A stretch of 64,000 nucleotides of DNA from Flavisolibacter longurius (GTDB lineage Bacteria > Bacteroidota > Bacteroidia > Chitinophagales > Chitinophagaceae). A program made the position numbers and the translations under genes. The DNA is taken from the NCBI GenBank assembly GCA_013327885.1, contig JABUMY010000002.1, positions 186,001 through 250,000 of the forward strand. Direction: 5' to 3'. Positions 1-64,000 of the stretch are shown in pieces (position 1 is the first letter of the stretch; each line of letters begins with the position of its first letter). The notes under the pieces are model-generated. The model had not been told where the DNA came from and did not search any database. It worked only from the letters and a program-made list of their open reading frames with translations.

Positions 1-294
1 AGTATAGAGCGTTGTGCCGGCCCGCGGCTCGATACATTCATAAAGGTTCCAGCAATTGGCCAGGGTAAGAAAAGCCATTTGCACAGCAAATAGAATTCTT
101 CCAAAACGCCCCTCACCAAAGGCGCCTACCTGTTTAAGGGCAACCACGGAGCACATCCATGCGGTGATGTAAACAAGGTTAAGGAGTCCGGAAACGGAAT
201 TGCTTTGAAAAGGGTCTAAGCCATTGCGCATGGAATCGATCAACAAAAAAGGAGCGCCTAAAAGGCCGATGGTAGCAAGCGTTCGTGTGTTCAT
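1..294 (-). CDS. Membrane protein of unknown function, C-terminus cut by window edge
   Basis: An open frame reads leftward from an ATG at 294 to the edge with no stop, giving 98 residues of the N-terminal part. It starts MNTRTLATIGLLGAPFLLID, a hydrophobic first segment, and has two more hydrophobic stretches at about residues 37-54 and 67-84. This suggests a multi-pass inner-membrane protein with at least three segments. I do not recognise a family. The reading frame, composition and hydrophobic periodicity make it more convincing than the competing frames on the other strand. Confidence 0.6.
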   Translation of the reverse strand, partial: MNTRTLATIGLLGAPFLLIDSMRNGLDPFQSNSVSGLLNLVYITAWMCSVVALKQVGAFGEGRFGRILFAVQMAFLTLANCWNLYECIEPRAGTTLYT

Positions 295-401
295 GGTTGT
301 AGGTTTGGTAGGGCAAACATCGGTTGTGTGGCCTGCTGCGGCAAGAGGAGGTTGTTTGAATTGCGGAGAAAAGGGTTTTAATCGTGGGGACGGCTTCGTA
401 G

Positions 402-422
402 GGACATGCTCCTGGCATGTCC
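402..422. repeat. Short palindrome (GGACATGC/GGCATGTCC)
   Basis: GGACATGC at 402-409 faces GGCATGTCC at 414-422 across a 4-nt loop, preceded by CGTAGG. It lies in the gene-free stretch 295-1026. That stretch also holds the composite repeat at 485-840 and, at about 893-930, a second segment beginning CCGTAGGGTCAACGCCGCGG. I see no credible gene there. Confidence 0.6.
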
Positions 423-484
423 TTGCCACGGTTGTAGGAAAGAATAAAGATTGTCTTTGGTTTTGTCTTTCTTTTTGTTGGTTT

Positions 485-840
485 GTTTTCCACCTTTTCT
501 CTCCCCGAAAAGGTGGAGCCAAAAGTTCAAGGAAAAAGCAAACGCTCCGCTGCTTTTTCCAAGCCAACGCACAACATCCCTCTTTATTGATTGCTAGGTT
601 CATTTTGTAAGCAGTTTTCCTCTTTCATTACTTTCTTCACTTCTGATAACAGCATGCTAATAATTCTATCAGCTGATTTTGCAAGAAACGGCAAGCGCTG
701 TATTGCGCTACTCTTTTCTACTGTAAAAAGATGCATTAGCCAATGCGCAATAAGGCGCTGAACCAGCGGGATTGAGAATCTTAGGAAGTGCTGTTTCTTG
801 TTTGAGAATTGAATATTGAGCGTTGATTATTGAACATTTA
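485..840 (+). repeat. Composite intergenic repeat, copy 1
   Basis: The modules in order are: a hairpin with arms CCACCTTTTC and GAAAAGGTGG (490-516); a conserved block AGCCAAAAGTTCAAGGAAAA onward with CTCCGCTGC (517-560); a less conserved spacer with GCACAA and CTTTATTG; an imperfect inverted repeat GCGCTGTATTGCGC (695-708) with GCGCAATAAGGCGC (745-758) followed by TGAACCAGCGGG; and an AT-rich tail with TTGAGAATTGAA and ATTATTGAACATT. The same modules in the same order recur at 11690-12050, and in reverse at 25605-25960 and 41528-41925. Open frames through it are not genes. Confidence 0.85.
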
Positions 841-1026
841 TTGCTGCATTTATTGAGATATTGCGAATTGCTTATTGATTATTGCCTGCATCCGTAGGGT
901 CAACGCCGCGGCGTGTCCTGGATGATGTGTGTTGGCATCCATCATCGGAAAAAAGCATTGCATAAATTGGAGAAACGATCGGACAATAGCAGTGCTTTCG
1001 CTAAAAACAATATAGTTTGAAGGCAC

Positions 1027-1368
1027 CTACCTTGTAATGGCCGTGATAACCAGTTTTTCTGCGCAGCAGGGAGCCTGCGCTGCTTGCGGGGCCGCTTTTA
1101 CATCGCCGCTTACTGTTACCACCAGGTCACTCTGGTAAAATTCCATGGGCAGGTTGCAGGGGAGCAAGCGGGTGTCGATGGCGCCTTCCTCCACCAGGTA
1201 AACCGGCTCCGTGATGGTAGCCGTTAATTTAACAGTAGCCTTTTTGTTGGTTAGTTGCCTCGTGGTAGGTTCATCGGCAAAACAGCCGGCTGGCTTGTCG
1301 TCCTTTTTACAGGAGGTGAACAGCGAAAGCAAAACGGACAGGACCATCCAAATAGTGGCGGGTTTCAT
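1027..1368 (-). CDS. Small cysteine-containing lipoprotein, unknown function
   Basis: This is a 113-residue protein with a type II signal peptide: MKPATIWMVLSVLLSLFTSC, with lipobox FTSC (Cys20) followed by KKDDKP. After processing about 93 residues would face the periplasm or outer membrane. The mature part has four Cys (residues 29, 70, 101 and 102) that could form disulphides or bind metal. It has no domain I recognise. It lies 77 bp downstream of the stressosome response regulator on the same strand and could be read through from it. The lipobox makes the gene credible; its role is unknown. Confidence 0.7.
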   Translation of the reverse strand: MKPATIWMVLSVLLSLFTSCKKDDKPAGCFADEPTTRQLTNKKATVKLTATITEPVYLVEEGAIDTRLLPCNLPMEFYQSDLVVTVSGDVKAAPQAAQAPCCAEKLVITAITR

Positions 1369-1445
1369 GCAGTGCTTTTTCTTCTTGACAACAACGGTAT
1401 GGCAAACGTTGCACCTGTCGACTGCCCTGCCTGACGAAAAACCGG

Positions 1446-1874
1446 TTATTGCAAGCTCTCGTTACCAATGCCGGAGCAAAGGGTATAAAAATCACTGGCG
1501 GTTTTGATGGAATCCCTGTACGAGGAAGGCTTGATGATATAGGCATGGGCACCCAGGGCCATGCACTCTTCTTTTTCCCGCGGGTTCAGCGACGTGGAAT
1601 AAATAATCACCGGTATCTCTTTCAGCGCAGCGTTGCTTTTGATGTGTTTCAGAGTTTGCTTGCCGTTAAGCCGCGGCATGTTCAGGTCAAGGATGATGGC
1701 TTTCGGCAGTTGGTTTTCTTCCACGCAGCGCTGCAGGTATTGCACGGCCGCCTCACCGTTTTCCTCGTAATGCAAACAAGAGCGGTAACCCAGTTCGTCA
1801 AAGGCATCGCTCAGGAGCATCCAATCCTCTTCGTCATCATCCACCATCAAAATGGATACGCTGTTTTCTTTCAT
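1446..1874 (-). CDS. Single-domain response regulator (stressosome operon output)
   Basis: A 142-residue receiver domain with no output domain. Acidic pocket residues are in MVDDDEEDW (11-17), the predicted phospho-acceptor is Asp63 in ILDLNMP, the switch Ser/Thr is in YSTS, and the Lys is in IIKPSS. This resembles Rcp1/CheY-type regulators paired with phytochrome-like kinases. I start at the ATG at 1874 because it overlaps the upstream kinase stop as ATGA (1871-1874) and because a longer frame upstream runs through the kinase. It is the last gene of the six-gene operon, so it is probably the phosphorylation sink for that kinase. How it acts downstream cannot be read from the sequence. Confidence 0.9.
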   Translation of the reverse strand: MKENSVSILMVDDDEEDWMLLSDAFDELGYRSCLHYEENGEAAVQYLQRCVEENQLPKAIILDLNMPRLNGKQTLKHIKSNAALKEIPVIIYSTSLNPREKEECMALGAHAYIIKPSSYRDSIKTASDFYTLCSGIGNESLQ

Positions 1875-3517
1875 TCGCTTTTTGATTGCGTAACCGGCAA
1901 AGTAACAATAAATGTTGAACCCGCACCAACCTTGCTGCGGGCTGTAATGTTGCCCTGGTGCAAAGCAACAATTTTCTGGCAAATGGCCAATCCCAGGCCG
2001 GTACCCGTGTATTTTCCCGAAGCATGCAGCCGCTGGAAAAGCGTAAACATCTGCGGCAGGTATTTTTCATCAAAGCCAATACCGTTGTCCTCCACATGAA
2101 TGCGAATGACGTTGTCCTCCTGCCCGGCCCAGATCTTCACAACCGGCTTTTCGTCTTCCCTGGCATATTTAATGGCATTGCTCAGCAGGTTTTCAAACAA
2201 CTGGTGCAGCATGCCCGCATCGGCCTCAATCAGGGGCATGGGCTCAATGTGCACCTGCGCCCCTTTTTCTTCAATGCTCATCTCCAGGTCCTGCAGCACT
2301 TCGTGGGTTACCTGGTTCAGGTTGATATGTTTCAGCTTCAGGCCTTCCCGCTCTACCTGGGCAAAGGCCAGCAGATCGTTGATAAGGGTGCGCATCCGCC
2401 GCGAGGCCGACTGCATGTTGTGCAGGTAGTCGAGGCCTTTTTCATCCAGCACGTCTTCGTACTTCGAGATCAGGAAGTCGCTGTAGAAGCTGAGCTTACG
2501 GGCCGGTTCCTGCAGGTCGTGCGAAGCCACGTAGGCAAATTCCTGCAGTTCGCGGTTGCTGCGGTTTAGCTCTGTAATGTTCTTTTCCAGGGCTGCCTGT
2601 TGCTGTTTTAGGCGCTCCTGGGTTTCTTTCAGCTCCCGGTTATCCTGCAAGGTTTCTTCCACTACTTTTTGCGCATTGATGTCAACAATGTAGCCCGTCC
2701 AGTACAGCAGCTTTCCTGCCTCATCGTTCAGCGGCGAAATGGACGCCAGGTGCCAGTAATATTCTTTTTCGCTCCTATGGCGAAGACGGCACTGGGTTTT
2801 AATAACAGAGGCGCCCAGCGGCAGGTGCGGGTTGATGAGGATCGAAAAGGCATCGTAGTCATCGGGGTGCACCACGTCTTTCCACCGCGATTTATTGAGT
2901 TGCTCGATGCTATTGCCGGTAAAGCGGCGAAGCCAATCGTTGGCGTAAATCAGTTCTCCTTTTTTGTCGAGCGAAAAAATAATCAGGGGCAGCGCATTGG
3001 TGAGGGTGGTGTGCTGGTTCTCGCTTTCTTTCAAGCGCTGGGTGAGGTCCTGCAACTGCTCATTGTTGCGCTTGATCGCTTCGTAGGGTGAGATGGCCGG
3101 TTCGTTGCGAAAAATGCCCCGCCATTCATCCAGTTTTTGCACATCGATGCGGATGCTGCCCGGTATCCGGAAATAAAGTTCGATAGAGGTTTCTTTACCC
3201 GAAGTGGAAATATTGTACTTGCTCACAAGGCGCTTGGCATAGGCAAGGCCTTCGTTCTCCCCGCCGCCCTGGTCGTCATCGGAAATGCGGGCAACCAGGT
3301 ATTTTTCGCGGCTTGCATTGGAAACCTGGAGGATAAGGCAGCCGTTCTTTCCGTGCTCGATGGTGCTCCGCGCCACTTCCGATACGGCTGTGGCAAACGT
3401 GGTTTGCGCCGGCAGCGAAAGCCCGGCCAGTTCGGCCAGGCGCATGCTGCGCCGGTGGGCCAGTATCAGGTCCATTTCGTTTTGCAATGTTACCCTTGCT
3501 AGTTCCTCCATCTTCAT
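1871..3517 (-). CDS. PAS-domain histidine kinase with N-terminal RsbW-like ATPase-fold domain
   Basis: This 548-residue protein has no membrane segment, so it should be cytosolic. Residues 1-115 resemble the small GHKL switch-kinase fold of RsbW/RsbT (ATAVSEVARSTIEHG as N-box-like helix, ARISDDDQGG as G1-like box). Residues about 165-290 are a PAS domain (FSLDKKGELIYAND, with a PAC-like end YIVDINAQKVVEE). Next come a coiled coil (290-325) and a HisKA dimerisation helix with His333 in ASHDLQEPARKL. The HATPase domain has DNGIGFD and GTGLGLAICQKIV near the C-terminus. Overlaps of 4 bp with both neighbours (ATGA) indicate translational coupling. The phytochrome-type HisKA and a CheY-like partner fit a phosphorelay output for the stressosome. 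Domain placement is by eye. Confidence 0.9.
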   Translation of the reverse strand: MKMEELARVTLQNEMDLILAHRRSMRLAELAGLSLPAQTTFATAVSEVARSTIEHGKNGCLILQVSNASREKYLVARISDDDQGGGENEGLAYAKRLVSKYNISTSGKETSIELYFRIPGSIRIDVQKLDEWRGIFRNEPAISPYEAIKRNNEQLQDLTQRLKESENQHTTLTNALPLIIFSLDKKGELIYANDWLRRFTGNSIEQLNKSRWKDVVHPDDYDAFSILINPHLPLGASVIKTQCRLRHRSEKEYYWHLASISPLNDEAGKLLYWTGYIVDINAQKVVEETLQDNRELKETQERLKQQQAALEKNITELNRSNRELQEFAYVASHDLQEPARKLSFYSDFLISKYEDVLDEKGLDYLHNMQSASRRMRTLINDLLAFAQVEREGLKLKHINLNQVTHEVLQDLEMSIEEKGAQVHIEPMPLIEADAGMLHQLFENLLSNAIKYAREDEKPVVKIWAGQEDNVIRIHVEDNGIGFDEKYLPQMFTLFQRLHASGKYTGTGLGLAICQKIVALHQGNITARSKVGAGSTFIVTLPVTQSKSE

Positions 3518-4533
3518 ACATTCAGTTTACAGCTTGCAATAGACATGTCGTCCGTATTGCGTGCATATTCCTTGAAAATCGATGCTGCCAGCAGCGACAG
3601 GTCGTGGCGCATAATGCCGGGAAACTTCAGGGTATCCCATTTTGATTTAATGCCATCGCTGCAGAGCACAATGCACTGCCCGCGTTCGTAACCCACTTCC
3701 TGGTCGTTCATCGAATTGGGCATGTTCAGCCCGATAATACCGTTGTAAGGGCTGTGGCTTTTGGCACTGACAGGCCCAAAAAAACGGGTGCTGATATTGC
3801 CCACACCGCAGATGGTCCATTTTTGCTCGGCCAGGTGAAAAATGGCCACGGTTCCCACCAGCCCCCGGGTGCGTTTTACCGACTGGTGAATAAAGCGGAG
3901 GGTTTCCACCGCGCTGGTTTCGGGGCACACCTGGAAAGCCTCGATAGCTTTTTGCACCGCATGGGCGGCTTCTTTGCCATGACCCAGCCCATCGCCCAGG
4001 AAAAGCCGGATGTGTTCTTTTGATTTTTTGTAATAAAAGCTATCGCCGCATTCCACTTCGCCTGGCTTGGGCACCACAAAAGAGCGGATCTCCACGCCGT
4101 CGTCCTGCTGCCTGGCTACGGGTGGGTCTTTTACAAACACACGGCAAAGCAAAATGGTACCCCATCCTTTTTGGGTGTACACCTGGAAAAGGTGCGAAAG
4201 CCGCCGGATGGCGCCCAGTCCCTGTCCCAGCGTGTTTTTGGTGGTAGCGCCGTCCTGCATCATGGCCCGCAGGTCGCTGATGCCCGGGCCCGCGTCCATA
4301 GAAATGATCTCGATCCCCTGGAGTCCCTTTTCTTCAACGAGCTTGACAAACAACTCGCCGCCACCGGCATGCTTGGCAAGGTTAGTTACCATTTCGGCAA
4401 CGATGATGTCAATTTCAGCCAGCCGGCGTGCACTGAAATGCGCCGATGCGGCCAGGGCATGCACTTCTTTTTTCAAAATGGCAAAATAGCTTCGGTCGGC
4501 TGCGTTTAACCGAAAGTGCACGGCATTAACCAT
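3514..4533 (-). CDS. RsbT-like ATPase domain fused to SpoIIE/RsbX-type PP2C phosphatase
   Basis: A 339-residue cytosolic fusion. Residues 1-135 form a GHKL switch-kinase-like domain with N-box EMVTNLAKHAGGG, G1 box MDAGPGI and G2 GQGLGAIRRL. Residues about 150-335 form a PP2C-type phosphatase of the SpoIIE/RsbX class with metal-binding aspartates in ECGDS (Asp164) and GDGLGHG (Asp181) and a late CSDGI motif. In Bacillus, RsbX dephosphorylates RsbS and RsbR to reset the stressosome. The position directly after rsbT, with an 8-bp overlap, supports the same role here. The upstream start ATG gives MVNAVHFRLN. The fusion of a switch-kinase-like domain to the phosphatase differs from Bacillus RsbX, which is phosphatase only. 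Confidence 0.88.
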   Translation of the reverse strand: MVNAVHFRLNAADRSYFAILKKEVHALAASAHFSARRLAEIDIIVAEMVTNLAKHAGGGELFVKLVEEKGLQGIEIISMDAGPGISDLRAMMQDGATTKNTLGQGLGAIRRLSHLFQVYTQKGWGTILLCRVFVKDPPVARQQDDGVEIRSFVVPKPGEVECGDSFYYKKSKEHIRLFLGDGLGHGKEAAHAVQKAIEAFQVCPETSAVETLRFIHQSVKRTRGLVGTVAIFHLAEQKWTICGVGNISTRFFGPVSAKSHSPYNGIIGLNMPNSMNDQEVGYERGQCIVLCSDGIKSKWDTLKFPGIMRHDLSLLAASIFKEYARNTDDMSIASCKLNV

Positions 4534-4939
4534 TCTTCCATTTTATAACGGTTACCGTGGTGCCTTTGCCGGGAACGCTCTTCAGGTCAAATTCGCTTAC
4601 CAACCGCTTGGCGCCGGGAAGCCCAAGTCCCAAACTTTTGCCGGTGGAGAAGCCGTCTTTCATGGCCAGCGAAATATCTTTTATACCCGGTCCTTTGTCT
4701 TGAAATACAAGGCGTACACCGTTCTCGCGGCCTTTGCTCACCACTTCGATAAGGGCGGTGCCGCCGCCGGCGTATTTAAGCATGTTGCGGACAAGTTCGG
4801 AGGCAGCCGTGATCAGTTTTGTCTGGTTCACCAGGCTCATGCCGATCTTTACGGCATATTCTTTCACCCGGTTACGAAACGGTACCACGTCCTGCTCTTT
4901 TTGAATGAGGAAACTGTCTTTATTCAGTACCACTATCAT
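4526..4939 (-). CDS. rsbT: Stressosome switch serine/threonine kinase RsbT
   Basis: A 137-residue GHKL-fold protein kinase. The N-box is SELVRNMLKYAGGG, the G1 box is DKGPGIKDI and the G2 region is GKSLGLGLPGAKRLV. The length matches RsbT of Bacillus (about 133). In that system RsbT phosphorylates RsbS and RsbR and, once released, engages the downstream partner RsbU. No RsbU is present here. The ATG at 4939 (MIVVLNKDSF) is chosen over a start nine codons upstream because it matches the family N-terminus and overlaps the rsbS 3' end by 20 bp. Confidence 0.92.
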   Translation of the reverse strand: MIVVLNKDSFLIQKEQDVVPFRNRVKEYAVKIGMSLVNQTKLITAASELVRNMLKYAGGGTALIEVVSKGRENGVRLVFQDKGPGIKDISLAMKDGFSTGKSLGLGLPGAKRLVSEFDLKSVPGKGTTVTVIKWKNG

Positions 4940-5324
4940 CGTGTTCTTCCTCCTCAAGCTGTTCAAAAGAACCGATTTTTTGTTGTAACAAAGCCATGCC
5001 TTTTTCTACGTTTAGTGCCGTGCTCACACCCCGCAATTCCAGTCCCAGTTCAATCAGCGTGATGGCCACGGCAGGCTGCATGCCCACCACCACGGTTTCG
5101 GCGTCCATGATCTTGCTCATGCTGCCAATGTTGCCAATGATGCGGCCCATAAACGAATCCACGATCGACAGGGCGGAAATATCAATTAAAACACCCCTGG
5201 CACCGGTCTTACTCACCATTTGCACAAGGTCACTTTCCAGGTTTAATGCCAGACGGTCGTACAGGTCTACCTGGATGGTCACCAGGAGAAATTTACCCAT
5301 CTGCAAAATTGGTATTCTGTCCAT
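4920..5324 (-). CDS. rsbS: Stressosome core STAS protein RsbS
   Basis: A 134-residue single STAS domain. MDRIPILQMGKFLLVTIQVD is the typical RsbS first strand, followed by GVLIDISALSIVDSFMGRII. The Ser in DISALSIVDSF sits where RsbS is phosphorylated by RsbT. The protein ends with an acidic tail, EEEEHDDSGTE, longer than in Bacillus RsbS. The ATG at 5324 lies 5 bp after the rsbR stop. RsbS and RsbR co-assemble into the stressosome shell in characterised systems. Confidence 0.93.
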   Translation of the reverse strand: MDRIPILQMGKFLLVTIQVDLYDRLALNLESDLVQMVSKTGARGVLIDISALSIVDSFMGRIIGNIGSMSKIMDAETVVVGMQPAVAITLIELGLELRGVSTALNVEKGMALLQQKIGSFEQLEEEEHDDSGTE

Positions 5325-5329
5325 AGAGG

Positions 5330-6196
5330 TTAAAAGCTGGTTTTTTGTCTTGCTGTTCTTTTTACTTCCAGGTGGGTCATTACAAAAGCATGCTGCAAGG
5401 CACTGGCCAGGGAAGCTTTGGTAATGATGTTGGACAGGTCGATGCCCAGGTGCACTACCGTTTGGGCAATTTCGGGACGAATGCCGCTGATAATACACTC
5501 GGCACCCATCAGCCTGGTGGCACTAACGGTCTTGATCAGGTGTTGCGCCACCAGCGAATCCACGGCGGGCACACCGGAAATATCCAAAATAGCGATGCTG
5601 CTGCCGGTTTCCACGATCTGCTGCAGCAGGTTTTCCATCACTACCTGTGTACGGGCACTGTCGAGGGTGCCAATAATGGGCAGGGCCAGGATGCCTTCCC
5701 ATACACGGATCACCGGTGTGGAGATCTCCGCGATCTCGTCGGTTTGCCGGAGGATCACTTCTTCACGGCCTTTGATAAAGGTTTCAAAAGTGACAATGCC
5801 AAAGGAGTCGATCAGCTTACTGATCTTGATGCTGACGGTGTACAGCGTAACGGGATCATTTTTAATCTCATCCTGCAGCACCTGCAGCAGGGCATCCTTC
5901 AGGCTGAACACGTAGGCACCGGTTTCGCGGGGCGAAAAACCCTGGCGTGCCCGGGTGATGGAAATGCCCGAAAGAATTTCCAGCACCGGCTCAAAGTCGG
6001 CAGAGCGACCATCGTTGATGTTTTGGTCGTTGAGCGTTTTTACCAGGATGTCCAGCAGCTCTTCCGACTGCACCCGTAACTCTTCGTTGCTCATCAGGTC
6101 ATCCCGCAGGCTTTCGTCGTTCAGCTGGTTATTCATCCAGCGTTCTAGCAGTTGCTTTCTTCTTTTCTGAAGTAATTTGGAGATGTCTACTTTCAT
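5330..6196 (-). CDS. rsbR: Stressosome sensor/co-antagonist RsbR (RsbRD-type N-terminus plus STAS)
   Basis: A 288-residue protein. Residues 1-150 are helical and resemble the RsbRD/RsbU-type N-terminal domain (KLLQKRRKQLLERWMNNQL), the likely signal-sensing turret. Residues 165-275 form a STAS domain with ILDISGVPAVDSLVA and ISGIRPEIAQTVVHLGID. The phosphorylatable position in the first motif is Ser where Bacillus RsbR has Thr, and the second is Thr in AQT. It has no haem or flavin motif that I can identify, so the signal is unknown. It is the first gene of the operon. The 212-bp region upstream (6197-6408) holds a TACATTTA sequence that could be a weak -7 box on the minus strand. Confidence 0.93.
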   Translation of the reverse strand: MKVDISKLLQKRRKQLLERWMNNQLNDESLRDDLMSNEELRVQSEELLDILVKTLNDQNINDGRSADFEPVLEILSGISITRARQGFSPRETGAYVFSLKDALLQVLQDEIKNDPVTLYTVSIKISKLIDSFGIVTFETFIKGREEVILRQTDEIAEISTPVIRVWEGILALPIIGTLDSARTQVVMENLLQQIVETGSSIAILDISGVPAVDSLVAQHLIKTVSATRLMGAECIISGIRPEIAQTVVHLGIDLSNIITKASLASALQHAFVMTHLEVKRTARQKTSF

Positions 6197-6408
6197 ATTG
6201 AAAGGGGTATTGTTTTTTGGAGAGGCGGGGAAAGCGTAAATGTAGGGAAAAGCTGTGCAAAAACCGGTGAGGATAAAAGATTAGATACCTTTTACAACAG
6301 GCATAAACCAAACAGTGCCTGCATGTTCTGAAAACCTGGTAGCAGGCCAGGGACCGCAAAACGCTTCCTTCTTTTTAGCACGAAATGATAACGTGCAAAA
6401 CCTTCCTC

Positions 6409-7014
6409 TTACAATAACCGACGCACGTTTGTCTTGTACAAGCGGTAGGTTTCGCCGTGCTGTGCCAACAGGAAAGCTTCTTCCAATCGTATCTGCACCT
6501 GGATGAGAATATAGCTTCCGGCCAAAACCACCAGTGTTACGGTATTGGGCAGTACGAGGAAAATTCCCAGCAGGCTAAAAAGCATGCCCAGGAAAACGGG
6601 GTTGCGGGTAAGGGCAAAAACACCCCTTGTCACCAGGGCTGTTTTGTGCCTTTCGTCGATGCCAATGCGCCAGGAACTGCGCATGTTGTACTGCGCCAGC
6701 ATGATCCACAAAAGCGACAGGTGGGCCAGCAGGAGGCCCGCCACCTGTAAGCCCCTGTGCTGTAAAAACGCCACCGGCGACGTATAACGATAGCCTTCCG
6801 GCCAAACCGAAAACAGGAGCACTGCTGCCACCAGCAGGCCGGTGACCACTTTCATCAGCCGGCCGATGTAGTCGTGTGCATTGTCGCTTTTGCCAAAGGT
6901 TACCGGGTTGATGCGGGTTTGCCGGTACACGCGGTAACTGGGAAGCACAAACGTAAACAGGAGGTAAAGCAGGAGAAAGAGGGGCAGGTACCACCGCAGT
7001 GTTTCTGTACTCAT
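6409..7014 (-). CDS. Isoprenylcysteine carboxyl methyltransferase-like membrane protein
   Basis: A 201-residue protein with about five membrane segments. The C-terminal half carries the signature of the ICMT/phospholipid methyltransferase superfamily: RIGIDERHKTALVTRGVF, LTRNPVFLGM, and RLEEAFLLAQHGETYRLY near the end, which form the SAM-binding region. Bacterial members are often found beside metal-homeostasis genes and their substrate is mostly unknown. Its ATG overlaps the stop of the TonB receptor by 4 bp (7011-7014), so the two are co-translated. It probably modifies a lipid or small molecule in the inner membrane. Confidence 0.8.
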   Translation of the reverse strand: MSTETLRWYLPLFLLLYLLFTFVLPSYRVYRQTRINPVTFGKSDNAHDYIGRLMKVVTGLLVAAVLLFSVWPEGYRYTSPVAFLQHRGLQVAGLLLAHLSLLWIMLAQYNMRSSWRIGIDERHKTALVTRGVFALTRNPVFLGMLFSLLGIFLVLPNTVTLVVLAGSYILIQVQIRLEEAFLLAQHGETYRLYKTNVRRLL

Positions 7015-9176
7015 AAGCGAATTTTTATCCCGCCGTTCACCACGAAGCCTTCCACCGGTGCATAGATGTCGCGGAAGACCGGCGTGTCGATGGAGCCGGT
7101 ATAAATGGTATCGAATTTTGACTGGCGGGTGTCGGTAAAGTTTTCAAAATTGAGAAAGACCGAAAATTTTTCCCAGAGCTTTTCCGCCATAAAACCAGTA
7201 ATCCAGTACGGCTTTCCAAACGAGCCGTCGCCAAGCCGCTGGCGGCTGAAGTAATAGGCTTCCAGTCCCAGTTTTAGCTTGTCTTCAATTTCATACATCA
7301 ATACAATGTTCAGCCGGTGACGGGCCGTAAGCGGCAACCAGGCTTTTACCCCTGCATAATGGGTGTTGGCATCGGTATAGGTATAGCCAACAAACAATTT
7401 GAAGTGGCCATAGAGCAGGCGCAGGTTGGTTTCTGTTCCCCGCGTATCCAGGTGCCCGGCTACATTGAGAAAATCCGTCTTGCCGCCCGGTGCACCAACC
7501 AGCACCAGCGGCCTGTTTAAACGGGTGTAGAAAAAAAGGTGGTTGATGCTTAGTCCCAGGGCACCGATCCTTGTTTGGTAGTTGATGTCCCAGTTGCCGC
7601 CAAGCGATCGTTCGTTTTGCGTCCGGTCGATCGCAATGGGTAGGATGTTCCGAAACTGGATGCGTTCGGCTTCTTCTGTGAACATTGTTGGCGTTTTGTA
7701 CCCAAACCCGCCACCGATCCGTGTGGTCAGCCGGGGAGAAACCCGGAACAGGGCCGAGACCCGCGGCAGAATCGCAAGACCATACTCGCTTACATAATCG
7801 CCTCGCAGGCCGGCTTCCATTGTAACCGTTTGGGAGGCCGACCAAGTGTTTTGCACAAATACACCAAGGGTATTGTAATGATAGTTGCGCAAAGGCGCAG
7901 GGCTGGCCTTGTCTTCTGCCAGGTCATCGGTAACCAAGTTAGCGCCAAGGATCCATTGCGACCGTTCCCGGTTATGGTTCCACGTTAGTTCGGTAAACGA
8001 CGACTGCTGCCTGGCATCGAAGCGATAAGCCGGAATACCGATACGCCGGTCAAACGAACTGAAACTGTTTTTCAATTGCAGCGTAGAACGGCTATCCAGT
8101 TGGTGGGTGATACCCAGTTGCGTGGTGATGCGATCGGTGTTGTTCTTTTCAAAAAAGCCACTGCCACCGTTCTCAATATAAGCCATGTTACCGCCAATAC
8201 GGTCCTCTGTAATAAAGCTTACGCCGAAATCGGCCGCGGTGTTTTTACCATAAAGAAAAAGGCGGGGATTGATGGTGTAGCGTTCCGCTTTAGGAATGGC
8301 GGTAAGCCCAATGCCGCCCGGGTCGAAAGGCGCCGTGCTGTTGCGGGCTGCATACACGGTGAGGCCGGCGCTTCCGTAGCGTTCACTGTAAAAGCCGCTG
8401 AGGTCAAGCCCGCCGGCAGAAGTTGCGTTGGCCAAAAAGTTCAGTTCTCTCTCCTCACCCGGTGTTTTTGACACCAGGTTTACTAAGCCTGCAATGGCTC
8501 CGCCGCCATAAAGCGTGGAGGCCGAGCCCTTGATTACCTCAACCTGCCGCAGGTCGAGCGGGGCGATTTGCAAAATGCTTAACCCACCCGAAAAGCCGGC
8601 GTACAGGGGATAGCCATCGCGAAGGAGCTGGGTGTAGCGGCCCTCCAGCCCCTGGATGCGGATGCCGGCATTGTAAGAAGTGGCGGAGGTTTGCTGGGTT
8701 TGAATGCCCGTGCTTTCGTTTAGCAGCATGCGAATGTCACCGGGTTTCATGTTGCCTTTTTCGGCCAACTCTTCACCGGAGATCACTTCAATGCGGGTAG
8801 GCGTGTTGGCGATGGTGCGGCTGGTGCGGGTAGCCCTTACCACCACTTCTTCTTCGTGTTCGTGTTCCGCTTCTTCCGCATCCAGGGTGATGACGATCGT
8901 TGTATCGGCAGCAAGCGGAAACAGCAGGGAGAGGGTGGCTTCTTCGTAACCCACATGTGTAATGGAAAAGGTTTGGGTTCCGGCGGGAATACCGGCCATG
9001 CTTACACGGCCGGCGTCGTCTGCAAGGGCGGCGCGGCCCCCTTCCTTCCAGGTGAGGGTCGCACCCGGGAGCGCTTCGGCCTCCCCATTTTGAATGGCAG
9101 CCCGAAGGGTTGATTGTGCCTGTACTGCCACAAAGGCGCAGCACAGGAAAAGTCCTGTTAGCAGGTATTTCATCAT
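7011..9176 (-). CDS. TonB-dependent outer-membrane receptor
   Basis: This 721-residue protein has a signal peptide (MMKYLLTGLFLCCAFVAVQA), a carboxypeptidase-regulatory-like beta-sandwich domain (about 22-100) and an acidic, His-rich linker, EEAEHEHEEE (about 103-112). A plug domain follows (about 118-235; VISGEELAEKG, VEVIKGSASTLYGGGAIAG), then a 22-strand-type barrel ending in GIKIRL. The overall type is that of siderophore/metal receptors rather than SusC, since there is no SusD partner. The His/Glu-rich linker, the DUF6660 gene upstream and the methyltransferase downstream suggest metal or metallophore transport. The substrate is inferred, not shown. Confidence 0.92.
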   Translation of the reverse strand: MMKYLLTGLFLCCAFVAVQAQSTLRAAIQNGEAEALPGATLTWKEGGRAALADDAGRVSMAGIPAGTQTFSITHVGYEEATLSLLFPLAADTTIVITLDAEEAEHEHEEEVVVRATRTSRTIANTPTRIEVISGEELAEKGNMKPGDIRMLLNESTGIQTQQTSATSYNAGIRIQGLEGRYTQLLRDGYPLYAGFSGGLSILQIAPLDLRQVEVIKGSASTLYGGGAIAGLVNLVSKTPGEERELNFLANATSAGGLDLSGFYSERYGSAGLTVYAARNSTAPFDPGGIGLTAIPKAERYTINPRLFLYGKNTAADFGVSFITEDRIGGNMAYIENGGSGFFEKNNTDRITTQLGITHQLDSRSTLQLKNSFSSFDRRIGIPAYRFDARQQSSFTELTWNHNRERSQWILGANLVTDDLAEDKASPAPLRNYHYNTLGVFVQNTWSASQTVTMEAGLRGDYVSEYGLAILPRVSALFRVSPRLTTRIGGGFGYKTPTMFTEEAERIQFRNILPIAIDRTQNERSLGGNWDINYQTRIGALGLSINHLFFYTRLNRPLVLVGAPGGKTDFLNVAGHLDTRGTETNLRLLYGHFKLFVGYTYTDANTHYAGVKAWLPLTARHRLNIVLMYEIEDKLKLGLEAYYFSRQRLGDGSFGKPYWITGFMAEKLWEKFSVFLNFENFTDTRQSKFDTIYTGSIDTPVFRDIYAPVEGFVVNGGIKIRL

Positions 9177-9225
9177 TCAGTTTTTTACGGTGATAATGTA
9201 AAGGAAATTTGTTCTATGGTTGCCA

Positions 9226-9525
9226 TCAGGCACGGGGCGGCTGCCAGAAAGAAGCCACGAAAAGGGGAAGGTGCTGCGATACGGACCGCTCCTGCGGAAG
9301 GCTCTCATCCATCCCAGGTGGCAACACCTGTAACTGTTTTGCTTCCCAAACAAAACCGGGACAGGCAGAGCAGGAAAAAAACGGCGAGCAGCCGGCATCC
9401 TCGTTGTCGGTATCTACTTCATTGAGGAGAATGGTTTCCTGCCCGCAATCCCTGTCCAGGCAACAAGGCGTTACCGTTGCGGCGGCAACAACAAAAGCCA
9501 GGACCAAAGCGAGCAGTTTTATCAC
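9226..9525 (-). CDS. DUF6660-like small exported Cys-rich protein
   Basis: A 99-residue protein that begins MIKLLALVLAFVVAAATVTP, a signal peptide, followed by CCLDRDCGQE and later CSPFFSCSAC. The CC-x(4)-C and CSPF-x-SCxxC pattern resembles DUF6660 proteins, which in Bacteroidota sit upstream of TonB receptors and heavy-metal efflux genes. It ends 49 bp before the receptor gene on the same strand. The cysteines could bind a metal such as copper in the periplasm; that role is inference. Confidence 0.7.
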   Translation of the reverse strand: MIKLLALVLAFVVAAATVTPCCLDRDCGQETILLNEVDTDNEDAGCSPFFSCSACPGFVWEAKQLQVLPPGMDESLPQERSVSQHLPLFVASFWQPPRA

Positions 9526-9709
9526 CCGGCAAAACTACCCCTGGCACTCTTTGTTCTCAAATTAAAAACTGCATCGCTGTTGCACGCAAAAAAGATCGAT
9601 GTGTACAGGCAGGACATTCCACCAGCAGAAACCGGCTGGACGGTGAAATAAATTGTCAGCCTTACGTCATTGTATACCCGAAATACCCTCTCCTTATTGA
9701 AGGCCTGGG

Positions 9710-9738
9710 TTGATTATGCCATAACTTTTTTACATTCG
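9710..9738 (+). promoter_or_regulatory. Predicted Bacteroidota promoter for the cNMP/patatin gene
   Basis: TTG at 9710-9712, an 18-nt spacer, then TACATTCG at 9731-9738, which is one base off the -7 consensus TAnnTTTG. It lies 38 bp before the ATG at 9777. The 250 bp between the divergent DUF6660 and patatin genes holds nothing else I can name. Confidence 0.5.
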
Positions 9739-9776
9739 TTTTCTTTCACCAATCCTATTGTTATTCTCCCTTGCTT

Positions 9777-11579
9777 ATGAGTACAAACAGCTTGCAACGA
9801 AATCCCTCTGTCAATACGCATCACCTCCGCATCCTTGGCCGCCTCTTTGAAGGATTAGCATCCGATGCGCTGGAGAAAATATTACAGGTTGGCCAACAGC
9901 TTACACTCGAACCCGGTGCTTACCTGTTTCACCAGGGCGACCGGGATACGGCGCTTTACATTGTGCTCTCGGGGCGGCTGCGGGCCGTGGCCGAAGAAGG
10001 CGGCAAACTGCACATCCTGGGCGATATTGGCGAGGGAGAACCCACCGGCGAATTTGCCCTTTTCACCAACGATCCCCGCATGGCTTCCGTGCTGGCCATT
10101 CGAAAAACCACGGTGCTGGAAATTACCCGCGACGAATACCACGCCCTGGTAGCGCAAAACCCTGCCTTTGCTTCTGTGCTCACACGGTTCCTGGTCAAAC
10201 GGCTGAAGCGGAACATCCTGGAGCAACACATGAGTGCCACGCCGCGGAACATTGCCCTTATCAACCTGCAGCCCGGCCACGACCTTAATCCCTGGACCGA
10301 CGACATTGAAAAAACACTTGTGGCAAGCGGCATTCCCATCCGCATTATCGACCACGAAACCAAACCCGAAGGAGCCCATCAATCTGTTTTTGAATCGCTG
10401 GAGCAGCATGACGGCCTTAATATTTTTGTGTGCTCCGAGGACCACCCCGAGTGGTCGCGGCAAAGCCTTCTTTATGCCGACCTGGTGATTGTGGCCACGG
10501 AGTTTAGCGCTGATCCCGGTATTTATGCCATTGAAAAAACGCTGGACCTTTATGCGCAAAGTATCCTGAACCGGAAGATCTATATTGTTTTCCTGCACGA
10601 AGATGTTGCTCCCCTGCCCCAAAAAACAAGCCGCTGGCTGGCCGACCGCAACGTGAACCTGCACATCCACGTGCGCCGGAATCACCCCGCCGACATTCGC
10701 CGGTTTTGCCGGATCATTTCCAACCAGGCCGTCGGTGTGGTTTTGGGAGGCGGCGGTGCCAAAGGCTATGCCCACGTGGGTGCCCTGCGGGCCCTGCTGG
10801 AGGCGGGTGTTGAAATTGATTTTTTGGGTGGCACCAGCGCCGGTGCCCTCTACGGCATTGGCATGAGCCACTGCGATTTTGATTTTGAAAAGATTGATGC
10901 GCTTTGCGCCGAATCGGCCCGCCGCCGGCTTACCTCCAACGACTATGCCTGGCCGTTTGTGTCCATCATGACGGGTAAAAAAATGAGCCGCTTTATGAAA
11001 GACATGTTTGGTGATGCCGACCTCGAAGATATCTGGATCAACTCCTACTGCGTGTCCACCAATTTTTCAAGCTCCGGCACCCGGGTCCACGAAAGAGGAC
11101 TGGCCAGTAAAATGGTGCAGGCCAGTATTGCCATTCCGGGTGTGTTTCCGCCGGTTGTGATAGAGCAACAGTTGCACGTAGACGGCTGCGTGGTGGACAA
11201 TTTGCCGGTGGAGCCGATGTACCGTTTCCCGGTGCGCCACATTATTGCCATCTCGCTGAGCAGCTTGTCGAACCGGCGGGTTGATTATGCCGAAACGCCA
11301 TCAGTGGCCATGCTGCTCTGGGATAAGATCACCGGCAAGCGGCGGTACCGGGTGCCGGGTATTGCGTCGCTGATCATCAATTCGCTGACGCTGAACAGCC
11401 GGCAACGGCAGGAGGCCACCAAGGCCAAGGTTTCGCTTTATTTTGAGATGGACCTGAAAGGCGTGGGTTTGCTGGATGATAAAAAATGGAGCTATACGAT
11501 GAAGAATGGGCATGACCAGGTAAAGGCTTACCTGGAGACCCTGCCGGAAAGAGAGAAGTTTTGGTGGAGGAAGGGGTGA
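9777..11579 (+). CDS. Cyclic-nucleotide-binding patatin-like phospholipase (NTE/RssA type)
   Basis: A 600-residue protein. Residues about 25-145 form a cNMP-binding/Crp-like beta-barrel (YLFHQGDRDTALYIVLSGRL, GEPTGEFALF). About 160-310 is a linker resembling that of neuropathy-target-esterase homologues. About 318-500 is the patatin domain: oxyanion loop GGGGAKG (324-330), nucleophile Ser354 in GTSAG, and catalytic Asp469 in DG. No membrane segment is evident. It probably hydrolyses phospholipids or lysophospholipids under control of the N-terminal sensor domain. The start is the ATG at 9777; a TTG two codons earlier is less likely. It is monocistronic. Confidence 0.9.
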   Translation: MSTNSLQRNPSVNTHHLRILGRLFEGLASDALEKILQVGQQLTLEPGAYLFHQGDRDTALYIVLSGRLRAVAEEGGKLHILGDIGEGEPTGEFALFTNDPRMASVLAIRKTTVLEITRDEYHALVAQNPAFASVLTRFLVKRLKRNILEQHMSATPRNIALINLQPGHDLNPWTDDIEKTLVASGIPIRIIDHETKPEGAHQSVFESLEQHDGLNIFVCSEDHPEWSRQSLLYADLVIVATEFSADPGIYAIEKTLDLYAQSILNRKIYIVFLHEDVAPLPQKTSRWLADRNVNLHIHVRRNHPADIRRFCRIISNQAVGVVLGGGGAKGYAHVGALRALLEAGVEIDFLGGTSAGALYGIGMSHCDFDFEKIDALCAESARRRLTSNDYAWPFVSIMTGKKMSRFMKDMFGDADLEDIWINSYCVSTNFSSSGTRVHERGLASKMVQASIAIPGVFPPVVIEQQLHVDGCVVDNLPVEPMYRFPVRHIIAISLSSLSNRRVDYAETPSVAMLLWDKITGKRRYRVPGIASLIINSLTLNSRQRQEATKAKVSLYFEMDLKGVGLLDDKKWSYTMKNGHDQVKAYLETLPEREKFWWRKG

Positions 11580-11689
11580 GGTAGGATTGCCTTTGCACTT
11601 CTTTTGCTGTTTCGTACTTGGTGATGCGGTTTTGATTGTTGTGGTGTTGGCAGGTAGCTTTTGATTGGGTCATTCATTTCATTTGTTTT

Positions 11690-12050
11690 TTTTCCACCTT
11701 TTCTCTTGGAAAGAAAAGGTGGAGCCAAAAGTTCAAGGAAAAAGCAAACGCTCCGCTGCTTTTTCCAAGGCCTGCGCACAAGGGCCATTCTTTATTGGCT
11801 GCACTATTCATCTTGTACGCTGTCTTTCTCTTCAACTTTATTTCTTACTACCGGTTGCATGACACCCTATTTATTACCGGCCTATGTTGCAAGACACTGC
11901 AAGCGCTGTATTGCGCTATCCTTTTCTTACAGCAAATAGAAGCGTTAGCTAATGCGCAATAAGGCGCTGAACCAGCGGGTGAAGGGAAATAATTTGGAGA
12001 GCGGCTTTCTTATTTGAGAATTGAACATTGCGAATTGATTATTGAACATT
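11690..12050 (+). repeat. Composite intergenic repeat, copy 2
   Basis: This copy has the same module order as the copy at 485-840: hairpin CCACCTTTTCT/AGAAAAGGTGG (11694-11722), the conserved block through CTCCGCTGCTTTTTCC, a spacer with TGCGCACAA, the GCGCTGTATTGCGC / GCGCAATAAGGCGC inverted repeat (about 11903-11966) with GAACCAGCGGG, and the TTGAGAATTGAACATTG tail. Open frames across it encode low-complexity peptides and are not genes. It occupies much of the gene-free stretch 11580-12415. In the remaining 12152-12415 I see no gene or clear motif. Confidence 0.85.
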
Positions 12051-12135
12051 CCTTTCTGCACTCATTTGAAATGTTGAATTAGCGATGAGAACTTCTTTCC
12101 TTCCCACATCCAACGCATCTTACTAAAGCAACCTT

Positions 12136-12151
12136 CCCCTCCCTGGAGGGG
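12136..12151. repeat. CCCCTCC/GGAGGGG palindrome
   Basis: CCCCTCC, 2-nt loop, GGAGGGG. The same palindrome type occurs at 25495-25511 (loop GGT), and a related CCTCCCC/GGGGAGG at 41422-41440. It appears to be a dispersed intergenic hairpin in this genome. Confidence 0.6.
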
Positions 12152-12415
12152 CATCCTAACGTTTGCTATTGGTGGAAAGACTTGGGGTGGGTTTACGCAG
12201 CACAATCCCATTCACACTCAACAAGGGATATAAAACAGTTAAGATAGCCAGCTTCTCAATTGGGGATAAAGGCAATAATAGCTTCGCCTATACTTTTTGA
12301 AGCCCTTGGTTCCTATACTAGGAAGAGTATAGTCTTTGCAGCGAAAACAAGGCAGCGTTTCCCATAAAACCCGTCTGCCAATTGAATCACATAGCAAGGA
12401 GCGGCCATCTCTTCC

Positions 12416-12883
12416 CTACTTCAGCAGCGAAATACCAAGGGCACTGAAATAAGAACCGGCAGCCATGATCACACAGGAAATAAGGGTACCGATAGTAATG
12501 GCCAGGAAGGCTTTCCGTCGCTCGATCTTAAAAAGGGCGGCGGCAATGGTGCCCGAATAAGCGCCAGTTCCCGGCAGCGGTATCATCACAAATACCATCA
12601 GTCCCCAAAAGCCGTACTTGCGGATGTTGTCGCCGGCACTCTTTTTGGCAATGCGGGCAAACCAGAGGGTGCCCTTTTTATAACGGGTATAAGGCCACAG
12701 CTTTTGGTGAAAGCGGTCGATCAGCCACATGAACAGGGGATAGATGAGGATATTTCCCAGCAGTCCTACCGAGAAAGCAAGGAGGTAGTGCACATTGTTA
12801 AAAACGGCATAGGGGATCCCGACACGGGCTTCGCCAAAAGGCGAAATGCTGAACAAGAATGTATAGAGCAAGATTTCTAGCAT
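12416..12883 (-). CDS. Small multidrug export protein family (COG2426-type)
   Basis: A 155-residue inner-membrane protein with about four hydrophobic segments. FGEARVGIPYAV near the N-terminus and VMIPLPGTGAYSGTIAA in the third quarter match the Sm_multidrug_ex family (PF06695). Members were named from a weak efflux phenotype and the true substrate is unclear. The length agrees with the family (about 150-170). It is a single gene on the minus strand with no operon partner. Confidence 0.82.
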   Translation of the reverse strand: MLEILLYTFLFSISPFGEARVGIPYAVFNNVHYLLAFSVGLLGNILIYPLFMWLIDRFHQKLWPYTRYKKGTLWFARIAKKSAGDNIRKYGFWGLMVFVMIPLPGTGAYSGTIAAALFKIERRKAFLAITIGTLISCVIMAAGSYFSALGISLLK

Positions 12884-13099
12884 AGGGGTTTCGTTAGCCG
12901 CAAGGTAACCTCCACTCTTTTTTGACCAAGCCGCGGCCGCCTATTTTAACGATACCAAAACGCAAAGCGTACGGCCCTGTGACAAAAGGCGGAACAGCGT
13001 AGCAGCAAAACTCCATTCAGGCACGACTCTTTCATAGGTAGAGCGGCCCCTGTTTGTTACGCAACAAAAGGACCGGCCTTGGATCTTCCTAAATAAAAA

Positions 13100-13732
13100 A
13101 TGATGGTAGGGAAACTGGTAAATGAAAAAATGATGCTCCACGCCCTGGAGTGGAGCTATGACAAAGCGGTGACCGGTGCCGGTGTGCTGGGCAGTGTGTA
13201 CGACCTGGCAGAAACCTACCGCAAAAAAAGCGGCAGCAACCGCGAAGCCGTGGAAGCCCTGATCAACTGGCAAACGGCCAAATGTGCCACCACCGGTTTT
13301 GTTACCGGGCTGGGTGGGGTGCTTACCCTGCCGCTTGCCATACCGGCCAACGTGGCCTCTGTACTCCTGTTCCAGCTACAGATGATCGGCGCCATTGCTG
13401 TTTTGGGTGGTCACGATCCCCGGAGCGAAAGGGTACGGTCGCTGGCCTTTATTTGTCTTACGGGCAGCGCTGCTCCCGACCTGCTGAAACGACTGGGTGT
13501 GCAGGTAGGCGAAAAAACCGCCCTGCTTGCCATGGAAGCCATCACGACGCAGGTGGCCGCCAAGGTAAACCAGGTGGTGGGGCTGCGACTGCTGACAAAG
13601 TTTGGAAAACGGGGCTTTGTCAATTTCAGCAAGGCGGTGCCGGTGCTAGGTGGCCTTGTTTGCGGCGGCGTGGATGCGGTGACGACAAGGACCGTGGGGA
13701 GAACGGCGGCGAAGTATTTTGTGGGAATGTGA
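13100..13732 (+). CDS. EcsC family protein
   Basis: A 210-residue protein. Recognisable EcsC-family features are an N-terminal helix region followed by KCATTGFVTGLGGVLTLPLA, then IPANVASVLLFQLQMIGAIA, and late Gly-rich amphipathic segments (FSKAVPVLGGLVCGGVDAV). The function of the family is not established. EcsC in Bacillus is encoded with the EcsAB ABC transporter, but no transporter is adjacent here. It starts at the first of two consecutive ATG codons. A short decayed copy of its C-terminal coding sequence lies about 1 kb downstream at 14596. Confidence 0.8.
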   Translation: MMVGKLVNEKMMLHALEWSYDKAVTGAGVLGSVYDLAETYRKKSGSNREAVEALINWQTAKCATTGFVTGLGGVLTLPLAIPANVASVLLFQLQMIGAIAVLGGHDPRSERVRSLAFICLTGSAAPDLLKRLGVQVGEKTALLAMEAITTQVAAKVNQVVGLRLLTKFGKRGFVNFSKAVPVLGGLVCGGVDAVTTRTVGRTAAKYFVGM

Positions 13733-13740
13733 GCAATGAG

Positions 13741-13785
13741 GAGTAGGTAGTAGGCAGTAAGCAGTAGGCAATATGTAGTAAAGGG
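13741..13785. repeat. Degenerate GTAGGCAGTA tandem tract
   Basis: Directly after the EcsC gene the sequence repeats variants of GTAGGCAGTA (GTAGGTAGTA, GGCAGTAAGCAGTAGGCAAT). It belongs to a class of short degenerate intergenic repeats also seen, with other cores, at 20545-20580, 26936-26975 and 50660-50775. Confidence 0.6.
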
Positions 13786-13860
13786 TATTGCTAAACGCAA
13801 GCAGGAATGGTAGTTTGAATGGGAACCTGTTTACGAATGTATTCTGAAAATAAAACCAGT

Positions 13861-13902
13861 GCGTTTTGCAGCGGGCAAACCTTGTTTGCACTGCAAAAAC
13901 GC
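13861..13902. repeat. Long intergenic inverted repeat (hairpin)
   Basis: GCGTTTTGCAG (13861-13871) faces CTGCAAAAACGC (13891-13902), with an inner CAAAC/GTTTG pair. It lies between the convergent EcsC and msrA genes and could act as a transcription barrier, although no clear T-run follows on either strand. A second hairpin, GGTAAAACCT/AGGTTTTTACC, lies at 13951-13974. Confidence 0.6.
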
Positions 13903-14006
13903 ACCGGAGATAGGTTGCCGTTCAACAGCGAGAGATCTTATTCGTGCAAAGGTAAAACCTGGGAGGTTTTTACCTGATGCTGGCAGAAGGCAAAGGTCGC
14001 CTGCCG

Positions 14007-14513
14007 TCAGGCGTTTTGCTTTTGCGACAGTTGCCACTCCGGCCGGATGTAGTGACAGGTATAGCCGTTGGGGTGTTTTTGCAGGTAAGCCTGGTGCTCT
14101 TCTTCGGCATCCCAAAAATCACCCGCCGGCGCCACTTCGGTAACAATGGGCCCGGGCCAGATGCCGGAAGCATTCATTTCGGCGATGAGGCCTTCGGCTG
14201 TTGCCTTCTGCGCTTCGTCCAGGTAATAGATAGCCGAGCGGTACGAAAGGCCGATATCATTGCCCTGCCGGTTTTTGGTGGTAGGGTTGTGAATCTGGAA
14301 AAAGAATTCGAGCAGTTGCCGGTACGAAAGTTTCTCCGGGTCAAAGCCGATGGCAATGGCTTCGGCATGAGTGCCGTGGTTACGATAGGTGGCGTTGGGT
14401 ACTTCGCCGCCGGTATAGCCCACCACGGTTGATTCCACACCCGGGAGCTCCCGGATCAGTTCTTCCATTCCCCAGAAACAGCCACCGGCCAGTATTGCTT
14501 TTTGGATTGCCAT
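14007..14513 (-). CDS. msrA: Peptide methionine (S)-S-oxide reductase MsrA
   Basis: A 168-residue protein. The catalytic motif GCFWG has Cys12, followed by ME-x-LIRELPGV and the conserved [40 protein letters not shown] matches the MsrA core up to the YRS motif. It reduces the S-epimer of methionine sulphoxide with thioredoxin as donor. A second Cys (in GYTCHY near the C-terminus) could be the recycling cysteine. It has no signal peptide, so it is cytosolic. There is no MsrB partner in the window. Confidence 0.97.
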
Positions 14514-14595
14514 AATTTATTGTTTGCGGTAAGAGGGCAAGTTTAGCGCCAAAGGGTGGTGGGGTGAAGAAATGGCAGGTGAGAGTGAGAGTTAG

Positions 14596-14643
14596 TTTGG
14601 CAAACAGGGCTTTGTTAATTTCAGCAAAGCCGTACCGGTAGTG
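14596..14643 (+). pseudogene. Relic of a second EcsC coding sequence
   Basis: Sixteen codons read FGKQGFVNFSKAVPVV, almost identical to FGKRGFVNFSKAVPVL of the intact EcsC gene (codons at about 13600-13647), with several synonymous differences. A TAG stop lies in frame immediately upstream (14593-14595) and the similarity ends right after the segment. It is best explained as a remnant of a tandem paralogue, possibly destroyed when the adjacent AT-rich island arrived. Confidence 0.65.
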
Positions 14644-14812
14644 GACGCTAATTTTTGCATGGCGTGGACTCCTTACCCTTAAGTACTGTCGACAGAACAG
14701 TAGCCAAGTAATTTATGGGGTAGGAAGATCTATAAGGCTAAATTAAAGTCTTAGTAACCATTACTAGAGATTGAAATATTTAGCGCAATTGATAAAGCGA
14801 CATACCTGACTT

Positions 14813-15919
14813 TTAATAATAAACGGAATTATTAAACTCTTGGCTTTTCCTATTAAGTTCAAGTAGATAATTAGCAACCTTTGAAATATCGTTACTTGAA
14901 AAACTTGGCTTAAAATATTGAATATATCCAAGAACTTCCTTCAATGTCAAAACTTTCACATGCTGAAATTCTTCATTTGGTTTTTGATTTATAAAAACAA
15001 TCAAGTTCTTAATTGTAATTTTTCTATCTCCCCAGTGATGTTTATTAAGAAACAATGAAGACTCAGTGGCCCCTTCTGACAACAACTTAAATAAAGCAAA
15101 GTTTGCTCTTTTAATCTGCTGAACTGGAGACCAAAGGTTTACGTTTTCCAATGATTTTTTACTCCAATTTTTCGTTTCGATAATAAATAAACCAGATGGT
15201 GCAATTAACAGATGGTCAATTTGTATTGAATTGATATAACTATCTTCTTGCCGATAATATATTGGCGGATTAAAAGAGAACGTAAAGTCATTTATTAAGA
15301 TGTAATCGTCTGATAACTTTTTTAATTCTGTCACAACTTTTTGTTCGCCGAATGCCCCATGAATTATTGTGCTTATTTGATCAATTACACTCTTAGTTCT
15401 TTCAAGCTCATTGCGTTGAGAACAACTACTTTCTTCAATCGCTTCATCAAAATTTGAATTAATGTAATTGTAACGATTAGTTTTGCCAGTTAGAGTCAAC
15501 CTCAAATGTTGGATTGACTTCTCAACCCTGAAATTGAAATTATTGTTGTTCTTTTTGATTAATCTTTTAATGCGAAGTTTTTTTATAAACGTGTTGCATT
15601 TCTGAAAAATATTAGAATTAATTGTAGACAAGTTATCAAGTTGCTGTTCCAATGCAAATAGCTCCGATTGCAGTTCTAGTTCGATTTCGTATTTCTCTTT
15701 ATTTATACGATTTATCAAACCTTCTATTTCTTTCTCAAGAGAAAGCTTTTCCTTTTCAATCAAAAGTGAATGCGTAATGATAATTTGCTGCTTTGCATTT
15801 AGAAAGCTTTCTTGAAAGTCAACCAGCTCTTTAACAGATCGAAACTCATCTAGGCCATATTTATGCAAATGAGCTTTTATGGCTGTCAATGATCCTATTG
15901 AATTATGAACTATGCACAT
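14813..15919 (-). CDS. NERD-domain (nuclease-related) protein with long coiled coil
   Basis: A 368-residue protein. Residues about 35-185 are charged and helical with heptad-like stretches, probably a coiled coil. Residues about 190-330 form a NERD domain: GAFGEQKVVTEL, then IQIDHLLIAPSGLFIIETKN. The putative PD-(D/E)XK residues are Asp235, Glu248 and Lys250. NERD domains are predicted DNA-processing nucleases. It is divergent from the McrB-like gene across 202 bp and shares the AT-rich composition of the island, so it may be a third component or an independent defence gene. The ATG at 15919 gives MCIVHNS; the next Met is far inside. Confidence 0.8.
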   Translation of the reverse strand: MCIVHNSIGSLTAIKAHLHKYGLDEFRSVKELVDFQESFLNAKQQIIITHSLLIEKEKLSLEKEIEGLINRINKEKYEIELELQSELFALEQQLDNLSTINSNIFQKCNTFIKKLRIKRLIKKNNNNFNFRVEKSIQHLRLTLTGKTNRYNYINSNFDEAIEESSCSQRNELERTKSVIDQISTIIHGAFGEQKVVTELKKLSDDYILINDFTFSFNPPIYYRQEDSYINSIQIDHLLIAPSGLFIIETKNWSKKSLENVNLWSPVQQIKRANFALFKLLSEGATESSLFLNKHHWGDRKITIKNLIVFINQKPNEEFQHVKVLTLKEVLGYIQYFKPSFSSNDISKVANYLLELNRKSQEFNNSVYY

Positions 15920-16121
15920 ATTCGCTACAAATAGGTTTTGGCTTTGGCATACTGCTAGTGATAAATATAAGTATGATTACTTAATTGAATAACTATGTGC
16001 TTTTACTTGTATTATATATTATTCGAAATCTTTTGAAATGAATTCGATAATTGAATCCTCAATCCTAGTTTATTTTCAATATTTTGTTTTCAAATCATTT
16101 TAATGACCAATTCACTGCTGT

Positions 16122-18023
16122 ATGGTAAACTTTGACAGAGAAAGCATTATCCAAGCGATCGAAAAAATCGACAACCAACCAGAACTAAGAAATGGAAGAA
16201 ATTCTATTGAGTATGATTTAAATTACAAAAACAAGTCATATCCGCCAATACTTGTACTTTCAGAGGCAAGTAAAATGTTAGGAGGATCCGAACTAAAGCT
16301 TAGTGATTTTAGCAACTCCACTCGCAAGCCTTTTGAAATTTTAAAAAGCTTTGGCTTCGAAGTAGTAAAGAAAGACTTGAATTTTTATAATCAGCTCAAA
16401 CAGTTTCTTGACCAAGCGGATAGTAAAGAATTAAAAACAAAGCATTACATACAAGCATATGCTGGATATAAAGTAGAAGTTAGTTTTGGAAAAGGAAATC
16501 AAGCAAGAATTCCCTGGATAGCTTTTCTTGGTAATGATAATACAGTTTCAAAGGGGATATATCCGGTCTATTTGTATTTCAAAAGTTTAAATCTTTTAAT
16601 ACTGGCTTATGGCGTGAGCGAAACCAACAAACCATTGTCGAACTGGACAATGCATAATGGAGTTTCTATCTCAAACTACTTCTCTAGTAAGAATTTTCCA
16701 CCTCCTGAACGATATGGAAATTCGTATGTGTATGCTGATTACGACATTTCCGAACAGCACGATTCCGATTTAATTAATAGAGACTTAGAAAAACTGCTTC
16801 ACATATATGAATTGGAACTCTCAAAGCAGGAAAAGGCACTACAAACTTCATTGAATACTATCGATGAAAATCCTGATCTAAAAATGTTCAACCTTAATAA
16901 AAAGTTTGATTATCGAAGCTTTCTAACTGAAATAGATAAAGCTGGTTTAGTATTTAATGAAGATATAAGCGTGCGATTTATCGCGTCACTACTTTCTAAG
17001 CCATTTGTTATTTTGACTGGCCTGTCTGGCTCAGGCAAAACAAAACTAGCCCAAGCATTTGCAATGTGGATGGCATCAGATGAAGAGCAAATTTGTATAA
17101 TACCTGTTGGTGCTGACTGGACAAACCGCGAGCCATTGCTTGGATATCCGAATGCATTAGAAAAAGGAACATATGTTTCGCCTGATAGTGGTGCATTGAA
17201 CCTTTTGATTGAAGCAAGTAAACCTGAAAATATGAACAGGCCATACTTTCTAATATTAGATGAAATGAATTTGAGCCATGTTGAGAGGTATTTTGCGGAT
17301 TTCTTAAGTGCCATGGAGTCTTCACGGCCAATTCCATTACATGTGAATTCAAACGACTGGATGGATGAGACGCCACATAGCGTAAAATTATCTCGCAATG
17401 TATTTATTATTGGAACAGTCAATATTGATGAGACTACATACATGTTTAGCCCTAAAGTTTTAGATAGGGCAAACGTTATTGAATTTAGGGTAAGAAGAAA
17501 TGAGCTAGAGGCTTTTTTAAAGGGTGACAGAAACATTGATATTTCCTCCCTTTCAGGAAAAGGTGCAGATTCGTCTAGAGCGTTCTTGGAAATGTCAGAT
17601 GATAGAAATATAAAGATAAATGATGCTGAAAATTTAAATTCAACACTTCTATTATTCTATGATACACTAAGCAAAATAGGTGCTGAATTTGGTTATCGAA
17701 CTGCTTCTGAAGTCAAGCGTTTTGCTGCTATCGTAAATAAACTCAATCCCGAGTGGCCTCTTGAGAAAATTGTTGATGCTGCAATAATGCAAAAGCTTCT
17801 TCCTAAAGTTCATGGATCACGAAGGAAACTGGAGCCAATACTAAAATCCCTGGCACTACTTTGTTTGAAAGATAAATTGAGTACAGAAAATCCGCTAGAT
17901 TCTATATCTCATAGCTATTTATTTGATCCTGAAAGTTTTAGATTTCCTATTTCAATGGAAAAAATTCTTAGAATGCAAAATGCCTTAATTAATAATGGAT
18001 TCACAAGTTACGCTGAAGCTTAA
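16122..18023 (+). CDS. McrB-like AAA+ NTPase with DUF3578-like N-terminal region
   Basis: A 633-residue protein. Residues 1-85 form an extra N-terminal module (NYKNKSYPPILVLSEA, LKLSDFSNSTRKPF, LKSFGFEVV) that resembles the head domain seen before McrA/McrB proteins. About 90-245 resembles the MrcB N-terminal domain (DUF3578; YKVEVSFGKGNQARIPWIAF). About 275-560 is the AAA+ motor: Walker A GLSGSGKT (300-307), Walker B LILDEMN (Asp380, Glu381), and GTVNID (431-436) in the sensor-1 region, where McrB usually has MNTAD. It should assemble as a hexamer that drives the partner nuclease encoded 9 bp downstream. Whether it uses GTP or ATP cannot be judged. Confidence 0.88.
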   Translation: MVNFDRESIIQAIEKIDNQPELRNGRNSIEYDLNYKNKSYPPILVLSEASKMLGGSELKLSDFSNSTRKPFEILKSFGFEVVKKDLNFYNQLKQFLDQADSKELKTKHYIQAYAGYKVEVSFGKGNQARIPWIAFLGNDNTVSKGIYPVYLYFKSLNLLILAYGVSETNKPLSNWTMHNGVSISNYFSSKNFPPPERYGNSYVYADYDISEQHDSDLINRDLEKLLHIYELELSKQEKALQTSLNTIDENPDLKMFNLNKKFDYRSFLTEIDKAGLVFNEDISVRFIASLLSKPFVILTGLSGSGKTKLAQAFAMWMASDEEQICIIPVGADWTNREPLLGYPNALEKGTYVSPDSGALNLLIEASKPENMNRPYFLILDEMNLSHVERYFADFLSAMESSRPIPLHVNSNDWMDETPHSVKLSRNVFIIGTVNIDETTYMFSPKVLDRANVIEFRVRRNELEAFLKGDRNIDISSLSGKGADSSRAFLEMSDDRNIKINDAENLNSTLLLFYDTLSKIGAEFGYRTASEVKRFAAIVNKLNPEWPLEKIVDAAIMQKLLPKVHGSRRKLEPILKSLALLCLKDKLSTENPLDSISHSYLFDPESFRFPISMEKILRMQNALINNGFTSYAEA

Positions 18024-18032
18024 ACTGAAAAA

Positions 18033-20291
18033 GTGAACGAGTTAATAATCAGACTAAATTTAAGTGCGAAAAGGTCTATTACCATCGAAATCTATTCTGA
18101 AACTTCAACTGACGATGTCTTTTTAGTGGGTGAAGAAGAAGCCAGAGAAAACGGTGAATCACCATATCAGATTTTAGAGGGACATTCCTACGAATATGGA
18201 ATTGAGAAAGGTTTTGTTCTTGAGCAAATTGGTGGAATAGTTATACAATCGAAAAAAAGCCAAAATCAAGGTAGAATTGTTCCTGGAATTTATGTGGGCA
18301 CATTAACGATTGGTGTTATTGAAGAATTTACTGGACTGGTAGTTACGGAATTAAAACTTGAAGTGTGCTCAGTCAAGACTTCATACCGTAGCGATTACAG
18401 ATTGATGTTGGAGGAGATTACTGAAAAATGTACAGAGCTAATTTTACAACCAAATTCACCTGTTTCCCAATATTTCACTTCTGATTTCAATGTCGATTCG
18501 AGAACTCTGTATCAGCGTTTTGTATTTATAAAATCTATTCTTGAATCTTCAGAATTTGTTGATGCCGTAAATAGATTTTTACAATCACCTATAACGCAAT
18601 GGGCCGACACAGAAATTGAAAAGGACATTAGGAAATTGAAAAGAATAGGAAATAAGGATCTACGGCAATTTGCAGCTACTGGAAATCGTGCGAATTTGCC
18701 CGATAATCATTATTTAGCTGAAAAGCTGCCTACGGTTCCATCTAAGATTAAAACATACTTCAAAAGAGAATCAGTCGATACTCCTGAAAATCGATTTATA
18801 AGGTATGCTTTAGTATCATTTTTATTTGTTTGCACAGAAATTAGAGGAAAATCTATCAGCAAAAGGTTGAATAATGAAGTTGCACTGTTAGAAAGTAAGC
18901 TAGAAGGGTATCTAAGTCATTCTATATTTAGTGAAATTTCATTTCCGAATCTCCTCCCGCTTAACAGTCCTGTATTACAACGTAGGGCTGGTTACAGAGA
19001 GATTTTGAGAGCCTGGTTAATGTTTGATTTAGGAGCAAAGCTCATTTGGCGTGGTGGAGATGACGTCTATTCAGGCAACAAAAGAGATGTTGCAACGCTC
19101 TATGAATACTGGCTTTTCTTCAAACTTCTTGATATGGTTGTTCAAGTTTTCAAGTTGGAGAATATGACCATCAATAATTTGATTGAAAAAACAAAAGACG
19201 GGCTGGGGTTGAAATTAAAGCAAGGGAAATATCTGCCTATTAAAGGCGTTTATAAAGCAGAAACGAGAAGTCTCAATATTGAGTTCAGTTACAATAGAAC
19301 GTTTTATGGTCAAAATGAGTATCCGAATGAAGGTAGCTGGTCAAAAAATTTAAGGCCAGACTATACATTGAGTATTTGGCCTTACGGAGTCGACTCAAAA
19401 ACTGCTGAAGAACAGGAACTAATTGTTCATATTCATTTCGATGCGAAATACCGAGTTGAAAATTTGAAAAACATACTTGGAGGCGATGATGATTTATCTG
19501 AAGAAAAATTAGAGCAGGCGAGAGGTACATTCAAAAGAGCAGATTTATTGAAGATGCACACCTACAAGGATGCTATTCGAAGAACTGCGGGAGCTTATGT
19601 ATTGTATCCAGGGACGGAATCCAGACAGATCTCAGGATTCCATGAAATACTTCCTGGACTAGGCGCTTTTGCTATAAGACCAGATAATGTAAATGATGGC
19701 AGTGAGGCGCTAAAACAATTTATCAAAGAAGTAGTGTCGCATTTTCTTAATAGGGTATCGCAACGAGAAAAAATGGCATTGAAAACATATGAAGTCCATA
19801 AAGGAGGCCACACAAGTGAATTAAAAGAAGTTTTGCCAGAGTTGATCGGCGAAAAGCGAAGTTTTTTGCCCGATGAGGTCTCTGTTTTAGTAGGGTTTTA
19901 TAAAGGTGACAAGCACCTCTCTTGGATATTGAACCACAAACTATACAATGTAAGATCTGGAGATGTTAGAGGATCTCTTAGACTGGACGTAGATAAAATT
20001 GGCGCTAAGTATTTACTTCTTCATTCCTTTAGCGAAACAAAAACAAGTAAATTATTAAAGTTCTCAAACAAAGGTCCTCGGATTTTTAGTCAACAAGATA
20101 TGATCAAGAAAGGTTATCCTGATCCTAGAAATGATTTCTATCTGATTTATGACATTGACGATGAAGCGGAGATAGAGTTTCAAAAAATGAGTTGGGACAT
20201 TTCGAAACTTTCTGATTATTCAAGCGGTAGAAACTCCGCTTTTCCATTTACTGTTTCATTAATGGAACTAATGAAGGTTTTAGTAAAATAA
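18033..20291 (+). CDS. McrC-like nuclease: DUF2357 domain plus PD-(D/E)XK domain
   Basis: A 752-residue protein with a GTG start at 18033, 9 bp after the McrB-like stop. Residues about 90-300 match the DUF2357 pattern (YRSDYRLMLEEIT, DTPENRFIRYAL). About 340-540 is a PD-(D/E)XK nuclease domain of the DUF524/McrC type: YEYWLFFKLLDMV and HIHFDAKYRVE with Asp470 and Lys472. The final 150 residues (KRSFLPDEVSVLVGFYKGD onward) I do not recognise. By analogy with McrC it is the effector nuclease activated by the AAA+ partner. A terminator follows at 20331. Family assignment is from motifs only. Confidence 0.85.
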   Translation: MNELIIRLNLSAKRSITIEIYSETSTDDVFLVGEEEARENGESPYQILEGHSYEYGIEKGFVLEQIGGIVIQSKKSQNQGRIVPGIYVGTLTIGVIEEFTGLVVTELKLEVCSVKTSYRSDYRLMLEEITEKCTELILQPNSPVSQYFTSDFNVDSRTLYQRFVFIKSILESSEFVDAVNRFLQSPITQWADTEIEKDIRKLKRIGNKDLRQFAATGNRANLPDNHYLAEKLPTVPSKIKTYFKRESVDTPENRFIRYALVSFLFVCTEIRGKSISKRLNNEVALLESKLEGYLSHSIFSEISFPNLLPLNSPVLQRRAGYREILRAWLMFDLGAKLIWRGGDDVYSGNKRDVATLYEYWLFFKLLDMVVQVFKLENMTINNLIEKTKDGLGLKLKQGKYLPIKGVYKAETRSLNIEFSYNRTFYGQNEYPNEGSWSKNLRPDYTLSIWPYGVDSKTAEEQELIVHIHFDAKYRVENLKNILGGDDDLSEEKLEQARGTFKRADLLKMHTYKDAIRRTAGAYVLYPGTESRQISGFHEILPGLGAFAIRPDNVNDGSEALKQFIKEVVSHFLNRVSQREKMALKTYEVHKGGHTSELKEVLPELIGEKRSFLPDEVSVLVGFYKGDKHLSWILNHKLYNVRSGDVRGSLRLDVDKIGAKYLLLHSFSETKTSKLLKFSNKGPRIFSQQDMIKKGYPDPRNDFYLIYDIDDEAEIEFQKMSWDISKLSDYSSGRNSAFPFTVSLMELMKVLVK

Positions 20292-20330
20292 ATACGTCGG
20301 TAAAAAATAGCATTCTCTTTAGGAGGACAT

Positions 20331-20365
20331 AAAAAAGCCCCCGGAACTAACCGAGGGCTCTTTTT
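20331..20365. terminator. Bidirectional terminator between DUF2357 gene and tRNA-Phe
   Basis: A-run, AGCCCCCGG (20336-20344), 6-nt loop, CCGAGGGCT (20351-20359), then C and a T-run. It can stop the plus-strand nuclease gene and, read on the minus strand, the tRNA transcript. Confidence 0.85.
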
Positions 20366-20366
20366 G

Positions 20367-20439
20367 TGGTGTGGGCCGGGATCGAACCGGCGACACAAGG
20401 ATTTTCAGTCCTTTGCTCTACCGACTGAGCTACCGCACC
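20367..20439 (-). tRNA. tRNA-Phe (anticodon GAA)
   Basis: On the minus strand a 73-nt cloverleaf can be folded. The acceptor is GGTGCGG/CCACACC, the D-arm GCTC...GAGC, the anticodon arm AAGGA-CTGAAAA-TCCTT with GAA, the variable loop GTGTC and the T-arm GCCGG-TTCGATC-CCGGC. CCA is not encoded (the next bases are CAC). The acceptor stem has a C5-A68 mismatch that is unexpected in a functional tRNA-Phe. A terminator follows the 3' end. Confidence 0.93.
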
Positions 20440-20604
20440 AGCCTTCCGCGTTTGCGGGCAGCAAAAATAAGGAAGTACCGCCGAAAAAGCGCAAAAGCTG
20501 AAAAAGAAATTTTGGCGCTAAATGGTTGAAGGAGAAAACAGAGTTGGGTTTGTAGTTTATAGTTAGTGGTTTGTAGTTCTTCTGCCACTGCGAAAGGGTT
20601 TGGC

Positions 20605-20642
20605 AATAAAAAAGGAGAGAAAGCCATGGCCTCCTCTCCTTT
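20605..20642 (-). terminator. Terminator after recQ
   Basis: AAAGGAGAG (20611-20619) pairs with CTCTCCTTT (20634-20642), with a GCCATGGC palindrome in the loop. On the minus strand a run of T follows. The gap 20440-20703 otherwise holds degenerate short repeats (GTAGTTTATAGTTAGTGG, CACTCACCACTGACCATTCA). Confidence 0.75.
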
Positions 20643-20703
20643 GAACATTTTATTTTTTGCGGGGTGTCGGGTTCTCCACTCACCACTGACCATTCACCAC
20701 TCA

Positions 20704-22962
20704 CTAGTTTCCGTACACGCTCAGGAACTTGATGCGCATGATCTTCAGCTGCTCCCAGTTGTAGTTACCGTCCGAAAGTTCCTGCTGCGCTACGTCGAGC
20801 GAGGAGGTTTCGCAGCCCTTGAAATATTCCAGGATCTCTTCCTGCTCGTAGTCGTCGAGCATATCGGAGATGGCGTAATCGAGGTTTAGCTTGGTGCCCG
20901 AGGCGGCAATGGTTTCCATTTCCTCCAGCAAGGCATCCAGGCGCAGGCTTTTGTTTTTGGCAATCATGTCCAGCGGGATCTTTTTGTCCACCTGCTGGAT
21001 GATGTGCACCTTGTTGCTGCTTTTGTTCACCACGCTTTTCATCACAAAATCATCGGGCTTTACAATGTTGTTGTCTTCCACGTATTGCGCAATGATCTCG
21101 ATAAAAGGCTTGCCGTAGCGGATGGCCTTGCCCTTGCTCACGCCCTGGCATTTTTCCAGTTCGGCCGTGGTGGTGGGGTACATGGTAGCCATGTCCTGCA
21201 GCGAGGTTTCAAGGAAGATCACAAACGGCGGCAGGTTCTTTTTCTTCGCTTCTTTCTGCCGCAGCTCCTTCAGCATGGTAAACAGCTTGTCGTCCAGGGC
21301 CACGCCGGCACTGGCATCCACAGGTGTTTCCTCGTCGTCTTCGTTGGCGTTTTCGTACAGGTGGTTGATCACAACCGGGAAGGATTTGGGCTTTTTAAGG
21401 AAGTCCTCGCCTTTTTTGGTCAGCTTTAGCACGCCGTATTCTTCAATATCTTTTGTCAGCAGGCCTTCCAGCAGCATCTGGCGAATGAGGGAGTTCCAGA
21501 AATGCTCGGTCTGCGCCTTGCCAATGCCAAATTCGGGCAGGCCTTCGTGGCGGAACATTTTGATCTGCGGCGTCAGGGTGCCGGTGATGATGCGTACCGT
21601 ATAGTCGGTGGCAAACCGTTCGTCCAGGGCCTTGATCACTTTGATGGCCTGCACCACGTTCTCCCTGGCTTCCAGCTTTTCTTTGGGGTGAAGACAGTTG
21701 TCGCAGGCCCCGCAGTTCTCGTCGGGGTAAACCTCGCCAAAATAGCTCATGAGGATCTTCCGCCGGCAAACCCCGCTTTCGGCAAAGGATACGCTTTCGT
21801 TGATCAGTTGTGCACCTACTTCCCGTTCGGAAAGCGGCTTGTCACGCATCAGGTGCTCCAGCTTCGACACGTCTTTGTGCGAATAATAAAGGATACATTT
21901 TCCTTCCAGGCCGTCTCTGCCGGCACGGCCGGTTTCCTGGTAATAGTTTTCAATGCTTTTGGGAATGTTGTAATGGATCACAAAGCGGATGTCCGGCTTG
22001 TCGATGCCCATGCCAAAAGCGATGGTGGCCACGATCACCTGCACGTCCTCGTTCAGGAACTGGTCCTGCCGGTCGGAGCGAAGCCTGGCATCCAGCCCGG
22101 CGTGGTAAGCCACGGCTTTGATGCCGTTGGCCATCAGCATATCGGCCAGTTCTTCGGTGGTCTTTCTGTTTAAGGTATAAATAATGCCGCTTTTACCCTT
22201 GTTCTGCACAATGAATTTCGTCATGCTTTTCAGGGTCTGGTCTTTTTTTACCTTGGGCAAAATCTCGTAATACAGGTTGGGGCGGTTGAACGAAGAGATA
22301 AACACAGCTGGTTCCCGCAGGCCCAGGTTTTTGACAATATCGCTTTGCACCTTGGGGGTGGCGGTAGCGGTAAGGGCCACCACCGGCGAGCCGGGGCTAA
22401 TCTCGTCCATCATTTCCCGCAGGCGGCGGTACTCAGGGCGGAAGTCGTGCCCCCACTCCGAGATACAGTGAGCTTCATCCACGGCAAAGAAAGAGATTTG
22501 CAGGTCGGAGAAAAAGTCCAGGTTATCCTGCTTGGTAAGGGTTTCCGGGGCAACGTACAGCATTTTGGTGCGACCGGCCTTCAGGTCGTCGTGCACTTCT
22601 TTGATCTCTTTTTTCGACAGGGTGGAATTGAGGAAGTGGGCCACATCGTCCTTGCTGCTGTAGCTGCGCACCAGGTCTACCTGGTTTTTCATGAGGGCAA
22701 TCAGGGGACTCACTACAATGGCCACACCGGGAGAGATCATGGCCGGCAACTGGTAGCAAAGGCTTTTGCCGCCACCGGTAGGCATGATCACAAACGTGTC
22801 CTTGCCGGAGAGGATGGAGTGAATGGCCGCTTCCTGCTGGCCTTTAAAATCTTTGAACCCGAAATATTCTAACAGGGGAGCTTTTAGTTCGATACCGCTA
22901 TTGGCAACCGCAGCGGGTTTGGGGGTTTTGGTCTTTGTGGGGTTTTTCTTTACCGTAGGCAT
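20704..22962 (-). CDS. recQ: ATP-dependent DNA helicase RecQ
   Basis: A 752-residue protein. An N-terminal basic extension ([16 protein letters not shown]) precedes the helicase core: motif 0 [14 protein letters not shown], Walker [42 protein letters not shown] and [12 protein letters not shown]. The RecQ zinc-binding module has [12 protein letters not shown] followed by CGACDNC, then an RQC winged helix and an HRDC domain (about 540-610; [13 protein letters not shown]). About 130 further residues follow. It unwinds DNA in recombination and fork repair. It stands alone on the minus strand; the divergent kdsD lies 393 bp away. Confidence 0.97.
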
Positions 22963-23342
22963 CTTCTATTAAGTTTTTTTCGCTTGAATAAGCTTTCATT
23001 CGATCACATTCCTTTCTTAACAGCAGGTGGAAAGCTTTGGTGCTTTCGCCATTTTCTAAAAAGGTACAGCATTCTTGCGGAAAGCGGAACACCCTTTCGG
23101 GCTGTTTTTAAAAGTCAGCGAATTTAATTCTTCAATAAATCATTAAAAAGAGAAAATAGTTAAAATGACAACTAATATCCGCGGATGCATGGGATTTAAG
23201 GATGGATTCGCTTGATTGCTTTAAAACCCAGCCTTACATTCCCGCCGGTTCCCGTTTGAGCCTAAAAGGCTGTTTCCTGTGTAAGAAAAAAAGCCGCAGC
23301 TGAATAATCCTGCGAATACTTCAAATCCAACAAATCTGCGGT

Positions 23343-23350
23343 TATTTTTG
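23343..23350 (+). promoter_or_regulatory. -7 box TATTTTTG upstream of kdsD
   Basis: TATTTTTG is a full match to TAnnTTTG and lies only 5 nt before the proposed TTG start of kdsD. No clean -33 TTG is found at the usual distance (TTC at 23320-23322). The rest of the recQ-kdsD gap (22963-23342) shows no gene. Confidence 0.5.
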
Positions 23351-23355
23351 CGCCC

Positions 23356-24324
23356 TTGAATACGAACGATACTATACGCAAAGCCGCCATCCGCACCATT
23401 ACCATGGAGGCCGAAGCCATCGCCGGCCTGGTACAACGGCTCGACAGCCGCTTTGAAACCGCCATCGACAGCCTCGCCGCCTGCAAAGGACGGATCGTTA
23501 TCAGCGGTATTGGCAAAAGCGCCATCATTGCTCAAAAGATCGTGGCAACCCTGAATTCCACCGGTTCGCCAGCCATTTTTTTGCACGCCGCCGACGCCAT
23601 TCACGGCGACCTGGGAATGGTGCAGCAGGAAGACGTGGTGATCGTCATCAGCAAAAGCGGCGAAAGCCCGGAGATCAAAGTGCTGGTGCCGCTGATCAAA
23701 AATTTCGGGAGCTGCCTGATGGCCATCACCGGCAATACTGCCTCTTACCTGGCCAAAAAAGCCGATTTTATTTTTGACACCACGGTGGAACAAGAGGCTT
23801 GTCCCAATAACCTGGCCCCTACCACCAGCACCACGGCCCAACTGGTGATGGGCGATGCCATTGCCGTTTGCCTGATGGAGAAAAAAGGCTTTAACCCCGA
23901 AGACTTTGCCAAGCTGCACCCCGGCGGCACCCTGGGTAAAAAGCTCTACCTGCGGGTGGCCGACCTTTACCCCGACAACGGCCGGCCCGAGGTAAAAGCG
24001 ATGCAAACGGTAAAGGAAGTGATCATGGAGATCACCCGTACGCGGCTGGGTGTTACCGCCGTTACCGGCGAAGACGGGGCCTTGATCGGGATTGTTACCG
24101 ATGGCGATATCCGCCGCATGCTGCAGAAAAGCGACAGCATCAGTCATATCCTGGCAAGGGACATCATGACCAAAAATCCCAAAACCATTCTTCCTTCGGA
24201 AATGGCCGTGAATGCGCTGGACATTATGCGCAAGGCCGAGATCACACAATTAGTAGTTGCCGAAAATGATGCTTACCTTGGCATCCTTCATTTACACGAC
24301 CTGGTAAAAGAAGGCCTGATTTAA
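23356..24324 (+). CDS. kdsD: D-arabinose-5-phosphate isomerase (KdsD/KpsF)
   Basis: A 322-residue protein. The SIS domain (about 35-180) has GIGKSAIIAQKIVATLNSTG, HAADAIHGDLGMV, ISKSGESPEI, and the conserved EACPNNLAPTTSTTAQLVMG. Two CBS domains follow (about 205-320; GIVTDGDIRRML, VAENDAYLGILHLHDLV). It converts ribulose-5-phosphate to arabinose-5-phosphate, the first step of Kdo synthesis for lipopolysaccharide. The start is a TTG; the nearest ATG (codon 17, 23404) would remove the helix that aligns with E. coli KdsD, so TTG is preferred. The next gene, 64 bp downstream, is manC, another sugar-activation enzyme. Confidence 0.94.
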   Translation: MNTNDTIRKAAIRTITMEAEAIAGLVQRLDSRFETAIDSLAACKGRIVISGIGKSAIIAQKIVATLNSTGSPAIFLHAADAIHGDLGMVQQEDVVIVISKSGESPEIKVLVPLIKNFGSCLMAITGNTASYLAKKADFIFDTTVEQEACPNNLAPTTSTTAQLVMGDAIAVCLMEKKGFNPEDFAKLHPGGTLGKKLYLRVADLYPDNGRPEVKAMQTVKEVIMEITRTRLGVTAVTGEDGALIGIVTDGDIRRMLQKSDSISHILARDIMTKNPKTILPSEMAVNALDIMRKAEITQLVVAENDAYLGILHLHDLVKEGLI

Positions 24325-24325
24325 A

Positions 24326-24367
24326 CGCGAATTTTTACACGGATTACACCAATTATTGACACGAATT
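24326..24367. repeat. Short ACACGAATT-type repeat
   Basis: GCGAATTTTTACACGGATTA followed by CACCAATTATTGACACGAATT. A related inverted version, ATTCGTGTAATCAGTGC with AAAAATTCGTGT, lies at 60985-61018. It appears to be a small dispersed repeat. Confidence 0.55.
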
Positions 24368-24387
24368 AGAAACCTGACCAACATAAA

Positions 24388-25482
24388 ATGAGTACACAAG
24401 AAAACAAAAATACCTACGTGGCCATTATGGCCGGCGGCATCGGCAGCCGGTTTTGGCCAGTAAGCCGGGTAGGCCACCCCAAACAGTTCCTCGATATTTT
24501 GGGCACGGGCAAAACCCTGATCCAGCAAACCTTTGAACGCTTTGCCCAACTGGTACCCGCCGAAAACATTTACGTGGTAACAGCAGACGAATACCTGGCC
24601 ATCACCCAGGAGCAACTGCCCCAGATTCCCGCCGAAAATATTTTGGGTGAGCCCTTTCGCAAGAACACGGCGCCCTGCATTGCCTATATTTCGTTCAAGC
24701 TGCAGCAGCTCAACCCCGAGGCTTCGCTGATCATTGCGCCGGCCGATCACCTGATTTTACAGGAAGAAAAGTTTCTTTCGGTGTGCGCCGAGGCGCTCCG
24801 GTTTGTGAACGACAAGGCGGCCCTGCTGACCATCGGTATCCAGCCTACTTATCCCAATACGGGTTATGGTTATATCCAGCACGACCCTACCGAAGCGGAA
24901 CCCGGTGTGTTTAAAGTAAAGACCTTTACCGAAAAGCCCAACCTGGAACTGGCCAAAACCTTCCTGGCCAGCGGCGATTTCCTTTGGAACTCCGGCATTT
25001 TTATCTGGAAAGTGGCCAACGGGCTGGATGCGTTTCAAAAGTATATGCCCGAGATGTTTGACCTGTTTTCCGGCGAAGCCGAAAAATTGAACGGTCCCGA
25101 AGAAAAAGGCGTCATCGAAACCATTTACCCGCAATGCCCCAACACCTCCATAGATTTTGGCGTGATGGAAAAGGCCAACAACGTGTACGTGATCCCCTCG
25201 CAGTTTGGCTGGAGCGACCTGGGAACCTGGAACAGCGCCTGGGAGAACATGGAAAAGGATTATTTTGAAAACGCCGTTGCCGGTGAGCAGGTGATCGTCT
25301 TCGACAGCAACAAATGCGTGGTGCACGTACCCGACGAAAAGCTGGTGGTGCTGCAAGGACTGGAAGATTACATCATTGCCGATACCAAGGACGTGCTGCT
25401 CATTTGCCGGAAAGAAAAAGAGCAGGCCATTAAAGAATACGTGGCGGAAGTAAAGCGGAATACCGGCGAGAAGTTTTTGTAA
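24388..25482 (+). CDS. manC: Mannose-1-phosphate guanylyltransferase
   Basis: A 364-residue protein. The nucleotidyltransferase signature AGGIGSRFWPVSR with HPKQFLD lies near the N-terminus, PADHLI marks the metal site and FTEKPNLELAK is the sugar-binding loop. WNSGIFIW and FGWSDLGTW are also typical. It makes GDP-mannose from mannose-1-phosphate and GTP. The length fits the monofunctional enzyme without the isomerase half. It probably supplies GDP-mannose for surface glycans with the nearby kdsD. Confidence 0.95.
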   Translation: MSTQENKNTYVAIMAGGIGSRFWPVSRVGHPKQFLDILGTGKTLIQQTFERFAQLVPAENIYVVTADEYLAITQEQLPQIPAENILGEPFRKNTAPCIAYISFKLQQLNPEASLIIAPADHLILQEEKFLSVCAEALRFVNDKAALLTIGIQPTYPNTGYGYIQHDPTEAEPGVFKVKTFTEKPNLELAKTFLASGDFLWNSGIFIWKVANGLDAFQKYMPEMFDLFSGEAEKLNGPEEKGVIETIYPQCPNTSIDFGVMEKANNVYVIPSQFGWSDLGTWNSAWENMEKDYFENAVAGEQVIVFDSNKCVVHVPDEKLVVLQGLEDYIIADTKDVLLICRKEKEQAIKEYVAEVKRNTGEKFL

Positions 25483-25553
25483 AGCCTCCCCCGGCCCCTC
25501 CGGTGGAGGGGAGACCTGAGCACAGACCCTTGCTTTTGCACGATACATATTTA

Positions 25554-25587
25554 GCTTCTGCCAGTTCTGGTGGAGGCTTTTTATTTT
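25554..25587 (+). terminator. Terminator downstream of manC
   Basis: GCTTCTGCC, 6-nt loop, GGTGGAGGC, then TTTTTATTTT. In addition AAAGCCTCC at the manC stop (25481-25489) can pair with GGAGGCTTT (25572-25580), and a CCCCTCC/GGAGGGG hairpin (25495-25511) lies between. The same arrangement follows the GLPGLI gene at 41483. Confidence 0.75.
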
Positions 25588-25604
25588 CGATACTCACTAT
25601 ATAA

Positions 25605-25960
25605 TGAGCAATGCTCAATTTTCAATGTTCAATACTCAAATGAGAGAACAGCGCTTCTTACTTTCTCATAGCCCGCTGTTTCAGCGCCTTATTGCGCATT
25701 GGCTAACGCATCTTTATCCTGTAGGAAAGGAATAGCGCAATACAGCGCCTGCAGTAGTTTACCTTATCAGCCGATCGAAACGATTTGCTAGTTGCGGCTT
25801 GTCGTGATGGAAAATCTAAAGAGAAAGACTGTATACAAAATAAAGAAGGAAACCAATAAGAAATGCCTGTTGTGCGCTGGCCCAGGAAAAAGCAGCGGAG
25901 CGTTTGCTTTTTCCTTGAACTTTTGGCTCCACCTTTTCTTTCAAGAGAAAAGGTGGAAAA
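25605..25960 (-). repeat. Composite intergenic repeat, copy 3 (inverted)
   Basis: Read on the plus strand the modules are reversed. The TTCAATGTTCAATACTCAAA tail comes first. CCCGCTGTTTCAGCGCCTTA with GCGCAATACAGCGC (about 25671-25748) follows, then the spacer with TTGTGCGC. The conserved block GGAAAAAGCAGCGGAG to CTTGAACTTTTGGC comes next, and hairpin CCACCTTTTCT/AGAAAAGGTGG (25929-25956) is last. It fills much of the gene-free stretch 25588-26201. The rest contains a GTAGCTTGCAGC-type tandem tract (26160-26195) and no gene. Confidence 0.85.
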
Positions 25961-26201
25961 CAAACCAAAGGGAAACTTGCCTGCATCCAAAGGCCGCCTA
26001 CACTGAAAATCATAGATCCCTCCTTCTTCGGGATAATAAGCAAAAAACATCGCTTTCTCATGTCACATGTTTGCAAACAAGGATGTGCATTGCAATATCG
26101 GCGCCATTATGCAGCCCTTACCGGCAGCGACGGTGCATAAACTCTTTTTTTCATTTAGCGCTTAGCTTGTAGCTTGCAGCCTGTAGCTAACAGCTTATAC
26201 T

Positions 26202-26933
26202 ATGAACTTCAATAACATCTTGTTCCTGGATATAGAAACGGTGTCGCAGGCCGAAACCTACGACCACCTGGACACCGACTGGAAAGAGTTGTGGGACCAC
26301 AAAGCCCGGGCCCTTACCCGTGGCAACGATAGTGAAACCAGTGAAGACGTTTATCCCCGTGCCGGCATTTACGCCGAATTTGGCAAGATCGTTTGTATCT
26401 CCTGCGGCTGCATCATGGGCAGTGGCGAAGAGAAAAAACTTGTCATCAAGTCTTATTTCGGCAATGACGAGAAAAAGCTCTTGACTGATTTTGCCCAAAT
26501 GTTGCAGGGCTGGAGCGGAACAGCCGATAAATTCCTTTGTGCCCACAACGGAAAAGAGTTTGACTATCCCTATCTCTGTCGCCGCATGATTATTAACGGC
26601 ATCGAGATTCCCGAGGCGCTGAAGATCTCCGGACGCAAGCCCTGGGAAGTGCGCCACCTCGATACTATGGAGATGTGGAAATTCGGCGATTACAAAAGCT
26701 ATACATCCCTGAAGCTGCTGGCCAAGGTATTGGGCATTCCTTCGCCCAAAGACGATATCGATGGCAGCATGGTAAACTCCGTGTACTGGATCGAAAAAGA
26801 CCTCGAACGCATTGTGGAATATTGCCAGAAAGACGTGATCACGCTGGCGCAGGTGTTGCTGCGTTTTCATTGCGAACCGCTGATCAAAGCCCCGAATGTT
26901 GAGATCAAAACGCTTCGCAAAGCGGATGTGTAG
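26202..26933 (+). CDS. PolB-like 3'-5' exonuclease, DEDDy type
   Basis: A 243-residue protein. FLDIET (Asp10, Glu12) is ExoI, CAHNGKEFDYPYLCRR is ExoII, and YCQKDVITL near residue 208 is ExoIII with the Tyr-x3-Asp arrangement of the DEDDy class. The set matches the predicted 3'-5' exonuclease family related to the PolB proofreading domain (PF10108). It has no polymerase domain, so it acts as a stand-alone cytosolic nuclease, probably on DNA ends. It is monocistronic. Confidence 0.9.
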   Translation: MNFNNILFLDIETVSQAETYDHLDTDWKELWDHKARALTRGNDSETSEDVYPRAGIYAEFGKIVCISCGCIMGSGEEKKLVIKSYFGNDEKKLLTDFAQMLQGWSGTADKFLCAHNGKEFDYPYLCRRMIINGIEIPEALKISGRKPWEVRHLDTMEMWKFGDYKSYTSLKLLAKVLGIPSPKDDIDGSMVNSVYWIEKDLERIVEYCQKDVITLAQVLLRFHCEPLIKAPNVEIKTLRKADV

Positions 26934-27035
26934 TTCCAATAGGCAATAGGCAACAAGCAATAGACAAGAAGGAAAAGCAAATGCCTGATGCATTTGCTTT
27001 TCGTAAAATAATAGAAGACCAGTTAATATACATAG

Positions 27036-27115
27036 GGCTTGTCAGGCTGCGCTTGTCGAAGCCGGTTTGCTAAGAGCCACACACTTCTACCCTTCGGCAA
27101 GCTCAGGGTGACAAC
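27036..27115. repeat. Pair of inverted TGTCA-CCTGAG-CGAAG repeats
   Basis: GGCTTGTCAGGCTGCGCTTG ending in TCGAAGCC (27037-27064) is inverted relative to CCCTTCGGCAAGCTCAGGGT ending in GACAAC (27090-27114). Both fit a roughly 25-bp core, TTGTCA-CCTGAG-CTTG-CGAAGGG. Related copies sit inside the composite repeat at 41824-41900. It lies between the exonuclease and the RidA operon, in a stretch that also holds an AGGCAATAGGCAACAAGCAA tract at 26940-26970. Confidence 0.65.
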
Positions 27116-27163
27116 GCACCACCGTTCATCAATGAGATTTCGTCTGGTTAAAATGCTGTCTTT

Positions 27164-27171
27164 TATCTTCG
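27164..27171 (+). promoter_or_regulatory. Possible -7 box TATCTTCG upstream of the RidA operon
   Basis: TATCTTCG is one base off TAnnTTTG and lies 48 bp before the RidA ATG. No convincing -33 element is seen, so this is tentative. Confidence 0.35.
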
Positions 27172-27218
27172 TAGAAGAACCTGTTCAATAAGGATTGTAA
27201 AATCAGATCTCGCATTGT

Positions 27219-27611
27219 ATGACCAATCGAACCAACATCAGTTCCGGCGCCATCTGGGAAGACAAAGTCGGCTATTGCCGTGCGGTAAGGGTCGGCGCTC
27301 ATATTGAAGTCAGCGGTACTGTCGCATCAGATGAAAACGGTAACGTTATAGGTGGTAATAACGCCTACGAACAAACGAAATACATTTTACAAAAAATAGA
27401 AAAGGCCCTGCAACAGGCAGGCGCTTCACTGCAGGATGTGGTTCGCACCCGGATGTTTGTCACCGACATCTCCCGCTTTGACGAATACGGAAAGGCCCAC
27501 GGCGAAGTCTTTGCTGCGATCAAACCCTGCACCTCCATGCTGGAAGTAAAAGGGCTGGTAGCCCCCGAATACCTCATTGAAATTGAAGCCACCGCCATCT
27601 TATCAACATGA
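27219..27611 (+). CDS. RidA family enamine/imine deaminase
   Basis: A 130-residue protein of the YjgF/YER057c/UK114 family: WEDKVGYCRAVRVGAHIEVS, GTVASD, the middle DVVRTRMFVTDI with the key Arg, and C-terminal APEYLIEIEATAI carrying the conserved Glu. RidA proteins hydrolyse reactive enamine/imine products of PLP enzymes. The next two genes overlap or abut it (4-bp overlap, then a 2-bp gap), and the third is a PLP aminotransferase, which fits that role. The N-terminus resembles the Rid2-7 subgroups more than archetypal RidA; subgroup assignment is uncertain. Confidence 0.9.
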   Translation: MTNRTNISSGAIWEDKVGYCRAVRVGAHIEVSGTVASDENGNVIGGNNAYEQTKYILQKIEKALQQAGASLQDVVRTRMFVTDISRFDEYGKAHGEVFAAIKPCTSMLEVKGLVAPEYLIEIEATAILST

Positions 27612-27961
27612 ACATAGAAAACCTGCAACAATACTGTCTTTCCAAAAAAGGCGTAACGGAAGAAACACCGTTTGGGCCCGATAACCTGGTATACAAAGTC
27701 GGCGGCAAAATGTTCCTTCTGGCTTCACTCGATACGATTCCCTTGCAGTTCAATGCCAAGTGCGACCCCGAAGAGGCGGTGCTGCTGCGGGACCAATATC
27801 CCGCGGTGCTGCCGGGTTACCACATGAACAAAAAACACTGGAATACCATCATCGTTGATGGCACCGTTGGTGACAAGACCCTGCAGCAATGGATCGATGC
27901 ATCGTACGACCTTGTGTTCCGGTGCTTACCCAAAAAAACAAAAGAAGAAATTTTAGGCTAA
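27608..27961 (+). CDS. MmcQ/YjbR family DNA-binding-fold protein
   Basis: A 117-residue protein. QQYCLSKKGVTEETPFGPDN, VYKVGGKMFLLA, PGYHMNKKHWNTI and ASYDLVFRCLPKK are the conserved blocks of the YjbR/DUF419 family (CyaY-like fold). The molecular role is not established. The start ATG overlaps the RidA stop (ATGA, 27608-27611), showing translational coupling. A second, divergent member of the family is encoded at 58435-58818. Confidence 0.9.
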   Translation: MNIENLQQYCLSKKGVTEETPFGPDNLVYKVGGKMFLLASLDTIPLQFNAKCDPEEAVLLRDQYPAVLPGYHMNKKHWNTIIVDGTVGDKTLQQWIDASYDLVFRCLPKKTKEEILG

Positions 27962-27963
27962 CC

Positions 27964-29103
27964 ATGATCGTTTCTAAACTTCCCGCCGTTGGTACCACGA
28001 TATTTACCACGATGAGCGTACTGGCGGCCCAGCACAATGCCATCAACCTGGGCCAGGGTTTTCCCGATTTCCCGATGAGCGAAGAACTGGTAGCGCTGGC
28101 GGCCGAGGCCATGCAGCAAGGCTTCAACCAGTATACCCACATGAACGGCTATATCCCGCTGCGGGAAAGCATTGCCGAAAAAGCAGATTTTTTGTACGGG
28201 GCAACCATTCATCCCGATACACAGATCACCGTAACTCCCGGTGGCACTTATGCCCTGTACACGGCCCTCACCACCATCCTGCAACCCGGTGATGAAGTGA
28301 TCGTGTTTGAACCGGCGTATGATTGTTATATCCCGGCCATTGAACTGAACGGCGCCAAAGCGGTGGCCATTCAGCTTACCTTCCCCGACTACCGCATCAA
28401 TTGGGCAGAAGTCAAAAAGAACCTCACCGAAAAAACCCGGGCTATCCTGGTTAATTCGCCGCACAATCCCACGGGCAGCGTGCTGACGGCCGAAGACATT
28501 GCACAGTTGCGGGAGGTGGTGAAGGATACCAACATTCTTATCATCTCCGATGAAGTGTACGAGCACCTGATCTTTGATGGCTACCAGCACGAGAGCATTT
28601 TAAAATACCCCGACCTGATGGAGCGGAGCTTTGTGTCGTTTTCGTTTGGAAAAGTCTACAACTGCACCGGCTGGAAGCTGGGTTACAGCATTGCCTCGCC
28701 GGCATTGATGGCTGAGTTCCGGAAGATTCACCAGTATAATGCCTTTAGCTGCGATACCCCCAAGCAGGTGGCGTTGGCCAGTTACCTGAAACGAAAAGAA
28801 GATTACCTGGAGCTGGGTGCCTCCATGCAGCAAAAGCGGGATTATTTTCAAAAAGGTATGGAAGGTACCAAACTCCAACCACTGCCCACCCATGGCAGTT
28901 ATTTCCAGATCTATTCGTACAAAGGCCTGTCAGAAGAAAGCGAAAAGGACTTTGCCATTCATCTTACCAAAGAATACGGCGTAGCCACCATTCCCGTGGC
29001 TGCCTTTTACCAGCAGGAAGTAAACCACCAGGTGTTGCGGTTTTGCTTTTGTAAAAAGGAAGAAACGCTGGATGCGGCGATTGAGCGGCTGCGGAAGGTG
29101 TAA
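27964..29103 (+). CDS. Methionine/kynurenine-type PLP aminotransferase (class I/II)
   Basis: A 379-residue fold-type I aminotransferase. INLGQGFPDFPMSEEL, QYTHMNGYIPLRESI, the VNSPHNPTGSVL motif with the conserved Asn, SDEVYEHLIFDG, and SFGKVYNCTGWKLGY, where the Lys of SFGK should bind PLP. The pattern is that of E. coli YbdL and kynurenine aminotransferases, which transaminate methionine and aromatic amino acids. The ATG at 27964 is chosen because it lies 2 bp after the YjbR stop; a longer frame would overlap that gene. The substrate is inferred from similarity only. Confidence 0.93.
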   Translation: MIVSKLPAVGTTIFTTMSVLAAQHNAINLGQGFPDFPMSEELVALAAEAMQQGFNQYTHMNGYIPLRESIAEKADFLYGATIHPDTQITVTPGGTYALYTALTTILQPGDEVIVFEPAYDCYIPAIELNGAKAVAIQLTFPDYRINWAEVKKNLTEKTRAILVNSPHNPTGSVLTAEDIAQLREVVKDTNILIISDEVYEHLIFDGYQHESILKYPDLMERSFVSFSFGKVYNCTGWKLGYSIASPALMAEFRKIHQYNAFSCDTPKQVALASYLKRKEDYLELGASMQQKRDYFQKGMEGTKLQPLPTHGSYFQIYSYKGLSEESEKDFAIHLTKEYGVATIPVAAFYQQEVNHQVLRFCFCKKEETLDAAIERLRKV

Positions 29104-29133
29104 CGGGCCCCTTTCCTTTCCAGACCTCACAGG

Positions 29134-29178
29134 TTTTGGAGACCTCACAGGTTTCTAAAACCTGTGAGGTCTCCAAAA
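29134..29178. repeat. Perfect 21-bp inverted repeat with 3-nt loop
   Basis: TTTTGGAGACCTCACAGGTT plus T (29134-29154) faces its exact complement (29158-29178) across CTA. An extra direct copy of GACCTCACAGGTTTT precedes it (29123-29137). It lies between the aminotransferase and the glycosyltransferase. No T-run follows, so it is more likely a dispersed palindromic element than a simple terminator. Confidence 0.85.
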
Positions 29179-29231
29179 CGGCTGTACAGAATCCCGCCAA
29201 ACGGCGGTTACTTTGCGCAAAATTTTTTGCT

Positions 29232-30869
29232 GTGCAGCCAACCGTGTTTTCCCGATCGCAGTACATTTTGTTGTTTTCCCTTTTGGCGCTGGTGTATGCC
29301 ATCGGCTTGTTTGTGCCCCTGATGGACAACGACTCGGCCCACCACGCGGTGATTGCCCTGCGTATGTACCTCACCGGCGACTATGTCAGCCTTATTGATC
29401 ACGGCAAAGACTACCTCGACAAACCCCACCTGCACTTTTGGCTGGCAGCCTGGAGCTATTCCATCTTTGGTGTAACGGGTTTTGCTTACAAACTGCCTTC
29501 TTTTCTGTTCACCATCCTGGGAACCTATTCCACCTTTCGGTTAGGAAAAAGCCTGTACAACGCCGAAACGGGACGGCTGGCAGCGTTGATAACGGCTTCG
29601 GCATTTGCCTATATTCTTGCCAACAACGATGTGCGTATGGACGCCATCCTTACGGCTTCCATTATTTTTTCTACCTGGCAACTGGTAGCCTGGGTGCAGC
29701 ACAAAAAAGGGATCAATGCCGTTGGTGCCGCGTTGGGACTGGCACTGGGCTTTTGCACAAAGGGCCACATCGGTGTGGTCATTCCTGCTGCCGGTGTTTT
29801 CTTTTATATTTTGTACCGCAAGGACTGGAAAAGCTTTTACCACCCGCAGTTGCTGCTGATCCTTCTCGCCTTTGCCGTTTTTATTGCGCCGGTGGTGTAC
29901 TGCTACTACCTTCAGTTTGACCTTCATCCTGAAAAACTGATTCGTGGCGAAAGCGGTCGCTCCGGCGTGGAATTTATTTTATGGAAACAAAATTTTGAGC
30001 GTTTCCAGGGTGATTCGTTTGGCGCCGATGGCAAGAACGATTACCTGTTTTTCTTTCACTCTTTTCTCTGGGCCTTTGCGCCCTGGAGTCTCCTGGCCTT
30101 TTTGGCTTTTTTCAGGCGGCTGAAAAGCTTTGCAACCCGGCAGTGGGAATGGCTGACCCTTGCCACCTTTGCCGCCATGCTCTTGCTGATGACCTTTTCG
30201 GGTTTTAAGCTGCCGCATTATCTTACCATTATCTTTCCGGCAACGGCGGTACTCACAGCTGCTTACCTTATGGAAGAGCGGGCCAAAGGAAAAAGCCTGA
30301 AAGGGCTGCTCATCACCCAGGTGGTGCTTTGCACTCTTTGCCTGCTGGTGGCCGGCGCGGTAAACGTGTGGGCCTTCCCGATAGAAGGGGCGTTTGCTAT
30401 TTTTGGGTTTCTTTTTTTACTGGGCTTTGCCGCTTCTTTTTTACTACGACTAAAAGGTCCGCTGCAAAAGCTTGCAGGTGCTTCGGTGGTTACGTCGCTG
30501 TTGGTCTTCTTCCTGCTCAATACCAACTTCTACCCGCAGTTGCTTTCCTACCAGGGCGGCAACGAGCTGGCGTTTGACACCAAAGGCAAGGTGAATCCGG
30601 CGCAGGTTTATTTTATGCCGGGTGTTTACAGTTCTTCGTATAATTTTTATACGTCCACGCTGCGAAACGAATACAGCGATGCAGTGCTGCAAGGGGCCGG
30701 TCCTGTTTGGATACTGACCGACAAAAACCGCCTGCACGAGATCACGCAACCCATTTTGCAAACCTATCAACATGCCGACTACGAGATCACCACGATGCAG
30801 TTGCCGTTTATCAATCCTGCAACAAGGGAAAAAGAACTGAGTGAGATGGTGCTGGCGAGGGTGAAGTAA
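29232..30869 (+). CDS. PMT/ArnT-like membrane glycosyltransferase (GT39/GT83 type)
   Basis: A 545-residue protein from a GTG at 29232 (MQPTVFSRSQYILL). An ATG at 29136 would start inside the palindromic repeat and is rejected. FVPLMDNDSAHHAVIALRMY carries the Asp-x-Asp-like motif of the first periplasmic loop, and YLDKPHLHFWLAAWSYSIFG matches the ArnT/PMT_2 family (Asp-Lys-Pro-Pro-like motif). About ten to twelve hydrophobic segments follow and a C-terminal soluble domain begins around residue 430. It probably transfers a sugar from a polyprenyl-phosphate donor to lipid A or protein at the periplasmic face. The acceptor is unknown. Confidence 0.85.
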   Translation: MQPTVFSRSQYILLFSLLALVYAIGLFVPLMDNDSAHHAVIALRMYLTGDYVSLIDHGKDYLDKPHLHFWLAAWSYSIFGVTGFAYKLPSFLFTILGTYSTFRLGKSLYNAETGRLAALITASAFAYILANNDVRMDAILTASIIFSTWQLVAWVQHKKGINAVGAALGLALGFCTKGHIGVVIPAAGVFFYILYRKDWKSFYHPQLLLILLAFAVFIAPVVYCYYLQFDLHPEKLIRGESGRSGVEFILWKQNFERFQGDSFGADGKNDYLFFFHSFLWAFAPWSLLAFLAFFRRLKSFATRQWEWLTLATFAAMLLLMTFSGFKLPHYLTIIFPATAVLTAAYLMEERAKGKSLKGLLITQVVLCTLCLLVAGAVNVWAFPIEGAFAIFGFLFLLGFAASFLLRLKGPLQKLAGASVVTSLLVFFLLNTNFYPQLLSYQGGNELAFDTKGKVNPAQVYFMPGVYSSSYNFYTSTLRNEYSDAVLQGAGPVWILTDKNRLHEITQPILQTYQHADYEITTMQLPFINPATREKELSEMVLARVK

Positions 30870-30973
30870 GGTGGATATTGGGATACTGGATATTTTTCTA
30901 TGGGAACGGACACATTGCCCATTGCCGATTATCCATTGCCAATTGATTCAAAGGGGCGGCTTACATTTAGGGC

Positions 30974-32077
30974 ATGCAAACAGTTCTGCGGGCCGAAAAA
31001 CTATTTACAGGAGAAGACTGGCTTTACAACCAACAGATCGTTATCGAGGACGGCATTATTCAATCGGTGTCGCCGGATATGGATCTGCCGTTTGTCTCCA
31101 ACAACACGCCTTGTTTTGTAGCGCCGGCCTTTATCGATTTCCAGGTGTATGGCGCTGCGCAAAAACTGTTTTCTGTTTATCCCGAAGCCGAAACCTTGCA
31201 GGTAATGCACGAGGTGTTTTCTGCCGAAGGCACCTGTCTTTTTCAACCCACATTAGCCACCAACAAAATAGAAGTTTTTCAAAAGGCGATTGATGCCGTA
31301 CGCGACTACTGGCAGCAGGGCGGCAAAGGTGTGGCTGGTTTGCACCTTGAAGGCCCTTGGCTCCACCCAACCCGGCGGGGCGCCCATATCGAAAGCATCA
31401 TTCATTCGCCCACGGTAAAAGAAGTGGAAGCTTTGTTGGCCTACGGCGAAGGTGTGATCAAAACCATCACCATTGCACCCGAGGTGTGCAGCGACGAGGT
31501 GCTGCAATTGCTGCTGTCCAGCGATGTGATTCTTTCGGCCGGGCATAGCAACGCTACGTTTGCACAGGCCACCGAAAGTTTTGAGAAAGGCATTCCAACG
31601 GTAACGCACCTGTTCAATGCCATGAGCCCGCTGCACCACCGCGAGCCGGGGTTGGTAGGCGCCGCCTTACAACACGCAAGCGTACTGGCCTCCATTATTC
31701 CGGATGGTCACCACGTGGATTTTGCCGCCATTCGCATTGCCAAAAAACTCATGGGCGACAGCCTGTTTGCCATCACCGATGCGGTAACGGAAACAGTGGA
31801 AGGCCCTTACCAACACCATCTTGTTGGCGATAAATACGAATGCAACGGAACGCTTAGCGGATCGGCCATCAGCATGTATGATGCGTTTTACAACCTGGTG
31901 ATGCAGGTTGAGATAGATGTGGAGGAAGCCTTGCGTATGTGCAGCCTTTACCCGGCAAGGGCCCTGAAGATGGCCCACCTCTATGGTAAAATTGCGCCGG
32001 GATTTGCGGCGCAATTTGTAGTACTGGACAAAAGCCTGAAACTGGTAAACAGCCTTAGCGGGCAACTGGCCGGATAG
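30974..32077 (+). CDS. nagA: N-acetylglucosamine-6-phosphate deacetylase
   Basis: A 367-residue amidohydrolase. VAPAFIDFQVYG is the NagA form of the metal motif (Gln rather than the His-x-His of other amidohydrolases). HLEGPWLHPTRRGAH, SAGHSNATFAQ, the THLFNAMSPLHHREPGLVG signature and FAITDAV with catalytic Asp follow. It removes acetate from GlcNAc-6-phosphate in amino-sugar recycling. No NagB or transporter is adjacent. Its 3' end overlaps the convergent membrane-protein gene by 23 bp. Confidence 0.93.
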   Translation: MQTVLRAEKLFTGEDWLYNQQIVIEDGIIQSVSPDMDLPFVSNNTPCFVAPAFIDFQVYGAAQKLFSVYPEAETLQVMHEVFSAEGTCLFQPTLATNKIEVFQKAIDAVRDYWQQGGKGVAGLHLEGPWLHPTRRGAHIESIIHSPTVKEVEALLAYGEGVIKTITIAPEVCSDEVLQLLLSSDVILSAGHSNATFAQATESFEKGIPTVTHLFNAMSPLHHREPGLVGAALQHASVLASIIPDGHHVDFAAIRIAKKLMGDSLFAITDAVTETVEGPYQHHLVGDKYECNGTLSGSAISMYDAFYNLVMQVEIDVEEALRMCSLYPARALKMAHLYGKIAPGFAAQFVVLDKSLKLVNSLSGQLAG

Positions 32078-32396
32078 TCAGGCCTGCCTTGTTCTTTTTG
32101 AAATAAAGCAGGAACCAGTTGATGGTAAAGGTTGGAATAAAATCCAGGCCCGGCATCAGCTCTTCGAAAAAGCTGAAGGCGCCACCAAAGAATCCTTTTT
32201 TAAAGCCAAACATCTTCCAGAAAATAAGGGCTGAAACCGGCGCCCAGACAATGTCCAGGAACTCACCCAGGATGGGAATGCCAAAGGAGGCATAACCGAT
32301 AAAGTCAAACAGCAGGCAAGCCAAAAGGGAAGGCAGTTGTTGCTGCTTTTCTTCTACCACCACCGCAGGTGTTTTCTTACGAAAAAGTTGCATCAT
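32055..32396 (-). CDS. Small membrane protein of unknown function
   Basis: A 113-residue protein. A charged N-terminus (MMQLFRKKTPAVVVEEKQQQ) is followed by about three hydrophobic segments rich in Phe, Gly and Pro (LLACLLFDFIGYASFGIPIL, VWAPVSALIFWKMFGF, PTFTINWFLLYF). Similar small proteins occur in Chitinophagaceae, but I know of no function. It is convergent with and overlaps nagA by 23 bp. Codon use matches its neighbours. Confidence 0.75.
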   Translation of the reverse strand: MMQLFRKKTPAVVVEEKQQQLPSLLACLLFDFIGYASFGIPILGEFLDIVWAPVSALIFWKMFGFKKGFFGGAFSFFEELMPGLDFIPTFTINWFLLYFKKNKAGLTIRPVAR

Positions 32397-32503
32397 TTTT
32401 TAGCTGGCGGTGCCACTTTACCCCTGCGGGGCCGGCACCATTTTTATTGACGATTCCCGACAGGCAGGCGTTGTATCGCACCAAATTTATTTTGTTAAGA
32501 AAC

Positions 32504-33241
32504 ATGGCGGCAGGCATTCACATCGGCACATCGGGATGGAGCTACAAAGGCTGGAAAGGCCTTTTTTACCCGCAGGGTTTACCCACCACAAAATGGCTGC
32601 AGCACTATGCCGGCTTTTTCGATTCCGCGGAGATCAATGGCAGCTTTTACCGCCTGCCATCGGTAGAAACCGTGGCGAAGTGGAGCCAAACGGTTCCGGA
32701 TGATTTTGTTTTTTGCCCGAAGATGAGCCGCTATCTCACCCACATGAAAAAGCTGCGTGAACCTGAAGACCCGCTCGAACGCTTCTTTACTGTGTTTGAG
32801 CCCATGAAAGCCAAAATGGGACCGGTGCTGGTGCAGCTGCCTTCGCTACTGAAATTTAATAACGACGTTGCCGAACATTTTTACCGCCTGCTGAAATTCA
32901 ACTACCATCCCCATGAATTTGTGCTGGAAGTGCGCCACGAGAGTTGGCTGCAGGTTGACAGTCTTACCCTGCTAACGCAATACGGCATTGGCCTGGTGAT
33001 CTCGCAATCCGGAAATGTATTTCCCTATGCTGAAATGGTAACGGCAAAGAATATTTACCTGCGTTTTCACGGCCCCGAAGAATTGTATGCCTCCCCCTAC
33101 AGCGATGCAATGCTGCAGGCTTATGCAATGAAGATAAAGCAGTGGATGACCGATGGCCACAGCGTATGGGCTTACTTCAACAATGACATCCACGGCTATG
33201 CTCCGGCAGATGCACAGCGACTGGCAGCCCTTGTAAAATAA
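32504..33241 (+). CDS. DUF72 family protein (YecE-like TIM barrel)
   Basis: A 245-residue protein. IHIGTSGWSYKGWKGLFYP at the N-terminus, FFDSAEINGSFYRLPS, and YLRFHGPEELY with YFNNDIHGYAPADA near the end are the conserved DUF72 blocks. The fold is a TIM barrel of unknown activity. The ATG at 32504 is chosen because the family motif starts seven residues later and the longer upstream frame has no similarity. It ends exactly at the terminator at 33241. Confidence 0.93.
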   Translation: MAAGIHIGTSGWSYKGWKGLFYPQGLPTTKWLQHYAGFFDSAEINGSFYRLPSVETVAKWSQTVPDDFVFCPKMSRYLTHMKKLREPEDPLERFFTVFEPMKAKMGPVLVQLPSLLKFNNDVAEHFYRLLKFNYHPHEFVLEVRHESWLQVDSLTLLTQYGIGLVISQSGNVFPYAEMVTAKNIYLRFHGPEELYASPYSDAMLQAYAMKIKQWMTDGHSVWAYFNNDIHGYAPADAQRLAALVK

Positions 33242-33274
33242 AATAGTCATGCAAGCAAGTTGCATGACTATTTT
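33241..33274. terminator. Bidirectional terminator between DUF72 and the acidic-protein gene
   Basis: AAATAGTCATGCAA, 5-nt loop, TTGCATGACTATTT: a perfect 14-bp stem, A-rich on the left and T-rich on the right. It serves the convergent genes ending at 33241 and 33293. Confidence 0.9.
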
Positions 33275-33292
33275 ACAGATCAAGGATACTGA

Positions 33293-33601
33293 TTAAAGCT
33301 CTTCGTCTTCTTCATCCTCGTCCAGGTCATCGTCTGTGTCCAGTACCAGGTCGTCGTCATCCACATCTTCCATGTCGGCGTCATCATCCATCTCGATCTC
33401 GTATTCTTCTTCGTCGCCTTCCAGCTCGTCTTCGTCACCAAGGATCAGGTCATCTTCTTCCCCCAAATCATCATCTTCATCGTCCACGTCATCGTCTTCC
33501 GGAACATAGTGCCCGTTTACGCCTGCCGTGTTTTCAGACAGCAGGTCGTCGATTGTCAGGTCCGAGAGTTCCGGCTCGGTATATTTATTCTCTTTCTTCA
33601 T
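33293..33601 (-). CDS. Highly acidic small protein
   Basis: A 102-residue protein from the ATG at 33601. The first 20 residues are mixed (MKKENKYTEPELSDLTIDDL). The remaining part is dominated by Asp and Glu (DDDVDDEDDDLGEEDDL and similar) and should be disordered with a very low pI. It has no signal peptide or recognised domain. Comparable Asp/Glu-rich proteins are common in Bacteroidota and may act as nucleic-acid mimics or chaperone-like polyanions, but this is speculation. A TTG six codons upstream is a less likely start. Confidence 0.75.
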   Translation of the reverse strand: MKKENKYTEPELSDLTIDDLLSENTAGVNGHYVPEDDDVDDEDDDLGEEDDLILGDEDELEGDEEEYEIEMDDDADMEDVDDDDLVLDTDDDLDEDEEDEEL

Positions 33602-33704
33602 AGCCGTTTTTTTTACCAATACTCAAAAAGCTATGCCAGAAACGCTTTTTAAATCTAATTGATAGACGCTCAAACGCTTAGCTTTTGCTGGTGGAACAGA
33701 CAGG

Positions 33705-34232
33705 TCAGGCAACTGAGGATTTTTTTGCCAGCAGCAGATCGCTGTACGACACAGCCACAAAATCTTCCTCTTTTATTCCCAGCAATTGCTGGTAGTGCCG
33801 GCATTGGTCCTGCAGCTTTTCAATGCCGATGCTGCCGTCTTTGTCAATGGCTTCCACTTCTACAAACGTTCCCAACTGGACCACGGTATCAAAATGAAAT
33901 TTTACGTTGTCGATAAAATAGATCCTGCGCCGTTTGTCCACCACCGTTTTTACGCCGAGTGATTGGGTGAGCACGGCTTTCAGCGCAGCATCGGATGGGT
34001 GTTGGTAAAGGGTTACATCCGACTGCTTGGCACCGGCTACATTGCTGCGCTGGTAAAAGATCAGGCTTTGTTCAATGTTGCCTTCCCGCAGCTTCAGCCG
34101 TCCGTTGGGTACGTTGAAATAAGTATCAACCTGATGGTCTTCGCCCACAAAAAGCGGCTGCTGTTGCAGCAATATTTTTTCGGCTTCGCCGATAGCGCTG
34201 TGCTTTGCTTTGAACTCGAAATTGATGTGCAT
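33705..34232 (-). CDS. CYTH domain protein (class IV adenylate cyclase/ThTPase superfamily)
   Basis: A 175-residue protein. INFEFKAK is the N-terminal ExExK-like signature (here EFK), HQVDTYFNVPNGRLKLREG the CyaB-type strand, and DKRRRIYFIDNVKFHFD followed by FVEVEAID the late acidic strand. The fold is a tunnel that handles polyphosphate-type substrates, and members include class IV adenylate cyclases and triphosphatases. The relaxed first motif makes activity uncertain. It is transcribed away from the OmpA-like gene. Confidence 0.85.
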   Translation of the reverse strand: MHINFEFKAKHSAIGEAEKILLQQQPLFVGEDHQVDTYFNVPNGRLKLREGNIEQSLIFYQRSNVAGAKQSDVTLYQHPSDAALKAVLTQSLGVKTVVDKRRRIYFIDNVKFHFDTVVQLGTFVEVEAIDKDGSIGIEKLQDQCRHYQQLLGIKEEDFVAVSYSDLLLAKKSSVA

Positions 34233-34238
34233 TTGTTT

Positions 34239-34399
34239 TGATATGCGGATATGTAAATGTGCAAATATGCGGAGAGAAACGTTATGCGAATGTGCGAATA
34301 GGCGAATAGGCGGATCGGAATCGGCGTAGTCATATCAATGAAAGATAAAATGCCTTTCCATCATCCGCCTATTCGCACATCTGCCTATCTGCATATCCA
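34239..34399. repeat. Degenerate GAATAGGCG/ATATGCGG tract with inverted halves
   Basis: The left half has variants of ATATGCGGATATG, GCGAATGTGCGAATAGGCGA and ATAGGCGGAT. The right half is their inverse (ATCCGCCTATTCGCACAT, CTGCCTATCTGCATATCC). It lies between the CYTH gene and the OmpA-like gene and could form a large hairpin. Confidence 0.7.
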
Positions 34400-34447
34400 A
34401 CTTCCACTGGCATAGTTTTTTCCCGAACTTTGGGCAAAACGTATCTA

Positions 34448-35278
34448 ATGCTAAGATTCAAAAACAGTCTCTTCATTCTTTCGCTTTTTGCCCTTTTTCT
34501 AACATCCTGCGTTTCGCAGAAAAAATTCCAGGCTGCACTTGACCGCGAGCAAAGCCTGCTGACACAAAACACCCAGTTGAACGATGAGGTGGTGCGGCTG
34601 CGCAGCCAGGTAGAGAACCTGCAAAAGGACAATGCACGCCTGATCTCGCAGATCGATGAAGCACTGAAAAAATACTCCGAAGCATCGGGACAAGCCAACC
34701 TTACGCAAAAGCAATTGCAGGAAGAACAGCAACGCCTGCTGGAACTGCGCCGCCTGTTGCAGCAGCAACGCGATGCGGTGGAAAACCTGCGCAAGAAAAT
34801 GGCCGATGCACTGGTTGGTTTTAACTCCAACGAGTTGAGCGTATTTACCAAGAACGGCCGTGTGTATGTGAGCATGCAGGAAAGCCTGTTGTTTCCTTCG
34901 GGCAGCGCCGTGGTGAACGATAAAGGAAAAGCAGCCCTGGAAACCGTTGCCCAGGCCCTGAACAACAACCCCGATATCAACGTAGTGGTGGAAGGCCATA
35001 CGGACTCTATTCCCATTCGCAGAACGTTTGAAGACAACTGGGCACTGAGTGTGGCCAGGGCGACCTCTATTGTTCGCCTGCTCACCAATACCTACGCGGT
35101 AGACCCGGTACGGGTAACGGCTTCGGGCCGCAGCTATTTTGAGCCGGTGGATGCCAACAGCACACCCGAGGGCCGGGCCCGCAACCGCCGTACAGAGATC
35201 ATCCTGGCGCCCAAACTCGACCAGATCCTGCAATTGCTGGAGCAAACCAGTGAGGTGGCTGAAAGAGGAAGCAACTAG
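34448..35278 (+). CDS. OmpA-family outer-membrane lipoprotein with coiled coil
   Basis: A 276-residue protein. The lipoprotein signal MLRFKNSLFILSLFALFLTS ends in lipobox LTSC. Residues about 25-120 form a Gln/Leu/Glu-rich coiled coil. About 140-255 is an OmpA C-terminal peptidoglycan-binding domain (LFPSGSAVVNDKGKAALETV, VEGHTDSIPI, NWALSVARATSIVRLL, ARNRRTEI). It probably tethers the outer membrane to peptidoglycan. The ATG at 34448 is chosen over an upstream TTG at 34430 because an AACTTTG -7-like sequence lies there. Confidence 0.92.
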   Translation: MLRFKNSLFILSLFALFLTSCVSQKKFQAALDREQSLLTQNTQLNDEVVRLRSQVENLQKDNARLISQIDEALKKYSEASGQANLTQKQLQEEQQRLLELRRLLQQQRDAVENLRKKMADALVGFNSNELSVFTKNGRVYVSMQESLLFPSGSAVVNDKGKAALETVAQALNNNPDINVVVEGHTDSIPIRRTFEDNWALSVARATSIVRLLTNTYAVDPVRVTASGRSYFEPVDANSTPEGRARNRRTEIILAPKLDQILQLLEQTSEVAERGSN

Positions 35279-35350
35279 CCAATTGGCAATAGGCAAAAAA
35301 CAAGAAGCAAACGATGCAATAACGTTCACCCTTAACCGAAAATCAAAGCC

Positions 35351-35581
35351 ATGGAAGATCTGTTTTCAACCCCTATTGCGGTCAACAACCAGGACATCAC
35401 GTACCGGGTGACCTTTGCCGATGACCGCTATACATTTGCGTCCGACACTGCTGACAACGCATTTTCCACCTTTAGCGTGAAGCGGGAGGCCGATGAATGG
35501 CATAGTGAGGACGGATTGCCACCGGATATTAAGAACCAGGCCGTTGATGCACTGGAAAAATACCTCTTGCGCCAGCATTGA
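35351..35581 (+). CDS. Small conserved-looking protein, function unknown
   Basis: A 76-residue soluble protein, MEDLFSTPIAVNNQDITYRV at the start and VDALEKYLLRQH at the end, with no signal peptide. Predicted beta strands come first and a terminal helix last. It lies 72 bp after the OmpA-like gene and is followed 28 bp later by a strong terminator, which supports it as a real gene and the last of that transcript. I do not recognise a family. Confidence 0.65.
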   Translation: MEDLFSTPIAVNNQDITYRVTFADDRYTFASDTADNAFSTFSVKREADEWHSEDGLPPDIKNQAVDALEKYLLRQH

Positions 35582-35609
35582 TCTCTTATCAATTGCCGGT
35601 GCAACACTT

Positions 35610-35647
35610 AAGAAAAGCAGCATGTTTATGCTGCTTTTCTTTTTTTT
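35610..35647 (+). terminator. Strong rho-independent terminator
   Basis: AAGAAAAGCAGCAT, loop GTTT, ATGCTGCTTTTCTT, then a T-run: a perfect 14-bp stem. It ends the OmpA-like/76-residue gene unit. The rest of 35648-35930 holds no gene that I can support. Confidence 0.92.
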
Positions 35648-35930
35648 CGGGAAGATGAAACCGCCGGCACGCAGCATTGCTTTTGAATGACAAAACATAA
35701 AAAGCAAAATGCCAAGCTTGTTTGCTTTGGCAAATGAAATTGAATCGCTGCAAACTCACACTTACCTAACGGCTCACCTTTTTGCAGACTGCTGTTGCTA
35801 AACGCAGTATGCTTATCTTCCGGCTTTTCAGGGAGTTGCCATCATCGACAGCGTTACGAGTTAAACTGCGGTATCCTATCTTGCCACTGAAAAAGAACGA
35901 AATCAACAATCACCATAAAAACCGAAACAA

Positions 35931-36377
35931 ATGTCAAATTACAATGTAGAAACGATGAGAGAACGAAGGCTGCTTATCAAGTGGTCGACGCTGGCCGTAT
36001 TGACAGTACTTTTTGTTGCTTCTCTTTTTCTTGTGGGTTGTCCCAAATACAATGTATGGCAGCAGGAAATGAGCGGCCGGGCTGAATTTGCAAAAGCAGA
36101 GCAAAACCGCCGCATCAAGATCGAAGAAGCCAAGGCCAACCTGGAAGCTGAGAAGCTGAATGCAGCGGCTGAAGTGGAAAGGGCCAAAGGTGCCAGCCAG
36201 GCCATCCGTATCGAGAACGGGGCGCTGACGGAAAAATACATTCAATACCTCTGGGTGAGGCAGCAAAGTAACCTGAACGACAAAACCATCATCTACATCC
36301 CTACCGAAGGCAACCTTCCCATTTTGGAAGCCACAAGAAACCTGAACCGGGCACCGGTGCCAAAGCCGGCAGAATAA
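35931..36377 (+). CDS. Membrane-anchored HflK/band-7-like short protein
   Basis: A 148-residue protein. One membrane anchor (about residues 18-36; STLAVLTVLFVASLFLVG) precedes CPKYNVWQQEMSGRAEFAKA and a charged helix, KIEEAKANLEAEKLNAAAEV. The protein ends in a Pro-rich tail. The helix resembles the C-terminal part of SPFH/HflK-type proteins, but the SPFH domain itself is missing, so this is either a distinct short family or a pared-down derivative. A lipobox reading (LVGC at about 34-37) is possible. Confidence 0.75.
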   Translation: MSNYNVETMRERRLLIKWSTLAVLTVLFVASLFLVGCPKYNVWQQEMSGRAEFAKAEQNRRIKIEEAKANLEAEKLNAAAEVERAKGASQAIRIENGALTEKYIQYLWVRQQSNLNDKTIIYIPTEGNLPILEATRNLNRAPVPKPAE

Positions 36378-36461
36378 GAGGGAGGATTTTGGAATATTGA
36401 GATATTAGGATATTGCGATATTCCTTTCCAAGTTTTTGCTTTAATGTTAAGCCTATTTCAT

Positions 36462-36501
36462 AATAAACAAAGGGAGCGCTAAAGCGCTCCCTTTGTTTAT
36501 T
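36462..36501. terminator. Perfect bidirectional terminator
   Basis: AATAAACAAAGGGAGCGCT, AA loop, AGCGCTCCCTTTGTTTATT: a 19-bp perfect stem between the convergent HflK-like and AsmA-like genes. A TTATCCATTGCCCATTGC tract follows. Confidence 0.93.
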
Positions 36502-36534
36502 ATCCATTGCCCATTGCTTATTGCTAATTGCCCT

Positions 36535-38211
36535 TCAGTCTACCCGTATCTGACCCGAGCTGAGCATAATGCGCTGCATGCCTTCAAACAAAGCTTTCCA
36601 GATAATGCCAAAAAAAGACTGCGTGGTGAGCCGCGCCACCCTTACCTCCCGGGCTTTGCGTTCGCCGTTGTTAGAGGGCTCAATGGCATAGCGGTTCAGG
36701 ATCTTTGTCAGGAATTTGCGCATTTTATTGGCACCGGTTTCTTCATCGCGTTTGCGAAAGATCAGCGATAAATTGCTGTACAGCATCTGCACTTCCGATG
36801 TAGCTTCGTAATCTTCTCCGCGGATAAAAAAATCAATCGAAGAAATGTTCACCGTAGGCACTTCAATATTTCCAAGCCGCGTGGATACAGGATTGATCTG
36901 TGCTGCCGTTACTTCGCCTATCCGTCCCCTGACGTCAAACCGTCCCTCGGCCGAATCAAGGTAAAACCGGAAATTGGCTTCTATCGGGCTGCCGATGATC
37001 TTTCCCTTAGCGGTGGCTGTACTCACCGGGTTGGCTTTTATTTGTGCCGCATCGTTTACAATGTTCATCACCGTTATATCAATGTCGGAGAGACCAATCG
37101 TCCCTACCTCACGAGTGGTTTCGTGCTTTTCGGTAACATCGATCTGCATGCCGCGGGCAATAAATTTTTTGATGTCGATGACCGACCTGGCGTTGAGCAA
37201 AAGCTGGTGGGGATACCGACCGATCTTGCTGTCGTAATTTTTTTGCCCCTGCTTATCCTGGTAAACGGCAAGCGTGGGTTTTTGAAAAACAACACTGTCG
37301 GCAACGGCGCGGTTCTGCTGCAGGTATTTGTCCAGGCGGATGCCCATAAAGCTAACCTTGTCAAACGTAACGGTGTACCACGATTTGCGCATGGAGTCGA
37401 TGCGGTCTTCGTTTTTGATGGTGGGCTGCAGTTTAAAATCCTCTACCTGCAAAAGGCGCTGCGCCGAGTTGTAGGTGATCCATTCGGCTTTCATTTTATA
37501 GGTCGAATCGGTGGTGCGGTATTTCAGGTCGTTCAAGCGGAACGAAATATGCTGAACATAGCCCATGCGGCCCGTATCGGCCAGCACGGTGCTGTCGATG
37601 CGGATATTTTCAAACAGGGCATCGCAGCGGTCGAACTGCAGCTTGCCTTCTTCGCCGTCTTCGTTTTTGTAAAGGAACTTGATGCCGTCGAGCCGGATAC
37701 GGCCCACGTTTATATCCCGGATGGCTGGCTGTATGGCTTTCCAAAGCGGAAGCTTTGCCTCCGTCTCTTCTTCTTCCCGCCGGTTTTTTACATACCGGTG
37801 TAGCACCAGGTCAGCGTCTTTGGATGAGATCTCGTTGATGTTGATCTTTTTTCCAAAGAGGAGCGAAAAGATGCCAATGCCCTTGATATCGGCGCGGTTC
37901 AAATTCAGTTGCAATACCATTGCCGGCAATCTTTTGGATGCTTTTAACCGCCGGTACCGGCTGCTATCGAGTTGCACCCGCAAACCGGTAACGCCAACAT
38001 GGCCACCCCAAAAGTTGACGTGCAAGCCATCCAGTGTGTAGCTGTACAAACTGTCCGAACCATCGACAACCAGCGTATGCAGGCGCTTGCGCAAAACAGG
38101 TTCTACGTAAACATTTGCCAGGAAGATGACCAACGCGACAAACAGCACCAGTCCACCCGAAATAAGAAGGAGCCATTGCTTTAGTGTCCACTTTTTCTTG
38201 CCTGCAGCCAT
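36535..38211 (-). CDS. AsmA/DUF748-like envelope protein
   Basis: A 558-residue protein with an N-terminal anchor (WLLLISGGLVLFVALVIFLA, about 13-32) and a large periplasmic region of repeated beta strands. YTLDGLHVNFWGGHVGVTGL near residue 58 and VDVRGRIGEV-like strands late in the protein are typical of AsmA-superfamily bridge-like proteins. The C-terminal region has an amphipathic segment, SFFGIIWKALFEGMQRIM. Members take part in lipid transport or outer-membrane biogenesis. It is the last gene of the operon with the two-component pair; the gap to the regulator is 27 bp. Confidence 0.75.
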   Translation of the reverse strand: MAAGKKKWTLKQWLLLISGGLVLFVALVIFLANVYVEPVLRKRLHTLVVDGSDSLYSYTLDGLHVNFWGGHVGVTGLRVQLDSSRYRRLKASKRLPAMVLQLNLNRADIKGIGIFSLLFGKKININEISSKDADLVLHRYVKNRREEEETEAKLPLWKAIQPAIRDINVGRIRLDGIKFLYKNEDGEEGKLQFDRCDALFENIRIDSTVLADTGRMGYVQHISFRLNDLKYRTTDSTYKMKAEWITYNSAQRLLQVEDFKLQPTIKNEDRIDSMRKSWYTVTFDKVSFMGIRLDKYLQQNRAVADSVVFQKPTLAVYQDKQGQKNYDSKIGRYPHQLLLNARSVIDIKKFIARGMQIDVTEKHETTREVGTIGLSDIDITVMNIVNDAAQIKANPVSTATAKGKIIGSPIEANFRFYLDSAEGRFDVRGRIGEVTAAQINPVSTRLGNIEVPTVNISSIDFFIRGEDYEATSEVQMLYSNLSLIFRKRDEETGANKMRKFLTKILNRYAIEPSNNGERKAREVRVARLTTQSFFGIIWKALFEGMQRIMLSSGQIRVD

Positions 38212-38238
38212 ACGGCAGTGCAGTAAAAAGCCGTGCCA

Positions 38239-38922
38239 CTAGCTCATCACAAAGCGGTAGCCAATGCCTTTGATGGTAATGATCTCAATGGTCGGGTCGT
38301 GTTTAAGATAGCCGCGTAGTTTGGTAATGTATACGTCCAGGGTGCGGCTGTTAAAGAAGGAATCGCTGCCCCAAAGCAGGGTCAATATCTCACTCCGCTC
38401 TACAATCTTGTCGCGGTTTTCGTAAAGCAGGCGCAGGAGCTCGCTTTCGCGGTACGATAGCTTCCGTTGTTCGGTTGCATGGTGGAGCGTTTGCCGCAGG
38501 ATGTTAAACGTGTATTGACCGATAGCCACTTCTTCCTGCCCTTCGGCTGTAGCGGTTTTGTGCCGCAGTACGTTCTCGATCCGCACAATCAGTTCTTCAA
38601 TGCTGAACGGCTTGCGCATATAATCGTTGGCACCCAGGTTAAAGCCATTCACCACATCGGTCGACTGTGATTTGGCACTCAGGAAAATGATGGGCACGTT
38701 GGTATCTTTTTCCCTTATTTCATCGGCAATGGCAAAGCCGTCTTTGTTGGGAAGCATGATATCAAGCACACAAACATCAGGTTTTGTTTCGCTGAATTTT
38801 TGCACGGCTTTGCCGCCGTCTTCCTCCAGCACCACTTCGTACCCCCGGCTTTCCAGCGTTTCGCTAACGATCTTAGCCAGAAAGGTCTCGTCCTCCACGT
38901 ATAAAACCTTTGTTTTTTTCAT
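38239..38922 (-). CDS. OmpR-family response regulator
   Basis: A 227-residue protein. The receiver has KVLYVEDE, phospho-acceptor Asp54 in VLDIMLP, and KPFSIEELIVRI. The winged-helix output spans about residues 130-225 (LSYRESELLRLLYENRD, SRTLDVYITKLRGYLKHDP, IKGIGYRFVMS). It is similar in layout to RprY-type regulators of Bacteroidota. It follows the kinase gene by 95 bp on the same strand and precedes the AsmA-like gene. Confidence 0.95.
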   Translation of the reverse strand: MKKTKVLYVEDETFLAKIVSETLESRGYEVVLEEDGGKAVQKFSETKPDVCVLDIMLPNKDGFAIADEIREKDTNVPIIFLSAKSQSTDVVNGFNLGANDYMRKPFSIEELIVRIENVLRHKTATAEGQEEVAIGQYTFNILRQTLHHATEQRKLSYRESELLRLLYENRDKIVERSEILTLLWGSDSFFNSRTLDVYITKLRGYLKHDPTIEIITIKGIGYRFVMS

Positions 38923-39017
38923 GCCTTGAAGGTAAATAAGTCAGGAGGAAAAAATCAAACGCAGAACAAGGACGTTTTGCCCAGCAATACAATTTGTGTC
39001 CGGCGTTGAAGTAAACT

Positions 39018-40457
39018 TTAGTTGGCCTGGTGCCTGGGCAGCGTAATGGTAAACCGGCTGCTTAATCCTTCCTCGGAAGAAACTTCGATGGTACCGCTAT
39101 GCTTTTGCACCACATGTGATACGTAGCTAAGGCCAAGTCCATAGCCTTTTGCATTGTGAACATTGCCATGCGGCACCCGGAAGAATTTTTCAAAGATCCT
39201 GCGGTGGTATTCGGCAGGAATGCCGATGCCGTTATCGGCGATGATCAGTTGCAGGTGCGAGCCAGCCCCTTTTAGCTGGATAGCGATCTCGGGATAATCG
39301 TTGCTGTATTTCAGGGCATTATCAAGCAGGTTAAACAACACGCTTACCAGGTGCAGGCGGTCGCCCTGCAGGCTGGTGTCGCCTTCGGCTTGCACCTTTA
39401 CATCCGCCTTTTTTCTTTCAAACTGCAGGCGCATGGAGGAGGTCACTTCTTCCACCAGGTTTTTCATATCCAGCGGTTCGTAACGCAGTTCAATTTCTTT
39501 CTTTTCAAACATCGAAAGCTTCAGCACTTTGTCCACCAGCAGCGAAAGACGCTGGAGCTCATTGGCCGAAATATCAAGGTACTCTTTTGTTTTTTGCGGA
39601 TCGAGGCTGGCGCTGAAGCTGCGCAGGGCTTCAATAGCAACACTTACCGTGGCGATAGGTGTTTTTAATTCGTGGGTGATGTTGGAGATAAACTCGTTTT
39701 TTACATCGGCCAGTTTGCGCTGCCGCAGCAGGTTGCGGTAAAGCAACATAAAGGAAAGAAAGGTCACGCCAACCAAAAAAACAGAAAAGATAATAGAAGG
39801 GCTCATGCGCTTCAGGATGAACGGGAACGTTCCTTCAAGGTCAAGTTTGTAGGTAATGGGATTGGCAAAGCCAAGCGTTACTTCGTTAAAACGACGGCGG
39901 TCGGGAATGGTGTCTACTGTTTGGATGCGGCTAACGCGAAACGGCACCACCACGTTTTGTTCCTGCAGCCGGGCGGCATAGGCTTTTTCAATTTCGGAAA
40001 CGCGGATAGAGTCCTGCAGGGCATCCACATCAAAAAGAAACTGCATGATGCGGCTTTGCCGTGGCGAAATATTGTCGTGGAAAACACGGATGCTATCGCC
40101 CCGGCGGATGATAACGCTGGGCAGCGATGTATCGCGGGTGCGCTGCATCACCACATCCATCATGCCCGCCATTTTTTCCCGTTGAAAGATCTGTTCGCCC
40201 CTGGGCAGATTGGAGAGCTCATTGTAAATGATCCGGCGGGAGACATTGGCCGAATCGTTGGCAAGGCTGTCGAGGCGAAGCTTGGTAGTTTGAATAGAGC
40301 GGATGGTTTCGCGGAACAAAATATTGGTGCGCATCTCCAGGGTGCGTTGCTCCCTTTCGTAGGCTTTGCTGAGCCAATAAACCTGGAAGCCGGCAATGGT
40401 CAGAATCGTGATCGCCATCAGTATAGGCATCCATTTTATGTTCTTTGCTTTCAGCAT
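39018..40457 (-). CDS. Two-transmembrane sensor histidine kinase
   Basis: A 479-residue protein. The first membrane segment is about residues 10-28 (MPILMAITILTIAGFQVYWL). A periplasmic sensor of about 190 residues without a recognised domain follows, then the second segment at about 219-240. HisKA has His262 in NITHELKTPIATV, the N-box is LFNLLDNALKYS, and the ATP-lid motifs are IADNGIGIP and GYGLGLSYVSHVV. It is the partner of the OmpR-type regulator encoded next. The signal is unknown. Confidence 0.95.
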   Translation of the reverse strand: MLKAKNIKWMPILMAITILTIAGFQVYWLSKAYEREQRTLEMRTNILFRETIRSIQTTKLRLDSLANDSANVSRRIIYNELSNLPRGEQIFQREKMAGMMDVVMQRTRDTSLPSVIIRRGDSIRVFHDNISPRQSRIMQFLFDVDALQDSIRVSEIEKAYAARLQEQNVVVPFRVSRIQTVDTIPDRRRFNEVTLGFANPITYKLDLEGTFPFILKRMSPSIIFSVFLVGVTFLSFMLLYRNLLRQRKLADVKNEFISNITHELKTPIATVSVAIEALRSFSASLDPQKTKEYLDISANELQRLSLLVDKVLKLSMFEKKEIELRYEPLDMKNLVEEVTSSMRLQFERKKADVKVQAEGDTSLQGDRLHLVSVLFNLLDNALKYSNDYPEIAIQLKGAGSHLQLIIADNGIGIPAEYHRRIFEKFFRVPHGNVHNAKGYGLGLSYVSHVVQKHSGTIEVSSEEGLSSRFTITLPRHQAN

Positions 40458-40556
40458 CCAAACAAAAATAGCCCATCTATTTACCGCTCATCATTCTCTT
40501 AACTATTATTAACGTCGAATAAAAGCCAATTAACAACACTGCGAAACTTGTCGTAC

Positions 40557-40564
40557 TACATTTG
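40557..40564 (+). promoter_or_regulatory. -7 box TACATTTG for the GLPGLI gene
   Basis: An exact match to TAnnTTTG, 17 nt before the ATG at 40582. The 124-bp divergent region also serves the kinase on the other strand. A clear -33 TTG at the expected spacing is not seen. Confidence 0.55.
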
Positions 40565-40581
40565 ACAAAAACCAGAATTGT

Positions 40582-41397
40582 ATGAAACAAATACTGCTGC
40601 TGGCGGCTGCGGCCTTTTCACTTTCCGCAACCGCGCAAACCAAAGAAGGCAAAGTTGTATATGAGCGAACGGTCCAGATGAACAACGTTCGTTTTGGTGG
40701 CGGTGGCAATATTCCGCCGGAGCTGCAGGCGCAACTCGACCGGATGCCAAAGTCGCGTACCGACCAGTATGAACTTCTTTTCACCCCGGAACATTCGCTG
40801 TACCAGTTTCTGCCCAATGCGGCGGCCGAAGAAGGCGGCAGCACGTTTTCGGGTGGTGGCATGGTGATACAGATGCGCACCGGTGCCAACGAAGTGATCT
40901 ACACCAACCCCGGTACCGGCGCCCGGATTGAGCAGCGGGAACTGTTTGAAAAAAATTACGTGGTGACCGATACCATAGCCCGGCTGCAATGGAAACTGAG
41001 CGAGGAAACAAAACCCATTTTGAACTTTACGGCCCGCAAGGCAACCGCCAGCAACGTGGTAAGCCGTCCGCGCATTACCATGGAAAACGGCGAAATGAAA
41101 CGTGAAATGGTGACCGATACCGTGCCGGTGGTGGCCTGGTTTACTACGGAGGTGCCTGTGCCGACAGGTCCCAACTTCCAGGGACAGTTACCGGGACTGA
41201 TCCTTGAGCTGGACATGAACCGGGGACAAACCGTTATCAAGGCAGTTGAGTTTTCGCCCAAGGTAACGGCCAGCAAGATAAAAGAACCCAAAGACGGCAA
41301 GCGCCTTACCGCGGCCGAATACAATACCGAGCGGGATAAAGCGATGGAAGAAATGCGCAAGAACATGCCAGCAGGGAACAGGATCAGGATGCAATAA
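40582..41397 (+). CDS. GLPGLI family exported protein
   Basis: A 271-residue protein. The signal peptide is MKQILLLAAAAFSLSATAQ. GKVVYERTVQM opens the mature part and GQLPGLILELDMN is the name-giving GLPGLI-type motif. The protein ends with a basic Met-rich tail. The family is confined to Bacteroidota and its function is unknown. The mature part has a Gly-rich loop, RFGGGGNIPPE, that may be a local insertion. Confidence 0.93.
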   Translation: MKQILLLAAAAFSLSATAQTKEGKVVYERTVQMNNVRFGGGGNIPPELQAQLDRMPKSRTDQYELLFTPEHSLYQFLPNAAAEEGGSTFSGGGMVIQMRTGANEVIYTNPGTGARIEQRELFEKNYVVTDTIARLQWKLSEETKPILNFTARKATASNVVSRPRITMENGEMKREMVTDTVPVVAWFTTEVPVPTGPNFQGQLPGLILELDMNRGQTVIKAVEFSPKVTASKIKEPKDGKRLTAAEYNTERDKAMEEMRKNMPAGNRIRMQ

Positions 41398-41482
41398 GAA
41401 GAGCTTCCGGCCCCCACCTAACCTCCCCCAACGGGGGAGGAACGGCTACCGCACAATGCCCCCTTTGCAGGATACAGCTTTT

Positions 41483-41520
41483 GCCTCTGCCGGGTTTTTT
41501 GGCGGAGGCTTTTTGTTTTT
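41483..41520 (+). terminator. Terminator after the GLPGLI gene
   Basis: GCCTCTGCC, loop GGGTTTTTT, GGCGGAGGC, then TTTTTGTTTTT. An upstream CCTCCCC/GGGGAGG hairpin lies at 41422-41440. The layout is the same as after manC (25495-25587), and in both cases the composite repeat follows directly. Confidence 0.85.
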
Positions 41521-41527
41521 ACGCATT

Positions 41528-41925
41528 AATTTTCAATAATCAACTCACAATGTTCAAATTTTAATAAGAGAGCAGTTCTTCTTTTTATTTCCCTTCAGCC
41601 CGCTAGTTCAGCGCCCTTTCGCGGATTCGCTAGCGCATCTATTTGCTATAATGAAAGAATAGCGCAATACAGCGCCTTTATTGTCTTGCTTAACCAGCTG
41701 GTTGATGTCATCATGCCGCATGTGGTGAAAAATAAAATGGAAGAGTAAGATTGCACACAAAGTAAGTAATACGACCTGAAAGGAATGGCCTTTGTGCGCT
41801 GGCCCGGAAAAAGCAGCGGAGCATTGTCATCCTGAGTTTGTCGAACGAGGCTTTTCCTTGAACTTTTGGCGGAATTCATCCTGAGCGCAGCCGAAGGACA
41901 TTTTCGGGAGATAAAAGGTAGAAAT
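41528..41925 (-). repeat. Composite intergenic repeat, copy 4 (inverted, interrupted)
   Basis: The same reversed module order as copy 3: TTCAATAATCAACTC tail, CCCGCTAGTTCAGCGCC with GCGCAATACAGCGC (41606-41675), spacer with TTTGTGCGC, and block GGAAAAAGCAGCGGAG. Here the block is interrupted by TCATCCTGAGTTTGTCGAAC (from about 41828). After CTTTTCCTTGAACTTTTGGC the terminal hairpin is replaced by TCATCCTGAGCGCAGCCGAA followed by GGACA (41877-41901). Both insertions belong to the family seen at 27036-27115. The remaining gap up to 42027 has no gene. Confidence 0.8.
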
Positions 41926-42027
41926 GGACCGAAAGAATTAAATAACCAAACCAAAGGCGATCAACAAAATAACCAATCCACTTATCGCCCAAATCAAAAA
42001 CCTACCGATCCTTTCTCCCAATCACCC

Positions 42028-42059
42028 TTTGTGCTGAAGGATTGACAAGCTTATATTTG
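42028..42059 (+). promoter_or_regulatory. Strong Bacteroidota promoter for the GT2 gene
   Basis: TTTG at 42028-42031, a 20-nt spacer, then TATATTTG at 42052-42059: both elements match the consensus TTTG / TAnnTTTG. The GTG start codon of the gene is only 5 nt downstream, so the mRNA is expected to have almost no leader. Confidence 0.7.
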
Positions 42060-42063
42060 TCCG

Positions 42064-44016
42064 GTGACCCTATCGGTTATTATAGTCAACTACAACGTAA
42101 AGTATTTCCTGGAGCAATGCCTGCATTCTGTGTTGAAAGCAGCCAGCGAGATAGAAACCGAGGTCATTGTTGTTGACAACCACTCAACCGATGAAAGCAT
42201 TCCTTACCTCGCACCCAAATTTCCGGAGGTAACCTTTATCCGCAGCAAGGCGAATGCGGGTTTTGCCAAAGCCTGCAACCGCGGACTGGAAGAAGCTAGC
42301 GGTAATTACATTCTTTTTCTCAATCCCGATACGCTGGTAGCGGAAGACAGCTTTGAAACCTGCATCCAGTTTTTTAATACCCATCCCGACTGCGGTGCCC
42401 TTGGCGTGAAGATGATCGATGGCAGCGGCGCCTTTCTCAAAGAAAGCAAGCGGGCCTTCCCTTCACCGCTTACCTCCCTGTTCAAGCTGTTTGGATTTTC
42501 GCGGCTCTTTCCCCGCTCCAGACTTTTCAGTCGTTATCACCTGGGCCACCTTGACAAGGATAAGAACCACGAGGTGGATGTGCTGGCTGGTGCTTACCTG
42601 ATGGTGCGGCACAGCGTGTTGAAAGAGATTGGCAGCTTTGACGAAGCATTTTTCATGTATGGCGAAGACGTGGACCTTAGCTACCGTATTCAAAAAGGCG
42701 GTTATAAGAATTATTATTTAGCAGACACTAGCATCATCCACTTCAAAGGCGAAAGCACCAAGCGGGGAAGCCTGAACTATGTGCGTATGTTTTATTATGC
42801 CATGAGTGTTTTTGTAAAAAAACACTACGGTGGCGTAAAGGCCGGTGTTTTTCATTTTTCCATACAGGTCGCCATCTGGATACGGGCCCTGATCGCCGCT
42901 TTGACCAAAGCCCTGAGTTTTATTGGCATTCCCGCTATTGATGCCGTGTTCATCCTGCTTTCTTTCTGGCTGGTGAAAGAGGCGTGGTCAGCACTGGTGC
43001 GTACCGATACGGTTTATCCAGATAAACTTCTTCTTGTTTCCTTCCCGGCGTTTACCCTGGTGTACCTCACCGCCGCCTATTATGCCGGGCTTTACGACCG
43101 GTATTATAAGCTATCGAAGCTTGTTCGGTCTACCCTAACGGCAACGGTTACCCTGTTGGCCATTTATGCCTTGCTCCCTGAGTCATTGCGCTTTTCCAGG
43201 GCCATTGTACTGCTGGGTGCTTTGCTGGCTTTTTTGCTGATCATGGCAGAACGCTTTTTGCTTGTCAGGGCCGGACTGCTGCAGCAGCCACCGGATGCTT
43301 CTACAAAACCACACATTTTAATTGCAGCCTCTGCCGGCGAATACAACACCGTGCAATCTTTTTTGCAAAAAAGAGGCTTTGGCGAACGAATTATCGGCCG
43401 TGTGGGCACGAATGGCGGGTCTGAGAATATGATCGCCCATGTAGACAACCTCGATGCCATTGCCAAAACACTGCTGGCAAAAGAGCTGATACTTTGCGCC
43501 GGCAGCTTGTCCTATAAAAAGATCATCAGCCTTACTGACAACCTCCGCGGCGGACTTAAGTTTCGTTACCATGCGCTGGGTTCGTGCAGCATTGTAGGTT
43601 CCGACACCAGCACATCAAGCGGCGAGATTCTTTCTACCGAAACCAGCTTTGCCATTGCCAACGCATCTAACCGGCGCCTGAAGCGGTTGATAGACACCGT
43701 TACCGCAATTGCATTTCTGTTAAGTTTTCCGCTGCAGCTTTTTTTGGTGAACAAGCCGCTTGGCTTTTTGCGCAACTGTTTTTCTGTACTGGCAGGAAAA
43801 CGTACCTGGGTGGGCTATTCAAAACCGTCGGCAACCCTGCCTCTGCTCCGCAGTGGCGTGCTTGCGCCCAATGGCAGAAAGCAGCCTGCCCATACCACCA
43901 CCACCGAAAACCGGCAACTGTTGGATTACTGGTATGCCCGCAATTATGAACCCTTGCAGGACATCAAAACAATTTTTAGACATTACGCCCATTTAGGGAC
44001 CGAAGGGGTAACTTAG
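42064..44016 (+). CDS. GT2 glycosyltransferase fused to a degenerate sugar-phosphate transferase-like region
   Basis: A 650-residue protein with a GTG start. Residues 1-235 form a GT2 domain (LSVIIVNYNVKYFLEQCL, VVDNHSTDES, LFLNPDT with the DxD-like motif, MYGEDVDLSYRIQKGGY), of the rhamnosyl/dTDP-sugar type. Residues about 270-410 hold several membrane segments. About 420-530 is a Rossmann-like domain (HILIAASAGEYNTVQSFLQK). The C-terminus resembles a shortened polyprenyl-phosphate hexose-1-phosphate transferase (RRLKRLIDTVTAIAFLLSFP, LAGKRTWVGYS, YWYARNYEPLQDIKTI). The catalytic middle of that domain looks missing. It is probably an envelope polysaccharide glycosyltransferase; the activity of the second half is doubtful. 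Confidence 0.85.
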   Translation: MTLSVIIVNYNVKYFLEQCLHSVLKAASEIETEVIVVDNHSTDESIPYLAPKFPEVTFIRSKANAGFAKACNRGLEEASGNYILFLNPDTLVAEDSFETCIQFFNTHPDCGALGVKMIDGSGAFLKESKRAFPSPLTSLFKLFGFSRLFPRSRLFSRYHLGHLDKDKNHEVDVLAGAYLMVRHSVLKEIGSFDEAFFMYGEDVDLSYRIQKGGYKNYYLADTSIIHFKGESTKRGSLNYVRMFYYAMSVFVKKHYGGVKAGVFHFSIQVAIWIRALIAALTKALSFIGIPAIDAVFILLSFWLVKEAWSALVRTDTVYPDKLLLVSFPAFTLVYLTAAYYAGLYDRYYKLSKLVRSTLTATVTLLAIYALLPESLRFSRAIVLLGALLAFLLIMAERFLLVRAGLLQQPPDASTKPHILIAASAGEYNTVQSFLQKRGFGERIIGRVGTNGGSENMIAHVDNLDAIAKTLLAKELILCAGSLSYKKIISLTDNLRGGLKFRYHALGSCSIVGSDTSTSSGEILSTETSFAIANASNRRLKRLIDTVTAIAFLLSFPLQLFLVNKPLGFLRNCFSVLAGKRTWVGYSKPSATLPLLRSGVLAPNGRKQPAHTTTTENRQLLDYWYARNYEPLQDIKTIFRHYAHLGTEGVT

Positions 44017-44038
44017 TGTTTCTGTAAGAAGGTTGTTG

Positions 44039-45571
44039 ATGGCGAGAATACTTGATATTACATTACCGAAAGCGATTGCCAGTGCATTACGTCTCCCGAA
44101 AAAAGACCCCCGCAGCCAGCAGCTAAGGGTGCTCAAAAAACTGCTGAAAAAAGCCCGTTTCACTGAATTTGGTCAGCAATACGGGTTTGACAAGATTCTC
44201 CTGAGCCGCGACAGCAGCCACGCCTTTCAACAAGCGGTTCCCGTACACGATTACACGAAGATTTACAGCGAGTGGTGGCAAAAAACGCTGGAAGGCGTTC
44301 CGGATGTCACCTGGCCCGGAAAAATAAAATACTATGCCCTTAGTTCCGGTACATCGGAAGCCGCCAGCAAATACATACCGGTGACCAAGGAAATGCTGCG
44401 CAGCAACCGGGTGAATTATATCCGGCAAATGCTTTCGCTTTTCAATTACCACAACCTGCCCCGCAACGCCATGACCAAAGGCTTTTTGATGCTGGGCGGC
44501 GCCACCGACCTGCAAAAAGGCGCAGCTGGCTGGTATGCCGGCGATCTTAGTGGAATACTTGCTAAAAACCGGCCTTTCTGGTTCCAGACGTTTTACAAAC
44601 CCGGCGGCCGCATTGCCAAAATGAAGGACTGGAATGAAAAGCTGCACGAGATTGTAGAGCATGCAAAGGACTGGGACATTGGCTACATTGTAGGCGTGCC
44701 GGCCTGGTGCCAGATGTGCATGGAGATGGTGATACAGCATTATGGCGTAAAGACCATTCATGATGTATGGCCCAACTTTGGGTTTTTTGTACACGGTGGC
44801 GTGGCCTTTGAACCTTATAAAAAAGGATTTGAAAAACTGCTGGGCAAGCCGATCGTATACATCGAAAATTATCTTTCCAGCGAAGGGTTTATTGGTTACA
44901 AGGCCCGGCAGGATGCAAAGGGGATGCAACTCATTCTCGACAACAACATCTTCATGGAGTTTGTGCCGTTTGATGATCACAACTTCGACAGCGAAGGCAA
45001 GCTGATTCAAAACCCCAAGGCCCTGCTGATTGACGAAGTGGAAGAAGGAAAAGAATACGCCCTGCTGATGAGCACCAACGCCGGTGCCTGGCGTTACCTT
45101 ATTGGCGATACGCTGCGGTTTGTAAACAAGCAGCGCAACGAAATTGTAATCACCGGTCGTACCAAGCATTTTTTAAGCCTGGTGGGCGAACACCTGAGCG
45201 TGGAAAACATGAACAAAGCCATTCAATTGGTGAGTGAAGAGTTCAATATTTCTATTCCCGAATTTACCGTGGTGGGTTTCCCGTACGAAACCCTGTTTGC
45301 CCACAAATGGTACATTGCCTGTAACGACCCGGTAGATCCTTCGGCACTTATTCAGCGCATTGATGCACACCTTTGCAGTCTTAACGATGATTATGCAACG
45401 GAACGAACTGCGGCTTTGAAAGAAGTTTTTGTGGAGGTGTTGCCCGAAGAAGCGTTTCTGCAATTCATGAAAGCAGAAGGTAAGCTGGGAAGCCAGCACA
45501 AGTTCCCGCGGGTGCTGAAAGGAAAGATGCTGAAAGACTGGGAAGCCTTTCTCCATGGCCGCAATGCGTAA
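44039..45571 (+). CDS. GH3 family acyl-adenylate/amide synthetase-like protein
   Basis: A 510-residue protein. ARFTEFGQQYGFDKI at the N-terminus, the adenylate-binding ALSSGTSEAASKYIPVT, GGVAFEPYKKGFE, and WRYLIGDTLRF with ITGRTKHFLSLVGEHLS are the conserved GH3 blocks of the ANL superfamily. Plant GH3 enzymes conjugate amino acids to hormones, but the bacterial substrate is unknown. It starts at the ATG at 44039, after two in-frame TTG codons. The gene lies 22 bp after the glycosyltransferase, so the two are probably co-transcribed. Confidence 0.92.
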   Translation: MARILDITLPKAIASALRLPKKDPRSQQLRVLKKLLKKARFTEFGQQYGFDKILLSRDSSHAFQQAVPVHDYTKIYSEWWQKTLEGVPDVTWPGKIKYYALSSGTSEAASKYIPVTKEMLRSNRVNYIRQMLSLFNYHNLPRNAMTKGFLMLGGATDLQKGAAGWYAGDLSGILAKNRPFWFQTFYKPGGRIAKMKDWNEKLHEIVEHAKDWDIGYIVGVPAWCQMCMEMVIQHYGVKTIHDVWPNFGFFVHGGVAFEPYKKGFEKLLGKPIVYIENYLSSEGFIGYKARQDAKGMQLILDNNIFMEFVPFDDHNFDSEGKLIQNPKALLIDEVEEGKEYALLMSTNAGAWRYLIGDTLRFVNKQRNEIVITGRTKHFLSLVGEHLSVENMNKAIQLVSEEFNISIPEFTVVGFPYETLFAHKWYIACNDPVDPSALIQRIDAHLCSLNDDYATERTAALKEVFVEVLPEEAFLQFMKAEGKLGSQHKFPRVLKGKMLKDWEAFLHGRNA

Positions 45572-45643
45572 CGCTTCTGCGCAAAGCAGGTAAACGCATT
45601 GCTATTCGACAGCATTCCGTTAATTTGCCCACTTCCTGATACT

Positions 45644-46282
45644 ATGGTAGATGCTGTTATTAAAGGAATTACACTGGGTTTGCTGCTGGCCATTTCGGTA
45701 GGCCCCATTGTTTTTACGGTAATCAAGCAAAGCATCAACAACGGGTTAAAGGGTGGCCTTGCCTTTATCACGGGCATTTTTCTTTCCGATGTTTTCCTGG
45801 TGGTTTGCTGTAATTTTTTTACGCAGTTTTTTAAAGTTCTCAGCAATTACGATGTGCAACTGGGCATTGCCGGCAGCAGTCTGCTGATCCTGGTAGGCGT
45901 TTATTTTTTGTTCTTTAAAAAAGTAAAGGTTTCAGAAAGCGGCGACCAACTGGTTCTTTTCCGCAAGCGGGATTACGCCAAACTTTTTTTGGCAGGCGGC
46001 ATCATCAACCTTCTCAACCCGGGCATTATTGTGTTTTGGTTTGTGTGGGCCACGGCCTATATCTCCTATTCGCTCGATCACCGGCTGATCATCTTTGGAA
46101 CGGCGCTGCTGATTGCTCTTGCTGCCGATGTTGTTAAAGTTGTACTGGCAGATAAGATCCGGAAAAAGCTGACACCAAAAAATATTCACCGCATCAACCA
46201 GATCAACGGCATTATCCTCATTGGCTTTGGCATTGTGCTGATGTGGGGATTGATTGTATACGGCAAGTCGGGAGGGCACTAA
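45644..46282 (+). CDS. LysE family translocator
   Basis: A 212-residue inner-membrane protein with about six hydrophobic segments. KGITLGLLLAISVGPIVFTV carries the family GPIV motif, GLAFITGIFLSDVF the conserved Asp, and LAGGIINLLNPGIIVFW the second proline repeat. The family exports amino acids. The ATG at 45644 is chosen because LysE homology starts there. It lies 72 bp after the GH3 gene. Confidence 0.92.
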   Translation: MVDAVIKGITLGLLLAISVGPIVFTVIKQSINNGLKGGLAFITGIFLSDVFLVVCCNFFTQFFKVLSNYDVQLGIAGSSLLILVGVYFLFFKKVKVSESGDQLVLFRKRDYAKLFLAGGIINLLNPGIIVFWFVWATAYISYSLDHRLIIFGTALLIALAADVVKVVLADKIRKKLTPKNIHRINQINGIILIGFGIVLMWGLIVYGKSGGH

Positions 46283-46338
46283 AGACAAGGTTAAGGTTGA
46301 GGATGAGGTATAGCAGTTCATGTAAATGTGATTGAAGC

Positions 46339-47061
46339 GTGAAAGCAAAGCAGAAACAAAAGAGCGAAAAAAAGAGCAAGGGACAACGGATCTGGCGAAG
46401 CGTAAAACGCTTCCTTCTTTTTTTATTCCTTGCCCAACTGCTCTATATCGTTGTGCTGAAATGGATCGATCCGCCCATCACCCTTACACAGATCGGCAGC
46501 ATCATCAGCGGCCATGGTCTGAAACGCGATTACGTATCGGGCAGCGAAATTTCGCCCAACCTGAAGCTGGCGGTGATGGCGGCCGAAGACCAGATTTTTC
46601 CCGACCACAGTGGCTTTGACTGGAAGAACATCAAAAAGGCCATGGAGTACAACGAGAAAAAGCCCAACCGCATCCGCGGTGCCAGTACCATCAGCCAGCA
46701 AACGGCAAAAAACGTTTTTCTCTGGCAGGGCCGCGATTGGGTACGCAAAGGGCTGGAACTATACTTTACCAAAATGATCGAGTGGATCTGGGGAAAGGAG
46801 CGCATCCTGGAAGTATACCTGAACGTGATTGAGATGGGTGCAGGCATCTACGGCGCCGAAGCCGCCGCCCAGGCATATTTCAACAAACCGGCCCAAAGCC
46901 TTTCCCGCAAGCAGGCAGCCATGATTGCGGTAAGCCTTCGCAATCCAAAGGTATACACGGTAAAGCCGGTACACCCTTTTGTGGCTTCCCGCAGCAACTG
47001 GGCCCTGCGGCAAATGGCCTTCCTTGAAAAAGACCCTGATGTGCAGGCGGTAATCAAATAA
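46339..47061 (+). CDS. mtgA: Monofunctional biosynthetic peptidoglycan transglycosylase
   Basis: A 240-residue protein with a GTG start. A basic N-terminus precedes one membrane anchor (about residues 23-42; VKRFLLFLFLAQLLYIVVLK). The GT51 domain has AVMAAEDQIFPDHSGFDW with the catalytic Glu, RGASTISQQTAKNVFLW, KERILEVYLNVIEMG, and AAQAYFNKPAQSLSRKQAAM. It polymerises lipid II into glycan strands at the inner membrane. It has no transpeptidase domain, hence MtgA rather than a class A PBP. Confidence 0.95.
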   Translation: MKAKQKQKSEKKSKGQRIWRSVKRFLLFLFLAQLLYIVVLKWIDPPITLTQIGSIISGHGLKRDYVSGSEISPNLKLAVMAAEDQIFPDHSGFDWKNIKKAMEYNEKKPNRIRGASTISQQTAKNVFLWQGRDWVRKGLELYFTKMIEWIWGKERILEVYLNVIEMGAGIYGAEAAAQAYFNKPAQSLSRKQAAMIAVSLRNPKVYTVKPVHPFVASRSNWALRQMAFLEKDPDVQAVIK

Positions 47062-47199
47062 GCTGGTTGCCTGGCGGCAATTGCCGTTGTCTTTTGCTTT
47101 GCTTTACGTTCTATTCTGTACCTGTAAACCAAACTATTATGGCTTTCACCGTATTTGTTTCAACATCGTACGAAAAAAAAATAGTTTGTGCGGTGATAA

Positions 47200-50034
47200 A
47201 TGCAACCTGATTTGCGTAAACCGTCCTATTATTTGCTTACACTGGTGTTTTGTTTTCTGCTGGCAACTGGCTTTGCACAGAAAAACGAAATCCTAAGTAT
47301 TCCCAATCAACCGTCCTCCGAGGCATATGACCTGCTAAAGGACCAAAATGGTTATATATGGGTGGCCCATGAATTTGGCGTGAGCCGCTACGATGGGGTT
47401 AATTTTATCAGCCTGCGCCATCCGCGTCAAAACTCGGTGGCGATAACCGGTCTGATAGAAGATAAGAAAGGCCGCATCTGGTGTCACAACTTCAGCGGGC
47501 AAATCTTTTATATCGAGAACCTGCAACTGCACCTGCTGGAGGAATACAATTACCTCGACGAACAGGACTTTCCCAGGATCGTTATCTGCGGCAACGAACT
47601 GGTTGCCACGTCAAAAAAAGGGCTTTTTGTTTATAATTTACTTACAGGTGAATCGACCTACCACTATGTCAAACTGGGCACCAATTCGCTGGCACAGGTG
47701 GGTAACAAAGTTATTTGCTACAATGGCTTTGAATTTTTCAGCTACGAAGTTGGGAAGCCCCTCACCAAGCTAAAGTTCAATGAAAAGGTTCAGGATCTCA
47801 GGCTGGCCAGTTTGCAAAAGGTGAGTCTGAAAGATACCTTTTACCTTATCGTCAACACAAAAGGCGTTTATCATAAACTGACTGAATCCGGTGGCTTCCT
47901 TCGCAGCCAAGGCGTTGTAAAAACCGGCGCCTTTGTCAACACCATCACCAAGTCTGGTACTGATGTTTGGATCAATACAAATGAACACAGCTTTACCAAT
48001 AGTGGAAACGAGCAGATAGCAGGAATGAATCTTTCCGACATCGTAACCGATAACCAGGGAAACCGCTGGATGAGCAGTTTGAAAAAAGGACTGTGTGTGC
48101 AGTACTGCGAACAGCCCATTAGAAATCTGGATGATTCGCTTTCCATCCGGGGGCATAATGTAAGAAGATTGCATACCGAAGCCGGCATCCTGTTTTTAGG
48201 AAAAGCTACCGGCAGACTGTGTAAAATGACGGACGCCAGCAACCTGCAACACATGTTGTCCATACCGAAAGAAGCCGGCGCCATCGAGCGGATTTCCAGC
48301 TTTATTCCCGACCATCTTTTCATCGCTGCCTCCATGGAATCATTTGCTTACAATTATGTAACCAACACGCTAAAGCCTTTATCGGTAGGCATTACGGTGA
48401 AGGATGTTGCGGTGATTGGGGAGATGGTGTACGTGGCCACACCCCGGGGTATCCAATCGTATTTCATGGAGCAACTGATGGAGCAGCACCCGCGGTTAGA
48501 AACAAAATTGCTGTTTGGCAAAGCAACGCGTTGCAGAAGTATTACCCCGCTTCACGACAGTTTGATTGCGGCTTATAACGATGGTGTTTTTGTACTGACA
48601 AAAGAAAAGCTTACGCCTTTGCTGTTTCAGGGCTACCCCATCTATGCCTCCACGGTCAGAACGGTGGGCAGCAAAGTGCTGATTGGAACCTATAACCAGG
48701 GACTGCTGATTTATGAGAATGGCCGTTTTCAACACCTTACCGAGAAAGAAGGTCTGACCTCCGACTTTATCAAGGATATCAAAACCATCGACGGTGCCAC
48801 CTGGCTGGTTTATGCCGACCGTTTTCAGTTGCTGAATAAAGATCTGAATGGCGTAGCGACACATTCTTTTACCTTATCCAAAGGCGGTGTCAATGACTTC
48901 AGCACCCTTGCGAACCATCTTTATTTTAGCACAAGCGACGGGCTGTACACGCTACAACATACCCAACCAACGGCGATTACCACACAATCCTATATTGATA
49001 AAATTCTCGTTAATGGAAAACACCTTGCCGCTGCTGGCCGGTTAAAACATTTCCAAAACCACCTGCAGTTCCAGGTTTCCACACCTTATTTTTCACCGTA
49101 TTCAAACATCACTTACCAGTACCGCATCCACAACCCACCCGGCAGCACCTGGCAGTTGGGAGCACCCGGACAAACTGCCTTTAACATGGTAGCGCTGGAA
49201 CCCGGCGTTTATGATTTTGAGATTGTGGCCATCGATGAAAACCGCAAAGTGATTTCAAAGCCGGCCAGCTTTCATTTTGAAATTCTGCTGCCCTGGTACC
49301 AGCACTGGCTGTTCAAGACCAGCGTGGTTCTGGCGGTGATAGCGTTAATCTGCTGCGGTATTTGGGTTTATCACCGCAGGCGCCTGCGAAAGCAGCGGCT
49401 TGTTTATGAAAAGCAACTGGCCATACAGGAAGAGCGGCAGCGCATTTCGGCCGAAATTCATGATGACGTTGGCGCCGGTCTGCTGGCCATGCGCCTCCTC
49501 ACCGAAATGACAAAAAACAAGCTCCCCGAAAGCGAAGCAAAAGCAGAAGTGGAAAAGATCCATACATCCATTGGCGAGCTTTCGCATAAAATGAAAGAAG
49601 TGGTGTGGAGCCTCAATACCGATAACGACCAGTTGAGCAACCTGCTTTTTTACATCCGCCGGCAGGCAGTGGCCCTTTTTGAGAACAGCCCTATCATGCT
49701 GCGTGTTTTGTTCCCCGCAGAGGAAATTCCGGCCATTATCATTCACGGTGAAAAAAGGCGGCACATTTACCTGGCGGTAAAAGAAGCCCTGCACAACTGC
49801 CTCAAGCATTCCGATGCCCGTACGTGCACACTGGCCATTCGCATTGAAGGCAGCACACTCTTCATTTCGGTGACCGATGATGGCAAGGGCTTTGTTGGCC
49901 TACAAAAAGAAGTAATTGGTAACGGGCTCAATGGGATGAAAAGAAGGATGGAGCAAATTGAAGGCGTACTGGAAATGACAACCCGGGAGCAGACCACTGT
50001 ACAATTTATGGTTCCCTTAAATGAAAACATATGA
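47200..50034 (+). CDS. Propeller-type sensor histidine kinase (NarX-like HisKA_3)
   Basis: A 944-residue protein. The signal peptide (LTLVFCFLLATGFAQK) is followed by a periplasmic beta-propeller made of two-component-regulator propeller repeats (DLLKDQNGYIWVAHEFGVSR, GLIEDKKGRIW, IVTDNQGNRWMSS). Some blades look degenerate. Next come a Y_Y_Y domain (about 625-700), one membrane segment (about 705-727) and a cytosolic HisKA_3 domain with His754 in AEIHDDVGAGLLAM. The HATPase domain has EALHNCLKHS, TDDGKG and GNGLNGMKRR. Unlike Bacteroides hybrid systems, it lacks its own receiver and AraC domains. It overlaps the regulator gene by 4 bp. Confidence 0.95.
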   Translation: MQPDLRKPSYYLLTLVFCFLLATGFAQKNEILSIPNQPSSEAYDLLKDQNGYIWVAHEFGVSRYDGVNFISLRHPRQNSVAITGLIEDKKGRIWCHNFSGQIFYIENLQLHLLEEYNYLDEQDFPRIVICGNELVATSKKGLFVYNLLTGESTYHYVKLGTNSLAQVGNKVICYNGFEFFSYEVGKPLTKLKFNEKVQDLRLASLQKVSLKDTFYLIVNTKGVYHKLTESGGFLRSQGVVKTGAFVNTITKSGTDVWINTNEHSFTNSGNEQIAGMNLSDIVTDNQGNRWMSSLKKGLCVQYCEQPIRNLDDSLSIRGHNVRRLHTEAGILFLGKATGRLCKMTDASNLQHMLSIPKEAGAIERISSFIPDHLFIAASMESFAYNYVTNTLKPLSVGITVKDVAVIGEMVYVATPRGIQSYFMEQLMEQHPRLETKLLFGKATRCRSITPLHDSLIAAYNDGVFVLTKEKLTPLLFQGYPIYASTVRTVGSKVLIGTYNQGLLIYENGRFQHLTEKEGLTSDFIKDIKTIDGATWLVYADRFQLLNKDLNGVATHSFTLSKGGVNDFSTLANHLYFSTSDGLYTLQHTQPTAITTQSYIDKILVNGKHLAAAGRLKHFQNHLQFQVSTPYFSPYSNITYQYRIHNPPGSTWQLGAPGQTAFNMVALEPGVYDFEIVAIDENRKVISKPASFHFEILLPWYQHWLFKTSVVLAVIALICCGIWVYHRRRLRKQRLVYEKQLAIQEERQRISAEIHDDVGAGLLAMRLLTEMTKNKLPESEAKAEVEKIHTSIGELSHKMKEVVWSLNTDNDQLSNLLFYIRRQAVALFENSPIMLRVLFPAEEIPAIIIHGEKRRHIYLAVKEALHNCLKHSDARTCTLAIRIEGSTLFISVTDDGKGFVGLQKEVIGNGLNGMKRRMEQIEGVLEMTTREQTTVQFMVPLNENI

Positions 50035-50648
50035 TGAAATCTGTGTCAGTTGTAGAAGACAACGCACTTTACCAACAGGCCCTGGTGAATGTGATCAACG
50101 ACAGTGATTTTTATTTCCTGCACTCGGTTTACAGTACGGCCGAAGAAGCAATGGCCATGCAGCAAAACCCACCCGACATTGCCATTGTTGATATTAACCT
50201 GCCTGGTAAAAGCGGTATTGAACTGATTGCGGCCCTGCAGGCAAAAACACATATACAGTGCCTGGTGTGCAGCCTGTACGAGGATGACGAACACATTGTA
50301 AAGGCACTGGAAAGCGGCGCTGTTGGTTATATTTTAAAAGATGCCAGCATACAGCAGATCAGCAATGCGCTGGACGAAGTGGTAAAAGGCGGTGCTCCCA
50401 TGAGCCCTTACATTGCCAGCCGGGTGATCTCTTTTTTTAGAAAGCCAAAAGTGAATACAGAACATGCGCTGCTGAGTGCAAGGGAAAAAGAAGTGCTGCA
50501 GCTGGTGGCCAAAGGCCTGCAATACAAAGAGGTGGCGGACCTTCTTTTTTTAAGTACCGAAACGGTAAAAAAACACATGAAGAACATCTATCAAAAACTG
50601 CACGTGCAAAACAAAGTAGAAGCTGTGAATAAGCTGCGCTATCTGTAG
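50031..50648 (+). CDS. NarL/LuxR-family response regulator
   Basis: A 205-residue protein. The receiver has SVVEDNALY, phospho-acceptor Asp54 in AIVDINLPGKSG, and YILKDAS. The C-terminal LuxR helix-turn-helix reads LSAREKEVLQLVAKGLQYKE and STETVKKHMKNIYQKL. Its first ATG overlaps the kinase stop, so the two are translationally coupled cognate partners. The targets are unknown; no divergent operon marks them. Confidence 0.96.
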   Translation: MMKSVSVVEDNALYQQALVNVINDSDFYFLHSVYSTAEEAMAMQQNPPDIAIVDINLPGKSGIELIAALQAKTHIQCLVCSLYEDDEHIVKALESGAVGYILKDASIQQISNALDEVVKGGAPMSPYIASRVISFFRKPKVNTEHALLSAREKEVLQLVAKGLQYKEVADLLFLSTETVKKHMKNIYQKLHVQNKVEAVNKLRYL

Positions 50649-50655
50649 GGTTCGA

Positions 50656-50775
50656 TAGACAATGTGCAACTGGCAATTGGCGATGAGCAATTAGCGCCTA
50701 CAACAATTAACTACAATAACAAATCTTCGAAAAGTAAATCCTTGCCAATTGCATATTGCAAATTGCCTATTGGCT
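50656..50775. repeat. Degenerate CAATTGGC/GCAATTGCC tract
   Basis: Variants of GCAACTGGCAATTGGCGATG and, inverted, TTGCCAATTGCATATTGC with AAATTGCCTATTGGC flank a spacer. It lies in the convergent gap between the NarL-type regulator and yidD. Related tracts occur at 26936-26970, 30915-30945, 35279-35300 and 36500-36535. Confidence 0.6.
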
Positions 50776-51004
50776 ACGGCACCGGATCGTAACCACTGCC
50801 GCCCCAGGGATGGCAACGGGCAATGCGCCGGGCGGTCAGCCAAAGCCCTTTCAGCGGGCCGTGTTTTTGAAATGCCTCCAGCCCATACTGCGAACAGGTG
50901 GGGGTAAAACGGCACCGCGGTCCCAGCAACGGGGAGATCATCCACTGGTAGATCTTGATCAGTGCAATGAAGGGAAAGGCCAGTATTTTACTGATTGTTT
51001 TCAC
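50774..51004 (-). CDS. yidD: Membrane protein insertion efficiency factor YidD
   Basis: A 76-residue protein. [20 protein letters not shown] and [17 protein letters not shown] are the family signature, with conserved cysteines, and [13 protein letters not shown] is the typical end. It assists YidC-dependent insertion at the inner membrane. Its start lies inside the rnpA 3' end (17-bp overlap), the usual rpmH-rnpA-yidD order. Confidence 0.97.
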
Positions 51005-51386
51005 TGTTGATGATCAGGCTTAATTTTTTCAAACATTTTGCCATGGCCGCTTTCATCTCCATAAACGGCAGGATGGCTTTACCGGTATAAATAAAAAACA
51101 CCGCTGCGCTTTTTGCGTTTGCCTGCATGGTGACCTGTAGGTCTTCTTTCTGCAGGCGGTAAGCTTCCCGCAGCAGTCGCTTTACGCGGTTGCGGTCCGT
51201 GGCTTTTTTAAAATTCCGCTTGCTGACGGTCACCCCCATCTTCACGCCGCTTTCCTCTTCCTTTAAAAAAAGATAGGTTACCCTGATGGGAAAAACAGAA
51301 AACCCTTTCCCGCCGGCAAACAGGCTGTCGATCTGCTTGCGGCTTTTCAGGCGTTCGGTTTTCGGAAGTCCAAAGCGTTTAACCAT
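50988..51386 (-). CDS. rnpA: Ribonuclease P protein component
   Basis: A 132-residue basic protein. [19 protein letters not shown] is the usual N-terminus and [20 protein letters not shown] is the RNR signature, followed by LLREAYRL. It binds the RNase P RNA for tRNA 5' maturation. The ATG at 51386 is chosen because family similarity starts at MVKRFGLPK and the longer frame crosses the upstream terminator. Confidence 0.96.
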
Positions 51387-51427
51387 AGCACAAAAGTAAA
51401 AGGGAGGCCTGCGGGAAATGTGGCAAA

Positions 51428-51465
51428 AGAAAAAAGCTCTCACGCAATAACGGGTGAGAGCTTTT
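51428..51465 (-). terminator. Terminator/attenuator between rpmH and rnpA
   Basis: On the minus strand AAAAGCTCTCAC, 10-nt loop, GTGAGAGCTTTT, then TTCTTTT. It lies 71 bp after the rpmH stop and 41 bp before the rnpA start, so it would uncouple high rpmH from low rnpA expression. Confidence 0.8.
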
Positions 51466-51536
51466 AAGAAGTTGAAATAAGACAACCCTGCGCCAGGCGC
51501 TTCCACTCCTAACAGAATGGACCGGGTTGCGGGCCT

Positions 51537-51692
51537 TTATTTTAATTTCTTTTCATCGCTTACAGTCAGCTTATGACGGCCTTTGGCACGACGGCTGGCT
51601 AACACTTTTCTGCCGTTAGCGCTTTGCATACGCTTACGAAATCCATGTACTGTTTTACGACGACGACGATGCGGTTGGAATGTACGTTTCAT
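51537..51692 (-). CDS. rpmH: Large ribosomal subunit protein bL34
   Basis: A 51-residue protein. [20 protein letters not shown], then [20 protein letters not shown] and a short [11 protein letters not shown] tail: the full bL34 sequence with the usual Arg/Lys content. It precedes rnpA and yidD, the conserved order near many bacterial origins, although dnaA is not in the window. A roughly 100-nt leader with a CCCGT/ACGGG hairpin lies upstream. Confidence 0.97.
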
Positions 51693-51795
51693 TGAATCTT
51701 TTTTTTCACGTTCTAAAATTGCCCGTGGAGAAACGGGTCTGTTTCAGTTTTTATCGCCGGGTCACCACACCCTTGCGATTTTTGTGAAAGGACGG

Positions 51796-51803
51796 CAAAA
51801 GTA
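51796..51803 (-). promoter_or_regulatory. -7 box TACTTTTG upstream of rpmH
   Basis: Read on the minus strand, TACTTTTG matches TAnnTTTG exactly and lies 104 nt before the rpmH ATG. A -33 element at the right spacing is not obvious. Confidence 0.45.
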
Positions 51804-51945
51804 AGGCGCAAAGCCCATATTAGAAGAATGACGAAAGACTTTTTTTTGGAAGGGCTGTTAAAATAGAGGCTCCTTTTTTGATAAAACCGCCTATTCTGCC
51901 TGCCTCAGCCTTGGCAATGGGCACAGGCTTTGTAAAAAACGAAGT

Positions 51946-53745
51946 ATGAAAAAGATGATGATCGGCATTGTAGCGGTAGGATTTCTTACCTCGTGCCAAC
52001 AGGTGCAAGGATGGTTTGGCAGTACGGGCAACAGCGACAGCACCCAAACCATGAACTCGGAAAGTGTAAACAAAGCAAAATTGCTCCGGGACGAAAGCAT
52101 TACCCGGGACAACGCCTACTCGGATCTGTTTATAGACAGTGCCACCCTGGAGGCGTATATACAAAAAGAAGCCGTACCAGCCGACAAGGCCGACCGGATG
52201 CGGGAATTTTATGTTGTACGCAACCACCAATTTGCCTGGTTTACTTCCGCCGGGCTGACGGAGCAGGCAAGAGGGCTTTGGAGCCTTTCGGAAAGCAGCG
52301 CAGAAGAAGTAAAAACAAAACCTTCCGACCGGTTGCAGGAGCGGATGGATTCCCTGCTCACCGGCGACTCTTCGGCTATGGCCAGGCAAAAACCTTCTCC
52401 CCTCCCCGATACAGCTACCCGGATCAACAACCGCGACACAACAACAGCAACCGTTTCCAACGGCGCCATTGACAGCCTGCGCCCAACTGCAGGCAATGGA
52501 GGCAGCCTATTTTCACAATCCGACACAGCCTTGGTACAAACCGAGTTGGCCCTGACAGCGCATTTTGTAACGCTGGCAACGGAAACCCAGGGGCCCGTGA
52601 CGGCAGATAATTTTTACTGGCTGGTGCCCCGCAAGCGGATGGATGCCCTGCAACTGGCCGATTCGCTCCTGAACAAAGCGGCAGACTCTTCGCTTTGGCA
52701 GAACAATGCCCAGTATGCCGCCTTGAAAAACAGCCTTGGAACTTACTATAACGCAGCGAAAAACGGTGGTTGGCCAACCGTTGGCGCTGTTGCCGGTATG
52801 CGAAAAGGTGTGCAATCGCCGGCCGTGGTGCAACTCAAAAAACGCCTGGCCGCCTCGGGAGATTACCCGGCGTCGGATACAACACTGGTTTATAGCGATT
52901 CGCTGGTAACGGCCATTAAAAGCGTGCAGGAGCAGTTTGGACTTTTGCCAACCGGTCTTGTCAACGATTCCCTTTTACAAGAACTGAATGTTCCGGCGGA
53001 AGAAAGGGTTAAGCAGATCCTTGTAAACATGAACCGGGCCCTTTGGTTGCAGCCGCATACCGACAGCAGCCGGATCTTTATTAATATCCCCACACAGCAA
53101 TTGGTAGCGTACGGCGACAGCGGTAAAGTAATGCGCATGCCGGTGATCGTAGGTAAAGAAGGCACAGGCACTATGGCCTTTAACGACGCCATTACAACCG
53201 TGGTTTTCAACCCGGCCTGGAACATACCGGAAAGTATCGTGAGGAACGAAATAATGCCAAAGATGAAAAACGATCCGGACTACCTGAAGAAAAACAAAAT
53301 GGAGATCGTTTCGCAAAATGACAGCATTCCGCAAATACGGCAACTGCCGGGTAAGGACAATGCATTGGGCCGGGTGAAGTTTGTTTTTCCGAACAGCTTT
53401 GAAATCTACCTGCACGATACGCCAAACAAAACGCTTTTTGCGCAGCAAAACCGGGCCCTGAGCCATGGCTGTATTCGCGTAGCTTATCCCGATTCACTTG
53501 CGAAATTTGTTTTGCGCGGACAAACCGAATGGACGCCAGAGAAAATTAGGGCCGCCATGGCAGATGGCAAAGAGCAGTCGGTAGCTGTGAAGACGCCTGT
53601 ACCGGTTTCTATTGCGTATTATACAGCTTGGATTGGACCCAATGAAAAGCTCCATTTCAGTCGCGATATATATGGTTACGACAGGCAAACAGCGGCCCGG
53701 ATGTTTGAGAGTACCCCGCTTTCGCCCAGCATGGCCAGGCGGTAA
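51946..53745 (+). CDS. L,D-transpeptidase lipoprotein (YkuD) with peptidoglycan-binding domain
   Basis: A 599-residue protein. The lipoprotein signal MKKMMIGIVAVGFLTSC has a Cys at residue 17. Residues about 45-270 form an N-terminal scaffold like that of LdtD/YcbB, containing a Ser/Thr-rich low-complexity insert (LLTGDSSAMARQKPSPLPDT, about 137-200). About 285-345 is a PG_binding_1 domain (VVQLKKRLAASGDYPASD). About 360-540 is the YkuD catalytic domain with SHGCIRV. It makes 3-3 cross-links in peptidoglycan or attaches proteins to it. The length fits the LdtD group. Confidence 0.94.
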   Translation: MKKMMIGIVAVGFLTSCQQVQGWFGSTGNSDSTQTMNSESVNKAKLLRDESITRDNAYSDLFIDSATLEAYIQKEAVPADKADRMREFYVVRNHQFAWFTSAGLTEQARGLWSLSESSAEEVKTKPSDRLQERMDSLLTGDSSAMARQKPSPLPDTATRINNRDTTTATVSNGAIDSLRPTAGNGGSLFSQSDTALVQTELALTAHFVTLATETQGPVTADNFYWLVPRKRMDALQLADSLLNKAADSSLWQNNAQYAALKNSLGTYYNAAKNGGWPTVGAVAGMRKGVQSPAVVQLKKRLAASGDYPASDTTLVYSDSLVTAIKSVQEQFGLLPTGLVNDSLLQELNVPAEERVKQILVNMNRALWLQPHTDSSRIFINIPTQQLVAYGDSGKVMRMPVIVGKEGTGTMAFNDAITTVVFNPAWNIPESIVRNEIMPKMKNDPDYLKKNKMEIVSQNDSIPQIRQLPGKDNALGRVKFVFPNSFEIYLHDTPNKTLFAQQNRALSHGCIRVAYPDSLAKFVLRGQTEWTPEKIRAAMADGKEQSVAVKTPVPVSIAYYTAWIGPNEKLHFSRDIYGYDRQTAARMFESTPLSPSMARR

Positions 53746-53750
53746 AGAAG

Positions 53751-53782
53751 AAAGGCAGTTCAAACAACCTGCCTTTATTTTG
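53751..53782 (+). terminator. Terminator after the L,D-transpeptidase gene
   Basis: AAAGGCAG (53751-53758) pairs with CTGCCTTT (53769-53776), then ATTTTG. A second GCCGGCAGC/GCTGCCGG hairpin follows at about 53801-53821. Confidence 0.7.
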
Positions 53783-53856
53783 CAGCAGTATTTTGCTGAG
53801 GCCGGCAGCCTGTGCTGCCGGAATTGGCAACATCTTTGAACCAATACCAAAAAACA

Positions 53857-54570
53857 ATGCTGAAGCAAGTCATTTTATCCGGAATCCTTTTACTGGGCCT
53901 TAGCGCCTGCGATGTTCTTACCAATCTTCCGCAAACAACAGGGATGGGCACCGTTACCCAAACCGAAGCCGCACAGGCCATTCGCGAAGCCCTTGACCAG
54001 GGCACGGGCCGCGGTATTGGTGTGCTGAACAAACCCGATGGCTTTTTCGGCAACCAGGCCTACAAGCTCTTTTTACCGCCCGATGCGCAACGGGTAGAGA
54101 ATACGCTGCGGCAGTTGGGCTTTTCGTCGCTGGTAGACAAAGCCATTCTACAGATCAACCGGTCGGCCGAAGATGCAGTGGGCTTTGCCCGCCCGATCTT
54201 TTTGGACGCTATTCGTGAAATGACCATCACCGATGCCATCAACATCATCAAAGGTCCCAAGGATGGCGCCACGCAATATTTCAGGCAAAAGACCACCGAC
54301 AAGCTGGTGGCTGCCTTTTTACCCGTGATCAAAAGCTCGCTGGAAAAATTCAGCGCCACCAAGTATTATACGGATGTGATCAACACCTACAACAACTTTC
54401 CAACAACGGCCAGGAAGATCAATCCCGACCTGCCTTCTTACGTAGTGGACAAAGCCGTGAGTGCCCTCTTTGACCAGGTAGCGCAGGAAGAAGCGGCCAT
54501 CCGCGCCAACCCCGTGGCCAGAACAACAGATATTCTGAAAAAAGTATTTGGCTGGGCTGCCAGGAGTTAA
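53857..54570 (+). CDS. DUF4197 domain lipoprotein
   Basis: A 237-residue protein. The lipoprotein signal MLKQVILSGILLLGLSAC leads into DVLTNLP, then EAAQAIREALDQGTGRGI, FRQKTTDKLVAAFLPVIKSS and PDLPSYVVDKAVSALFDQVA, the conserved helices of DUF4197. The family is periplasmic and of unknown function. The ATG at 53857 is chosen because it starts the signal peptide; a frame 15 codons longer has none. Confidence 0.92.
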   Translation: MLKQVILSGILLLGLSACDVLTNLPQTTGMGTVTQTEAAQAIREALDQGTGRGIGVLNKPDGFFGNQAYKLFLPPDAQRVENTLRQLGFSSLVDKAILQINRSAEDAVGFARPIFLDAIREMTITDAINIIKGPKDGATQYFRQKTTDKLVAAFLPVIKSSLEKFSATKYYTDVINTYNNFPTTARKINPDLPSYVVDKAVSALFDQVAQEEAAIRANPVARTTDILKKVFGWAARS

Positions 54571-54579
54571 AGTAGAGGT

Positions 54580-54643
54580 GACAGGTGGCCGGTGATGGTG
54601 CGCTATTTTATAGCCACCTGTCACCGGCCACCTGTCTTTTTTT
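54580..54643 (+). terminator. Long hairpin terminator after DUF4197
   Basis: GACAGGTGGCCGGTGA (54580-54595) pairs perfectly with TCACCGGCCACCTGTC (54621-54636), followed by TTTTTTT. It reaches the stop codon of the convergent flavin reductase gene at 54642. Confidence 0.9.
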
Positions 54644-55532
54644 ACACAATATTCTCCGCTGCCAGCAACACCTGCCAGGCTTCGTACACCTTGTTGCCAT
54701 TAAGCAGTTTTGCTGCATAGGCATGGATCTCTTTTTCCATTTCGGCGGGATTGACACTATAGTACTGAAAAATATTTTTCAGGTGGTCGTCGTCGAACGA
54801 TGGCTCTACTACTGGCAACTCGTGTACATTGCCCAGCATGCCCAAATGATTACCGGTAAGGGTAGTGCTATTTCTGATACTTTGCGGCAGGGCATCGAGG
54901 CCAATACCGAGTTTTATGTTGGGTTTGGGAACGGCAAACAGGCTTTCCGGTGTGACGCGGCAGTACCAGTCGCCGCCAAGACGAGCCACCAGTTGCAGTT
55001 TACGCTGATCTATCTTTTTTTCTTCATCCAATAAGTTGTCTGCAATGTGCAGCTTCACCACTTCGCAGATCACCAGGTTACCGGCGCCGCCGCCATCGCC
55101 CAGGGGTTTGATCTCTTTGACAAGGCATTCCATCTTTACCTGGCTTTCTTTTACCATGGGTGGCTTTACCAGGGTTGCCGGCTCTTTTGTAAAACCGGCT
55201 TTGGTGAATTCATCCACGCCTTTCGGGTACTCGCAACTGGCCAGCGATATTTGCTGCACCATATCGTAGGTAACAATGTTGATGACCACTTCGGGTACTT
55301 CCTGCACATTTTGTAAGGTGTGCTTAGTGGTATTGTCCCGCACCCGCCGCGATGGCGAAAACACTACAATGGGCGGGTTGGAAGAAAACAGGTTGAAAAA
55401 CGAAAACGGGCTCAGGTTTACGTTGCCGGCGGCGTCAACTGTGGAGGCAAAACAAATGGGCCGCGGCGCAATCACATGCTGCAGGTAATACTGCTTTTCG
55501 GCCGGCGCCAGGTCGTTTAGGGTAAACACCAT
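54642..55532 (-). CDS. Flavin reductase-like FMN-binding protein
   Basis: A 296-residue protein. YYLQHVIAPRPICFASTVDA, GNVNLSPFSFFNLFSSNPPI and VVINIVTYDMVQQISLASCE are the blocks of the DIM6/NTAB flavin-reductase-like split-barrel family. Pro-rich DEFTKAGFTKEPATLVKPPM follows. The C-terminal part (about 215-296) is an extension found in Bacteroidota members. It is likely cytosolic and FMN-binding. The substrate is unknown and it has no operon partner. Confidence 0.9.
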   Translation of the reverse strand: MVFTLNDLAPAEKQYYLQHVIAPRPICFASTVDAAGNVNLSPFSFFNLFSSNPPIVVFSPSRRVRDNTTKHTLQNVQEVPEVVINIVTYDMVQQISLASCEYPKGVDEFTKAGFTKEPATLVKPPMVKESQVKMECLVKEIKPLGDGGGAGNLVICEVVKLHIADNLLDEEKKIDQRKLQLVARLGGDWYCRVTPESLFAVPKPNIKLGIGLDALPQSIRNSTTLTGNHLGMLGNVHELPVVEPSFDDDHLKNIFQYYSVNPAEMEKEIHAYAAKLLNGNKVYEAWQVLLAAENIV

Positions 55533-55572
55533 AGGGGCAAATGTAAGGAGGGTGGTTGGTGGATGGTTAATA

Positions 55573-55686
55573 GGTTGATAAGTTGAAAAGTTGATTGGTT
55601 GAAAAGTAGGTAGCTAATTCGTGCCCCATGGATTTGGTTTCAACCCTATTAACGCATTAACCAATTAACCTTTCAACTTATCAACC
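55573..55686. repeat. Inverted GGTTGATAAGTTGAAA repeat with degenerate flanks
   Basis: GGTTGATAAGTTGAAA (55573-55588) and its exact inverse TTTCAACTTATCAACC (55671-55686) flank about 80 bp. Degenerate copies lie nearby (AAAGTTGATTGGTTGAAAAG; CCTGTCAACTTCTCAA). It fills the gap 55533-55824 together with a short unassigned stretch. Confidence 0.75.
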
Positions 55687-55824
55687 TGTCAACTTCTCAA
55701 GCCACCCACCGCTCGTACGCCCAAGCTGCCATTCATACCAAAGCAGCGGGAAGGTGTAACAAACAAGGGCCTACCTTCGTTCTACGAAACGATTCGTTAT
55801 ACAAACCAAAAAAAACCAACCAAC

Positions 55825-56538
55825 ATGCGTACAGTAATTTTTTTAGCTATGACTATGCTATTGACAACCGTTTCGGCCCAGGCCCAAAAAGAAAAAAATG
55901 AAACCCTCGAAGGCAATGGCAACCTGGTGATGCGTGAGGTGCCGGTCAGTTCATTTGAAACCCTAAAAGCCAGCGGCGTGTACGAGTTGCGCTTGTCGCA
56001 GGGCGACAAAGAAGCGGTAAAGATTGAAGCCGATGAAAACCTGCAGCAATATTTTACGGTGCGCAACGAAGGCGCATCGCTGGTAATTGACATGAAAGGG
56101 TTGAAGAACAAAAACCTGAAGAACAAAAACAAAATGCGGGTATACGTGACCTTTAAAAAATTAAAGGCAATGGACCTGAGCACGGTAGGCAGCGTAGCCG
56201 CAGAAAAAGCACTTGATTTTACGGACCTCGAGATCAACAATGCCAGCGTAGGCAAAGTGCAGTTGCACCTGACGGCCAATTCGGTAACGTTTAAAAACAG
56301 CAGCGTGGGCAATGTGCAACTTAGCGGCAAAGCGCAAAATGCCGTGTTTACCAACTCGGGTGTGGGCAGCTTTGATGCCGGCAGCTTTGTTGTGCAAACC
56401 ATGAACATTGAGAACAATGGCGTGGGTGGCGCAACCGTGAATGCCGAAAAAGACTTGAAAGTAAAAGACAATAACCTGAGCCGGGTAAAGAACAAAGGCG
56501 CAGCACGGATTCGCAAGAACAACGTGGTGGTGATCTGA
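55825..56538 (+). CDS. Head-GIN domain (DUF2807) exported protein
   Basis: A 237-residue protein. The signal peptide is MRTVIFLAMTMLLTTVSAQA. VPVSSFETLKASGVYELRLS opens DUF2807. Repeated strands with the NSSVGNVQLSG, NSGVGSFDAG and NNGVGGATVNA pattern form a right-handed beta-helix. The protein ends with KNNVVVI. The family is typical of Bacteroidota and Cytophagales with no known function. It is likely periplasmic. Confidence 0.92.
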   Translation: MRTVIFLAMTMLLTTVSAQAQKEKNETLEGNGNLVMREVPVSSFETLKASGVYELRLSQGDKEAVKIEADENLQQYFTVRNEGASLVIDMKGLKNKNLKNKNKMRVYVTFKKLKAMDLSTVGSVAAEKALDFTDLEINNASVGKVQLHLTANSVTFKNSSVGNVQLSGKAQNAVFTNSGVGSFDAGSFVVQTMNIENNGVGGATVNAEKDLKVKDNNLSRVKNKGAARIRKNNVVVI

Positions 56539-56562
56539 GCGAGTGTGTATGGATGTTATTAT

Positions 56563-56600
56563 AAAACAAACGTCGTGCAGGATTGCACGACGTTTGTTTT
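56563..56600. terminator. Perfect bidirectional terminator
   Basis: AAAACAAACGTCGTGCA (56563-56579), 4-nt loop, TGCACGACGTTTGTTTT (56584-56600): a 17-bp perfect stem between the convergent DUF2807 and GNAT genes. Confidence 0.93.
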
Positions 56601-56616
56601 TATTTACGTTAGAACA

Positions 56617-57084
56617 TTAGTCGAGCGACATGCGCATTTCGAGCAGGTAGGGCTGAAAGCCCACTTTTTCATAGGCCTTTACAGCCGGCTCGTTCTCTAT
56701 AAAAACATCCAGCCTTGCTTCGGTAATGCCTCTTTGTTTTGCCAGCGATGCCAGGACCTCAATCACCTGCGCATTGATGCCTTTTCCCCGGTGTTCAGGT
56801 TGCACATACATCATTCCCAGGTAAGCGTGTTGCGCATGTTTGTAAAATTGTTTCGATGCATCGATACGCGAATAACCACAGGCAATGATCTCTTCGTTCC
56901 ATTCGGCAACAATGACGTCTGTCTGCGGATCGGTCAGCATTTTTTGAATGTCGTAATAATGCACAGGGTCTTCCTTCAAAGTCGGGCAAAACGGTCGTTC
57001 CGCACGAATGATTCCCTGCTCAAATTGAAGTAAAACAGGGAGATCGGCCAGGGTTGCTTTTCGAAGCCGGATGTCGTTCATCAT
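56617..57084 (-). CDS. GNAT family N-acetyltransferase
   Basis: A 155-residue protein. IRLRKATLADLPVLLQFEQG is the first strand/helix, HAYLGMMYVQPEHRGKGINA is motif A with the acetyl-CoA loop (HRGKG), and VFIENEPAVKAYEKVGF is motif B. Its substrate is unknown. It lies 56 bp downstream of the FAH gene on the same strand and may be co-transcribed. Confidence 0.93.
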   Translation of the reverse strand: MMNDIRLRKATLADLPVLLQFEQGIIRAERPFCPTLKEDPVHYYDIQKMLTDPQTDVIVAEWNEEIIACGYSRIDASKQFYKHAQHAYLGMMYVQPEHRGKGINAQVIEVLASLAKQRGITEARLDVFIENEPAVKAYEKVGFQPYLLEMRMSLD

Positions 57085-57140
57085 ACAAACGAATTTTTAG
57101 TAAGAAACAGCAATAACCTGCTGTGTAACCCAAATCTATC

Positions 57141-58148
57141 TTATCCTTTTTTTTGCTGCAGGATGCTCCAGTCGGTTTCTTCAGCAACAATGGTATTGGA
57201 AAGTGTGCCCAGTCCATCGATCTCCATTTCCACCACATCGCCGGCTTGCAGCCACTGCTCGGTGTAACCGGGGTTTTCCAATTTGCCGGTGCCGTTCAGT
57301 TCTAAAAAGCAGCCGGTGCCTACGGTGCCGCTGCCGATAATATCACCGGGAAAAAGATCCACGCCATAGGAAGCTCTTTCGATGATCTCGGCAAAGGTCC
57401 AGTCCATATCACCCAGGTTACCTTCACTCACCTGCACGCCATTTACCTTGCAGGTCATTTTCAGGTTCCAGTTGCGGCCGGTGTGGCCCTCTTTTGCCGG
57501 CACGGCAAACTCCTCCAACTCGTCCAGCGTAACCAGCCAGGGACCAACCGTGGTGGCAAAATCCTTTCCTTTGGCAGGGCCCAGGTTGAGCAGCATTTCG
57601 TCCATCTGCAGGCGGCGGGCACTGAGGTCGTTCATGATCATAAGGCCACCAATATAGCTTTCGGCGTCTTCGGCTTTGATGTTGCGGCCGTGCTTGCAAA
57701 TAACGATTGCCGCTTCCAATTCAAAATCCAGCTTTTCAAAATGATCGGGCATGCAGGTCACGTTGCCGGGACCTTTGATGCTGTGGTGATTGGTAAAATA
57801 AAAAATGGGGTACTGGTCAAACTCCGGTATCATGTCAACCTTGCGGTTTCGACGGGCGGCGGCTACGTGCTGGCGAAACGCATAGGCATCGCGGCAGGAG
57901 GTTGGAAAAGGCACCGGCGCCAGGAGCTGCACGCTGTCAACAGCAATGCCTTTGCCGCGGCCAATCCTTTCTTCTTCGATCATGGGCACACCGTTTTGCA
58001 CTACAGGGGCCGAATCTTCCCAATAGGCTAGGAACATGCTCATAGTCGTGGGCAGGTCGGGGTGAATGTCTTCCATATTGTAAAGCAGTCCGTTTACATA
58101 GGTGGCCAGGTATTCTTGTTCATCTTTAAGATAGGAAACCAGTTTCAT
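57141..58148 (-). CDS. Fumarylacetoacetate hydrolase family protein
   Basis: A 335-residue protein. The C-terminal FAH domain has the metal-binding HFEKLDFELEAAIVI (Glu residues), MIMNDLSARRLQM, GPAKGKDFATTVGPWLVT, LFPGDIIGSGTVGTGC and QAGDVVEMEIDGLG. The N-terminal part (about 1-80) is the small lid domain. Family members hydrolyse or decarboxylate fumarylacetoacetate-type ketones. No homogentisate pathway gene is adjacent, so the substrate is open. The ATG at 58148 is chosen over one 48 codons upstream, where similarity is absent. The region 58149-58434 has no supported gene. Confidence 0.93.
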   Translation of the reverse strand: MKLVSYLKDEQEYLATYVNGLLYNMEDIHPDLPTTMSMFLAYWEDSAPVVQNGVPMIEEERIGRGKGIAVDSVQLLAPVPFPTSCRDAYAFRQHVAAARRNRKVDMIPEFDQYPIFYFTNHHSIKGPGNVTCMPDHFEKLDFELEAAIVICKHGRNIKAEDAESYIGGLMIMNDLSARRLQMDEMLLNLGPAKGKDFATTVGPWLVTLDELEEFAVPAKEGHTGRNWNLKMTCKVNGVQVSEGNLGDMDWTFAEIIERASYGVDLFPGDIIGSGTVGTGCFLELNGTGKLENPGYTEQWLQAGDVVEMEIDGLGTLSNTIVAEETDWSILQQKKG

Positions 58149-58434
58149 GCATCGTTGATTTAAGGGTAAAAATAGGGCAGCGAGGTTGATTACGGCCACG
58201 CCGCTTTTTTGCTTTGCTAAAACAAGTTTGTGACGTGTATTGGCAGTTGGTATTGGTTCAGCAAATACAAAAAAGCAATGTTGGCCATGCAAAAAAGAAG
58301 CTGGGAAATTAAGTAGTTTCGGGATGGTGACAGAAATGATGTGGTGTGAATTTTAAAAGACGATACGAAATGAAAACGTTTGTTTTGCTGAACATACAGG
58401 GCCCGATGAACACTCTTTTTCCTCACTTTCTGTA

Positions 58435-58818
58435 ATGAATTTCATGGTAACGATCGACACCTTGCGCAAGCTGGCCACTTCTTTTCCCGGCGTCACAGAA
58501 GAGCCGCATTTCGAAAAGATCTCTTTCCGGGTAAAGAAGAAGATCTTTGCAACTTATGACGACAAAAACAAACGGGCCTGCCTCAAGCTGTCGGAAACCA
58601 GCCAGGATGTTTTTTGCCTTGCGGACAAAACAGTCATCTACCCCGTTGCCAACAAATGGGGCAAGCAGGGCTGGACACTTGTTGAAATGAAAAAACTACG
58701 CAAAGAATTATTTGCCGATGCTGTAACAACAGCCTATTGCGAAACAGCGCCGAAAAAACTCGCTGAACAGGTAAGGCCGCAAGCAACAGGAACCCTGTCG
58801 CCCGATAAATTGCAATAG
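58435..58818 (+). CDS. MmcQ/YjbR family protein (second copy)
   Basis: A 127-residue protein. LRKLATSFPGVTEEPHFEKI, SFRVKKKIFATYDDKNKRAC and WGKQGWTLVEMKKLRKELF are YjbR blocks. It belongs to the same family as the 27608-27961 protein but is clearly a different subgroup. The start is the ATG at 58435, or the one three codons later (58444). Its stop (TAG) shares a base with the GTG start of the next gene, which suggests translational coupling. Function unknown. Confidence 0.88.
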   Translation: MNFMVTIDTLRKLATSFPGVTEEPHFEKISFRVKKKIFATYDDKNKRACLKLSETSQDVFCLADKTVIYPVANKWGKQGWTLVEMKKLRKELFADAVTTAYCETAPKKLAEQVRPQATGTLSPDKLQ

Positions 58819-59444
58819 TGGAATATTCGCTAAACAGTAAACCTGAATCTGCATTGGTACATGCAACAATGAAGAACGTACAAACCACAGATCAACGAAA
58901 GGCAAAGCGCATGGCCGACCTGTACAACACGGTACCGAATATTGTTTGGTCGGTTCTTGGCTTTCTTCCCCTGTTTGTTTTTTGCTATACCCATTTACCA
59001 CTCAATTTTGTTCTTGCATTTGCTGGCATCAGTATAGCGCCGGCGTTTTTACCCAACCGTTTTTTTGATAAGATACAACTGGCAAATAACGCTATTACCT
59101 ATAAAAAGCTGGGGGTTGGTTTGGCGTTGCGGCTCTCGCAAAACGGTGCTATCATAAATAAGATGATCCGCAGTCAGTATCCCGACTACAAGGCGCTGCG
59201 CTGGGACCAGCGGTCAATGAAAGGACTCCTGGGCCAAACCTATGTGTTTGAAAAATTTCATTACATCCTGTTCTTGTTTTTTTGCCTGGTTGGTTTTACA
59301 GCCTTCAGCAAGGGTTTGTTCTTGTGGGGAATTGCGCTCTTGTTGATAAACATCGTTTACAATGTTTATCCCATCCTTTTGCAGCAATTCATTCGGACAA
59401 AGCTGGCAACTTGCAAGAAGAAAAGAGTTGTCCTATCTACCTAA
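58818..59444 (+). CDS. Membrane protein resembling CrtO-type glycosyl-carotenoid acyltransferases
   Basis: A 208-residue protein (GTG start) or 191 residues from the ATG at 58869. It has hydrophobic segments at about residues 42-78 and 150-190. LPNRFFDKIQLANNAITYKK, LGVGLALRLSQNG and, at the end, NVYPILLQQFIRTKL resemble the small CrtO family of putative glycosyl-diaponeurosporenoate acyltransferases. No carotenoid gene is adjacent, so I treat it as a membrane protein with that tentative resemblance. It overlaps the YjbR stop by 1 base when GTG is used. Confidence 0.65.
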   Translation: MEYSLNSKPESALVHATMKNVQTTDQRKAKRMADLYNTVPNIVWSVLGFLPLFVFCYTHLPLNFVLAFAGISIAPAFLPNRFFDKIQLANNAITYKKLGVGLALRLSQNGAIINKMIRSQYPDYKALRWDQRSMKGLLGQTYVFEKFHYILFLFFCLVGFTAFSKGLFLWGIALLLINIVYNVYPILLQQFIRTKLATCKKKRVVLST

Positions 59445-59549
59445 AAGAATAGGTTGATACAACAACATTAGACCCGCTGGATTTCAGGTTTTTTTGCACT
59501 ACACATCTTATCACAACAAAACAACTTTACCGGCAAGGGCAAAAACAAA

Positions 59550-59575
59550 AAAGCAGTAATCATCATTACTGCTTT
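59550..59575 (-). terminator. Terminator after the DegT aminotransferase
   Basis: AAAGCAGTAAT, CATC loop, ATTACTGCTTT: an 11-bp perfect stem. On the minus strand TTTTGTTTTTG follows, fitting the gene ending at 59603. It may also block read-through from the plus-strand gene. Confidence 0.88.
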
Positions 59576-59602
59576 CAAAATCTTTTTACGCTGATGTATT
59601 CA

Positions 59603-60820
59603 TCAAGAAGATACCGCTGCCGACTGCAACACCTTGTTAATCACCGCTACCATCTTCTCCCCTTTTTCCTTTACCTGCGCTTCTGTCCACAACAGGGAAA
59701 TGGAGGATGAAATACAACGGCCCATTACGGCATCTGAAGCCGAAAAATCCTGGTCAGTGAGCTTGCGCAAACCCTCGCGTTGTGCCTCGTGCAACGGATA
59801 CAAAGCGGTGGCACCTTTCAGGTGACCCCATTTGCGGATGTAGTGCCAGTTGTTGTCGAACCAGTAAAAATTTCCGGCAAGAATACCTTGCGCTTTCATT
59901 TCGGCCACCACGCTGCGGGTAATCTCTTCCGTTGGTAAAAACCAGCTCAGGAACGTACAGCTATCGCCTTCGGGATCGGGAAGCCGGCGGAAAGAAACCT
60001 GCGGTACATTGGAAAGAATTGCCTTCAGGGCTGCATGGTTCTTTTTCTGTATCTGCAGAAATTCATCTACCCTGCGCACCTGCGCCAGTCCCACCGCTGC
60101 GTGCAGTTCGGAAATGCGAAAATTATAACCGAGGAAAGGATGCAGGTCTGCGCCACGGTCAACACCATTGTGGTCGTGGCCATGATCGCTGAACGCATCG
60201 CATTTCGTGTATACATCCTCGTTATTGGTCATGACCACGCCGCCTTCGCCACAGGTCATTGTTTTCACAAAGTCAAAAGAAAACGTTCCGGCATCGCCGA
60301 TGGTGCCCAGGCTTTTGCCTTTGTAAGTGGCGCCAATGCTCTGGCAGGCATCTTCCAGCAAAAAGAGGTTGTGCTCTCTGCAAATGGACTGCAGCGCATC
60401 CATGTCGGCCATGCTACCGCACATGTGCACCGGCATCACGCATTTTGTTTGGGGTGTAATGGCAGCCCGAACGGCATCGGGATTCAGTGTCAGGGTATCA
60501 TCCACATCTACCAGCACCGGCACGGCACCAACACTAAGCACCGCTTCAAACGAAGCCACAAAGGTGAACGAAGGCATGATCACTTCATGACCGGCCCCAA
60601 TGCCCAACGCGGCCATAGCGGTTGTAAGTGCCGCGGTACCGCTCGACACCAGTTGCGCATGCTTTGCGCCAAACCGGCTGCAGATGGCAGCTTCCAGTTC
60701 TTTTGCTTTCCAATGACCTTTTCGCGCCGCATCAAAGCCATAACGCATCAGGATACCGCTGTCCACCACATCCATCAACTCTTTGCGTTCTGCATCGCTC
60801 CACAATTCAAAACCAGGCAT
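59603..60820 (-). CDS. DegT/DnrJ/EryC1 family PLP aminotransferase, possibly KdnA-like
   Basis: A 405-residue protein. The N-terminus MPGFELWSDAERKELMDVVD is followed by SSGTAALTTAMAALGIGAGH, VIMPSFTFVASFEAVLSVGA, LEDACQSIGATYKGKSLGT and SFDFVKTMTCGEGGVV. DFVKT contains the likely PLP-binding Lys. The His-rich DHGHDHNG and GYNFRISELHAAVG follow. The start MPGFE and the SDHGHDHNG stretch recall 8-amino-3,8-dideoxy-manno-octulosonate synthase (KdnA), which makes the amino sugar Kdo8N from Kdo. I infer this from memory. Its usual partner dehydrogenase KdnB is not in the window. It may instead make another nucleotide amino sugar. Confidence 0.88.
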   Translation of the reverse strand: MPGFELWSDAERKELMDVVDSGILMRYGFDAARKGHWKAKELEAAICSRFGAKHAQLVSSGTAALTTAMAALGIGAGHEVIMPSFTFVASFEAVLSVGAVPVLVDVDDTLTLNPDAVRAAITPQTKCVMPVHMCGSMADMDALQSICREHNLFLLEDACQSIGATYKGKSLGTIGDAGTFSFDFVKTMTCGEGGVVMTNNEDVYTKCDAFSDHGHDHNGVDRGADLHPFLGYNFRISELHAAVGLAQVRRVDEFLQIQKKNHAALKAILSNVPQVSFRRLPDPEGDSCTFLSWFLPTEEITRSVVAEMKAQGILAGNFYWFDNNWHYIRKWGHLKGATALYPLHEAQREGLRKLTDQDFSASDAVMGRCISSSISLLWTEAQVKEKGEKMVAVINKVLQSAAVSS

Positions 60821-60984
60821 AGAAGAATAGTTAAGTATGAAAAATTTTGAAAGGCGAAGGTAAGAAAGACCGAAGAACCGCAGAACAGATGAACAAGGAA
60901 CAAGGAACGTCGAAGTATTTTCAGTTCCTCCTTTCCTTTTCCTTACAAGCAGGTTGCTAACGGAAGAAAGGTTGACCAGCGGAA

Positions 60985-61018
60985 ACCATTCGTGTAATCA
61001 GTGCAAAAATTCGTGTTT
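60985..61018. repeat. Short ATTCGTGTAATCAGTGC-type repeat
   Basis: ATTCGTGTAATCAGTGCAAA followed by AATTCGTGTTT. It is the inverse type of the tract at 24326-24367 and lies in the gap between corA and the DegT gene, which otherwise has no gene. Confidence 0.5.
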
Positions 61019-62144
61019 AAAACCAGCCCCGCCGCCGGAACATCACCAGCATCCAAACCGGAATGACCAACATTACACCTACGGAAATAAAAAATCCCCA
61101 GCGGTTGTGAAGCAACGGGATGCGGTCGAAGTTCATACCAAAAATGCCGCCGATCACCGTCGCCGGTGCCAGCAGGCAGGTCACGATGGCCATCACCTTC
61201 ATCACTTCGTTCATGCGCAGGTTTACATTGTTGATATAGAGGTCCTGCATGCTCACCATCACATCGCGGTAGTTTTCGGAAAGATCGTAAGCCTGTAAAA
61301 TATGGTCGTAAACGTCTTTGAAATATTTGGTGGTGCGTTCGTCAAGCAGGTCACTTTCGCTGCGGATGATATTGGTCACCAGGTCGCGAACGGGAGCAAT
61401 GTTTCGCTTGAGGATAATCAGCTCTTTGCGAAGCTGCGTGATCTTTGCCAGTGACCGCGTGTTGGAATTGCGGATCACTTCTTCCTCCAACTCCTCAATG
61501 TGATCGCCGAGGCCTTCCATCACCAGGAAATAACTGTCCACAATAATGTCCAGCATGGTGTAGCACAGGTAATCGGCACCACGCTGGCGCAGCTTACTGG
61601 TTTGCATGCGCAGCTTGTCGCGGATCGGGTTGAACACATCGCGGTCGGGATCTTCCTGGAAGGTAATCACAAAATTTTTACCCAGCACAATGGACACCTG
61701 CTCTGTTTCCACGCTGCCTTGCTTCCGGTTAAAATACAGCATGTTCAGCAGGCAGTAGAACACCCCTTCCACTTCGTCCATTTTGGCCCGCTGGCCAATG
61801 CTGAGAATATCTTCGGTGAGAAGCGGGTGAATGCCAAAATGCGCCGCTACTTTTTCTACGTCCGACCGTATAATGCCGTCGATATTGATCCAGGAAATGC
61901 TTTCGGTATGCAAACAGGAAAAACTATCTTCTACCTTTTCCAGCTTGTTTTCCCGCATGCCGTTGGCATCATAATCGAACACCGTCACTACTGTTCGTGC
62001 GGCATCTTTTCGCTGGGTTTCTACGGTAGGGTTTACGTTGACGATCTTTTTGGTGCGCTGTGTTCCAAACAGCACCGAAGGAATAAGATAGCGAACAAAT
62101 CGTTTGGCTTTCACCGGCTGAAAATTTAAAGGAAAGTACGGCAT
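61017..62144 (-). CDS. corA: CorA-type magnesium/cobalt channel
   Basis: A 375-residue protein. A long cytosolic N-terminal domain (SISWINIDGIIRSDVEKVAA, HPLLTEDILSIGQRAKMDEV) precedes the stalk helix. Two C-terminal membrane segments have FGMNFDRIP in the loop, the GMN signature of CorA, after LLAPATVIGGI. It is a pentameric Mg2+ (Co2+, Ni2+) channel. I use the ATG at 62144 (MPYFPLNFQP); an ATG 17 codons upstream is possible but adds a poorly matching segment. Confidence 0.93.
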   Translation of the reverse strand: MPYFPLNFQPVKAKRFVRYLIPSVLFGTQRTKKIVNVNPTVETQRKDAARTVVTVFDYDANGMRENKLEKVEDSFSCLHTESISWINIDGIIRSDVEKVAAHFGIHPLLTEDILSIGQRAKMDEVEGVFYCLLNMLYFNRKQGSVETEQVSIVLGKNFVITFQEDPDRDVFNPIRDKLRMQTSKLRQRGADYLCYTMLDIIVDSYFLVMEGLGDHIEELEEEVIRNSNTRSLAKITQLRKELIILKRNIAPVRDLVTNIIRSESDLLDERTTKYFKDVYDHILQAYDLSENYRDVMVSMQDLYINNVNLRMNEVMKVMAIVTCLLAPATVIGGIFGMNFDRIPLLHNRWGFFISVGVMLVIPVWMLVMFRRRGWF

Positions 62145-62206
62145 CCCGCAGGGACAAAAAAGAAAAGAAGCCGCGAAGCTTCTTTGTGTCATCATCGCCT
62201 GTCTTT

Positions 62207-62911
62207 TTACTGCAGGGAATTGTAATGCGCTACAAGCGCTACTATCTTTTCTGTTTGGGTAGATTTTTTTGCAGCCTCCGTTTGCAAAAAGGTTTCCAGC
62301 GCTGCTTTTTTATCAGAAAGGATCGCCGTTACGTCCTTTGGTTTTTTCACACTGTGCAGGGCGTTGTTGTGCGCAAGCAGCACTTCTTCGGTTGTGGTGA
62401 TCGTTTGTTCTGCAGTGGAGGCGCCATAAGGTTTGTTCTCGCTGAGCGCTTTATTGTACCGTTTGTAAAGCGGCGCCTTGCCTTCTGCCAGCACCTGGTA
62501 CCAGCCCTTTTTTATGCCAGCGGAAAACGGCAGGGCCGATGCGTGCATAAACCGGTATGAAGAACCTGTAACGGTATCGGTTAGTATGATTTCTTTCAAT
62601 GGTATGGTGACGGTAAACTCTTGTTCTTCGTTATTGAGAAAATACAATTGGTTCTCAAAAAGGTCAAGCTTTGCTTTTGGGCTCCGGTAGCGTTCGCCTT
62701 TTGGAGAAATGGCCACCACCTTCATCCAGTTTTCGCTAAAGTAAGGCGTGCCACTAACCAGGCGAACAAACCGCGCCGTGAGAACAGGGCTGCCGCCGAT
62801 CGTATAAAAACTGTTCATCGGGAGGTTGTCCATTTTGTCTACGTTAATTGTCTGTTGCGACAAGGCAGCCGTGCCGGTAAGGGCAAAAAAAGCAAGGAGC
62901 AAGGTTTTCAT
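62207..62911 (-). CDS. Exported protein of unknown function
   Basis: A 234-residue protein. The signal peptide is MKTLLLAFFALTGTAALSQ. The mature part is beta-strand-rich (SFYTIGGSPVLTARFVRLVS, FTVTIPLKEIILTDTVTGSS) and ends in a helix, LETFLQTEAAKKSTQTEKIV. I recognise no domain. It resembles small secreted Bacteroidota proteins in layout. It lies 62 bp upstream of corA on the same strand, so the two may share a transcript. Confidence 0.7.
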   Translation of the reverse strand: MKTLLLAFFALTGTAALSQQTINVDKMDNLPMNSFYTIGGSPVLTARFVRLVSGTPYFSENWMKVVAISPKGERYRSPKAKLDLFENQLYFLNNEEQEFTVTIPLKEIILTDTVTGSSYRFMHASALPFSAGIKKGWYQVLAEGKAPLYKRYNKALSENKPYGASTAEQTITTTEEVLLAHNNALHSVKKPKDVTAILSDKKAALETFLQTEAAKKSTQTEKIVALVAHYNSLQ

Positions 62912-63204
62912 AACCGTAGTTTAAAGAAGTAAGATAAAAAATTCTGTAACGGTAAAACAGCCGCATTTGGGTTAACCCATCGTTGCTAAAGTCCGCCGGG
63001 TAAAGCTTTGAAAGAAGGGAAAACGGCCAGCCTGGCTAGGCTATTTACGCGGCTTGGTACGATGGCTGGCAGCGTAAAGTTTCGATGTGGCAGCGGACAG
63101 TTTTACCCTTTTCCTATGGCAATAATCAAGCATTTGTACACTTGGCTTCCGGGAACCTGGTTTTTACTTTTACACCCTGTTGTGAACCCTGTAATGTGAA
63201 TCCT

Positions 63205-64000
63205 ATGAAAAATTTTTACACACTATCTATCCTTTTGTTTACCCTGTTACAAACAGGTACATTTTTGCAAACTGCTGCCCAGTGCGTTGACGGCAGCGAA
63301 ACCACGCCTGTGATCATGGATACAACCATTCGGTTTGATGCGGGTGCAACATCCACAAAAGTAAAATTCCCCAAGTTTGACCCAGAAGCCGGTATGCTTC
63401 GTTGCGTAAAACTAACTGTGGAAATGACCGGTGTGGTTGATACCTTCTCAATCCTGAACGCTACCAGCAGCAGCCAGAATGTTTCACTTACGTATATGCG
63501 AAGTGATGAAATGAGTGGCCTGGGTCTTTTAACACCGCTGAGCAACAGCTTCAACAAAAAATATGGTCCGCATGCAGTGGCAAGCGGCGATACTTATGCG
63601 ATTTCACGGGATACCGTTTTGCGAAAACTAATGACAAGAACGCTAACGGACTCGATTGAAATATCTGCATTTTACGGACAGGACAGTATTGAGTTTGACT
63701 ACACGATTGATGTACTTGTGGCACCAACCATACCGGGTGGCACCAGCTCAATGAGCATTGCAACGTCTGCATTTGTAAAGTTTAAGTTTGAATATTGTAC
63801 CTGTTCAAAAGCAACCTTGCCGCTCGGTATCAAAAACTTTACGGTTAGCAAAACATCGGCATCCACCGCACAGCTTTCATGGATGGGTGAAAACGACGGT
63901 TATGCTTACAGTTATGATGTGGAAGTAAGCCGCGATGGAAAAACGTTTACAAAATTGACAACGGTAGACCGTAAGTACACACCAAACCCGGCTTATGCGT
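63205..64000 (+). CDS. Choice-of-anchor E-like secreted protein, C-terminus beyond window
   Basis: 265 codons are visible. The signal peptide is MKNFYTLSILLFTLLQTGTF. Residues about 45-200 form a beta-rich domain with FPKFDPEAGMLRCVKLTVEM, a pattern like choice-of-anchor E domains. From about 210 a fibronectin-like domain begins (LPLGIKNFTVSKTSASTAQL, SWMGENDGYAYSYDVEVSRD). In Bacteroidota such proteins usually carry a C-terminal type IX secretion signal, which would lie past the edge. Its destination is therefore inferred. The 293 bp upstream (62912-63204) has no convincing gene. Confidence 0.8.
   Translation, partial: MKNFYTLSILLFTLLQTGTFLQTAAQCVDGSETTPVIMDTTIRFDAGATSTKVKFPKFDPEAGMLRCVKLTVEMTGVVDTFSILNATSSSQNVSLTYMRSDEMSGLGLLTPLSNSFNKKYGPHAVASGDTYAISRDTVLRKLMTRTLTDSIEISAFYGQDSIEFDYTIDVLVAPTIPGGTSSMSIATSAFVKFKFEYCTCSKATLPLGIKNFTVSKTSASTAQLSWMGENDGYAYSYDVEVSRDGKTFTKLTTVDRKYTPNPAYA

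Follow-up and report, generated by a model that had tools for sequence, protein, structure and literature searches.

How can a stressosome act on a histidine kinase in the absence of its customary relay partner? The question is raised by an operon in the window, i.e., a stretch of 64,000 nucleotides of the Flavisolibacter longurius genome (contig JABUMY010000002.1), where stressosome genes are followed by a kinase and a response regulator. The wiring of stressosomes to two-component outputs without sigma-B is already in print: Heinz et al. 2022 listed kinase and receiver outputs downstream of RSTX and proposed RsbT-dependent phosphorylation; in the accessible part of that paper, the majority of the downstream signalling proteins considered are stated to have no RsbU_N, and the route from the stressosome was left open (PMC9237108). 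The front end of the kinase described here is a worn copy of RsbT, which suggests how stressosomes may drive a kinase without that partner.

A stressosome core coupled to a kinase

Six open reading frames with the initially annotated identities were recovered by ORF calling and Pfam matches over cut-off (Table 1), including the fusion of an ATPase domain (HATPase_c_2) with SpoIIE in the phosphatase X, the kinase with PAS, HisKA, and HATPase_c, and the CheY-like regulator with Response_reg. Overlaps of 4 to 20 bp had been claimed throughout, and the sequence bears them out at all junctions but one (S/T 20 bp, T/X 8 bp, X/kinase 4 bp, kinase/regulator 4 bp), while rsbR and rsbS are separated by a 5-bp gap.

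Table 1 Features of the operon, with positions counted from the first nucleotide of the window
Feature	Position	Strand	Evidence
rsbR, RsbRD_N sensor-like domain + STAS, 288 aa	5330..6196	-	Pfam PF14361 E 1.5e-28, PF01740 E 2e-15
rsbS, single STAS domain, 134 aa	4920..5324	-	PF01740 E 4.2e-6
rsbT, switch kinase, 137 aa	4526..4939	-	PF02518/PF13581
X, RsbX-like phosphatase fused to RsbT-like domain, 339 aa	3514..4533	-	PF13581 E 5.9e-8, PF07228 E 2e-7
RsbT-like N-domain of X, nucleotide motifs retained	4132..4533	-	RsbT match E 3.6e-13
PP2C/SpoIIE domain of X	3649..4020	-	Pfam, SpoIIE-family search
Histidine kinase, 548 aa	1871..3517	-	Pfam; full-length model
HKn, degenerate RsbT-like domain, kinase residues 1-121	3155..3517	-	
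Linker helix, residues 144-175, SPYEEIKRKN.QL-type motif	2993..3088	-	Motif columns + model
PAS domain of kinase	2690..2950	-	PF08447 E 4.9e-10
HisKA with phospho-acceptor H333	2348..2548	-	PF00512; H333 in 81/81 aligned kinases
HATPase_c catalytic domain of kinase	1889..2221	-	PF02518 E 2.9e-30
Single-domain CheY-like response regulator, 142 aa	1446..1874	-	PF00072 E 6e-17

Conservation was read from 80 named loci, chosen as the best 80 out of 313 relatives and hence biased towards close kin, from 24 family loci (13 of which share the kinase end with 13 of the named ones), and from seven further class loci. Of the named loci (best 80 of 313), 79 could be scored for the T/X junction, and 61 of these have the 8-bp overlap, as do 21/24 family loci and 7/7 class loci; the coupling is thus conserved; as ORF starts were set at the first possible codons, most odd T/X spacings in relatives may be artefacts.

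Among relatives from the named loci (best 80 of 313), the phospho-site motifs of the core are conserved in RsbR, which combines its N-domain with STAS (S214 of the VDS motif 75/77, T246 of RPEIAQT 76/77), and in the single STAS domain of RsbS (S57, the serine of IVDSFMGR, 79/79). Which residue in these motifs is phosphorylated we take to be as known from Bacillus. The GHKL nucleotide motifs of RsbT are intact (N52, D81, G83, and G85 as well as G104, G106, and G109 all in 80/80 of the best 80 of 313). The same set retains the nucleotide motifs of the X N-domain (N51 79/80 with one gap; G103/G105/G107 80/80), and D164 and the PP2C metal-binding aspartates D181, D293, D328, and D329 of X are present in 80/80. 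Judged from sequence, R, S, T, and X make up a full stressosome module with its motifs intact.

With the Bacillus subtilis system (RsbRSTUVW-SigB-RsbX) this module shares R, S, T, and a feedback PP2C phosphatase, but no RsbU, RsbV, RsbW, or SigB is linked to it in the window, in agreement with the initial annotation. RsbU_N gave no match at E≤1 in the whole genome, using a search that exceeded the cut-off in one of 14 control genomes, and a sigma-B output was rejected on this absence. A search limited to region-3 sigma factors found three in the genome, none of them in the window. Outside the operon, STAS matched a single ORF, which encodes 128 aa and has a clpC-like gene next to it (neighbour named by eye). 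Genome-wide, two SpoIIE-family matches were obtained at E≤0.001, i.e., X and an ORF that by eye resembles a Stp1-type PP2C and lies beside an FtsW/PBP-like ORF.

The front domain of the kinase and its conservation

The two-component pair carries its catalytic residues: besides the acceptor histidine (H box), N443, N447, D477, G479, and G481 of the kinase N and G boxes occur in 79/81 aligned kinases (the remaining two are gaps), and the aligned regulators keep the acceptor Asp in 57/57 and the Lys in 55/57. The initial annotation counted the protein as a PAS kinase and made no mention of its N-terminal RsbT-like domain (HKn). This domain comprises the first ~120 residues of the kinase and was first hinted at by a match at E 1.4e-4. 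Homology to RsbT was scored by hhalign at 97.3% and later at 98.7%, and the fold is that of the RsbT/RsbW/SpoIIAB domain family. Neither Pfam (no HATPase_c_2 match at E≤1) nor the PDB sequences returned a match for HKn, so that the homology rests on profiles and fold.

Helix 1 (NEMDL...) and the N-box helix (FATAVSE) are near-invariant and among the best-conserved HKn columns of the 81 aligned kinases, with E47 and R50 each in 80/81. The N-box Asn (N51) is kept in 26/81 and absent in 55/81, being Ser in this window; the first glycine box, DxGxG, occurs only here (as DQGGG) and in one other kinase (L133; 2/81); and, among the rows aligned with RsbT, all but L075 have lost the lid region that leads to the second glycine box. 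In one alignment (A1), L075 (genome G161) is the only kinase with apparently complete HKn nucleotide motifs, as judged by eye. Hence, N-box Asn, DxGxG, and glycine lid are not kept together as in a switch-kinase enzyme, in contrast to RsbT and the X N-domain, and the nucleotide site of HKn looks lost, although some nucleotide contact may be possible in this window via DQGGG. HKn thus shares the fold of the switch kinases RsbW, SpoIIAB, and UsfX but mostly lacks their N-box Asn, lid, and DxGxG, and is fused to a histidine kinase. Arg20 of SpoIIAB, which we take to be a partner-contact residue, falls opposite RsbT R22 if the alignment is extended by three residues ungapped (R in 72/80, best 80 of 313); by hhalign the R22 position aligns with H21 of HKn, which is H in 76/81 aligned kinases.

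The full-length kinase model (mean pLDDT 80.5, pTM 0.41) was used for helices, and its domain placement was set aside. In this model the linker motif SPYEEIKRKN.QL (Y145 81/81, N152 79/81 aligned kinases) opens a helix predicted to reach to PAS, and a second helix (residues 280-353) is predicted to span from PAS to HisKA. Nine of the 80 kinases (best 80 of 313) are short (398-430 aa) and show HisKA and HATPase_c, with PAS in none of the nine when scanned by Pfam; in short kinases such as that of Mucilaginibacter (L152, 399 aa) the linker goes directly to the HisKA histidine. Two kinases split over two frames (L098, L150) are apart from these nine and were kept unrepaired.

RsbT (E≤1e-12) was detected in 25/244 family genomes and HKn (E≤1e-6) in the same 25, with the two 244-genome draws taken as one set (the listed part agrees). 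Such coincidence would have a probability of ~1e-34 if the genomes were independent, which, being related, they are not. In the class draw, HKn was found in 3/247 genomes (the window's genome, G262, and G360), and the RsbT search, which covered these three, found RsbT in all of them; every HKn genome also searched for RsbT had it. R-S-T-X-HKn is contiguous in 77/80 named loci (best 80 of 313), 23/24 family loci, and 7/7 further class loci, and the tight tie of stressosome and kinase put forward in the initial annotation holds to this extent. The exceptions are L114 (same locus as L076) and L130, both cut by contig ends, and L113, in whose genome RsbT (79% identical) and X lie on a contig ending 268 bp past X. 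The exact six-gene order proposed as conserved did not hold up: the regulator adjoins in 51/80 named (best 80 of 313), 16/24 family, and 0/7 further class loci, as scored with a profile built from family regulators that divergent regulators may escape, and the nine short kinases depart from the proposed order with a PAS kinase. What stays fixed in the link is hence the RsbT-like domain, whereas regulator and PAS vary among loci.

Possible routes from the stressosome to the kinase

The kinase is probably a client of the stressosome, and most plausibly the RsbT-like domain makes the link. In the explanation that we prefer, HKn would be a dead RsbT occupying the RsbT-binding STAS surface of the RsbS/RsbR core, and the kinase would thereby be parked on the complex. 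Upon stress, RsbT would phosphorylate RsbS and RsbR, and RsbT and HKn would leave together; the linker helix could then order the kinase dimer and change autophosphorylation and the transfer to the CheY-like regulator, and X, targeted by its own RsbT-like domain, would dephosphorylate the core and reset the system. Of all this, the sequences show the architecture, the coupling, the decay of the nucleotide site, the retained helices, and the tree side shared by output domains (see below). Taken as a whole, with the kinase as direct client via HKn, we give it an even chance; docking on the STAS core, as opposed to RsbT, is, taken separately, likewise finely balanced.

Rate covariation over 75 loci yielded partial correlations of HKn with X of 0.44, with S of 0.25, with T of 0.09, with R of 0.01, and with its own catalytic part of 0.57. 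This leans towards the core and away from RsbT as weak evidence, since the bootstrap ranges overlap (HKn-S 0.12 to 0.34, HKn-T -0.01 to 0.26) and RsbT varies little; the HKn-X value may reflect only co-inheritance or shared rate. In known complexes of RsbW and SpoIIAB, some of the contacts with the partner are close to the ATP lid, and the loss of the lid in HKn counts against the preferred explanation. The DQGGG left in this window and the kinases of Variovorax and Xanthomonas, which have no such domain (see below), count against it as well.

Alternatively, released RsbT might bind HKn (and linker) as a GHKL pair and switch the kinase, by analogy with RsbU_N in Bacillus. Members of the SpoIIAB/RsbW family dimerise through this fold, and HKn occupies the position of RsbU_N, followed by a conserved helix. 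RsbT is described as ordering the RsbU linker, and its binding to the RsbU N-domain and linker activates RsbU (PMC12143880, in its accessible part). This pairing is ranked second because rate covariation went against it; neither the low HKn-T value, though a weak test, nor the report that VvRsbT and VvD1 of Vibrio vulnificus gave no detectable interaction (PMC9237108, accessible part) favours direct contact of RsbT with the kinase, and we consider the pairing possible but less likely.

It is improbable that HKn remains from some old fusion event and now acts only as a structural or dimerisation cap, on a kinase that senses via PAS and is merely co-expressed with the stressosome. The apparent loss of the nucleotide site would agree with this, as would the V. 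vulnificus genes of both modules, which follow the same transcription with contact unproven according to the accessible text of PMC9237108. However, helix 1 and the N-box helix are among the most conserved HKn columns, some kinases keep HKn yet lack PAS, and RsbT is present in every HKn genome searched for both. It is very improbable that a distant sigma factor is the target of the stressosome, with the kinase pair as a side branch: three region-3 sigma factors and a STAS protein outside the operon would be available, but the genome is devoid of RsbU_N matches at E≤1, and its SpoIIE-family matches at E≤0.001 are X and the Stp1-type look-alike.

RsbT-like input domains beyond the family

RsbU_N-histidine kinases in stressosome operons have been noted (PMC12143880). 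The scan covered 22 output proteins from other classes of the phylum (L207, which nearly duplicates L192, was left out), and RsbU_N (PF08673) was found in 18, 17 of them over the cut-off and L192 0.5 bit under it. These 18 gave no RsbT-like match at the front, and none of the proteins scanned had both inputs. Of the other four, L191 and L206 carry intact RsbT-like domains, and L218 and L219 gave weak matches only. The RsbU_N-type kinases (accessible parts of PMC12143880 and PMC9237108, and 18/22 here) resemble the one in this window in being linked to RsbRST, usually with a regulator. They differ in their input, in HisKA_3 (in the 17 showing a kinase domain; L217 shows none), in regulators of 211-249 aa, and in X, which is single-domain (207-263 aa) in 13 and was not found next to rsbT by profile in five. 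The kinase of this window has no RsbU_N at E≤1 and is hence not of this type.

In a plasmid collection, 110 of 72,556 records matched RsbT (E≤1e-5), and 14 regions were examined. An intact RsbT-like domain fronts the protein after X in Deinococcus (L200 and L203; L084 is another D. radiodurans copy), Paraburkholderia (L081, L199), Sphingomonas (L086), Phaeobacter (L198), and Alloyangia (L202). The front domain is degenerate in Caballeronia (L201) and in Streptomyces (L204), the latter with a SpoIIE/PP2C phosphatase as output. The domain is not obligatory, since Variovorax (L083) and Xanthomonas (L085) have kinases without it despite a fused X. The Stenotrophomonas locus (L205) is annotated with rsbW and sigB.

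In a tree of 70 domains (L218, L219, and Vibrio left out), the X rows formed one clade (support 100/99), and the output-domain group (D) was set apart by a single branch (94/62, in 96% of bootstrap trees). Because the D1 domains of Caballeronia and Streptomyces are long-branch rows, a second tree left them out; it gave D at 96/86, in 95% of bootstrap trees. RsbT was not one side of a branch, as the RsbT of Phaeobacter and Alloyangia group with X. By this tree, T, X, and D, the three RsbT-type domains, look like paralogues of old standing that have stayed together.

Vibrio stressosomes are similar in that RSTX or RST lies near a two-component output without an RsbU-RsbV-RsbW-SigB cascade: V. 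vulnificus has RSTX with VvD1-VvD2 (PMC9237108, PMC10014275), and V. brasiliensis a CheY-like gene near the stressosome (PMC4976288). According to the accessible parts of these papers, they differ in a globin RsbR, a single-domain X, and, in V. vulnificus, an output thought to act on c-di-GMP; for VvD1, no RsbU_N is reported and no other stressosome-input domain is named in the accessible text of PMC9237108. The D1 of L082, a Vibrio plasmid locus and not V. vulnificus itself, gave only 0.2% to RsbT, 0.1% to HKn, and 9.0% to the X N-domain in direct comparison, and 36-38% to the broader Dn profile. Against an RsbT-like profile widened by L218 and L219 (themselves 45-73% matches) it reached 89.7% (E 1.9e-6), and none of 232 other N-termini scored as high, in a null set that takes in every long reading frame of these loci and thus spurious ones too. 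That Vibrio D1 carries an RsbT-like domain is hence possible to probable.

RsbT-like domains, live or dead, may constitute a second general stressosome adaptor to outputs (several kinase classes and a PP2C phosphatase), taking the place of RsbU_N in four or more phyla, with a degenerate one in Vibrio D1 that would dock on the core and not be a receiver of RsbT; we place this somewhat short of even. A search confined to the open-access literature turned up no earlier account of a mostly degenerate RsbT-like kinase input, of its alternation with RsbU_N, or of its occurrence on a phosphatase output, and the accessible parts of PMC4976288, PMC12143880, PMC9237108, PMC10014275, PMC8115616, PMC6848086, and PMC3999984 describe no RsbT-like domain on a histidine kinase linked to a stressosome. 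An earlier description may exist in the stressosome reviews that Pane-Farre and colleagues published in 2005 and 2017. An RsbT-like domain at the front of varied outputs in several phyla offers a concrete, testable answer to the gap left in PMC9237108, and, if true, a pseudo-switch-kinase would tie serine/threonine partner switching to histidine-aspartate signalling. Linkers comparable to that of the kinase in this window were seen by eye in other phyla, and the linker of the L082 D1 is like that of L218 (17/37 identical, blastp).

Sensor-core genes and split kinases

A tandem duplication of the core (rsbR-rsbS-rsbT-rsbR-rsbS-rsbT), followed by one gene for the RsbX-like phosphatase and one kinase gene, was observed in Sediminibacterium roseum (locus L101). 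At locus L056, rsbS is preceded by two consecutive rsbR genes, possibly two sensors sharing one core. The kinase is spread over two reading frames at loci L098 and L150, where a frameshift or a decaying copy is possible.

Output and receiver genes

On a Streptomyces plasmid (L204), the gene after rsbR, rsbS, rsbT and the RsbX-like gene encodes a degenerate RsbT-like domain fused to a SpoIIE/PP2C phosphatase. In five loci from other classes of the phylum (L196, L197, L209, L211, L213), an RsbU_N histidine kinase comes after RsbT, and no RsbX-like gene was found between the two with the RsbX profile. No receiver-domain gene was found directly after the kinase in L155 and L158; there, one lies upstream of rsbR, at a spacing of 21-28 bp.

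STAS protein outside the operon

Coordinates of individual features
Feature	Position	Strand
128-aa STAS protein, window's genome	G000:C52:59216-59602 (= L079 5217-5603)	minus
Two consecutive rsbR genes ahead of rsbS	L056 9978-11841	
RsbT-like/phosphatase fusion	L204 6595-7965	

In the window's genome, the gene for the 128-aa STAS protein and a clpC-like gene (named by eye) are divergent neighbours.
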